Assembly: GCF_040954835.1 (NCBI RefSeq)
Contig: NC_090716.1
Coordinates: 12,647,275-12,711,274, forward strand
Direction of reading: 5' to 3'
Source of the DNA: Lepisosteus oculatus
Taxonomy: Eukaryota > Chordata > Actinopteri > Semionotiformes > Lepisosteidae
DNA: 64,000 bases
A program made the position numbers and the translations under genes. Positions 1 to 64,000 of the stretch are shown one piece after another. Position 1 is the first letter of the stretch. Each line of letters opens with the position of its first letter. A model generated the notes under the pieces. It was not told the DNA's origin. It was given only the letters and a program-made list of their open reading frames with translations, and ran no database searches.

Positions 1-275
1 ATTGACATGGTCTTCAGATTTAACTTTTAAACATTCTGGCCAGTCACACAAATAGAGTGGAGTGCACAAATATGGATGGAAGAAGTCATCACAACAATGA
101 TTGACAGTCTGGGAGAGTGAAAGACAGTGAACGAGTGAATGTTAATTAATATGGAATTCTGTGCTTTCCGGCTTTCAATATGGAAGCGTATAATATATGG
201 CCATGGTGTATTATTAATTATTTTATTTCCTTTGCTCTACATCCTTGAATCCGTTTTGGGGCTTCTCCACTGTAG
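1..275. other. intron of igsf22
   Basis: AT-rich sequence with no convincing exon, ending in a pyrimidine-containing acceptor. The exon with the first half of the Ig must lie further left. Confidence 0.6.
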
Positions 276-9615
<9,340 letters not shown>

Positions 9616-9689
9616 AGAGTTGAATGGCCGGAGGGCAAGGTGTAGCAGTCTCTCTTACAGCACTGACCCTCTTGACTGGTTATCTTCAA

Positions 9690-9695
9690 AATAAA
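9690..9695 (+). terminator. candidate igsf22 polyadenylation signal
   Basis: An exact AATAAA lies 75 nt after the igsf22 stop. It is the first such hexamer downstream, giving a very short 3' UTR if used. Confidence 0.45.
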
Positions 9696-12600
9696 TACTG
9701 GATATTGGTACGTTTAAAAAGCCAGAGTTGATGTCATTCTGTAGTGCTAACTCACTACATTTGGGATTGTTCTGTGTTTGACACTGCATAAACAGCTTGA
9801 GCTCTGCTGCTAGGTAGTAACTGTGTTTATGTTTTTTTTTAAAAAGGTAAAGCAAACATCCAAAATAATATATAGTGCATGGTTTCTGTACTGACATTTT
9901 TGACCAAAGTACATTTGCACTAAAATATGACATGTCTGTTTATTGCACAATTTAATCAGTCAGGCAGTATTTTGAGACATCACACTTTAAGCTGGGAAGA
10001 TATTGAACACATACATTTTACAGTCAAGAAGAAGAAGACCAAAAAAAGATTCTTATAAAATTGCAACAGTCATATCTGGAAGTGAAGCTTAACAAAATGG
10101 CACCTTCACAGTAAATTTGTTAAATATATTCAAGAATGAAATGTATTTCTAACATGGGTTTACACAATCCTTTTCATTCATCCTTTTCAATCATTTTATG
10201 CATATTAAAATAGGCAAAAAGATTATTGCTGATTTTATCATTTTTGATAACGTATTGTGGTAAACAATGCTTTTAAGTGTAAATCTTTAACCTATAATAT
10301 GTAACATTGTAAAAATCACACACAGGAGAAACAATGTGTAGAGAGTATACCATTTAATTATTTTTTATAAATCAGTAACACAAAACAATATTATTACAGA
10401 ACACAATGAACCAGATATAAAACACAGGACACAATACTTGCCAACAATTTTATTTTTCTATATAGACATGCTAATCAGTTTCCTTGACAAAGTCAGAAAA
10501 CCCTTGACAGATACAAGTGATTATGAGGTCTTAAGGTTTGTAGAACAACTCAAAAACAATAAATATAAAAATTCCAACTCTTTCAAGCTGCAAAATATCA
10601 TGTATCCCATAACAGTAATATTGAAAGAAACTAAAATGTCTAAAACTAGTGCTTACACTCTTTACTTACAGTACAAACTGCTGAACAGAAGATTTAGACG
10701 TTGTGCAATGTTCTGCCCTTTTCACTCAGATTTTTTCTTACTTTGAGCAGAAACACAGCGGTAATCTTCTACTGAAATTTTAGACATTTTTTAAAGACAG
10801 CAGTTAACCCTCTTTGTAGTTAAAAAAGCAGCCGTTCAGACTTATGGATTTGTAGAGACGAAGAATTGATACTAGTGACAAGGAACACCTTGACAATGAG
10901 TCAATTAGGAGTGACTGGCAAATTAACTATATATATATATTTGCTGGCCAAGTACAGTTTGTCTTGAGCTACAGTATTGTGGTCACATGTATGCTAGGAG
11001 TCAGGCTTGGTCCACTAGTACACTGGTGTGTGTCCCCACCCCCTTTAAATGGGAAACTAGGGATCAGTTCCCTGAGAGGCAGGTGAGTTGGGCTCAGGCT
11101 GTCCAGCCATGTTGTTTAAGCTAAAACGCTGGTTTAAAATAGATGTACCAAATGGCCACATTTTACTTGCTTCCTTTCTCGTGTTCTTAGTTGTCTCCTC
11201 ACACAAACTAAAATTAACAATGAAGCTGTTATTTATTGTAACTAGACAAACTTAATTTCTTAATTGGTAATGCTCATAACATACAGTATATATATGGAAT
11301 CCATCTCCTCCTTGCATCTAAAATGTCTAAGACTGTCACAGCAGTAGGAGATGATATGCAACAAGAACACATTATGCAGTATACTGTGTTCTGCCAAAAC
11401 TGTTCATGAAAAGGAAGTTAGAAAAAGGATAGCCAATACCAGATTGATCAAAAAACAACGTTTAAAAAATAATAAACATATTTAAACAATGTTATTATCA
11501 CCTTTTGTCAACAAATATGACAAAACAATTCTTGAATGTCGGCTGCTGTGGATTAAAGGTCAGTGTTCTTGCATAAACAAGCCCAGCATTCTCAAAGTAT
11601 TTCCAGATTTTTTTTAAAACACAGCAGTTTCACTTCACCCCCCTGGTGCACATGCTGTTGCACAATTCTTCTAATTCACTGGGAACACTGTTTCACTGTA
11701 CATGTGTCATAGTTTTAGCAACATGGATTTCTTTTCCAGGCCTCAAACTGTAGAGGACAGATGCCAAATGTTCAGTAGTTAAGAGCTGATTTTAAAACAC
11801 ATTATGAATTAACAGAAAGTTACAGTTAACAGTTAACAGTTAACAGTTGTACATACGTGCATGTGCATAATAATTTTTTTTATGGCCTGATACTACACTT
11901 GCAATAAAACATTTTAAAGACAATCTGAAATCAACAGTACATCTGCTCTATGGTGAAAGCGGTTGTCAGTTCTTCAGACATGACGGAACCAATTTAATAG
12001 AGGTACCCATATTCTTTTATTCCTGTCTCCTCTCCCTCTCTCTTGTTTTTAGAAATCTGGTAGCCACTGCATTGTTATTAATAAGCACCCTTTCTCTTTT
12101 GAGAATCTTTAATTCAAAACCTTGCTCCTCTCATGCACCAGCTGAAAAGAAACGTGTTGAATGGACAGTATACTGTTTCATAGCTGCTTTTCCAGCTCTA
12201 AACACACAGGAACAATTGATGAGGGTGTTAAACCATATTCCTATGTGACTACACAAGTTTAGTTTAAATTTGGAGTACCTGCTTGTCAGCTGTCAAAGTT
12301 GTCAAAAGTTGGAGGCAATAATTATATAAACCCCAGAGAGGTCCATATTCTAAGCCTGATGCTTGTTTGGAAGTTAAGAAGGATGTGCTTATTAACACAT
12401 TCATTCCACAGCTTCAGAATTTGTTAATGATGAAAGTGTCCATTTTTGTTCAAGGGTTCATAAACCTGCCTTTTTACACTTTTGTCGTTGTGTTACTTAA
12501 TACATCTTACACAAAATACCTAGAAGGATTCACAGTTAGGTGTGATAAATAAAGGGCACAACATTTTATTTTTCTTAAAGGGAAATGTTATAATGCTTTG

Positions 12601-15600
12601 CTGTAAGAGTTTTGAAATATTAGTTTTAGACAACTTTGATCTACGCAGGAACCATTTAACTTTAAATTTTAAATTGCAAATAATGAGTTGTTTAAAATCA
12701 TGTTTTAATCAGTTTAGGGTGAAATGATGAGATAATTATATAATTTAAGCACAACACAACTTTTGTTTTTTAATTCAGGATTTCTTATAACCTTTGGATT
12801 TAATCAGGATTTGGGTGTGTTTATATGGTTAATTGGGTTCATCAGGTTTTGTTTTTCAGCTTGCCCCTTCACAAAGGTCTGATAGCATTGAAAGCCAAGT
12901 ACAAGTTACAGGCCGAGATCCCAAATATTGAACAATGGTTTGTAAAAGTGGTTGTATTCAATGAATTATGGCACATGTCCTCTCTGTAGACACACAATAC
13001 CTCTCCAGAATCTGTTCCCTTGGCCTTAATGACATGACCACATAAACCAAAACAATGAATAAAGGACACATTTCACATAACAAACAAAAACTTTGCAGAC
13101 ACTTAATGGTTGCATTGTACTTGCATTTATTTCATGTGTTTTTTTAATTCACATTCATTGAAGTTTTATTACAGTGAAATAACACCATGGTCCTTTTTTG
13201 TCGTATTTTTCTAAATTATTCTACTGAGACGGATACACACAAGCCAAACGTCCAGGATAACACGGTCAAAGGTAATGATTTATTCAAGCTATCACCCAGA
13301 AAAACATGACATTGTTCTGTTTCCTTATCTCCATCTTTCCAAACTGTAATACAGCAACAATCAACATGATTTTAGCACCACACTTTACTCTATAATAATT
13401 GAACTAAGAGGTGTATTTTGCTTCCTACTTCCTACATTTAATACCATATACTGTATAAAGATAGATCTGTATACTATCAATAAAGGTCAGCATATCAATC
13501 CCAGCCCTTCAACATCATTGCTAAAGGATCCCTCTCTGCATCTCTTTAGGAGAACCTCCTTCCCATGTTAATTCAATGAACAATCTACAGAATACTTCAA
13601 TACACAGAATTAATGATGCACATAATGGTACCCTCTCAAGATGGACAACATTAAAATCTACTTGGGTGATAACAACACCCCCTTTGTGATGACAACACCC
13701 CTTTATTGTACTAAACACATTTTTTTTTCTGAAAGGGAGCTTTTACTCACTTTAAACATTACTTCCAGCTCAGGAAGGTAGCCATGGATGTTACAGAGAA
13801 AAGCCACCTCAATCCACCTGCACTCTGGTTACTGTGGAATAAATGTTGAAGGGGTTAGACGTGTGTAAGGTGCCTGAGTAGTGAAGACATGTATTCACGT
13901 ACTCAGGTGAGGCTACCGTCAGCTTCCTCTCTTTCTCCAGGTGATTCCTTTTCACATTAGTACAGATATCTGTTTTCCACTTTTTAACCCACAGGGTTAA
14001 AGGAACTGCTGGATTTCACAGCAAATAACTTTCCCTGTTATAGTTTAAGTATAAAAACAACATTCATTTATAATTGCTGTATTCTCAAATCTCCACACTT
14101 AATAAGTACATGACAGATGTTGCAGTTCAGTTATATTATTATGTATCGACACACACCTGCTGAGTGGAAGCAATCAAACCTCAAACACTGGGGAGGAATG
14201 TTCCCTCAGCAAAACATTTCATGTGCTTGGCATTTCATTTCTCAGGGGAAACAAAAGATACGCAACTTATTTTAGAGTGCATAGTTTTCTTGAAGGCCTT
14301 AACATTTCCCTCTATTACCTTCCTTTGTTTTAAAGTCTTACTTACATCTCACTTTGCTAAATTGTTTGCAATGCCCACGTAAAATTTTCAGTGTTTAACA
14401 ATATATAGCTCTACCAATTAACAAAGAGATGTTTGCAGATTTCTAAATCAATGAAAATAGTGGAAAAATTAAAAGTAATAACATAAGACCTGAAAACAAA
14501 CTATCAAAGTGAGATGTATATAGAAGGGTGGATATCCAGGATGGATAGATAGCCATAAAACTTCTAATTAGTCCTATTTTTCTAGTTTTAGATGGTCCAA
14601 TGATTAATAATTTGAATTCATAGATGTTTACAGTACAGGATATCTAAGACTAAACAATAGCAATTTTATAATAAGCTTGTACGGGCTCATTAAATGTCTT
14701 ATAAGATAACGAACAGCCAGTGGTCTAAGAAATTTACACAATCCCAAAGGTTATGTACAGTTTATACTGTATAATAAGAGGTAAAACTTGGCCCTACTAT
14801 ACAAAACACACTTAACACAAGTAAGCCGATCAAAACAATATCTCCACTCCTCACATCTTTAGTTACACAAGATGAAGTGGTATTTAGCATCATTTTGCTT
14901 TTGTGAAAGCAGAGGAATAATAAAAACACACTTTTGCACAGAAATGCCATATTTTGATAGTTCTAGATTAGGAGTAATACAAAGATGGGGAGGAACACGT
15001 GAGGAAACCAAATGACAAAATAATTCAGTGAAATCCTGACAACAGATGAAGCAGCACTACTGGGTCAACCTGCGTATGGCAATAGTAACTGCAATATGAT
15101 GCAATTTCAAAGACTGTCAAGCAAAGCAGCCCTACTGGCTGCTACAGCTCCATCACATGACTTAGGTTCCCTTGAACCGAAGCCAGATCTCTCCTAAGGC
15201 CAGACACTTACACCAACATTAGCATGCAGTTACTGGCTACACTCCTTCGAGAAATGTTGGACTGAAAATGTGAGTCGGTGTGTGAAAAAAAAATGAAACA
15301 GTTTAATTTGGGCACCGATTCCAATTGCACATGTATAAAACTGACTTAGTATGACAGATGTTTGAGTGCTGCACCCTCACGGAAATACAGTATGCTGCCC
15401 CTTAAAACACACAGATACAATGGAAAAATACCTGAGCTCTCCCTATTTATTGTGACAACCCGTCTTTGTCAAGCCCTTGGCAAGGGAGTGACTTCATTCA
15501 CTTTTTATTCACCAAAGATTAAGTGTGTATTTCAGATGGAACTGAAAGAAAGGGGCAGGATGTAGGAATTTATAAATACCAAAAAACACCAAAGCACCAT

Positions 15601-18600
15601 GCAAATTGTTACAACCAGGGCCGAGACAATGAAATCCACATATGCCATTTTTCACAATGTGACAAGGAACCAAATTTCCAGTTGTAAAACTTAGAACTGC
15701 AAGACTCCTACCTTGCTATTAACACTGTACTGATTCAAACACACTTTTCCCATCCCACTTCATCACTGTAGAGACTGAATAAACCAACAGCTGATGGAGA
15801 ATATCACAGGAAACTGGATCCCCTAGCCTGCTGCACTGGCTCCGTGCTGTAGATTATCTACTGCAGGAACTTCACAAAGGCAAGTAAACAATGGAAACAC
15901 AGAGGTAGCTGGATTCCATCCCATCTCATTTCTCTCACAAAAGGAGCGCAGCCTGGCAGACCTTTTTAAGTACTAACACCAGCCCTAATGGGACGAAGGA
16001 TCCTGTTTTCTACCGCAGGGGAAACTGCAGTCAAGTGGCATTTGTATGTTACAATGCATTTACAGTAAGTACCCTATGTTACACAGACAGTACCTCAAGG
16101 GCTGCCCCATAGTTCTCCTGTAGATGGCAAAAAAGCCAAAATAAATGATTCTGCTAACAAGTGAAACACAAAGTAATACATTATTTCTTCTAGAAAAGCC
16201 CAGTTAGAAGATTATGCTAGAATGACATTTCATACTCAAAGAAAGTACACAAAGACCATTCTAGACCATTCTAGCATCATATATAGGAGAGGAGGTTAAA
16301 ATTTCAAATACTTATTTTTAACATTCTTCAAAACTTAAAGCTTGAAGTTTTTAAATAAAAAGAAGGTTGTTTCTATAGGTTTATCCTTTTAAGGGGATTT
16401 TCTACAAACATCTTTCAGCAAGTATGAATTTACTTTTATGGGTTATCACTTCCCACACACTGTCCTGCCAGAATACGAAGCACAGTCTTTGAAATGTAGA
16501 TGTGTCATTAGCTAAAGAAATGTTGAACATTAAAGTCAAAAGATGTGCATTTGTATGTGGTCCATTAAAAACATGTAATGCCACAACACCATAGAGTAGA
16601 GGAACAACATGTTTTTCAGTGATATTACTATAGCAGTACACAGTAATATAATAGGAATCCTGCTTTTATTTCTTTTCTTTTTTATTGTTATTGTATATAA
16701 AATTCGATAGCTCTAGGAATGACAAAGGTGCTGCCTGTGAAAAGAAGTATTGCTTTTCCTGCCTTTGTATTCCTAATTTTATTTTTATTGTTCGCACTGT
16801 TATCCTTTATTTTGCATTTACATAGCAAAGCAAGTGGTAACACTTTACAAGTTGTAAATGTCATTTAATAAATGCAAACCAATTAAATTATTAGAACTCA
16901 ATTAATAAATCACTTATATCCCAATAATTCCGTCATTAATCATTAGTAGAGGTTAGCTCCTACCAGGTTATTGACTCTACATTCCTGCCTTGTTTACGCA
17001 TAACAGGATATGAAGAATTTACAAATAGAACTCAATTTGACAATTGTAAACTCTGAGATCTAGTTACCAGAGCAGTAAGCTTGTATGTTCAACTCTGGGG
17101 AAAACTGAATTAGCAACTCCCTTTGAAACAAATGCATTTTAACATTATGCAGTAAATACATTTAGCATTCTATATACAGTATTTGAAAAGTACTTGCAAT
17201 TTTGTCACCTACACTATAACACATTGGGTTAAAATAATGAAATTCATATATTTATTTAAGTTCAGACCACAAATTAAGTTTCTCTTCATAGCATTCCCAC
17301 TTTTCAGTCAAAAATAATACATATGGGCACATACATTATATATCTAGATGTAAAAGAAACTATAAGGCGCATTACATCTATAAGCGCTGATAAAAGTAAA
17401 GATGTACTAAAATCTTATTTTACTATTTAAATATTTTACTGTAATACTGCTATATTTTAAGTTGTTTTAAGCCATTTCTTTTAAAAGTAACATAATTTTA
17501 CGAATGTGAGAGAGACGGCTTCTGTAAAAGACAAATCAAATAATATAATTTACAACATAGTGACAGGGCAGGGATATTCAATTGACATAATCCCACAGCT
17601 CCCCCAGCTGTAGTGAGCATACAGTAGTTATAGCACTGGCAGTGCCTAGAAGATGATGCATGCTCACTAAAGTCTTCTTCAGATAAAGAGTGCCCATAAG
17701 TACCATACCCAGTGTACGGAGCACAAAATCCGAAAATAATACTTATTTGTAAAATGTGTTGGTGACGGGTTCTGCTTTTAATCCATCCACTCTGCAAAAC
17801 CCTCCTGAGAGCTGATAGCTCTTCACGATTGTATTCATCTGTGCTTTGTAATACTCTATTGGCTACAAACTGGAAAGTTCAGGAGGGATAACAACGACAC
17901 GTCAATCTCACACAGATGCACCTCATTACGATCACCACCAACCTAGCAACACATACTGAACTCAATGCCTCCCTTCGCATTTGTCCCTTGGTTCACTCAG
18001 TCTGAATGGGGTTCGAGTCTCCTCATCCTGTGGCCAGGAGGTCACCCATTAACCAAGCAGGTTATCTCACCACTGTTTCTAAGCATTCACAATATTCAAC
18101 CCTTTGTCATTATTGTCCCTAGTGAATAGAGAGTTAATTTTCAAATAGATCTCGTCATCAGAAACAAGCAGCATTTTATTATGTTGCAAATGAAAAATAG
18201 AACAGCAATATGAAAATCAAAAAGGTTATTTGAACTGATTCATGCACACACTAACTACCAAAACCAGTGGTGAGAATCTACTGGAAAAGGGCAGTGATTT
18301 CCATATGTTGTGCCAGCAACAACTTTTCTAATTATTCTAGTACATTTCTTTCTCTTTGGTACAATTCCTACTTAACAATACTTATTTTAAATCTCACAAT
18401 TAGAACATCAAAAGTGACATAAAAGGACAATGGACGTTGCATTAAAAATGAGAAAATGAAAATCAGAATGTTAAATAATTTAGTATGTTAAAAATATATA
18501 CACTCCTCTTCTTCAGCAAGTGCCATTTGAGCTATAAAAACAAGTTTTAGTATGCACTTTTAAAATAAAAGTGGTACATCAGCAGTTTAAATGGTTGAAG

Positions 18601-20357
18601 CATTCATCTCCATTTTTGGTACATTCCCTCAGAGATTTGCTGGTTAAACTATTGATACAAGACTGGGAGTCTTGTTCATGCAAAGAGATGATATGGTCTC
18701 TTCATGCTCCCTGTGTACTTAATGGACAATTTAATCCACATTTGATCCCCTGTCATTTTAAGATCTGTTTGCTATGAACTCACATTCCTAGACAGTCATA
18801 TCCTGCTCAAGCCAGAGGATACCAATCCAAGACCAATCTTACTGCCATCAACGCAGACACTGTGGTGCAGTACTGCTCTGACTAATCTTTGCAATGCAAA
18901 GTCCCAGAAGGGCAGAATATTATGTCATTGCAGAAATATCATCTTTTTACCACACACATAAAAAAAAAGAAGTAAACATAAGAACCAAAAAGTTCTTGTT
19001 CAAACTTTGAAGGAGCGAACAGGTATGACATTACTGTCCACCAGGCAGTCGACGCTGGGTAAGAGGGCTTCCCAAGAACTGTCTACAAGTTGTGGGTTAA
19101 CATAATGAAGCAAGTGGATGAAAAAACATGCTGAATGGCCTTTACTTGTGTGAATCTCCTCCAGGAGACAACACTGTTCACGTAGTTGTGGGTTAAATTG
19201 TCTCAGCTTTACACTTCTCGGTATATACACTGCTTAATTTATATATTTTAAATATTTTTCTTTTACATTCTAAAAATATGCAATTGTAATTTTCTGACAT
19301 ATACTGTAATATGAAATCCAAAAATACTATATCTCTTCAGTCCAAGTTTCCTTGCTGCTGGAACATCTCAGTTCAGAGTCCAGTTCAGCTCGGCTTGCAG
19401 TACTAAAGGTACCTGCTGCTGTTTCTCACAATATGATAGGTAGCAGCTTTCATTTGAGTACAAAATTGAAATCCAATGGTCCAGACATTCAAGTCAATGA
19501 GAGGGAGCAACTGTGGGGGCTCTTTTTATATTCTATATTAGACAATATTCTAAAACGTCAGCCCTTAAACTCGCAGGAATTAATAGAACAAAATTCTTAG
19601 CCATACCGCAGACCTGTAAACCTCTTCACAAAATGGGGTAAAGATGTTTTCTTTTGCACCTCAAAACATTCTTAAAATAATGTGCATTCTTACCGCTGTA
19701 TGTAACTATTATAAGTCAGGAGAAAACCAGCTCCTGATCTTAATGGACCCTAATCTGAAACAAGTGCTTACTCCATTTTCCATTTTTCAAGACCTAAAAA
19801 CACTTCTGTCATGAGCGCCATCCCTCTGGACCAGGGGTGCAGAAATAAATATGATGCACAGTACGCAAAAAAAGGTGTTTTCAGTAGCACTACTCATACA
19901 GGGCAGTCTGGTTATGTTACTCATTGGACAGCCAAAACAAGAGAGCTGTCACCTAGGGTATAGGTCCAACACTAGAACGCTGCAAAACAGAGCTCAATAA
20001 CCAGTCTCCCACAGGTGGAGGGAAGGCAAAAAGGAATTAAGTAAGGGATGGCTCCCTTTTCAACAGTTGAATTTCCAGTTCTGACTAAATGCTGACTGGG
20101 TAGAGGCAGTAGTGAGTAGGGCATGGGGGTTGCTGAAAGATGGTGGGCTCAATCACTGTATGTGTTTTATATGACCAATCCATCAGCATACAAATTACAC
20201 CCCCAATCCCACCTGCTGCTAGGCCTGACAAGAGGAAGCCCAGCAGTATGTACGAGGACCAGTTTTGTCGGAGCTGCAACATCCATAAAATTCAGACTGG
20301 CAACTCCGGCCTGAGAGAAGGGGTCCCTGGCACCAATGCCCGTGCCCCCCAGCGGCA
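9696..20357. other. 10.7-kb non-coding interval between igsf22 and tmem86a (possible long tmem86a 3' UTR)
   Basis: No exon with coding character was found on either strand; open frames here are short and have no recognisable domain. The two genes converge on this interval, so its right part is probably tmem86a 3' UTR. It is AT-rich, with short (AT)n near 10,928, a heptamer repeat at 11,823 and low-complexity T/A runs. A GGTTCGAGTC B-box-like string lies at 18,010, and a GGTAACACTTTACAA string of a kind seen in fish repeats lies at 16,836. Confidence 0.6.
11823..11848. repeat. heptanucleotide tandem repeat (AGTTAAC)
   Basis: About 3.5 head-to-tail units of AGTTAAC. A small simple repeat in non-coding DNA. 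Confidence 0.85.
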
Positions 20358-20785
20358 TCACACTCTCTTCCTGGGGCGATCCTCATCCTGGCACTCTACA
20401 GCCGACAGGGCAATAAGCATCTGTGCAGCGTAGTAAGTGGCCATGATGATGGCGCGGGAGTGAGGCACCGGGAAGCAGAACTTATTGACGGCAATGGTGA
20501 GGTCTGATACCATGAAGAGGACGGCCCCGAGACAGGCGGAGAGCTTCGTCCAGGTCCAGAGGTCGTCGGACAGCTGCACCCCGGCGATGGCCCTCCAGCC
20601 CATGAAGCCAATGAGCCCGATGTAGACGGCTACCAAGTACGTGAAGGGCCCAGCCAGATAGGAATAGAGCAAGGCATAGCAGAGCCCAGACGCCGCTGCA
20701 ATGACCAGACCGGCCCACAGATTCAGGGGCTTCATGCCGAAGGCTGACGAATACAGAATATGAGTGATGGCAAACATCAGCAGCC
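20358..20785 (-). CDS. tmem86a: tmem86a last coding exon with stop
   Basis: Acceptor CTCGCAG on the minus strand; GLLMFAITH onwards, 142 residues to TGA. It holds the remaining membrane segments and the VSDLTIA motif, and ends in a basic tail (RPRKRV). Confidence 0.95.
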
Positions 20786-23700
20786 CTGCGAGAGATCAAG
20801 AAAGTTGTTATGAGAAGTTACACATTCCAGCACTTGTATGGAAGATGTACCCTCAGATTATGTCATTCGAAAGACCAAGCAAAAAATCAATAATAATGAG
20901 CTTTTAAAGCAAACACAACTGCCTTTCATGCAAGCCAGGCTGGGTGTTCCTCTGATCCTTGTGGCTCAAAATCAAACTTTTTTTATCACACAAGTTATCG
21001 ATATAACTACTTTGATTTTTCAGAAATGCCTACACATATTGTAAGCCTGTAGGAGCTCAGTGGGCGGTTGATTATGTATTAGAAAAAAAATGTGTCATCT
21101 CTGGAATAAGAACATTCTGAGTACTTATCTTGTGTAATACGCCCACAGTAGTTCTTAAAGTATATGGTGCCTGAGAATTCATCAATACAAAGTTGCACGG
21201 CTCACTGTTGTTCAGAAAAAGAATGAACAGCAGTGTGCATGCAACGCTCATGGTTCAGACAGCTGTCAAACCTCTGTCCATCTTGTTGAGAGACACAGGT
21301 GAACTTTTGACTCATTATTACGAAACACATTGTAAAGAATTCTGAAGTTCTTTGCATTGTAGAGATAGTCAGATTTTTGGCTTTTATTTTTGTTTCTGTC
21401 GTAAATTACACTAAAAAATAAAAACAACTACACAGCCTACATGCCAGGTCTGAGGAAGGTAGAAATGTTATAAGAAACAACATGGTTATCAGATACACTG
21501 TTATTAATGATACACTGTCCTTTTTGTGTAAATAAATATAAGAGTACACAGATAAAGTAACTATTTGTGCTGTCCTTGCAACACCAACTGCAGAAGTGCA
21601 AGACGAAAACCAAAAGAATGGATGTCAGCATTTTTTTTTAGTTTCGATAAAATATTTTTTTTTAAAATAAAGTTAAGGGAGTAACTTTAAAAGTCAGCAC
21701 CATTTTATATGTTTAAGCACAGTATGGGCATCATAGGAAATCTAGCTGAAACCTGTTCTTAATGTATATAATATAAAAGATCTCTAATGCAGTGCAAATT
21801 CAATATATTCAATATCATTTGAATAGATCAATGCCGTGCACTGCCTACACCTCAATTAACAATGGGATCCTACTCACCGTGACTGAAGTAGCCCTGCTCC
21901 TGCCAGATCAGGAAAGCATCTCCCAGAGATGAGAAGATTAGACCTGCCAGGATCCTTCGGGCACTGGAGTGGGCACCTAGGAAGCTGATTCCATGGGCCA
22001 GGAGAAAGACCCACAGGCAGAAGATGGGGAGACACTTGATGAGAGCACTGAACCAGGAAGGGCTGGAGGTAGGCAGCCAGAGGACAAAATACACACAGGT
22101 CGCCTTGAAGAAGGGCACCAGCTTGGGGCCTTCACTCTTCACCTGCAATTCACAGACAGATTATTCATGTGGGTCAACAGAATGCAAGCGAGTGAATGAA
22201 ATGTAAAGTAATTGCTACGCGAACACAACTCCCCTACAGACTGCATCACAACTTCAGTCTTTATACTTTACTGGGATAGCAAATTACTTTGCAATCATTT
22301 AGTTCACTTTAATAAACTTTGCTCATCTGGAACTGGATTATAGTTCAATGTTTACATCATTACTACAGAGGCACAGTTTCCAATGCACTGGGAATGTGAA
22401 ACATTATGTATTATTCATTTATTTATTGTTTAAAAGGGGAAAAGACAAGCTAGCCAATTTCGAACACCGTATAAAACCACAAAAGCAAACTGGGCCAGTC
22501 ATAAAACAAAATTTGAGATTACAGGACAATGTAATAAAAATTCGATTTTTAATTTACATGCACTTTTTAAGTACCTTATCCCTGCTCAAATAAGGAAATT
22601 ATGTTGCTGTGTATACTTTAATATCCGTACCCATGTTAAAACATACTAAACTACAGTGGGTCAGGGTTATAAGCTTGTATAACTGTTATTATATTTTTAA
22701 ACACATAAAAATGATTTGGATTTGTGAATGTGTGTCTAAACTACTAATTCATTGAAACAGTCTAAAATATCAACAGTTTATTTCTGCAGAAGACCAAAGT
22801 AATTAACTCTGTGCTCCTTGTCAACATCAGCTGTTAGCTGCTGCTACAGTCAGAGCCAATGAAGAGGTGACCTGCTTTACAGTACTTCTTTCAAGAGCCA
22901 AGTCATTATACCGTAAGTCATTTATTAACAAGATGAACTTTAAATTGCAGCCAATAGTGCAGGTGTTTCTAACCCAGGTGGAGAGCTGTTATCTGAAGCT
23001 TTTCTAGTTACTATGAAATCAAAACTTTCTACAGTTCTGAAATAATTTTATTTACAATCAGTGAAGACCAAGTGGTATATTTAATAGAATATTCTTAGTG
23101 AGAATACTCTTCTCTTACTGAGAATACTCTTAGTTTCGGGGACCACTGGCCTAATGTGGAAAAGAGATCACATTAAGGTCTGAATAGTTTGTGAGAAGCA
23201 CAAACGTCTCTGCATCTCTTTTAAATGATGTTTTCTACACCCAGAGAGGCAGTTTGGAGAAGTGGGTAGGGCTATTAACCCAGTAGGAGAAGGTCATAGC
23301 ATGAAGCCCCACATACAGCCAGTCTATAAGAAGACACCACCTCTGGTGAGGGAGTTAAGATGGATTGCATTAGTACCTCATCAGAAGGAAGTCTTTTGTG
23401 TTTACCTTACTATAAAAATCAGCACAGGCTCTAGCCCTTTTCACAACTACACAACCATATTTAACTCCACACAAAGGTGCAGAAGTGTTTCATGACACAT
23501 CTTACAATATTTCAGTATAAATGATCTTAAGAAAAATTAAGCTTGAGGCTTAAAAAGAAGCTTAGTATCTCAAAGTGCATATACAGTATACAGTAGGTGT
23601 ATAGTAGGACCCAGTGAACACTGCCGTTTATTATGTGATATGTTGTGCATATAGTGTATGTTGAGTGTCACACAGCTTCAGCTACCTTCCAGTGTGGAAG

Positions 23701-26700
23701 CTTAAGAAGCAATAAAGTTTTAAAAAAATGTTTGAGGTTCTCTTTATGGACTTTGAGAGAAACCCCTTGTAGGTCTCTAGCTTCAGGTGCCTTTTTCATA
23801 AAGACTCATAATATAAGTGAATAAAAGGTGTCAGAGTTGGGGGCAGGGGATAACATCAGACCCATCAGCACCAATATGTGCTTTATGTGTGGCTGAAAAG
23901 GGAGAACCTACTGTTCAGTGGTGTGAAATTGAAAGATTCTGCTTGCCTAGCCCTGGGGAACATTTGAACCTTTTGAACCACAGGATTGTCTGTCTTCCCC
24001 AGGCTCTGCAGCCAAATAGCAACAAAAGAATTAAAACTCTAGTGGATTACACTGAATATAGACTTCACACCTATGTCAGACGACAAGATAACCAACTTAA
24101 TGCTTGACGACTACAGCATTGCGGCAGTTTTCCTTTTTCTTCTGGCTGCTGAGAATGTTTTTCCACCCTTCGAGAAGTTAAACTTCAACCTGGGGAAAAG
24201 TCAGAGGCTACAGAAAAAAAATGGCCGCTCTGCTCTTCCCAATTCGACAGCCTGTCACAGCAGACCAGACAGCACTCGCTGAAATGTCACAGCCAGCTCG
24301 GCCTGCTGTGCTGTGAGAAAGACACATGGGGGGTCAGGGCTAGGAGACTGTTTGTTTCTCTCGATTGCGCAAACTCTGTTAACCACTGGAGGTGAATGAC
24401 AGCAACAAATTAACTGCACTTGTTGTCACAGCAGGAGGTCCCAGCTTCCCCCTACTTTCTCCCACATGCCCTATTATGTATCACCTTCTTTTGCTGTTCC
24501 TAGCCATGTGAGAACAGTAGTTTTATTTATTTAACAACAACTTTCACCCCCAAGACTGCATGCTGAGTTAACTCATAGGGAACAAAGAGCTGTCAGACTG
24601 TGACATCGTCTGATTATCTCTCTTGCGTTTCCATTTTGTCCCTGTGGAATGTGCTGGGGAGTAGTGGCTTGAAGATTGTGAGAAGAGGGTGAAGACTGAA
24701 TTTCTTGTAACTGTTTTTTTTTTACTTCAGTGCTCAAGACTGGCCGAGCACCTAGCAGATGATATTTAATGTAGACAAATGCATAGAGGTACATTTATGT
24801 AACAGAAACATAAACTATAGGTATCAGATGAGACACACTGAGGTTGAAGAACTTGTGTCTATGACTGTATATATTTTTAACCTTCTAGAGTAGGGCTACT
24901 CAACTTTCACCCCTTAATTGTGGTATTAATCCAGCTGACTAGGAGCAGATTGCAGCAAAATCTGGGAAATGGACAGAATGGTAGGGCTACAGGCTGAATA
25001 GCTCTTTTCTGGAAAATATTCCCAATCTTGGTCCTGCAGGACCACAAACCTGTTGATTTCCAGTTGAGCTTAGTTACTTAACAGAAGCCCTTAATGACCT
25101 AACAGGTTGATTTGTGTGAAATATTTGCATTTTTATTTCTATTCACAAGTATGGGATTTTATGTTACTTTTATGTAATTAAATGCATTATTTTATAGGCC
25201 CCCTCCAATGGGTTTAAGAACTGGAAGCAGCCATTGGAAAAAAAAATACTTTAGTGGTTTTGCCGTAGTACAAATGAAGAGAAGTCACTGAGAATGAAAC
25301 CACTGAGTAATGCCCATGTGACTGCTACAGTTTTCAACTCATCCCATAACCCTTTAATCTGTTGAATGACAAAAACACTGTACCATGTAACCTTACTTCT
25401 CTTGCCACCTAGTCTCTTATTTTGTGCCAATACTGACTGTGGGGTTTGTCTATAAAAAGCAGTATACTGTTTGTAGTAATATGCCACCCACACACTGATA
25501 TATAAGAAATTTGAAATAAACATGCAGTTCACATTAAGTGGAATTAGAATTCCAAATTAGAAAACAAATGATTTCCAAACACGGCACAAACAGAACTGGT
25601 ACAGAGTTCACTTTCTAGGAACAGCAGGGACCTGGTGTAACGTCTGAGGCCTGACTCACCCTTGAATGATGTCCTCTTTTCACAAAACAGTACCTCTAGA
25701 CTCTAGACTCATACAACAGAAAATATTTAATTCTTCATATACATTTAAGGTTCACTAAAGACATTTCTCAGAAGGGCAGATCATGCTATCACCAAAAAAA
25801 TAAATAGCTTGTTCATCATTTTTACCCCATTACAGCTATAGTTACATACAGTATAACACGTCTTGAACACCTGCAGCAAAATCTTTGTTTCAACAAATAG
25901 GTTTACATATCCACCAATAAAGCAAAAGCTGGACTACATTGTAAACAATCTTCCCCTGCTTTACAACAGCTTTCAGGTTTCTTGATACCTTCCCTTTTTT
26001 GCTGTGTGTACTGTGTGACCTTGCATTGCAACGTGAGACTTGGTTTATTCATGAATAAAATGGCATTCACTTTTTGAAAAAGTCAACTGTTTTTTGCAAC
26101 AGGACAACTCTGGAGGGCTTAAATCCTTAGTTCTCACCACTGACTGCACTTCAAAAGAGCACCCCTGTTACATTTCACAGCTTATTCACATTGTTCACAT
26201 ACATACCCTTAATTTTTCCTTCAGGATCAGCCAAGATTTTCCTTTTATCAGGGAATTAATCCTCTCACTCCTTGAGTCCTTTGGTATTTGTCTAGCTTTT
26301 TTTTTCCCTTCACACCAAACTGCAACTTGGAACGTGGAACGTAATCGGAACAAAAAACGAATGCAGCTTTGTATTTTGTTTTCAGCCTTTTTTGATCTGA
26401 AGATGGGTGTGCTATTGACAGTTCTTCTCCAGCAGTACCTATACTCCATTGAACTCATTGTTCTATCGCGAGTCATGAGTCCAGCCCAGTCTTTGATGTT
26501 ATCCATCCTGAAGGTCCTAGATTATCTTTTTCCCATGTGGCCTCCTTGCAGAGCAACACACGCCAGTAGTTTTGCATGTTTTTGTAATTTGTGAGTCAAC
26601 CAGTCTTATTTATCAAAGACCCCATTTAATAGTTTTCCTAACAACCATGTCAGCATCTGTCTGAGTGTTTTCATTTCAACTGCCCTCATCTGCATTCATC

Positions 26701-29700
26701 TCCCTTCTTTGGTTGTCCAGCATTCACATCTGTAGGTTGTCACTGACCATATGACTGCCTTTGGCAATCGACTTTTCCTTGTGATCAATATGCAGTGAGC
26801 TTTCTGTATTCCCCTAGGAGATGTGCTGGCACATCCAGCCTAGCCAGAACTGTATCAGATCTCCTCCGTGCACAGTGTATCGTCCGGGATGGTGAACCCA
26901 AGGTAGGAGAGGCTCTGAATCAATTGAGCCTCTTGAAAACTGATGTTGCAGGTGGCTCCTTATCTCACCATGTCCTTGGTCTTCTCCACACCAGTCAGTA
27001 GGCTTTGAGCTCTGCCAACACTGGCTACCCACTCTACCAATTCCTATATCTGTGCCTCAGTGCTTGCACGAATCTTAAAAATCCTGTACTTCAACAAAAA
27101 ACCATTGACCTCCAAATTCTGTGCCTTCTTCATACGCATCTAAAGCTTACCTCATCACCATTTCCACCAGCACATTAAAGAAGTAAGGCGAGACTACACA
27201 TCCTTGTCTAATGCCCTGCAGAACCACATTCAAAATGTACGAGCGAGCTTTGAGCTTTGGCCCTATGCTTCTAATAATAGCTTTGTCAAAGGATTGATCA
27301 GGTGCAGCCAAAGTTTTTCTGTGAGAAACAGAGTCAAACGCTGTTATGAAGTTGATTAAATGTATGTAGACTCATGGCTGGTCCTCATGTGCCTTTGGAA
27401 CTAGGATCCTAAAGTTGCATGGTGGTTTAGAAATCTAAGAAAAGTGGAGAGTAAAAACATAACATTTTCCAAAAATGGCAAACAGTTATGATAAATTCTG
27501 CTACTGTACTAAATTATCCATACTCCTGTCTCTGTATTTTGAAAATGCCCTCTACAGAGCTGGAGTTATTTCTGTAGCAGGGATAGTGATACACCTACAG
27601 AGACACTCCAAGCTGTCACTGAGATTCACCAGGTATCCTCCTTCAGTCTGACTCTCAGGCCAGCTGAGAGAAAATATGCTGTTAACTGCCTTGGCCAGGA
27701 CACACACAGGAGTGATCCAGTACTGTCTTTACTGAATGAACAGCTGAGCATACTTATTCCCTTCCAAAACAGTATCTGCCAGTGCATCTATATCTGTGCC
27801 AACTGCTAGTTCACATGGAAAGCAATTGAATTAACAACTGTTTTGGTTTTTTAAATTGTTTTAAATCAGATTTAGAACCTCCACATGAATTTCCCTGCCA
27901 TCATATAAATACTGGTGTCACTTGACATTATTTATATGGAGCTTTCTACTATCTAGATTCCTCATGCCCATGTGGGTGGAGAAAGGCTTCCGTGTACAAG
28001 TCTTTATTGCACTGTATGTCTTCCACTTTCATGTGAACTCTCTTCTGGCCCCTGTGCAGTCTGGAGAGAGATCCAGAGTTGAGAACCACTCACCTCTGGG
28101 TATGCATGGGGGGCAGGACAAGTTTTATGGTAAAAAAACTATTCTATTTTGTAGTTCACTGGTTATGGTTTGAAGCATTTACAAATAATAAAAGCTTGTT
28201 AGCACAAATTAACCCTAATTATTGAACAATATCTTGCCTTTTTTTGCCTTCCAAGCATTTGGAAATTGAATTTCTCTATCAAGAGCTACATAAGCCAACA
28301 TGTTATTTGTAGTTCTTGAGCACAGAGAAAGGCTAAGTTAGATAATTTATCATTCTCCCTATTATCAAGAATTGTTTTGAAGAAGAAAAAGCTAGTCCCA
28401 TACAGACAGAAACCCACTTCAGCTGTGGATGTGTAGTTTTAAATCTTCAAACATTACTTTAACTAGACAAATTTACATTTTTCTTTCTTAGTAAATACAC
28501 TTGGAAAAATCCATTACAGTTGGACAGACAAAAGTTGGAGAAATAATAAGCTAACATAAAAGTAAGTTCATATTAAACGTATTACTAGTTCTTAATACAG
28601 TGTACACACTGTTTGGTCCTGCCATTTTTAGGCCAAATGAAACTGGCAAACTTTACAATATGATTTAATTATGTTTACTTTGACACACTGATTGAAGTTT
28701 GTTTAACCTACTGCAATAAGTACAATGCACTTATTAGCTTTTTAAGTTAAAGCAGCATAATAACAAGAATAGCTACAATCGAGTACCATACAAGTACAAT
28801 CAAACAAGATAGGAAGCATTTTAAAGCCCTTTTAATATGCAGATCCTCCACACAGATCTCATAAACAATACATATAAAATGTGCCTTTTTCATGGAGAAG
28901 TCTGACATGTGTAGGAAAAATATGCATCTATGTCCAGCTTTTCATATTTCTAGCATATAGTCTGTGTTTTTTTCAGTAGCTAACGAGGCAGTATTTTTTC
29001 ATTGCATTGACTGAGTAACAAGGCTCGAGTTAGGAGCTGTGTCAGCAAGCGCTGGTTGCAAAGAATCAAGTAAAGATTAGTTCCACACTGAAACAAAGTT
29101 TTGGCTGTTCAGCATCCTTCCAAAGACTTGCATTTCCTCTTTCTACATTTCAGAGTGGACGGAACCTTTACTTGTCACTAAATCCATGCCAAATATAATT
29201 AGAATTAGAACTGCTCTTATCCACTATTAATCCTTTCACCACACTATAGAACTATGAATAAATACATTTACAATGTAGCATCATTACTTTAGCACAAAAA
29301 TAATTTTTATATGTGACCTTAGCAGCAGGTTAGATCAAGTTAGATCAGTTTAGGATGGCCCCAAGATGGGAAATCTTTTTTTTTTTGCTTTTGAAAATTA
29401 CACCCATGGATTTCATCCCACATGACGACCGATTTAAGAAAGCAGAATGCTTCCTGCCTGTTTTTAGACCTTTTAAAAACCCAACCTTTCACGTTGGCTA
29501 AATGTGTTGTGATTTTAATGACTCTCTGTGGTCATTAAAAATCCCAGGGTGCTTCTCGAAAAGAGTAGGGGTGTAACCCCGGTGTCTTGGCCAAATTTCC
29601 CATTGGCCTTTACCAATCATGGCCTCCTAATAATCCCCATCTATGAACTGGCTTCATTACTCTGCTCTCCTCCCCACTGAGAGCTGGTGTGTGGGGAGCG

Positions 29701-29831
29701 TTCTGATGCACTATGGCTGCCGTCGCATCATCCAGGTGGGGCTGCACACTGGTGGTGGTGGAGGAGAGTCCCCATTACCTGTAAAGCGCTTTGAGTGGAG
29801 TGTCCAGAAAAGCGCTATATAAGTGTAAGCA

Positions 29832-29870
<39 letters not shown>

Positions 29871-31362
29871 TGGGTCAGCCATCCTTCTTCCTCTGGAATT
29901 TTAGAAATGTTCACCAGAACGTTTGAGTTATAAACATAAAAAGGGAAAGCACTGAAAATCATCTCAGAGAACCGTGAAACATGGAATAAAATGTTTCCAC
30001 TGAATATAAACAATGCGCATATTGTACCCAAGAAGTAAAATGAGAAAATACCACGTTGTTACCCAAAACCTACAGGTCTATTGCCTTGTGTTATTTTATG
30101 TATAACCGATCCTGTTTTGTCAGTATTTGTGCGGTCAGAAATATATTACTCAGCAGCAAAGCACTGAGTAATGCATTGTGTTATAGCCTTGCTGCCCGAA
30201 CGAATTGTTTATCAAGGGTCTCGGAGATGCCCATGGATAACAACAGCACTTCGTGCGGTTTCTTACGCACTGCCGCTGTTGGAGGAGCGCATGCGTCACA
30301 GGACGGGAGAGGGGGCGAAAAAAGACAAAACGTCTGTCACATGACAAGTTTCCCTTTTGTTTAAAATAAAACTGCAGCTTCTAGAAGCGATCGGGTTTTG
30401 AATCCGAGAAACTTAAAACGCTGAAATTGCGATTTGACACAAATGCCATGCAAGCACAAAAACATGTTAAAATAAGAAGTGTTAGTGTACTGTACAACAG
30501 GTACGCCACATTGTCAGCCTACACTATAGATACAAAAGAAATAACTAGTGTAAGGGATATTCTTTTTCTTGTTAATACCTAGAACTGCTTTTGATTAACT
30601 GTTTTTTCTCGAGCAATACTTTACGCTAAATAAAGAACGACGCCACAGCCTTTACGCAGAATACAGATCTTAACATAACGCAAACGCAGATTGCTTCTAA
30701 AACTCATGTTTAGAAAGGGAGGGGGGTACAATCCGGTATCCGAAACAATATTTTAATATGATGAAGAGAACCTCTGAAACGCGTGCTTCCCACTACGGAG
30801 AAAGTAGCTTTTTTTACACACCAATGCTTTCCTCCTGCAAACCGTACTGATGACCAACATCGCCAAAACGTAAGATAAACAAGGACATGCTTTTTAATGG
30901 ATCACGTGTTCTGTTTTTTTTTTCACCACGGAACAGTCTCCGAACACAGACACCTCCTTCTGTACGTTTAATGTGCATCGCTTCGCCCTTCAAAACAAAA
31001 GCAACGAAAATAAATTAGGATGTCAAGAATCAGTACACTAATGGGTAGTTTTATTAAAAACGTTGTAAAGGTTGGCAGAAATACTACAAGAGGTCATAAT
31101 TAACATGTCTTTCATCTCCACAAAACCTATCCGTGAATGTGCAGATTCTTTCCCTCATAGGTGCTGTCATTTTTTTAAAACCCATGCACGATTGCATCCT
31201 GCCAAGTAAGGCTAACTACAAAGGTGTAGCCGAAGAGTAAAAAGCGACGTTTCTTGAAAAATATGTTTCGCTTCTGTTGCGAGTAAACCTCGATCCCAAT
31301 AAATTAAGATTAAAAAAAATGAAAACCGACTGACAACTCACCACCGTGACAGGCGAAACCAT
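20358..31362 (-). CDS. tmem86a: TMEM86A, lysoplasmalogenase-like membrane protein (3 exons)
   Basis: Exons on the minus strand at 31342-31362, 21878-22142 and 20358-20785 give 237 residues, close to the roughly 240 of vertebrate TMEM86A. The family (YhhN/TMEM86) is a multipass ER membrane protein that hydrolyses the vinyl-ether bond of lysoplasmalogens. Several hydrophobic segments are visible, e.g. around residues 19-40, 44-58, 72-88 and through the last exon. Conserved-looking acidic motifs are SSLGD (Asp82) and MVSDL (Asp190); assigning them to catalysis is inference. The start ATG at 31360-31362 gives MVSPVTV, followed by VKSEGPKLVPFF across the splice. The gene diverges from spty2d1 and converges on igsf22. 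Confidence 0.95.
20786..21877 (-). other. tmem86a intron 2
   Basis: About 1.1 kb, AT-rich. No exon or recognisable repeat was seen. Confidence 0.6.
21878..22142 (-). CDS. tmem86a: tmem86a coding exon 2
   Basis: Acceptor TTGCAG on the minus strand and donor GTGAGT. It encodes VKSEGPKL through GYFSH, residues 8-95, with at least three hydrophobic segments and the SSLGD motif. Confidence 0.95.
23244..23335 (+). repeat. degenerate tRNA-derived SINE head
   Basis: The segment GGCAGTTTGGAGAAGTGGGT with GGGCTATTAACCCAGTAGGAG resembles the head of common fish tRNA-SINEs: an A-box-like start, then a position where the B box should be. The B box itself is eroded. Only a short stretch is recognisable. 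Confidence 0.35.
25015..25130. repeat. dispersed 'GGTCCTGCAGGACCAC' repeat, copy 1
   Basis: CAATCTTGGTCCTGCAGGAC, then text about TTGATTTCCAGTTGAGCTTA and a run of TTACTTAA. The same layout recurs in weaker form near 46,703 and 61,790, so this is an interspersed fish repeat. Confidence 0.45.
26195..27390 (-). mobile_element. decayed non-LTR retrotransposon (LINE), reverse-transcriptase region
   Basis: Minus-strand frames between stops show reverse-transcriptase blocks in order. FITAFDSVSH lies near 27,345 (cf. the FxxAFDSV block) and QGIRQGCVVSPYFF near 27,190 (cf. the GxxQGxxxSP block). YLGFTIPDD lies near 26,900, and MDNIKDWAGL near 26,490 is the usual C-terminal motif of such ORF2 proteins. 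Stops and frame changes interrupt it throughout, so it is dead. I cannot place it in a named clade without alignment. Confidence 0.75.
29519..29871 (+). mobile_element. 5S-type SINE, 5'-truncated copy with (ATT)n tail
   Basis: Closely matches the reverse complement of the element at 32,866-33,417 over its 3' two thirds. Shared landmarks are CATTAAAAATCCCAG, GCCGTCGCATCATCCAGG and AAAGCGCTTTGAGTGG. It ends in a pure (ATT)n run at 29,832-29,871. The 5S-like head is missing. Confidence 0.8.
30180..30350. promoter_or_regulatory. CpG-richer patch with NRF1-like and E-box-like motifs
   Basis: In AT-rich intron DNA this patch is locally GC/CpG rich. It has GCGCATGCGTCA at 30,287-30,298 (NRF1-like) and TCACATGAC at about 30,336. 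It could be an alternative upstream start region for tmem86a, an enhancer or an old repeat. Evidence is composition and motif only. Confidence 0.3.
31342..31362 (-). CDS. tmem86a: tmem86a coding exon 1 (seven codons)
   Basis: On the minus strand ATG GTT TCG CCT GTC ACG GTG is followed directly by a GTGAGT donor. The phase-0 end matches the phase-0 start of the next exon, and MVSPVTVVKSEG is the expected family N-terminus. It is too short to be found by ORF length. Confidence 0.9.
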
Positions 31363-31559
31363 TTCTGATGCGCTCTCTATACAGCCGATTTAAAAAACTC
31401 GACTTTCAAAAAATATAAGAGGGTCACCACTGTAACGCTTTGTTAGAAATAATATATGAGTCTTTTTGTACTGGGGATTTTTGTCTTTTTTTAGAACGGG
31501 GTGACATCACAGTAGGCGGAGACAATGCTGCCGTAATCTGGGCTAGACTTTAGACTCCG

Positions 31560-31640
31560 AAAACACAGCCCGGGGGCGGGGTTTCAACAGACGACCAATA
31601 GGCGCCTGGATATTCTTTAAAGGGCGTGCCTTTATATCAT
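31560..31640 (-). promoter_or_regulatory. candidate tmem86a core promoter
   Basis: Upstream of the minus-strand ATG lie a GC box (GGGGGCGGGG, 31,573-31,582), CCAAT on the plus strand at 31,596-31,600 and a minus-strand TATAAA (plus-strand tttata at 31,631-31,636). Local CpG content is raised. The order TATA then CCAAT/GC is unusual for one promoter, so only the region is proposed. Confidence 0.4.
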
Positions 31641-32865
31641 GTAACGCCCACTTGTGGGAGGAGTCAGCGCGCTGCGGCCGGTGTTAAGCCTAAGAATATG
31701 GGAAGCAAAGCACGTGAGGTTTGTTTTGTCGCTCGGCAGGTGAACGGATAATGGCGATCTGTATGTTGTGCGTTTTAAATAACAGAATCGACCCATTAGT
31801 ATTGCATTGGAGGGCAAAATGTTAAGTTTCTCCAAGCTGGATTTCGTGCCGCTTTGTTTTTTTATTAATTCACTAATTCCGCTGTCACGTTTCAGATCAG
31901 TCTAAAGGAGCATGCACTAGGATTTGAGATGTCAAAAAACATGCAACTTTCACCTGCTGCACAAGTTGTACAATCATTTTATTTAAAAGTAAATTTATAA
32001 AATATTTCAGTTAAGTACCAAGATTTCAGTTTGCTATATAGGGATTTAATCGCAGGAAACTGATTTAGATCCAGTGTGAGATGAAGGACGCCTGAAGAAT
32101 TCGGTTTATAAGAATATATATTTTTTTTAAATGAGAACCCCGTTATAATGATTCTAGAACAGGGATTCAGATTCAGTTGTTCACGTTGTTTCTATAAATG
32201 TCTTGTCCTCGCCATTGCATGTCTTTTATTCAAATGTTCACTGCTCTTGTTTTTCAAGATAAATTAATTTAAAATCTGCTACCCCTTCGGCGCAATTGTT
32301 CGGTGAACAGCTGTCTGAGATCATGTTCACCAGCTCAGAATTCAGCCTCTACAACGACCGCGTTGACTCTACACCGGTAACAGTATCTCTTCGCCTCTAC
32401 AGACGGCAGCTGCTGTAATGACACCTGGCTCATGAATATAAAATCAGTCCTTTAATTTTAGTTTATATTTTATAGATAATAACAAGGATTGAAAATAAAG
32501 CCGTCGAAGTAATGAAAGCGTTTACTGCTTTACGAGATGGGACTTTTAAAAGGCTTTTTTTTTTTGCTGTAGTAAAACGCCGGTCAATTATTAACACGAG
32601 CTTCGACGTCGGTAAAACAATTGTTGGTGATAAGACTGATGGTGGTGTCTTTAAAGAATAAAACAGAAAACTAAAACATGCATTCCCAAGTAGAATAACA
32701 CAATGTAGGGATACAATGTGTCACAGTGAAGTGCAGTGAAGGTTTGAGATTAGTTTAATTTGTGTGAAAACGGACATTTTCGGAGAACAATGGGAGGAGA
32801 CGCACACGGGTTGTATTTCCCGCAGTGCGCCGAGTGACAGCAGTGTTTCAGAGGCTTTTATAATA

Positions 32866-33417
32866 ATAAAAACTCCTTACACTTATATGGCGCTTTTCTG
32901 GACTCTCCACTCAAAGCGCTTTACAGGTAATGGGGACTCCCCTCCACCACCACCAGTGTGCAGCCCCACCTGGATGATGCGACGGCAGCCATAGTGCGCC
33001 AGAACGCTCACCACCCACCAGCTCTCAGTGGGGAGGAGAGCAGAGTGATGCAGCCAGTTCAGAGATTGGGATTATTAGGAGGCTATGATTGGTAAGGCCC
33101 AATGGGAAATTTGGCCAGGACGCCGGGGTAACACCCCTACTCTTTTGGAGAACCTGGGATTTTTAATGACCACAGAGAGTCAGGACTTCGGTTTCTCATC
33201 CGAAGGACGGCGCCTTTTATAGTGTCCCCGTTACTTTACTGGGGCATTAGGACCCACACAGGCCGCGGGGTGAGTGCCCCTGCTGGCCCCACTAACACCT
33301 CTTCCAGCAGCAGCTTTAGCTTTCCCAGGAGTCTCCCATCCAGGTACTGACCAGGCTCGCACTGCTGAGCTCCAGGGGGTTGCCAGTTGTGAGCTGCAGG
33401 GTGAGATGGCTGTTGGC
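32866..33417 (-). mobile_element. near-full-length 5S-rRNA-derived SINE (SINE3 type)
   Basis: On the minus strand the element starts at 33,417 with GCCAACAGCCAT and CACCCTG, very like the 5' end of 5S rRNA. A box-A-like segment (AGCTCAGCAGTGCGAGCC, 33,371 to 33,354) and a box-C-like segment follow; GTACCTGGATGGGAGAC lies within 33,331-33,347. These are the internal pol III promoter parts of a 5S gene. A 450-bp body and an (ATT)-type tail at its left end complete it. Box spacing and motif order match 5S; later sequence does not, so it is a SINE and not a 5S gene. Confidence 0.8.
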
Positions 33418-33654
33418 AATTTATAGCTCATTGGCAATTCCTGATGATGTTGTCCCCACCTTTCAGCAATTCCTGGGATGGCGTACAACAGCAGGTGTTG
33501 TTTAAAATCCACTCAAACCAGGTCGGGAGTAATGACCCCAAGCCAGTCAGATTTCTACGCCAAAATCTAGACAAGTGATTTCGAGCACCCATTTGCCGTC
33601 TGCTCTGATGGCGACATCTGGTGGATAAACGATATCATAGCAATTAATATATGC

Positions 33655-33656
33655 AT

Positions 33657-33719
<63 letters not shown>

Positions 33720-33826
33720 GCTTGCACTTATATAGCGCTTTCTGGACACTCCACTCAAAGCGCTTTACAGGTAATGGGGATCCCCTCCACCACCACCAGT
33801 GTTCAGCCCCACCGGGATATGCTACA
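33655..33826 (-). mobile_element. 5S-type SINE, short 5'-truncated copy
   Basis: A (TAA)n run of about 57 nt (33,661-33,717) precedes the same tail block as the full copy: CACTTATATAGCGCTTTCTG, CAAAGCGCTTTACAGG and CACCACCACCAGTG. It stops after about 110 bp. It lies 240 bp from the larger copy in the same orientation. Confidence 0.8.
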
Positions 33827-34271
33827 AGACCTCTATTGAAATTATGTCAGTTGCGTCTGATCAACATTATGGAAAAAAATCGTGCTTAAAAACTCCATGG
33901 ATCTTTTAGCATCGCTGCTATTGTAGTAGCACCACACCACGTAGTAACAACGGGAACAGAGGACGTGGCATGAAAAGTTTTTTTTTTAGCAAAACACATT
34001 CGACAGATTTAAATCCAATGACGAAAGGCTGGACACCTGTTAAACACTGAAAGGTGTCCAAGGGTGTCTCACCCAGAAAACGCGGAAACGGAGTTCAGGG
34101 AAGTAAAAAGGCCCAACTTTATACTGTGAGATCCTACATCAACAGGACAGGTCCGATGTGCGATTATGCTATGTAAAATGTAATAAACTGCATAGATCCG
34201 TATCAGTAATATATATATATAGCTACCGGCATTCAAACGCATAGTATAGACCCAATTGCACATTTTATTGA

Positions 34272-34335
34272 CCTGAAGAAGGCTCCACGACCGAAACGTT
34301 GTGTTTTCTGCTTTTTTTTCAGCATGGAATAAACC
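34272..34335 (+). repeat. dispersed repeat 'CCTGAAGAAGGCTCCACG', copy 1
   Basis: CCTGAAGAAGGCTCCACGAC, then CGAAACGTTGTG and CAGCATGGAATAAACC. The inverse copy at 44,394-44,456 matches along its whole length. It resembles the 3' part of a fish retroelement; the family is not assigned. Confidence 0.65.
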
Positions 34336-34549
34336 TATTACTTATATTTTTGTTGACTATTTTATGCGACACAACAGGAAACCCCACAGTAACCCAAGAT
34401 GTTGGGACACTTGTTTTTTTCCAGAATATGCACGAAACGCCACGTAACTAATTTTCTGAGTCTGAGGATAAAAGAAATCCCAAAATTTCTCGTAGCTACA
34501 CCGTCACCACGCAGCTACACCACCACAGAGCTCCACGCCAGGGACAGAT

Positions 34550-34923
34550 AAACTACGGGCGGAAGTGGCGTCATAAGGCGTTGACGTAGAGAATCCACAG
34601 GGCAGGAGTAGGCTCGTCGAATTCTCTCGTATTTTATTCCGATGTCTGATGCAAGTGTTTTATGTTACTAAACAATCCACGATTTAAACTTCCCTTCGGG
34701 CGTTCAGGCTGCTGCCTCCTTGCTCTCCGTGTTGCGGCCGGTTTGGAGTGTTGTTACCTCGCTCGGCTGCGGCTTTCGGTGCTGTTTTCGGGTCGAGTCA
34801 GCACTCCGTTGCTGGGGGATTGAGAGGTGTCTTTCATTCTGGGTGTCTGGGGGGGATTTACTGAGGGAGATCACACTGTGGTGTTACCGCTGCTGAGCGA
34901 AACGGGAGCCGAAAAGCATCACC
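34550..34923 (+). promoter_or_regulatory. spty2d1 promoter / 5' UTR region
   Basis: GC and CpG rise just before the ATG. Candidate sites are an ETS-like GCGGAAGTGGCG at about 34,559-34,570 and a CRE-half-like TTGACGTAG near 34,581. No TATA box is seen, as is usual for a housekeeping promoter. The start site cannot be fixed from sequence. Confidence 0.5.
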
Positions 34924-34983
34924 ATGGACTTCGAAAACATACTGTCTATTGCCTCTCAAAATCAGGGACTCAGCAGCGTGCAG
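34924..34983 (+). CDS. spty2d1: spty2d1 coding exon 1
   Basis: ACCATGG start context; MDFENILSIASQ through SSVQ, 20 codons, donor gtaagc in phase 0. Confidence 0.93.
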
Positions 34984-37900
34984 GTAAGCGACAACTTTTT
35001 TTAAAATCGTCTGAACCTTAAAACTTATCAAATGTATCCATACGGCGAAGTATGCTACCCATAGTGGTCATCCAAAACAAAATTCTAAAGACAAGATTTT
35101 TTTATTGCATTTAGTATAGTTTTGTACATTTTTGTGGTCTGGGGATATGGCGAGCATGAACTTATAAAACACTCGGTTTTAAAACCCGTAATACACGCCA
35201 TCTGTTATTTCAGCCCACTTCATCTTTCTGCTTCCGGTTTCCGTGCCCACTTCCGCCGACGTGATTTAAACCGCTGTTCCGGCGTGCTGCTCGTGTGGCT
35301 CCTGTACCCTTTCTGTAAAATCATCCCCAAGTTAATATCGATTGTTTGTATGTTCGCGCTTCAGTTTCCCCATTCACGCTTCGTTCAGGCGCAGTTCGAG
35401 AGTGCTGGAAACGCTGCGTTAGAGAATGTGGTTCTCTTCCGACCAAGTTAGAAGACAAGTTTTTCTGTGAATATTATGTAACCCTCTTGTCGTAAATGTT
35501 GCAGGCTGCCTGGCATTGGTTGGTGTTAACTCCCAATTATGGGTTCTTTTAAAAATGTTAACTGTGAGGGAATCATTGTACTGATTTTTTTCTTCATTGA
35601 GCATCAGTTTAGTACTCCAGTGCACTGAGACATAACAATTCTCAGTGTTTTGAGGAGTTACGAGGCAAGATAGTATTGGACATTTCTTTAAACAAGCACA
35701 CACTATTGTATCAGGGCCTGCACTCATAATTTGGGGGTTATTCAACCAAATAAACACCCGAAGTATTGTTGTTGAATAGGTAATACTAAATACTTAAATG
35801 TAGGCCTGTTTTTGTAGTCAGTGTAAGATACGTTTTTAATCTTTTCTATTGCAGGATGTCAGGGTTGCTTTCCCACACACATTTTATGTCTGCTTTTTTA
35901 TTTTTCTTAAAATCAAAGCTCTTATTTTTAGTTTCCCCTGGTAGCTTTAGTGGATCTTTACCAATAATGCCCCAAGAAGGGAATCTAGTTCCATGGCCAA
36001 TTTTACCTATAATAATGCCAATTCCAATTGTGCTTATGTAATTATATATATTCTCATTATCATTTAAATCGCTTTAGTGGACGAGGATATGCAGAACAGA
36101 GGTTTTAATACATGACCACACAGACATTTAAAAGCGTACAAACACTCTAGTACAAGCTTCTCAAAAAAAGATATAATACGTCATATTATACATTGCATCG
36201 TTACTTCAAAGATTGTTTGCAGCTCAATAATGAGCAAGAAATTAAGAATGAAAATCTAGAATTTGTTTACAAAAATCTCCAACTCCTCAACTGATGCATT
36301 GCATTTAGAACATGTTAGTTACTTTTAAATGAATTACCCAATTATTGCAGTCCCATTGTTTTAGTACAACAGCTTTTTAAAGTATTTTGGACAGATCTAG
36401 TTTTGGCCCTTAGTGAGACTGAGGAAAGATGGCTCAATGGGAACCTTGAATAACGTATCTGCAAAGAATATGAGTAAAACACTGCCCTCTGACCATCACA
36501 TTCCTGAGGGTAGGATGATTGCTGCTTGTGCTGCGGAGTCGGAAATAGCAGTCTAAACAACACAAGTTTGCACACATCTAACGCCCTTTGGAAATGGAAA
36601 TGCATCAGGTCTCTCACTACTGATACACTTGAACAGTTGGCATTTATTTTCTTCATTCAAAATAATATTTATTTCCTTTCCCTACAAACATCATGGTGAA
36701 AATGAAGATTTTTCTTGACTACAAAAGCTCAGATAAACAGAACTGCCAAATTGTCAGCATCATTTGTACTGAAATCGTGTGATGGACCTGTAGCCTTTTA
36801 GCAGTTTCAAAGGAGGCACAGCAGCAGGTGTTCAATTGAGGGCTGCGAACAACTGTTGAAGTAGAAACAAAGAAACAGAACTGCACCCCCAGCTCTCTCA
36901 CAAACCTACAGTAATGAAATGACTGTACCTCACTGCTGCATGTCTTGAGCACAGTAGGGCTGCACCAGCTGTTATAGAGCCTATATAAGCAACAGGGCAT
37001 TGGAGACAGGCAAAATCAGGAAAAATAAGCAGTGTGCGACAATACAAAATGAAATAATAGTGAAAAGAAGACAGCGTGATGCATATCTCCCTATATTATA
37101 TCCAGTGGTACATTGTGTAATGTGAAGGTAAGCACAGGTTTCTCTATAATGAGGCGTACTGAAGTCAAAAGCTTCAACACACCTTTAAGGACTGAATGTA
37201 ATGGTTGCTGGATTCTCTGTAAATGATTGAGGTTTTCTGGTTGAGTAACATAAGTTTCCTCAATATGTCAACAGTAGTGTTTGGATCAAGCCTCAAAATG
37301 GAGTAAGTGTGTGCTTTGTGAATCACTTTTATAACTCAACACTTTGTTTTGTTTAGTCATCCCTTCACAGCAGAATTCATGAAAACATGAAGGATTTAAA
37401 CGTGGGAGTGTTGGTTTGTTTTTTTTTCATCAATTTATATTTTCTATGTCACATGTACAATTTGAAACATAACAATGACGGATTGTTTTAATTTTCGTGT
37501 TTCCACAGTGGTGAAAATGTGTAGACTTTGAACTTGTTCTCGGTAGCTGTGGCTCATGCATATCATAATATCGACTCGAGTGTAACTTAAGCACTGCATG
37601 CATTTCTGCTTCAAGCAGAAGCGGTATAGCCTGGTGGCGGGACCTCCGAAGAAGGACCCGAAAGTCAAAGGAGTACAGTCCACAGCTGTGCAGGCCTTCT
37701 TGAAGAGGAAGGAAATGGAGGAGAGAAGGAAAGGTAATGCTTTGGTAAACGAGACACTAGACCTTTAGTCTTTGGTCCATGCTCCTTTTTGGGTGTGTGT
37801 TTTTTAGAATTAACCTCTAGTCCGGCACAAAGTGAAAGGTTGCTTCCTGAATGTTCTTCCTGGTGTTGTAGGAGAACAGCACATGCAGTACACTTTGCAT

Positions 37901-40900
37901 TCATAATAATTTCTAAAAAAGACCTTTTCAATTGTGATCCTTCCTCTGGTGTCAGAAGTTCATGCATCTTTCTTTAGCAGTAATACAACCACAGAGGAAG
38001 AAGCCTCTTGAAACTGCCACGTGGGTGAGGAAGCGTTTGTTGTAGAACTTGACTCAACTGTCTGGTATGAATTTGCCTTGCAGAGCTGGAGAACAAGCGA
38101 AAGAAGGAGGAACTGCTGGCTAAGAGAGTGGAACTGAAGTCAGATCGCAAGGCACGTGCCATGGCATCTCGCACCAAGGACAATTTTAAAGGCTACAACG
38201 GCGTCCCCGTGGTGGAGCAGCCCAGGAAGAGGCGGTCGCGAGCGGAGGTCGACGAGGAAGAGCAACAGGGCAGGGCGCGTGGCGAAATCAGTGACGACGA
38301 TGAGGACAACTATGAATATTCCCAAACGGATTCTGAAGAAGAAGAAAAAGAAGAAGAAGAAAAAAGAGATCTTCGCAACGAACCTCCAAGCAAAATGCCC
38401 GCCAGACCCAACAAGAAACCCTCTGCCCCAGCCAAGCCCACTTCATCTCCCATGAACTTTGCAGAACTCTTGAAACTGGCGCAGAAGAAACAGTTTGAAC
38501 CAGTCGAGCTAAAACCTGCCAAAAAATCCGAAGAGAGGCTCCGGACTGCGGAGGAGCTAAAGGAATTGGAATTCCTTGAACGCAAGAATAAGAAATTGGA
38601 GAAAGGAAGGGAAGCCAAGGTGGACAGAGACACTAAGACTCAGCCAGTCTCCATAAAGAAAACCATACCAGAAAAGGATGCCAGAAATGTAAAGCCACAG
38701 AAGAGCTCATCAGAGAAGGTCCCCCCTAGTGGGATAAGTAAAAAGCCAAAACAGCCTTCATTCAGTGAACGACCTCATAATTCTGCCAAATCCTCTCAGG
38801 TAGACAGATCCAAACATGTAGCAAACAATTCCAATTCCTCAGGTGCCTCTAGTATGAAAATGTCTGTGAAACCCAGTTCTCAACCCTCGGCCAAAACATC
38901 TGTACCTAGGCCTTCCTCTGGTCAGAAACCTACTGCCACCAGTGACCATAACCAGATGAGAGGGAGCCCTTTCTCATCTCCTGGGAAGACGGGCGGTTCA
39001 CTGGCGCGCCCTGGGCTCAGTTCCAGCTCTGCTGCTGCACGGCCTTCTAGCGTGGGGCAGAGTAGGCCGGGAAGCAGCGCTCAGGCCAGAGCTGGCACTG
39101 GCACGAACAGCTCTGTTAAAACGGCAAGTGCGGGGCTTTCCCGACCTGGAAAGGGTTCGACGGGGCAACCTGGCGGTAGTGTGCCGCCCCGTCCAGCCAG
39201 CAATGGACAAATGCGGCCCGTTGGCGCTGGAGTACCCAAAACGGGGAGCAACCTGCAGTCACGACCAGGAAACGGCCCCCAGGTCCGTCCTGCTGCCGCT
39301 GGGCCTGGGCCTGGGCCTGGGCGACCTGGTGGCAGCATGCCTGGGCGACCCGGAAACAGCGTAGGTTCTGGTCCTGGTAGGCCCAAGTGCACAGTGGTGT
39401 CGGAAACCATTTCATCCAAAAACTTGGTCCCTCGACCCGGGACTGCCCCTAGATTTCCTCCAGGTCATAGGCCCATGATAAGACCGCCTGGTAAGTTTGC
39501 TTTTATACCCTACAAAATAATAATTGGCCACAGTCTGTCTGTAAAAAAAACTATTTTCTTTGTAGAATTTTAATATCTAATCTTTGTTACTTGTGCATAA
39601 ATCTCTTAACCATGTAAAGTCCAGAGTCTTCCCTACGGAAGTTTCCCTAAGGTTCGGAACTTGTCTTTTCAGCAACCACTTGTGTCGGGAACATATAACA
39701 AGAAAGATGAAGGTGTTGGGTCACCCTAGTTAGATCCCGATCCTCATAATGAATCAAGTGGTACAGAATATGATGTATTTCTTTGCTTCTTTCTGTTACC
39801 TCTAGAACAGCTGAAAATCCACGAGTCACAGTCTTAATTTATAATTGGCTGATATAAAAAGTGCTTTAATTGTTGTGATTATAGCTTTGTAAGCTGGTAC
39901 AGAGGACATCAACGTAAAAGAGGCCCTGTTTATCCAGTTAACCAATTAAATCTTTCAAAACCCTTAATTTCTACTTATCTTTCCTTGAGTGAATAAGATA
40001 CATTTTGTGCTTAAGTATAAGACAAAAGTTCTATATTATTTTCACTGCTTGCATAGCTTGTATACTTCTAGGCTTGCTAAATAAAGCATGCCGTGAAACA
40101 GTCCAAAATTGTCCCAAGGGTAAGAATCCATAGAATGACGGCACTTGAGAGGCAAAACAGGCACTCAAAAGCTGATTGAGTGAATTTTTACTGATGGTTT
40201 CATCTTGTCAATTTGCTTTTCTTTCTTTCGTTACTAAGGCCTCACTGGCACTAAATCTCAGAGACAGCGATACATTTGAATAAGCAGCTTTTTACCTATT
40301 TTCAGTAGTGGATTTTTTCCATTCTAGAAAATGTGATATTAAAAAACAAATACTTAAATAGGTCTCCAGAATGCAGTTTATGTTTATAACATAATACTAA
40401 TTTAACATAATATTTGCACATTTAAGGAATTACCGATTCTTCAATTTTCTAAGAGCCTATGTCACGTTTCAATGAATAGAAGGTGATGCGGTTGTTTTAA
40501 TTTCCCTTCAGGTCCTCCTTTGCCGCCAATCACTTCCAGCTACAAGCGCAGGTTTGATGATGTCAACGAGGAGGAGGAAGAGTATGACTCTGAAATGGAA
40601 GACTTCATTGAGGATGAAGGGGAGGATCAAGATGATATTTCAAAACATATCAGGGAAATCTTTGGATATGACAAGTCCAAGTACGTAAAAAGTGCTTTTT
40701 TTTTAGAAGTAGGTAATGGCAGCCTTTAAAAGACCGGGTTCAGAATGACTCTTTCCCATATCACATGGGCTCCTATTTACAAACATACCTACCAGTGAAT
40801 ATTGCACCACATTTTAAATCGAGCACAGAGCTTATACTGCTTGGGTTAAAAATGGGCCTTATTACTTAGATGGCAGGTGGAACTGCCACGAAAGTAACTT

Positions 40901-41873
40901 TGAATTGCACTTTCGATCTGAGAGGTGAGTTTGCCCCACATGCTTTGACCTTAATGAACAGTTGACATAAGAAGAGAGACCAGGTGCCCATTTACAGAAG
41001 TAATTGTTCCAGTATGATGCAGACCTTGTTTAACTGGTGGCACTCTGTCCACAGATACAGAGACGAGAGCGACTATGCACTGCGTTACATGGAGAGCAGT
41101 TGGAAGGACCAGCAGAAGGAGGAGGCTAGGAGGTAAGAGCCAGCACCTCTGTCCACATTCGAAAGGGAGAGAGGTAGCGGATGTCCTTTTCCTTACCTTG
41201 AGTTTTTTGATCCTGTGGCTTCGCTTTTGTGGATGCCTTCTGTGACCACTTGGGCTGGCAAGGCTTCTGTGAGCTGGCCGTGTCATTAAGCGAGAGGCAC
41301 TTCACTCCTCTGATCGGGACTAACTCTGTTGTTACGGCAGTGTGAGCTTTGGCCTATACAAAGTGCATAATGGCAGAGTAAAAAGTGGATGATTTTCGAT
41401 CTGTAGTTCTAAATCGGAACAGTTTTGAGCACCGTGTGTCAACTGCAGAAAAAAGAATCGCATGCTCCGCTGGTATGCTGAATTTTTTTAACACTGAAGT
41501 TTGCCGCATAGGGTTTTCGAACTACCATGCCACTCAGATTTGTTTCTGCCTTTTTCTCCCCCTCCACTAGCCTGAAATTGGCTGTAATAGAGGATCAGGA
41601 AGAGATGCGTCGAGAGGAAGAAGAGCTTAAGAGGAAAATGGCCAAGAGACAAAAAACGAGATAACGCCGTTAATCGGACCCGCGCACCTCGTGTTCGCCT
41701 CCACCCCACCCCCCATCATTCCTGAGTGCTCAGCCACTTGTTCACCCTAACCAGCCTTGTGTCTCTTTTCTAGTTTACGTTTGGGTATCAAGGAGGATGA
41801 GGAGGATATGCTGAAGGAGCAAGAGGAGATGAAAAGGAAAATGGCAATGAACTCAAAACGGAGGAAACATTAA
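34924..41873 (+). CDS. spty2d1: SPTY2D1, SPT2-family histone chaperone (with two alternative last exons)
   Basis: Exons 34924-34983, 37619-37733, 38084-39490, 40512-40680 and 41055-41132, then either 41571-41664 or 41774-41873, give 640 or 642 residues. SPT2 proteins bind histones H3-H4 and act in transcription-coupled chromatin and rDNA transcription in the nucleus. Landmarks are KRYSLVAGPPKKDPKVKGVQ near the N-terminus, KARAMASRTKDNFKGYNG, and an acidic GAA-coded run near 38,330. A long Ser/Pro/Gly-rich disordered middle follows. The C-terminal SPT2 domain has RRFDDVNEEEEEYDSEMEDF and HIREIFGYDKSKYRDESDYA. The start is set by ACCATGG and the family N-terminus. For exon 2, using the CAG acceptor at 37,616-37,618 avoids a duplicated Gln. 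Confidence 0.95.
34984..37618 (+). other. spty2d1 intron 1
   Basis: About 2.6 kb with no exon seen. The first 400 nt stay GC-richer (TTCCGG/CTTCCGCC motifs at 35,230-35,260) and may be part of the promoter region. Confidence 0.6.
37619..37733 (+). CDS. spty2d1: spty2d1 coding exon 2
   Basis: Starts KRYSLVAGPPKKDPKVKG, the most conserved N-terminal block, and ends in phase 1 at AAAG|gtaatg. An alternative acceptor three bases upstream (37,613-37,615, aag) would add one Gln. Confidence 0.92.
38084..39490 (+). CDS. spty2d1: spty2d1 large exon 3
   Basis: 1,407 nt, phase 1 in and out. A basic coiled-coil-like start (ELENKRKKEELLAKRVELK) leads to an acidic Glu-rich run, a Lys/Glu-rich segment, then a disordered Ser/Pro/Gly/Arg region with repeated RPG/GRP and a (GP)n stretch at 39,301-39,321. 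A large central exon is typical of the gene. Confidence 0.95.
39491..40511 (+). other. spty2d1 intron 3
   Basis: About 1 kb of AT-rich sequence. No exon or repeat recognised. Confidence 0.6.
40512..40680 (+). CDS. spty2d1: spty2d1 exon 4 (start of SPT2 domain)
   Basis: Acceptor tttcccttcag; GPPLPPITSSYKRRF, an acidic run and HIREIFGYDKSK. Leaves in phase 2 at gtacgt. The histone-binding SPT2 domain begins here. Confidence 0.94.
41055..41132 (+). CDS. spty2d1: spty2d1 exon 5 (SPT2 domain)
   Basis: YRDESDYALRYMESSWKDQQ, phase 2 in and out (AG|gtaaga). Either of the two last exons can be joined in frame. Confidence 0.94.
41571..41664 (+). CDS. spty2d1: spty2d1 terminal exon, version A
   Basis: A strong pyrimidine-rich acceptor (tttttctccccctccactag). 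30 residues from LKLAVIED through EEEELKRKMAK, then TAA at 41,662-41,664. No good donor follows the stop, so a transcript using it would carry version B inside its 3' UTR. Confidence 0.85.
41774..41873 (+). CDS. spty2d1: spty2d1 terminal exon, version B
   Basis: Acceptor gtctcttttctag. 32 residues, LRLGIKEDEEDM to KRRKH, TAA at 41,871-41,873. Same phase as version A and 16 of 30 aligned residues identical, so it arose by tandem exon duplication. LRLGI looks closer to the family C-terminus than version A, but this needs an alignment. Confidence 0.8.
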
Positions 41874-44800
41874 CGAGCTGAACATGGAGAGGCAGTCATA
41901 GCTCAGCATCGCTGCCTGCTTTCTTACATGGTTTCCAGCTGATTTCCAAGGACACACTTTTTAAGCTGAGCAAATTTGCACTACAGAGTCATTATTTCAA
42001 TTTTGAACTGTTGAACATAAAAAATCTATTTATCAGGATTTCCTTTTTTTTTTACAAATCTGGGACTTGTGCTGGTAGTACCGCTTTATTCTTTTATCGT
42101 TAACGGCTACATCTAATTTTTTTTTTCCCTAATGAAGAGAAAACTGTGTTCATGAAACTTTGTAGTGTTCAAGTTTTAATTATGAAAAATGTTAATATAA
42201 TTGTTGAATTAGAAAAAAATACATTATATTACCATTTGTTGTTAAAGTGTATTTCTTTCATGTTTTAAAAGTGACTCACAGTCTGCATTTTTTTGTTTTA
42301 TGGACTAAATTCTCTGGTATAAAAGCATATTTTCTAAACAACTGAGTACACTAAATCTGCAAAACAATATTTTTAGATTTAGAAGCCAAATTAACCCTTT
42401 GTAAAAGGTTTAAAATTTTGCTCTTTGTGTAACCCACTGTCATTGCACTGGAAAAAAGCAGAGAAAACTTATTTTTATCCAACTTTCATAAATCTCTATT
42501 TGGGGTGAAATAAGGACAAGAAAAATCTGTAATTGTTTTAGTTTTAAACTGTATAATTTGAGTTTAACTAATGCAATTCTACCTTCAAGATTTCCATTTA
42601 ATGGGAATATGTAAGCATTACTTAGGGAAATTGTTGGAACATTAATTTTACTAAATTATTTCTTATACTTAAGTCCCTTGACGTGGAATACCAATTCTTG
42701 AAAGACGTATTTAGAAGGAGAGTTTCATTCCCAGGCAACACCATGGCTCCATTTTCAGGTATTGATTGCGCTGTGAGTGCTACTGCTGTTAGGACTGTTG
42801 TATTCTCTCTTGCAAATGTGCCACACAGTGGCAGGAATATGGGAATCCTGTGGTACCAATATTAAAATATTTCTGCACTGTCAAATCAAAAGTTTGTTTT
42901 ATGGGGCTTTCACTCTTAAGTGTACAAAAACACACAGTTCACTGATACTTTAGAATTATGCATTTGTCAACTCTAAATTTACTGTTCATTGTTACAAAGC
43001 TACCCTTCCCCCCACTTGGTTTTTGTTGAGTAGATGAGATCTTCTCTCTTAAAAATGTGTAGGCTTCCTAAAATAGATTTGATTAGATCACCCAGATTTA
43101 CAGCCTGTTGTCATGGTAAATGCTGTAATGTCTTGATCTGAATGGGCAGGAGGCCTGTGCTTTTCTGTTTTTCCCCAATATAGAGGGGATGTTTACACTG
43201 ATATTTGACATTCATGATCTGTGATTAAAGAGTTTTACAGTAATTACGTCTAAGGCATGAGGGTGGGTCAGTATTTGATTGACTATAAGTACAAGGTGTT
43301 TGTTTTCCTTTTCAATGTAGTAGTAGCTTTTTTTCCCATGAAATGCCAAGGTTGTATAATAATACCTGCAATACACATAACAGAAGTGAAAAAAGCACAG
43401 GAGACTGACCCAGTACACTGGGTTATAATTAACCCTAATTGAAAGCACTTGGTCCACAACTTCAAATTCTCTATGCCAGATACACTAAGTCAAATGAGAC
43501 TGCCTGTTGCACCAGGCCTTGGTGGACATCTTCAATCTTTCTATCTTCTGTGTGTTTTCCAATGGAGGTAAGGCTTCATATATTGAAGAGCATTGTAATT
43601 TCTTTAAGCCAACTCTGGAGGATAGGCTACTGTTTGACAAACTATTCCCAGCCCTGTTCACAAATGGCAACGCGTGTGTTTCAGAAAACAAAAGGCAGCA
43701 GCACATCTTTGTCAGCACTCCATTTTTAATCTTTAGTTTTTTTTTAAATCAAAATGGTATATCATACATGTGCTTCATGAATCGGCTCACCAGGTGATGT
43801 TCCCTGAATGGATGCCAGTCTGAGACTGGACAATGTGATTGGGGTTCTCCCAGTGGGAGTATGGTATCTGCTGAGGTCTGGGTGGCCTTGAGTCTACAAG
43901 GAAAGAACCACAGTAGCTCATTGGTCCTGAGCTGCCATCTTGGACCATGGATAGCACTGACATATCTCTACATGAAAATCTCCCACTGCCAGTTATACAG
44001 GTAAACACACGAATAAAGCTTTTTGAATATTTCCATGCACATCTGCATCTAAATATTAAGATCCATACATTTCAATTGCAGATGTCCTGGTAAGGATCAC
44101 AATTTACTGTACTAGTCCTTTCTCATTTTGGTTAGAGTAAGAGAGCAGGAGCATTTTCCCATGCTGGAATATGCAGTATATACTGTATATGACCTGCACT
44201 GTAGAGGTCATATTGTTTTAAAAGACATGACATTATTGGCCATCCAAAAGGGTGGAAATTTGCCGTTGGCATCACTATAAGAAAACTACACAAACAAGTA
44301 AGATAAATAAAGATGCATTTAAAACAATAGTACCAGACATGCAACAATGCATACTGTAGATCAGGTTGGTAGGTTGCAAAGGAACAGGTAGCGGGTTCAT
44401 TCCGTGCTGAAAGCGAAGAAAGGAAACAACGTTTCGGCCGTGGAGCCTTCTTCAGGTGTGAGCACTATGCAGTATGGAATGCATACACACATCTCGCTCT
44501 GCCCATACCGCATTATTATTACATGAATCCTGTAGTTTCATACAGGAAACAGTCACTTAGCTATGTTAAATATCCCGACTGCACAGGTAACAAGGTATTT
44601 AACAAGGTAGTTTTGTTGGCCGTAGCCATTTTAAGAAACGTGTTTCATTTTTTAATTATCTTTACAAGTACGTTTGTAAGTAATGAATAAAAAAAGTTGA
44701 AAGTTGAAAGTTCCAGATTGTGATGGATTTCTGACGGTGCAGAGTATAGATGACATCCTTCCAAGAAAGTGCAGCAGACTGTTGGATTACTTCAAGTCTG

Positions 44801-45234
44801 GAGTCTGCCCCATGATTTAATCAAACAAGAGGTTATCAGAAGTTAACTTCGGCGTTTATTTTCATGGTGGAGAAACAGCAGTAGGAGTAAATTAATTTTA
44901 AAGTTTTTCCCATGTTGTGCTATATTAAACATTCCTGATACCTTGATCAAGATACAGTATAAACTGGCGAGATAATTTCTTCCTGTTTTAACAGCATTAC
45001 ATGTTCTGCAATACTTCAACTATGCGTTAGGATTTCTGAGATGAACCTGAATTCGCGTTGTCCGTAGTGAGAATAGCCAGCCCTCTCTGGCTTTCCATAG
45101 CTGACGTTTGGGAAAACCCATTCACGGAAGTTTGTGTTAAGTTTAATAGCTTCCTAGAGAGGGTGCAGGTAGTAACCTTGCATTCTTGTCGTTTATAATT
45201 TATTTAAAAACACACTTCCAGCGGATGTTCAACA
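41874..45234. other. spty2d1 3' UTR and spacer to uevld
   Basis: AT-rich sequence without coding exons. T-rich runs follow the stop. AATAAA at 44,012-44,017 is a candidate distal poly(A) signal, which would give a 2.1-kb 3' UTR. The inverse copy of the CCTGAAGAAGG repeat lies at 44,394. No CpG-rich promoter is obvious before uevld. Confidence 0.55.
44394..44456 (-). repeat. dispersed repeat 'CCTGAAGAAGGCTCCACG', copy 2 (inverted)
   Basis: On the minus strand CCTGAAGAAGGCTCCACGGC, CGAAACGTTGTTTCC, then TTTCAGCACGGAATGAACC. The same layout as 34,272-34,335, in opposite orientation and about 10 kb away, so both ends of spty2d1 are flanked by inverted copies. Confidence 0.65.
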
Positions 45235-45276
45235 ATGGATTTAAGTCAAGAGTCAATACGAAAGACATTAGGAAAG
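45235..45276 (+). CDS. uevld: uevld coding exon 1
   Basis: AACAATGG start, [14 protein letters not shown], 14 codons, donor gtttgt in phase 0. The ATG fits the family N-terminus; the context is moderate. Confidence 0.88.
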
Positions 45277-48200
45277 GTTTGTACTTTCACACGTTGATGT
45301 GATGTATTTTTGTTTCTGTTTTAAGCACAATAACTGAAGATGATTAAATATGTGGTTTAGCTACTGGTATAACAAGATTTGCTGTTCTTCAGTTACTGAA
45401 AATGACATGCTTGAAAAAGCACGTGTTTTCTTTTAACCCTATCCAAATGAAACATACTGTAAATCATTTGTGTATAGAGTTAAAATAATTTCAATTTTTA
45501 GCTCTGTTGTTTCATTTACTAAACTTAGTAGGGAGATAATGTATTTGTAAACATATTTTACATTTGCAATATCTTGGTTCTTCTTGTGTAATCGTATTTA
45601 TTACATCGAATGCTTGAAAGGATAAATCTAGACTTTATTTTCCAAAGCTTAACTTCTTAAACTGGTAAATTATTTTATATATGTAACTTACTTCCCACTA
45701 GTACAAGTTCAGAGACGTTGCCATTGAAGAACTACAGAAAGTTCATCGTGTGAACCCTGGATTTAAGCCATTGGTAGACACGTACAGTGAGTGAGACAAA
45801 CTTTCTTGTTCATTTTGTGTTTACTTCATCGAGACAAGTCCTATTTTTTACGTCAAGCAACTATAGCAACCTACAGTATGACCTAAGACGGTGCTTACCA
45901 TATATTTGTTAAATCTTTGATGGTATAGAATTTTAGAAGGAATAAGACCAATGGTTTACATTTTCTGATTGAAGTGGGGACTGCTTGATGGAATATATTG
46001 TTTTTGTACTTATAGAGCTAAAATCCTCTTTTGAATTTTCAGCTTTTAGCGATAGTTCCCAGAAGGACCTTTTGAAGCTGGTGGGGAATATTCCAGTCAG
46101 CTATCAAGGTATGGTTGGACTTCACATATTCGTAACAAGTACCAGGAAAGCATATCTGTATGTTCAATGGGAGGATTATATTACCCAGCTGAGGTCCTTG
46201 AAAAGGGTTTAATTGTACACATGAACTGGCTGATTGGTTAGCATTAGCTCACAGTGCCAGAAGGTAGAGAATTCATGTAGTAATAATAATTAATCATTAA
46301 TAATTGCTTACAATTATATAGTGCTTTTCTGGACACTCCACTCAATTACTGTGTAGCTGTAGCTCTACAGTGGTCTTAGCGTACTCTTCACCTCAGAAAG
46401 TTTGTAATATGACGTGACATTCTTTGTCATTTTCCCAAGAGTAAGCCCAAATGAAGCAGGCATGTCAGCAGGGTTTTGAGGTCTCTTTAAAGGATTAGCA
46501 CCTTAAAAGCTGGAAGAAGTTGTTAAATTTGCCCGGCTAAGCCAATAAAAACAAAAACAAATGTTGTTGTCCAGACCTAAGTTATTGTAAAAACCTACGT
46601 ACTTATTCACTGGTCCACATTTAATTACTAACTAGACTACAGTTTGAAAATCATGTGTCCTCTGACTAAATCTCTTTCATTTAGAATACTGATTGTTTAG
46701 TGCAGTATTTTTTAATCCTGGTCCAAGTGACCACTGTGATATTTGCTTGTTGAGTTACAAAAGTTCCAAACCACTGAGGCTAATCAAATTCTCTAACTCA
46801 ACTGCTGGCTTTGAAATAACCGTTTGAACCATTGTTCAGTTTAATAACATAATTTGCTGTTACAAATTAGCATTAACTGTAATAGAGTGGAATATTGCGG
46901 GCTCAAGCTCAGTTGCCTTGATATAGAGGTAAAAATTGGTTAAACAGGAGGTGATTGGGGGCGCTTCTATAAAATGCAGTCAGGGGTCTTTTCTGTTTTT
47001 TTTTTTCTGCGTCGTGCTCGGTTCTGCAGGTCGGTCATACAACCTTCCCATCCTGCTGTGGCTGCTGGACTCCTTCCCATTTACTCCTCCCATATGCCTC
47101 CTGCGGCCGACTCCCAGCATGATGATCCGAGTCGGGAAACACGTGGATGCCCGGGGCAGGATATACCTGCCCTACCTGCATAACTGGGACCATGTAAGCA
47201 GCCGAAACAGTGGTCTATTCACTAAAAGAGAAATACTGTTATGATCTAAAGATAATTTGCTGATATGCGCACGCTGCACACAAGTGTTTCTAAGCTGACA
47301 AACCACTGAAGACATCTTTGGCAGTGCTGCACTACTAATGTCAGCAACCTTTTGAACGTTTTCTTTTTAAAAATGTGGAGAGATTGGTTTTCCTTGTACA
47401 AAGCCATGTCCTAAATGTAGAGCAGTAAGAAATACATTCTGAATATGGCCTTTGTTCCTATTACGTGGCATTTCAAAGGTAGAAGAAGCATTTGTGTCTC
47501 TTCTTCCTTTGGCTTTGGAGAGCAAATAGCCTGTGGTTGATTTATCGCCTCGACTCCTTCTTGGCTTCTCTCTGTATTGTTCAGTGGGTCATCAGGCAGG
47601 GTGAGATTAGTAACTCGTCTTGTTGGTAAGTGGTGAAATAATAGGATTGTGGTTATAAAAAAGATTTGAATTTGGGGACGATGGCAGTGGTTTTATTCAG
47701 AAAATTTCAAACAAAGTAATTGTATTTCTTATGTATTCCAATGTCCTCAAACAAACAGGAGTGTGTTTCATTAGCACTGTGCAGTGTTCCTCAGACAACG
47801 TCTGGAGTTTCTAAGCTTGTTGTTGCAGTGGGCTCTTGTAACATCCTGCCTACTGTAAAAGTCACAGAAAACAAAATGAGAAAAAACGTATTCCACTTTT
47901 CTTGTTTCAGCACTTTGTTGGTGTGTCAGGGCAACACAGAAGGGCCTGTACACAGAATTCATGTACACACAGCTACACACAGGAATCCATGCCAACAAAA
48001 AGAGTTTTTCATATACAGTGACTGAAAATGCTGATGTAGAGAAAACGGCAAGTGCCCAGAAAAACAGATTTTCCCCTGACAAAATGTGTGCATTTGACAT
48101 GAGACAGGTTTGTGAAAAGTCGATTCTTTAATTTTTAATCTTTTCAGCCAGCATCTTCCGTAAATGGTCTCCTCAGTGAGATGATTGCTAAGTTTGAAGA

Positions 48201-51200
48201 AGAGCCTCCTCTTTGCACTAAACCATCTGCAGATGAGAAAGATCCTGCTGAGCTCCTGGCCTACGTGGAGAAAATCTCGGGGGGTGCGTTTCTGCGTCTT
48301 GCTTTTCTTTGCTGTGACTGCTATTGTAAAGATGTTTTGTTTTAAAACTTTCAGACAAGATTTAGATCTTTTTTTTCTTATGTTTTTACCTTCTAAGTAA
48401 TTTTGAAGGATCAGATTCTGTAGCATTTCCAGTGTTGTACTACAGGTCCTTTATACTGTACGTGTGTTATAAACTAAGAAACGACAAACTTGCTTTTTCA
48501 TGGCAGGAATGTCCACCATGAACATCGGTCCTCCTGCCAGTGTGGGAAGAGTCTATCCTGAGCGGCCGGTGAACAAAGTCACTGTGGTTGGCGGTGGAGA
48601 CTTAGGAGTGGCTTGCTTGATGAGTATCTTGGCCAAGGTGTTTCTTTTTTCCTTCTAGCAAGGCTGCACAAAATATTGTCTCGTCATCAAGCTTGTCATC
48701 AAGGTGTTTCTTTCCTTGGTGATCTCGCAGGGCAGTGTGGATAAGATAGTCCTCATTGACTTCTCAGAGCACTCGTCGAAAGGAGGGACTATGGATCTAG
48801 AGATCTTCAGCCTGCCCAAGGTGGAGGTTGCCAGAGGTACACTTTCTTTTTCTTGACTGTGGCCTGCATTCAGCTTCTCAGTCTCTTACCACACCACTAA
48901 AAACTGCAATAGGAGTGTGGTGGAAGACATTTTGTATGCGTTCCTCCCAAGTTTTTCTTGCTTCAGTGCAGTCGGTCTGCTATGAAAAATCACTTATTGC
49001 TTTAATATATTGTATTGGCTACCTAATTATTATTATCTACAGTGTGAACAAAGGTATTGAGAGTTCGAAGTAAGTCTCTGCAATTTTCTGTGTTGTACTC
49101 TTTACTCCGATGGAATGCGTGACCTACTGTACGAGTCACTTTTATAATGGCATATGGTTGTACTGACATATGGCTTTGCTTAACTCAACCTGAGCCTGTT
49201 TTGTGAATTTTGCTGCATTGTAATGGATATGGACGTTTGCTGCAGTGATGCAGCTAAACACCCCCGTGAGGCAGTTTTGAACTTTAGCAGACGGCAGAGA
49301 TCACTCATTACAGATAATTTCAAAGAGGGTCATCTAGCAGCTCTGCTCCTCATTAAACCATTTACAGGCCCTTGTAAAGCTATGGATTACTGTAACGCTA
49401 CAGAAATCCACACCATACTATCCTCTAGATGTATTAAAATGTTTAAAATACTCTCTGTGAGAGTGAAATGCTGAACCCCCCCTGCATTTCTCCTTTCCTA
49501 GATCTCTCGGCCTCGGCAGACTCTAAGGTTGTTGTGGTGACGTCCAACGCCTGGAGTGATGACGAGTCCTTCGTGAGCGTCGTGCAGACCAACGTGGATC
49601 TCTACCAGGGGATAATCCCGTGCCTGGCTCGCTGCAGTCCCAGCGCGGTGCTGCTCATCGCGTCACAGCCAGGTACACCCTTATTCGGCACGTTGACGTG
49701 GAGAGGTCAGACTAGACTAGCGCTCGATTAATTGTAGCTGGTCAGTGGAGGTTCTGTTTGAAACACATGATCAGAAAAGTTTCCAGTATCATGGGATTAA
49801 GGGTGTTCTGTTTTTTTTTTTGCATATCCAGTTGGTTTGTGCTGATGGAAATCTATATGCTGTTTATTCCAAAGTACTGCAGCGTAGAGCACTTTTTAGG
49901 GATTTTTTAAGGGTGTTATCTTGGACAGCTGTACGCAGCAAATCTATTGGGTTAGAAGAGCCAAGAAACAAAGACGCTTCATAGACTGATTGTCTTGGCC
50001 TTTGTGAACAAGGGCAGTACCCAGAGGCATCGTCCAGATCAATAAACTAAGAACAAATGTAGCTGTTTTAAACTTTAATTCAAACCTGTTTGAAAAGATC
50101 TGGGCCTTTTCATACCAAAATGACTCATTACATCATATTTAAAACTTGCATGGATGTTATCTGAAGAAAAAAAAACATAAATCACTTAGAATGTCACTCA
50201 GTTTTACCAAATATGTGTAAAAGTGGTGGATGAGGTTCCTACAGTTTGTGTGACATCTGACATTGAATATTGTCCAGGATTTTTTAAATTGCAGATGTAG
50301 ACATTATCCTTTTATACAGTACCAAAAAATTCTCTCTCAGACTCTGCTGTATGCTTCAAAAAGTAGTTAACGTTAATGTGTTTCTACGTTCTTTGAAATA
50401 AATCCAAAGTAAATTCTCAGCTGCATGTTTTTTCTCTGAAAAATTCTCTCAAAATGGACAAAATGATTTTACTGTCTGCTTCTATTTTTTAAAGGTATGT
50501 GAAACTCTTAAATTGATGTATATTCCAAGGATACATGCCACATGTAATAGTGGCAGACATTCCTGGTAATCTATCTTTGCATAGGCTATCTTGTCACCCA
50601 ACTAGCCTTCCTCTGCTAACTATTGATTTGAAAACTGCATGAAAAAGCTGATATATGATTAATTGTATTCAATTATTTAGCTGAATAATGTGTTATGCAG
50701 GATGTTTTGCATTTACTGATTCTATGAAACTTCAGCAGCAAGAAACACAAGTTTTAATATGGGCCATTTCACTGCAGGCTCTCCACAAGGAACAAAGAAT
50801 AAAGAATACATTGTGTTTGAGAAGAGTTTACCAGTTTTCGGTTCTGTTTATCATTAATAAAAATATTCTATTCTGAGACAGGAAATTGTCAAGCTTTGCC
50901 ACTTAGCTACCAGCCCAGCGCTGGTAAATGTGCCATCATTTTCCCAGTTGTCACAGTATCTCAATCTGAGATGCCTTCTACGTGTTGTTTAAAAAGCTTG
51001 ATTAGAAACAGGTTACATGTAACAAAGCACAGGCTCCTTCGATTTGTATTATTCACTCAGTGCAAAATTTTCCAGTTCCACTCGTGTATCCATATGAAAC
51101 AGTCTTTTCCAGTTGGAAAGCTCTGTCTTCGAATCAAACCAATAAAAAACTTCTTCATACCTGCTTGCTTTGGGAAGCAAGGTGTTGGTTCATTCTGTTT

Positions 51201-53881
51201 GACCTGAAATGAAACAGTTCTGGGGTCTGGGGTCTGAGGTCTGGAATCATTTCAACATGTTAGTCAGTTATTCACATTATAAGAATTAACTTCTATTTTA
51301 TACAGCACCTTTAAAAGTGACTTCGCAAAGTGCTTTACAGTAAGAAAGAAAAGAGCACAATGAGAGGAGGTGGCAAATTGCAACTTTTTGGCAAAATCAG
51401 CGCCACCGTTTCCTGCACTGGCTCTTCCTTCCATTGCTGGGTCTGGCCTGCGGGCCTTGTGCTTCCTTGCAGTGGACATCATGACCCATGTGGCCTGGAA
51501 GCAGAGCGGGCTGCCCCCGTCTCGTGTCATCGGCACAGGCTGCAACCTGGACTCGGAGCGCCTCAACTACATCGTCTCCACGGTCCTCTTGTCACGGGCG
51601 GCTGGATCCCAGCCCTGGGTCGTCGGAGAGCTCTCCGACAGCAAAGGTACAGCGGGCGTGCATTGTACACCCCAAATCAAACAAAAAATGCTTGGGATGT
51701 CATCCAGTTGTTTTTTCTTTGGGAAAAATACTTGGTCTGTTGTTCTTCCCTGCGGCATAAAAATGTCTGTTACCACAGCTGGAATAAGAAGACAGCTTGT
51801 TTGATACTTTCTTTGTGAAATTCCTCCAGATTTCTGGGGAAGCTACTCGAGTCCAGTTTAAATCATGGCAATTTGTGACCATTGCGTTAACAGCAATGTG
51901 ATATATTTTTTAGTGCCGGCCTGGAGTTCTTCAGCACCAGCAACAGACAGCCAGCCAGAAATAACACCAGGACCCACCTCTACAAAACCACTTACAGACA
52001 GGTAATCAGACAACCCGTTATATAATGCACTGTACTGTATTGTTAAACCAACAGTAGTGCGTTATCTTTTAATTACACCAAATGAGTGAATGAAATAATG
52101 CATTCATTTTCTAATTTAATCAGAGATAAGGAAGAGTTGGCTTTTCCTCTGTCTCTGCTCATGGAGGTACTGTATTTCTGTTGATACGTGTAAATAGGAA
52201 AGGTCATAATTGTGTTAGTACCCACTGTACCCCAATCTAGACATAAAGGATGTAAAATATCACAGGTAACACAGATAAATGATGCATTAAGGTTGCATTT
52301 AAACAACATTCTTCATTATATATCCAGAAACATTTTGTGAAATTCAGATATAAGAGCAGTGTTTCTAAAAATAGTGTATTTTGGCTTGTATGTAAATGTT
52401 TGTTGACTGCTTAAACTGTAGTAATAAAATACATTTACAACAGTATCTAAGTCAGTAAATAAGGACAAAAGATGACAAGTCTGATTTTATTACAATGACA
52501 AGTATTTTTAGAAACATAAGTTGCTTTGTGAAAGTATGCTGCGACTGAATGTAAGGGACAGATCTGAAGATGCAGATTTTTGTTTTTAGAGCATTCGAGA
52601 TTCTCAAGGGGAGGGGTCAGCGGTCATTGTCCGTTGGACTCTCAGTGGCTGACATTGTCCACAGCATCCTGGCTGATCAGAGGAAGACACACTCTGTCTC
52701 TACGCTGGCACAGGTAAGTCTCGGTAAAAGTTATTTTTGACATTTGGGAAGAGCAGAAAAGAATGGTATAGATGCTTTCTGTATCAGGGAGGAGCACTGG
52801 TGACAGCTGTAAAATTGAGGTAAAAAAGATTGAAAAAAGTTAAGACACACTAAAAGTTGCAGTTACAATATCTTAGAAAAATATCCGTTTAATCAGGATC
52901 ATTGTAATCAGTGTTTATCACTGCATTGGTTTCAGTTTATGGTGGTGAACATGAATTTGATTTGTACATAAGTAAGAAAAATTGATTATATAACTGTAGC
53001 TATGGTACATCACCCACAAGTAGAACACAGGCCCGTGTTCCTGTGAGCTTTTGTGAAACAAGTATTAGGAAATCTGACACTTGACACTAAGTTCAATGTA
53101 GAGTGTTTTAGCCAGCACTGAGAGTGAGCTGAATGTGTAAGAGACCGACAGAACTCTGGTTCTGGACCCCCACAGACAAACACGGCCGCACCCATTTGGA
53201 AAGTGTTTGGCTGCGAGTCTGACATTGTAGGATACAATAGCTACATTTAATACAGTGAGTTTAGGGAAGGTGCACATAAGCTCCCAGACCATCTGTAAAA
53301 GGTGGTGCTGAAAAGCTAGTTTGGGATTTTGTCATCCAAGTCTGGTGCCAGGACGCCAAGAGATGTATTGCAAATCACCCCCCTCAAAAAGGCAACAGCT
53401 GAGGAAACGAATGTTTGAAAGGAGTAGAAACAGATCTTCCTCATGGGTCCTTCTAACTGAGTGTCCAGGGAACTCAGCCTGTTGTGAAATCAGATGAACA
53501 GGAGCACATGTGAGTTCTGTACAGCTGTGACTAATTAGTTCACTTCAGCTCTGTCCTCATGGTATTGATACAGAGATGCAAGTCACTCCAATACAAGCTA
53601 GAAGCTTCCTTTACAGATGACTTCTAGGAAATGACCGCTCTTAGGCAGTGAAGAAATGGGTGCTCTTGACTCGAGCAGAATCCAGTGTCCTCTCTCATGC
53701 TGGGACTGTGTTGCAGGGATGGGGAGGTGTCTGTGGAGAGGTGTTCCTCAGCCTGCCCTGTGAGCTGGGCACAGGGGGAGTGGCACGGATTTCAAAACTG
53801 ACTCTGGGGCAGGAGGAGGACTTGAAGTTGAGGAACAGCGCAACATCGCTAAGGAACTTCATTCAGCAGCTCCGGATATAA
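45235..53881 (+). CDS. uevld: UEVLD, ubiquitin-E2-variant / lactate-malate-dehydrogenase-like fusion (12 exons)
   Basis: Exons 45235-45276, 45702-45786, 46043-46108, 47030-47193, 48148-48283, 48507-48637, 48731-48836, 49502-49672, 51473-51646, 51914-52001, 52590-52713 and 53717-53881 join in frame to 483 residues (human about 471). Residues 1 to about 140 are a TSG101-like UEV domain with [11 protein letters not shown], where the E2 catalytic Cys is replaced, so it binds ubiquitin rather than conjugating it. From about residue 175 an LDH-like fold follows: VVGGGDLG (GxGxxG Rossmann motif), VLIDFSE (acidic NAD-ribose residue) and NLDSER (Asp and Arg of LDH kept). The LDH His motif GEHGDS is GELSDS here, so dehydrogenase activity is doubtful. 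It follows spty2d1 on the same strand, as in tetrapods. Confidence 0.96.
45702..45786 (+). CDS. uevld: uevld exon 2 (UEV)
   Basis: [20 protein letters not shown], phase 0 in, phase 1 out at gtgagt; the alpha-1/beta-1 region of the UEV domain. Confidence 0.93.
46043..46108 (+). CDS. uevld: uevld exon 3 (UEV)
   Basis: [19 protein letters not shown] then SYQ, with the family motif GxIPVxYxG completed by the next exon. Confidence 0.93.
46276..46350 (-). repeat. 5S-type SINE tail fragment
   Basis: TAATAATAAT followed by TATAGTGCTTTTCTGGACAC and CACTCAA, the tail end of the SINE at 32,866. Only about 75 bp remain. Confidence 0.6.
46703..46860. repeat. dispersed 'GGTCC' repeat, copy 2
   Basis: TTTTTAATCCTGGTCCAAGT, then text about TTGCTTGTTGAGTTAC; weaker than copies 1 and 3. 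Confidence 0.35.
47030..47193 (+). CDS. uevld: uevld exon 4 (UEV core)
   Basis: [20 protein letters not shown], then [18 protein letters not shown]. The IYLPYL segment occupies the E2 active-site loop and has Tyr instead of Cys, the defining UEV trait. Confidence 0.95.
48148..48283 (+). CDS. uevld: uevld exon 5 (UEV end and linker)
   Basis: [20 protein letters not shown] plus the linker [11 protein letters not shown]; phase 0 in, phase 1 out. Confidence 0.92.
48507..48637 (+). CDS. uevld: uevld exon 6 (Rossmann start)
   Basis: [20 protein letters not shown] carries the dinucleotide-binding GxGxxG loop. Phase 0 out at gtgttt. Confidence 0.95.
48731..48836 (+). CDS. uevld: uevld exon 7 (LDH-like)
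   Basis: [20 protein letters not shown]; Asp of VLIDF sits where LDH binds the NAD ribose. The intron before it is only 93 nt. Confidence 0.94.
49502..49672 (+). CDS. uevld: uevld exon 8 (LDH-like)
   Basis: [20 protein letters not shown]. The mobile substrate loop of LDH, which carries a catalytic Arg, has no matching Arg here. Confidence 0.94.
49673..51472 (+). other. uevld intron 8 (1.8 kb)
   Basis: AT-rich. No exon was seen. A short segment near 51,290-51,345 (TACAGCACCTTTAAAAG then AAGTGCTTTACAG) resembles another fish interspersed repeat. Confidence 0.55.
51473..51646 (+). CDS. uevld: uevld exon 9 (LDH-like, active-site region)
   Basis: [18 protein letters not shown], keeping the Asp and Arg of the LDH NLDSxR motif, then GELSDSK, where the LDH catalytic His is lost. 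Confidence 0.95.
51914..52001 (+). CDS. uevld: uevld exon 10 (variable insert)
   Basis: [17 protein letters not shown] onwards, a Ser/Pro/Thr-rich low-complexity stretch, phase 2 out. It replaces part of the LDH C-terminal domain and is the least conserved exon. Confidence 0.88.
52590..52713 (+). CDS. uevld: uevld exon 11
   Basis: [28 protein letters not shown] and THSVSTLAQ, the conserved C-terminal helix region of LDH-like proteins. Confidence 0.94.
52714..53716 (+). other. uevld intron 11
   Basis: 1.0 kb; no exon or clear repeat seen. Confidence 0.55.
53717..53881 (+). CDS. uevld: uevld last exon with stop
   Basis: [18 protein letters not shown], the beta-strand block VFLSLPC seen at LDH C-termini, then a terminal helix ending FIQQLRI and TAA. 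Confidence 0.94.
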   Translation, partial: GWGGVCGEVFLSLPCELGTGGVARISKLTLGQEEDLKLRNSATSLRNFIQQLRI

Positions 53882-56800
53882 AGACAAGGGTGCACTGCAT
53901 GCTTCCACACCACCTGTCTTGAAGGTGACGCGACCTGATATGTCAGTGTTGAGCTTCTGGCACTTTAATCTGAATCTTTGCCTTGTGCGTGTCCATTGTA
54001 ACAGAGGATAACCAAAACAGCATGTTTTAGTTTACAACACACAAGAACTTTGGTGGTACTGAAAAAGTCTCTTAGAATTTAATTTCTAATGGATGTGGTA
54101 ACCATACTTTACTAATCAGTAGCTCAGAAAAGAAATAGGCCTCTTTGATGACCTGTACTCAAGTGTGTTGTTTAGAAGATGATCAGTGTAACCAACAGAA
54201 AAATGTCTGCTAAGGGTTATAGCTTGTTATGATTTGTTATGGCTAAAGATTAGCAGTCACTGTAAAAAAAGAGTGATTCTTTTTTACACCAATTTTGTTA
54301 TTTATCTCCTGTACTTTAAGATATAGGTACACTAAACATTTTATGCCAGTACACATTAGAAGTATATAAACAGATTTGTATATAATGGCAATAATAAATT
54401 CCCCCCAAATCCAGTTGATATTCTTGAAAACTCTTGAAATCATAGGGACATGATGCCTCAAGATGTCATGAATCACAAACTGGGATAATCTTTGTACAGT
54501 ATGTGTTACATTTTACAGAGGATATTGAACATGGAAGAAATTTTTGTTGTAGATTGAAGTTTTACCAGCTGCACTGTTGTCTTATTTCAGTATGCCTGTG
54601 CATACAGGGCTCTCCACATGTTGTTTTTGTAGTCTGTTTAAAAGTAGTTTTGAGTGTCAAGTGTAGCTTTTTCAAATACTGTATTGGTCAAATATTGTTT
54701 CCATCAATGTTTACTTACTAGTGCAATATACCATCATGGTTCATATCATTATGACAGTAGACTACATTCCTGTTCTTCAGATTATTTTGATTATGATGAT
54801 TTTTTTGTGACTAAATGACCTCTATTATGTTTAATTTTTGTTTAATACACACCATCATGCGACATGTCTTAAACTTGATTTTGTATACATGGCAGAACTA
54901 AGATTTATTTTAGGAAGAACTTTATGGATTGCTATCAATTCAACCACACAAGTAACACAGTACCGGTTTTTGTCCTTTATCTGTGCATTTTTGTGTTTTT
55001 TCAGTTTCTTTACAATAACCCTTTGCACAGCTATTAAAAATATATGCTGGAAAACGTTTGTGACCATGTGTAGATCTTACAGATGAAGGAAAGTAAGCAG
55101 GGTGTAAAATAATGGGAATATCAGAAATCTCTGCTTGCTTGAATTGAGCACTGATATTTCACATTTACATGTTTGTAATCCAGACTAAACCCATTTTAAA
55201 ACATACAGTAAGCACTAATGTGACAACATGTAAAGATACAGGGTATATTTGAATTTGACCTCTGTCACAGCAACCTCAGCTACCTGTCCACACCCAAGTC
55301 TCATGGGTTTGCCATCCAGCTCCAGCCATTACTAATAAGACCACACTGGAGTACAACTCTCATTCTCCCTCTTCTAACAGTCTGGAGCTTAGACACAAAC
55401 TCCGACTTCTTCCTAGCTATTCTTAGAACCCACTTAATTAGCCCAAAGACATGACTAATTCCACACAGGGCACCTCACACCAGCTCCTTTCCCTCATGTG
55501 GAATTACACTCCCTCTGAGTGCTAATTGCTCGATCACACCAGGTGTGCCTCAGTCCACAGATGTTCTCCATTAGCAGGTGGCTCTCTCACAAAGGCACCT
55601 CTGTATGTCATAAGCACTCTTTATGTTTGACATAGTATACCAATACAATACAATTTCAATACATGGGCATCGGAAACCAGCTGTAAACTAATATAAATGC
55701 AGTATATCTTCACATCAAATATTTTAATGGCTTCGATATGAGCTCTGACAATTGGCCAGCTACATGTCAGAGGGAAGTTGACTTTTAGGGGGTGTAAAAT
55801 GTACATGCAAGCAGTGAATCTGTGCAGTAGACGGTACCAGTATACCTCTTGCCAAGGCCCTGTCATACAACAGACTGTCTCAAGAATTGACTGCAATCCT
55901 GCAGCAGATAGACATGATCAGAACTATGTAGGGGGGTCTGCTGCCTTGAATGTCACCAGAAAGCATTGTCCCCATTCGCACTTTGCTAGGAATATCAATG
56001 ATTTTAGATAAGACTTTTTCCTAATGTTAGTGCCACTATTGTCTGGACATCTGTGCATGTATAGTATTGTCAGACTCATTGACTCGCTGTTAATTCTACC
56101 CACTCAAGAAAAACAGTCCAGCCAGACATGAGAAATTTTTTTAAATATATTTTCTGGTTCTCAAACGTTAACAGCCACACCATCTTGACAATATGTACAT
56201 GTTACAGAATGCAATAAAACCAAAACCTTTTGGTTGGAGCCCTTTCAACTCCTTAAAAAAGGAATGTACAAACACTATTAAAAAAACGTTAATAAAAATG
56301 GACATGAAGGAAGCTCTTTTCAGTTTTTGTTTTCGCTTATAATACAAACAAAAGTGCAAACTTTTGAAAGAAAAATAATTTCTGAAAGCCATTACTGTCC
56401 TTTCGTGACTGGAAGTAACCCCTGCCCCAGAACTGATTCCTTGAAAATCTCTAGAGCACTTTTGTAGACTTGGTAAATAACCGTTAAAAAGCTGTTATTA
56501 TTCCTGAGCTGCTGTGCAGTGTAACTGCATTTTTTCTTCTGGGGTGAGAAGGGGGAGATGGGAGATGTGTGCTTCAGAAGGACGGATACTAGGCAGTTTT
56601 CACATAAGACACCGTTCAACTGAAAACAGAACACACTGGCAATAATTTCGTGAAAGGCCACATCCGAGTTGACCATTTGTACAAAACATTTCTCGCATAC
56701 TATATTGTTTAAAAAAATAATACCATCGTTTAAAGCAAACCTATGTGCAAAACAATTTTGTTCCACTAGGTGGTAATATTGAGTTATAAATAGTAGAATT

Positions 56801-58284
56801 AAAAGGCAACAGAATTTCTATGCAGGGCTCTATTTGCAAGGCTAAAGCAATTAGCTTTTTTTTTACATTACTCTTATGTACAGAACCACTTTTATAAATG
56901 ATCATGAATATTGTATTTGTTTTTTACAAATGCAAACTGTGAAACTTCTGCATCCTAACAGTACTTAGGCAAACACTCTTAAAGCCTTTTTCATCTGCAA
57001 CCGGAGGCCAAGTGTCCAAGTGTATAAAGTCTCTTAAAAAGTTTCTTTACTCTATCAAGCACAAAAAGGCAATTTGCAAAAATGTTAAAAGGACAAAAAA
57101 CCATCTGGATTTAAACAATGGTATTTGTGCATTTCCAGGTCCACGTGTAGAAGATGTTAATCGTAACTGCAGTGATAAACACTGAAGTAAGGGCGTTTCG
57201 CTGTCCTGCTAAAAGAGGGGACCTGTTGTGACCCACACAGCTCATCACAGATTGCTGTCCAGTGAGCTGGCCTGGAGGAGGTGGTATTTCTGTAACTTGA
57301 TGTAAGAGCTTGGAATTCATCCCACACGCTTGCAAGTCCTTATAAAGCACCTTGTGGAACATGAACACTTGTTTTTATCTAAAGTTCCTAACAATATTTC
57401 ACGTCTTGCTAATCAAATATGTATTTTTTGTATCATTGTTGCGGATTCTTTTATACAAATTATATTCTCACTTTACACATAGAAAATATCTACATTATTC
57501 CTACAAAAAATCCATTTCATTTCTATAACAAATATGAAATGAACTGGCATTTAATACTGCAAAGTTATTTGTGTTTCGATATTTAAAGAGAATTCACCTT
57601 AAAAATTGTCAATGTAACTGGAAAAAAAATGCTTCTCAATACATTAAATTAATGGAGTCTTAGTCAAAGCACACTCTCCATGTAATAGGTTTCCTGTTTA
57701 AATTTCTCAAGCCATGGCCCCTAAAAACATGAATAGTAAATGCTTTAATACGTACAGTATTTACAGGAGCAATACAAAGCACAGTACCACAGTGGGAGTT
57801 TTCTAAACTATCATTATTTGTAGTTCCAAAATGTTATGCAGCAAAATGGATATTGGTCACTCATATTGCTCTTTGAAATACTGTGAGCCTGCTCACCATT
57901 ATTACTCAGAAGAATTGTGCCTGTTAGGCTTAGGCCAGCTTGGTGTGCTCAGAAAAAACTGAATATAGAAATAACACGTATCACAAAATTGAAAAACTAC
58001 GTGTAGTATTAGGATTACTGCTTCACCTCCAACTGATACAGCTGGAACAGTGTATTTCAATGACCAACTTGGATTTTTTCAAGAATTTAAAATTGTTTGA
58101 AAAAAGAAAAATACTTACAAAAAAGCACCAGTTTTCCTGACATTCTTTCGTACCATAATTTAAAACTAAGAATATATTTCTAACTAGAAGGAATTTTCTG
58201 TTCTTTGTATAGTACTGCTTAGAAGAATTAGAATCTAAGACATAGATGGCTAAATAAAATACCAAATTCTACTTTGGATGTTAT

Positions 58285-58326
<42 letters not shown>

Positions 58327-58713
58327 CCTTCAAATAAGAATGGAATTAACTTTAAATATCTGCCCTGCACTCAACCATATTTCAAATAGAAATTGCTTTA
58401 AGATCCAAGTGTCCTGAACTCATTCCTTTTCAAAACTAATGCTTTTTTGAAAATGCATGGTCTTTGTATTTCTCAATTGTGAAAGATGCTTAAACTAACC
58501 ACTATAAAAAATTAAAATCAATGTTTTAAAAAAAACTGAAAAGGCATTAAGAAAGGTTCTTGCTTGAAAATGGTGAAATTAAAAGAAATTGTTTTTCACT
58601 CTCAATGAACTCCAAGAATTTACATGACAGCAACTTTGCTGTAAATTGCTAAGATACTTGTTGAAACATAAGAAAAGGATCCCCATCCAGTCCAAAGTAA
58701 CCGAAATACAGAT
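53882..58713. other. convergent intergenic region uevld / usp6nl-like, with 3' UTRs
   Basis: 4.8 kb, AT-rich, without coding exons. AATAAA at 54,393-54,398 is a candidate uevld poly(A) signal, 512 nt after the stop. A GC-richer segment at about 55,264-55,610 differs from its surroundings. The right part is probably usp6nl-like 3' UTR, with a (TAA)n run at 58,282-58,326. Confidence 0.6.
58282..58326. repeat. (TAA)n microsatellite
   Basis: About 45 nt of uninterrupted TAA units. No SINE body is recognisable beside it, so it may be a solo tail or a simple repeat. Confidence 0.9.
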
Positions 58714-60275
58714 TTAAAACGTCACTGATTTTGGAACTTGGTGACCAGGAGCATGTGTCCGGTAAAAATCAGAGTCGGAATGTGTCACAGGGACGCCCGG
58801 AGGTCCTCTCTTTGCCAGAGCGTGTGGAGAACGTTTTGGAGCTGTTATTGCGGAAGGCGTCGGTCTCGGGAGCACATTAGAAGAAGCGCACTGGAAGTCC
58901 TTTGCCTCTCCTTCTTCCACAATAAAGAGGGTTCCAGCCTCCATGCAGCTCTCGGGGAGCTGGCGGTTATCCTGGATGGGCCTGGAGGGTCCCATTTGTT
59001 TCCCCAGACTGTGGCCCGTGCCAGGATCTCCCCATCCTGGGGGAGTGCCCTGGGGCGGCTGAAATGGGCGTAGTCTCTCACGGAACGGCGGGGCGGGCAG
59101 ATCCAGAGGATCGCCAGCGCCCTGTCGGTTTGGATCATCCGGCCCGAGAACCGCCAGGGAAGGAGAGTCTGAGTTGGCGGAAGGAGGCAGGGCAGCCTGC
59201 TTTGGAGGGAAGAAGGCCACGGGTGGGGGTGGGGGAGGAAACATCATGGGATCGTTGGACTCGGGAGGTACTGGAAGGCTTGAACTCCCCTCTGGAGGCT
59301 CAGGCGGTGTCAGCGCAGCCGCCGAGTCCGGCAACACATGCGGATACGGATCCTCTGCTCCCTCTTCCATGTTATCGTAGTGCGACGTGTTCGACGACCT
59401 CCTTTCCCCGGAGTGACCAGGCACTCCGAGGCTGCCCGGGAATCCTGTGGCGTCCACGTCGGCACATGAGGGGTCCTCAGATATCAGGAGGGGAGCGAGG
59501 TCTGGAGGCTTCGGCGGGACGCCTGGGCAAGGCATCTCGGCTTGAGGTACCTCTGCCTCCACGGAGGGGGTCGCGCAAGAGCGTCGTCCAGGCTGCACGT
59601 CTGGGGGGTCTGCGCAAAACTGAGGCAGGGGAGGAGGAGGGGGAGGAAGCGGCAGATGTTCTTCCAGGAGCTGCACAGGCAACGCGACGGGGTCTCCAGC
59701 CGTTTCGGGGGGTTCATACGGCGGCGGCCACTCACTGGGCTCCCCTTGCGGTTCACCGTCGGCTGCCTGGTCCTCCTCCTTCTCGTCTCCCACCGAGCCA
59801 CCTGCGCCTGCCGCCGGGAGAGCTCCTTTCGCCTCCAGCTGCCGTCTGGAAACAACACCTCCGTGCGGGCCAGGGAGATCTGCTCTGTTATCCGAACTTG
59901 TGTCCTTTCCCCCTGGAATTCTATCCGCAGTCTGAGGTATGGTGTTGACTGGTATTTGGATTCCGGAAGGACCTCTGTCTTCTGGGGTGTGGGGCCAGCT
60001 CCTGACTGGGGTTTTTACTTCATGACTGTGCACCATGACAGGACTGGGAGAGGGCAATGTCACATTTTCCCCATTAGGTGTTTTTGGGTCCCGTTCATGG
60101 AGTGGAGAAGGGCTTTTATCTGGCAGAACTGTCTCCTGCTCTCTGTCAGTTCTAAGGTCTACTGTCCCTGGTACAGTTTTGCTTTTGTCATTGGCAGCTT
60201 GGCAGGGTTTTACTGGTACAAGCAAAACTGGCAGTTCCTGGCCAAGGGGATTCTTTGGAAACTCTTCAGGTTTAG
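58714..60275 (-). CDS. usp6nl-like terminal exon, proline-rich disordered tail
   Basis: Acceptor TTGTTTCTAG, then [17 protein letters not shown]. 1,562 nt, GC-rich, coding for Pro/Ser/Glu-rich sequence. Visible motifs are WPPPYEPPE (PPxY WW-ligand, PPPY at 59,716-59,727), poly-Pro runs at about 59,620-59,655 and 59,215-59,245, and the C-terminus KSVTF. No PxxDY Eps8-type motif was seen. The frame stays open over 520 codons between AT-rich flanks. Confidence 0.9.
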
Positions 60276-63200
60276 CTAGAAACAAAAGACACATTGGTAA
60301 ATACAGAGCACCTCAAACCTTTTTCTAATTGTAACTGCAGGTCGCATTTCTAAAATAATTTTGCAGCTATATTCTTATAGTTGTTGCATTTTCATGTTTT
60401 AAATCCATTATTTAATGTCAAATCTCCCCCTGAGATAATGCTTCTGCATATACAGGGGTGAGTTGTCTCTGAACAGCCTATTACAAACTTTCTTAGAACG
60501 TAGACACCATTAGACATTCAAACCAACTTAAAAATGCTACTGTCTTACATCTATTTAGAAACAGTAATAATTAAACTCAATAACTGTGGCAGAACCTGGA
60601 GGAGGAAGATCAAGCTTCATTTTGCGTAGTTCTAACATGGATGCTTGGAGCTGCTCAATGACTGAGTCGTCATTTAAGCTGAAAGATCCTGCGATCTTCT
60701 CCTGTAGAAACTCCCGAAGATCTTCTAGCGACATTTTGAGTAAACGTTCTGAAAAATAACAAATGAAAAATATACCAAATTGAAGTATTTTTCCCATTTA
60801 TTTACAAAAGTGTTCTCTACTTTTAAAACTGCAGTTTTTTAAAGGCCGGATATTGAGTTTCGCGTCAAGGTACTTTGAGATTATTGAGATTAAACTTGTT
60901 GAAGTGAGGCCAAGGGGCTGGTGTGGTACTCACTCTTGTGCAGTTTGAGAATGGTGTAGGCCATGGCAGTCAGGATTTTCTCCCCTTCCAGGATATAGAT
61001 ATCCCATAAGCGCAGAGTCAGGGTGAATGGTGTCTGTTGTAAAAGAAAAATGATACTTGGTTAAGGATTAAGCTTCCAGTAGATGGAAAATGTGGTATGT
61101 GTTGAGAAGAAAACTAACAATATGCAATGAGCAGTCTTTCTGCAAAATGACAGCATAGTCTGTGTCTTAGGCAAAGTGGTGCTATAAACTCAAACTTTCT
61201 ATTTGTTTGAACTTCAGTCGGCAAATATATTGACTGCAATTCACTTGATGCTTGAGCACAGTGGCTGGATATCCCACATGCTCACAAGCACAGTCATACA
61301 GAAAAAAAAAATGTTTGGGATACTTTTTATTCAAGCTTCAGTATCTCTGCCAACTGTAACCCCTAGATTGCAACTTTGTAACTGAAGTCACTGAATTTTT
61401 TTCTGTTTATTGCCAACCTCATCGTAGTGCAATTGATTCTCTTAAAACTCTATTAGCCATTTAAAATTTCCTGTAGAGAAAAGGTTGTTTAGAGGAATAA
61501 AGATTCGACTCCTGTGCCTTATCTATACCCCTCTACTTAATATTGGACAGAGCCACCATGTAGTCATGCAAAGCCCTCTGCACTTCAAGCCCAGAAAACT
61601 GGAAAGGTCTCTGGATGCTGACAACAGCTCTTCTTTGCCTCCACCACCAAAACCACTGGATTTAATGTAACTATGCTAGAAAACCAAGGAGCAACCATGG
61701 TAACCTCTCTAATCATCCAGCAGTTCATTCAAACACCAGAAGACTGCAGTCCCCCTGAGTATGGGGACCTAAACAGGGCATCCTGTACATCAGGGGTGTT
61801 CAACCCTGGTCCTGCAGAGCCCTAGTCCAGGTGCTCTTATAGCTCTTATAGTTTTTAAAGGTGGGCAGCACCTGTAAGATTTCGATGAAATAAAACAAGT
61901 AATGTGTTCAAATGAAATCTACTCTAGTCACTGAGGGCAGAAGAGAAAGAGTTTAGTCCACAATTTTCTCTTAATTACTTAATTTAATAAAACATCTGTT
62001 AAGCTTACCATCATAGAATTATACATATCTCACCATTAAATCACCGTATAGACATTGGTGATTTAATGGTGAACTACAAAATCTCTTGGATTGTGGTTCT
62101 TCAGGCCAAGGGCTTGAGATTTCTGCTGTACAGCAGATCCTATGACATGCATTCCACTCATGAGTCTAGTACTATATACTGAAGTACAAGAACATAGAAT
62201 ATACACTGTTCTTGTACTGAAGTACAAGAACAAGAACCAAACCAGCTCTGAATTCTGTTCACTCACATTTTATGTAACGCCAGTATTGAAAGTATCTAAT
62301 TCTAAAGTCAGAGCACAGGATGGGCAAAATAATCATTGTATGCATTTCTCTTTAAATTAACTTTGCTATTTTTTTTACTGGTGTAAAACACCACAAACAT
62401 CTGACACATTAATTATTTTAGCCTGTGGTCAACACGTGATGCAATGGTTTAGCATCTACATCAGCCAACAAAGACAAGAACAAACAATATAAATTCACAG
62501 AATTTTCTGCTCTTGATTTCTGAGGAAAGAAAATGTTTCAGTTAAAGAGTTTTTGTTCACATTCTTTATCAATAAAAATAATCCCTACAACAATAACTTC
62601 ATTACAGCTCCTACAGTATTTTGCACTTCGGGGTGTTTCTGGAGTTTTTAATATGTTTGTCAAAGAGGCTGGAAAGCCTGAGGGCATCAGTGAGGATGCA
62701 ACTTGGGAAATTCTTCAGAGAATCTTAAGGAATTCCCCAAAGAAGTATGCGTCACATTAAAGGAATCTAATGCTTAAAAGAAATGTATCTCCTAATAAAG
62801 CATTGTTGAAGGTAAAGACAGCATCTCAATGACAAAAAATGCTTATTATGTTTTAACAGCCTCTGTTGTTAGTTGCTGCCAAGTACGATATCACCATTGT
62901 GGTTTTTGTACAGACTAGGGCTCCTGGGAAATTCCTGCCTCTCCAGAGCCCTGTTCCCACCCTGACATCATGAGAACATGTTGCTGCTTTAGTATGCCAT
63001 GTGTGAGTGAGTGCTACATGAGCTTTCTCTAACAAACATCACCTCTCATCTGTTACACAGGGACTGCTGTGGTTAGGTGAGACGCGTTGGCATTCTCTTC
63101 ACAGCACATGGAGGGCACTGATGGCAGTTTTGAGCTTCCTGTGCACTGCTGTTGATTACATTTTTGAGACAGGTATTTTGTTTGATCTCAGGTGAAGTCT

Positions 63201-64000
63201 GTATTGAAAGACCAGCAACGTTTTGCTGAGAGTTTCACACCTCTCAGTACTGAGCTTCTGCAAAGAGCACCGACCCCTCTGGCAGCACATACTGTAGGCT
63301 TAAGATGCATGGCTTTTCTTAGAAAACACAGATTCATTTTCCTACACAGGGTAATTCCAATTAGCAGTTAGCTAATGAAAAAATAATTCTGTCTTGTCCA
63401 GCATTTCCCTCTTTTACTTCTTCAGGTATACATACACAGATACCACAGTCCATTATTTTACCAGCTTAAATGCATGCTTATGTTATTGTACTGTATTTAA
63501 TCCTTATATATGTAAAATGCATGGTAGCATAGACAACAAAACTATTAAGACACAAAACTGTAATAATACAAACTCATATTGCATGGATTGGGTCTCTGTA
63601 ATCAAATTAGATGTGAATCTCACCCTGTCAATGAAGCACTGAAGAAACCACTTGGTTGTGTAAATCCCTGTTGACATCTGCTCCTTGTCCTGAATTAAGA
63701 CATAGAGGTGTGGTGAAATGTGATGCCAACAGCACTGTAAAAATTCTATAAGTAGCACAATTACAAACTGTCTCAGAACTACTGAAAAACTTGATCTTCT
63801 GTCACACTGTCAGAATCTTATCTGTAAATCGATCAGTCATTTTAAGCAGGGACATTCTTTCCTTCAGTGTTATCGGCCTGAAACCTGAGGTATTTTTTTC
63901 CCCATTTAAAATAAAACCTAAAATCACTGTTCAGTCGCACAATAGAAGAATAAACTCACCAAGTGTTTCTTCAGCTTTGGAATCAGCTTAGATAATATCT
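58714..64000 (-). CDS. USP6NL (RN-tre)-like TBC RabGAP, 3' part
   Basis: Minus-strand exons 63960-64000 (cut by the window), 63624-63689, 60934-61033, 60596-60748 and 58714-60275 join in frame to about 639 residues. The first ~70 finish a TBC Rab-GAP domain: [51 protein letters not shown]. Then [13 protein letters not shown] and KMKLDLPPP follow, as in USP6NL. RN-tre acts as a GAP for endosomal Rabs and couples to EGF-receptor trafficking in mammals. The catalytic Arg and Gln fingers of the domain lie right of the window and cannot be judged. A 520-codon proline-rich tail in one exon ends in KSVTF and TAA at 58,714-58,716. It may be a fish paralogue rather than the direct orthologue of USP6NL. 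Confidence 0.88.
60596..60748 (-). CDS. usp6nl-like exon after the TBC domain
   Basis: [30 protein letters not shown] and [11 protein letters not shown]; phase 1 in and out (donor GTTCTG). The helical segment is characteristic of the USP6NL/USP6 branch. Confidence 0.93.
60934..61033 (-). CDS. usp6nl-like exon, end of TBC domain
   Basis: [19 protein letters not shown] and [18 protein letters not shown] is the closing TBC motif. Acceptor TACAACAG, donor GTGAGT. Confidence 0.94.
61788..61860. repeat. dispersed 'GGTCC' repeat, copy 3
   Basis: ATCAGGGGTGTTCAACCCTG, GTCCTGCAGAGCCCTAGTCC, AGGTGCTC. A frequent interspersed sequence type in fish genomes; short here. Confidence 0.5.
62030..62072. repeat. 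perfect 16-bp inverted repeat
   Basis: TCACCATTAAATCACC (62,030-62,045) and its exact reverse complement (62,057-62,072) around an 11-nt loop. It can form a hairpin or cruciform. Confidence 0.95.
62181..62232. repeat. three-arm palindromic repeat of AGTACAAGAACA
   Basis: AGTACAAGAACA occurs at 62,183-62,194 and 62,221-62,232, with its reverse complement TGTTCTTGTACT at 62,207-62,218. The centre arm pairs with either side; the right pair has a spacer of only 2 nt. Confidence 0.93.
63624..63689 (-). CDS. usp6nl-like exon, TBC domain
   Basis: 22 codons, [19 protein letters not shown] to IDR, phase 0 on both sides; the acceptor AATTCAG and donor GTGAGA are both clear. A strongly conserved TBC block. 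Confidence 0.93.
63960..64000 (-). CDS. usp6nl-like exon (partial, at window edge)
   Basis: Minus strand: [13 protein letters not shown] followed by a GTGAGT donor (plus-strand 63,954-63,959), phase 0 out. The rest lies beyond the window. Confidence 0.75.

What the first reader, a model, noticed from the sequence alone, without database searches (positions are those of the whole stretch)
41571..41873. Tandem duplicated terminal exon in spty2d1, giving two possible C-termini
Two successive segments each have a good acceptor (pyrimidine tract then AG), the same entry phase (2), about 30 codons and a stop. Aligned without gaps, 16 of 30 residues are identical (shared E-D, M, KRKMA, K and R positions), so they are homologous. 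The first has no donor after its stop, so choice of 3' splice site would decide the C-terminus, and the A form would carry B as 3' UTR. The end of the SPT2 domain binds histones, so this could tune chaperone activity.
Basis: partly seen in the sequence, partly recalled or inferred. Interest (0 to 1): 0.7.

Follow-up and report, generated by a model that had tools for sequence, protein, structure and literature searches.

The report
Two alternative tails for SPT2 chaperone
In this vertebrate the gene for the histone chaperone SPT2 carries two side-by-side versions of its last coding exon, both apparently kept by selection, so splicing could give the protein either of two related tails; swaps of this kind are known in many other genes.

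Summary
After the exon ending at 41132 (phase 2) lie two complete terminal coding segments: A (41571-41664) and B (41774-41873). Both start at strong acceptors and end in TAA. Their peptides match each other at 17 of 31 positions, and the human SPT2 C-terminus gap-free at 19 and 18 of 31. In 127,816 translated windows they are by far the two best matches to the human tail. Each adds bits to the Pfam SPT2 profile (80 and 73, against 51.5 without a tail). Synonymous sites between A and B are saturated (pS 0.77) while pN is 0.26, so this is an old duplication with protein-level constraint on both copies. A has no donor-like site, and none of four poly(A) hexamers lies between A and B. Best reading: alternative 3' splice-site choice giving two C-termini, with B as 3' UTR of the A form. 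The functional idea is weaker: the human residues named as needed for histone binding (M641, E651, E652) are encoded by the preceding exon. No RNA or relatives could be examined. C-terminal tandem-exon swaps are common in human (77 of 236 catalogued), so this is a new member of a known kind.

The parts
37619..37733 (+). spty2d1 coding exon (KRYSLVAGPPKKDPKVKG...); exact start uncertain; the exon before it was not located
   Evidence: splice model; donor AAG|GTAATG
38084..39490 (+). large central coding exon
40512..40680 (+). coding exon with the start of the SPT2 domain (EYDSEMEDFIEDEG...)
41055..41132 (+). coding exon with the positions of human M641, E651 and E652; shared by both forms; donor GAG|GTAAGA
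41571..41664 (+). terminal segment A: tail SLKLAVIEDQEEMRREEEELKRKMAKRQKTR (first Ser split with the upstream exon), stop TAA 41662-41664
41665..41773 (+). spacer between A stop and B acceptor; holds a branch-point-like CTAAC (A at 41750) and none of the four poly(A) hexamers searched
41774..41873 (+). terminal segment B: tail SLRLGIKEDEEDMLKEQEEMKRKMAMNSKRRKH (first Ser split with the upstream exon), stop TAA 41871-41873; 3' UTR in the A form

Best explanation
This is an old tandem duplication of the last coding exon of spty2d1 (SPT2, an H3-H4 chaperone). From one donor at 41132 the spliceosome joins either the near acceptor (41570/41571) or the far one (41773/41774). The near choice gives tail A, with B carried untranslated in the same last exon. 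The far choice removes A as intron and gives tail B. Both messages probably end in the same 3' region, and neither should have a junction downstream of its stop, so neither should trigger nonsense-mediated decay. Both proteins keep the named histone-contact residues and differ only beyond them, in the positions of human 655-685. I expect fine-tuning (partner, nuclear retention, DNA or histone affinity, or regulation at B Ser28 or A Thr30 of the tail), not an on/off switch. Shown here: homology, intact phase, strong acceptors, lack of a donor-like site in A, constraint on both copies. Inferred: use of both sites, shared 3' end, escape from decay, tissue regulation, functional difference.
For: Both tails align gap-free to the human SPT2 C-terminus. 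Each raises the PF08243 score, from 51.5 bits without a tail to 80 (A) and 73 (B). Synonymous sites are saturated, pS 0.77 against pN 0.26, with 12.5 of 16.2 synonymous and 19.5 of 73.8 nonsynonymous sites different; Fisher P is 0.0009 or 0.00005 depending on how the half-counts are rounded. Simulated neutral drift, started from the present sequences, keeps A open with a human-like score in 0 of 4,000 trials at each of d = 0.4, 0.6, 0.8 and 1.0 and in 0.3% at 0.2; B in 0 of 5,000 at 0.5 and 1.0, 0.02% at 0.3, 0.12% at 0.2 and 2% at 0.1. The 100 bases upstream of the two acceptors match at 27% (50% in the last 20, both being pyrimidine tracts), 60 bases after the stops at 33%, and no repeat found at DNA level links the two copies. 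The two acceptors are the best of 41133-41900. B has CTAAC 23 bases upstream, and A a 90% pyrimidine tract. No second SPT2 locus or processed copy showed up in the genome (best candidates only).
Against: No RNA evidence of either junction. No relative's sequence was available beyond the human protein in the PDB; genome contigs and viral-contig scans found none. A alone matches Pfam SPT2 (18.4 bits, E 0.0033), as the human tail does (17.3), but B alone gave no match at E<=10, so B is the more diverged copy by that measure. No yUnAy branch point was found within 60 bases of the A acceptor; the only one in 110 bases is 79 away. The dN/dS test rests on 30 codons and 16 synonymous sites. Constraint averaged over the whole history cannot exclude that one copy died recently.
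Confidence: 0.77

Rival explanations
1. Only one copy is used today. The other is a recently silenced relic that still looks intact: either A is skipped intron, or B is now only 3' UTR.
For: No expression data. B is the weaker Pfam match. A lacks a consensus branch point near its acceptor. A neutral copy of B could keep its looks over a short time: 2% at d = 0.1.
Against: Both frames, both stops, both acceptors and about 60% identity to the human tail survive although A-B synonymous sites are saturated; long neutrality of either copy is rejected by simulation.
Confidence: 0.18
2. B's acceptor is used as the standard one and the A site is a regulatory device that changes the 3' UTR or mRNA level, its peptide being of no importance.
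For: The A form necessarily starts its 3' UTR with the 109-base spacer and the 100 bases of B (coordinates).
Against: The A peptide is conserved against human at least as well as B (19 against 18 of 31) and fits the SPT2 profile better, which a regulatory-only site would not need.
Confidence: 0.04
3. Chance likeness of lysine- and glutamate-rich coding stretches.
For: Both tails are rich in K, R and E.
Against: Shuffles: 0 of 100,000 reach the A-B score. Best unrelated window in 127,816 scores 24 against 93 and 90.
Confidence: 0.01

Closest known systems
Tandem duplicated exon substitution events with C-terminal swap (human catalogue, PMC9741552, passages seen)
   Same: Neighbouring homologous exons replace one another, here the last coding exon. 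77 of 236 human events are C-terminal swaps, changes are mostly conservative, and most are ancient.
   Different: SPT2 or SPTY2D1 is not named in that main text (its supplements were not seen). Expression of both forms is not shown here. The A form's last exon would contain B, with none of four poly(A) hexamers between them.
Tropomyosin duplicated 3' exons (TPM1, Tm1, lev-11; PMC9741552 passage)
   Same: Homologous tandem 3' exons give alternative homologous C-termini.
   Different: Three copies there against two here; unrelated gene.
Drosophila PGRP-LC 3' variable regions, controlled by competing RNA structures (PMC9013439 passage)
   Same: Choice among alternative 3' regions in which a proximal 3' splice site can be activated.
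   Different: The pairing found here (A exon with B acceptor) is not stronger than in synonymous recodings, so no such mechanism is supported.
Human SPT2 (SPTY2D1) histone-binding domain, PDB 5BS7/5BSA
   Same: The window's domain aligns over its full length with either tail.
   Different: The human chains in the PDB show one tail; whether the human gene has a second copy was not tested.

Membership tests
SPT2 family (PF08243) | Match to the SPT2 profile above the curated cut-off (24 bits) | tested here: met
   A form 80.0, B form 73.0 bits
SPT2 family (PF08243) | Histone-contact residues of human M641, E651 and E652 present | tested here: met
   M45, E55 and E56 of the aligned domain are invariant with 5BS7; residue names from PMC7615752; numbering taken from the 115-residue chain being 571-685, the range that paper gives for its human domain
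Tandem duplicated exon substitution event | Adjacent homologous exons in the same phase | tested here: met
   17 of 31 identical, both phase 2, 203 bases start to start
Tandem duplicated exon substitution event | The two exons cannot both be translated in one message | tested here: met
   A ends in TAA and has no donor-like site (donor matrix recalled)
Tandem duplicated exon substitution event | Both isoforms made as RNA or protein | not testable with these tools
   no transcript or proteome data on hand
Tandem duplicated exon substitution event | Conservation of both copies in related species | tested here: inconclusive
   Searches found no relatives in collections that are bacterial, archaeal and viral; only a within-genome test was possible
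Splicing controlled by competing RNA structures | Special base pairing that masks one acceptor | tested here: not met
   88.5% of 1,000 synonymous recodings of A pair at least as well with the B acceptor; B exon with A acceptor: 28.5% of 1,000

The most novel reading that the evidence does not exclude
The duplication is as old as the split between ray-finned fishes and tetrapods or older, and many fishes keep a tissue-regulated pair of SPT2 tails that tetrapods lost, so that H3-H4 chaperoning is tuned by splicing beyond the mapped contacts. The near-star pattern of shared residues (A with human 5, B with human 4, A with B 3 positions) does not exclude this.
Probability: 0.25. Interest if true: 0.5.

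Novelty: new member of a known kind. Interest (0 to 1): 0.36.

Why it matters
If both forms are made, a histone chaperone whose main recent metazoan study does not use the word isoform (PMC7615752 main text, 0 occurrences) has two conserved C-terminal versions in this lineage. That offers a natural experiment on what the end of the SPT2 domain does beyond the named histone contacts. The genomic pattern itself (C-terminal swap by duplicated terminal exon) is well known.

Tried and rejected
Relatives: scans of genome contigs (54 pattern matches) and viral contigs (32 pattern matches) gave none that encodes a relative; these collections are not expected to hold vertebrates.

Competing RNA structure: the inverted-repeat search gave 6 pairs, one of which joins A-exon bases 41635-41654 to the B acceptor. 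The best A exon:B acceptor duplex is weaker than the mean of synonymous recodings (-19.2 against -23.1; 88.5% of 1,000 as good or better); B exon with A acceptor is also unremarkable (28.5% of 1,000). Rejected.

Splicing-factor motifs: one GCATG at 41460 and one ACTAA at 41319. Single copies of such short words are expected by chance in 768 bases; no claim made.

Processed copy as evidence of the spliced form: none seen. The search with the full protein did not complete.

Order of descent (which copy is the orthologue of the human tail): shared residues 5:4:3, undecided. Structure prediction was not tried, because its stated rule takes only proteins read letter for letter from the DNA and this protein is spliced.

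Literature: SPTY2D1 with exon duplication, 0 papers; SPTY2D1 with alternative splicing and zebrafish, 1 paper listed, not read. One search lists 30 of 67 papers with SPTY2D1; one search lists 25 of 262, one search lists 11 of 11, one search lists 1, one search lists 10 of 44. Of these I saw passages of five: PMC8563012, PMC7615752, PMC9013439, PMC9741552 and PMC5740500. All within an open-licence library only.

The acceptor and donor matrices and the branch-point rule are approximate values recalled from the literature, not derived here. The scrambled tails were made by hand and only roughly keep composition.

Full report
Observation. The gene model reads through exons 37619-37733, 38084-39490, 40512-40680 and 41055-41132, all in frame; the exon(s) before 37619 were not located. 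The exon ending at 41132 leaves phase 2. Joined to 41571 it gives a 31-residue tail ending at TAA 41662-41664; joined to 41774 it gives a 33-residue tail ending at TAA 41871-41873. The finding's coordinates and its 16-of-30 identity are correct (17 of 31 with the split Ser codon).

Identity of the gene. With either tail the domain matches human SPT2 in PDB 5BS7 (E 6.8e-38 with A, 2.2e-37 with B) from its first residue to the human C-terminus, and Pfam PF08243 (80.0 and 73.0 bits, 51.5 without a tail). The genome (1.2 Gb, 813 contigs, unnamed) shows one SPT2 locus: of 3 candidates scored, the profile search kept 1 match, in this gene, and a 91-residue protein query gave 4 matches of 4 candidates, all exons of this gene. 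In that last search tail A came up as the only other match to tail B (52% identity, E 0.045). Both searches score only the best candidates. No processed copy was seen, so none can tell which tail is in mRNA.

More than chance. In a gap-free scan of 127,816 windows on both strands, the human tail scores 93 with A and 90 with B; the best unrelated window scores 24. No shuffle out of 100,000 reached the A-B score. Identities are A-human 19, B-human 18, A-B 17 of 31. A alone hits PF08243 at 18.4 bits and the human tail alone at 17.3, whereas B alone and two hand-scrambled tails gave nothing at E up to 10.

Age and selection. The copies differ at 12.5 of 16.2 synonymous sites (pS 0.77, saturated, so dS is not finite) but only 19.5 of 73.8 nonsynonymous sites (pN 0.26) (Fisher P 0.0009 or 0.00005 depending on rounding). 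Sequence around the copies is unalike: 27% over 100 bases upstream, 50% in the last 20 where both are pyrimidine tracts, 33% over 60 bases after the stops; no linking repeat was found. Simulated neutral drift destroys the human-like frame of either copy long before saturation. So for most of the time since the duplication both copies were held at the protein level. This is an average: it cannot exclude recent loss of one. It rests on 30 codons, and no orthologous DNA could be obtained.

Splicing anatomy. The A and B acceptors are the two best of the stretch 41133-41900 and lie at the 99.5 and 99.4 percentile of AGs in the window (matrix recalled). A has a 90% pyrimidine tract but no yUnAy branch point within 60 bases; B has CTAAC 23 bases upstream and a 76% tract. 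No GT from 41571 to 41773 resembles a donor. Among the hexamers AATAAA, ATTAAA, AGTAAA and TATAAA the first after 41571 lies at 42318, so the two forms probably share their 3' end. Neither form has an expected junction after its stop, so decay by the junction rule is not expected (inference). A search for controlling RNA pairing gave a candidate that was no better than synonymous recodings.

What the swap would do. PMC7615752 (passages) names human M641, E651 and E652 as contributing to or required for H3-H4 binding. By alignment these fall in the shared exon; the alternative part starts at human 655. Both tails have an acidic first part (net -5 over 19 residues) and a basic end (+7), as in human (-5, +8). 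So the swap should keep chaperone activity and change finer properties. I could not read the crystal-structure paper.

Comparison. In the human catalogue of 236 tandem duplicated exon substitutions, 77 are C-terminal swaps, changes are mostly conservative, close to two thirds were present in the vertebrate ancestor, and SPT2 or SPTY2D1 is not named in the main text (PMC9741552, passages). Tropomyosins are a classic case (same passages). SPTY2D1 is also not named in the main text of PMC5740500, but that study keeps terminal exons apart in an appendix that I did not see. Hence: a new member of a known kind, well supported at sequence level, unproven at RNA level.

Noticed in passing
20358-20777 (-) and 515-9307 (+): A YhhN-family frame (Pfam PF07947), probably TMEM86A, and upstream a series of frames that look immunoglobulin- or fibronectin-like by eye (one tested: I-set by Pfam). 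This agrees with a vertebrate gene order around SPTY2D1 that I recall (IGSF22, TMEM86A, SPTY2D1, UEVLD). Two downstream fragments thought to be UEVLD gave no Pfam match.
   Followed up: partly
41635-41654 and 41757-41776: The end of the A exon is partly complementary to the B pyrimidine tract and acceptor; not better than synonymous recodings.
   Followed up: yes
about 44420-44460: A stretch (GAAACAACGTTTCGGCCGTGGAGCCTTCTTCAGGTG) that reminds me of a dispersed repeat; impression only.
   Followed up: no
58714-60294 (-): A 526-residue open frame, proline-rich by eye, on the minus strand downstream of the gene, not identified.
   Followed up: no
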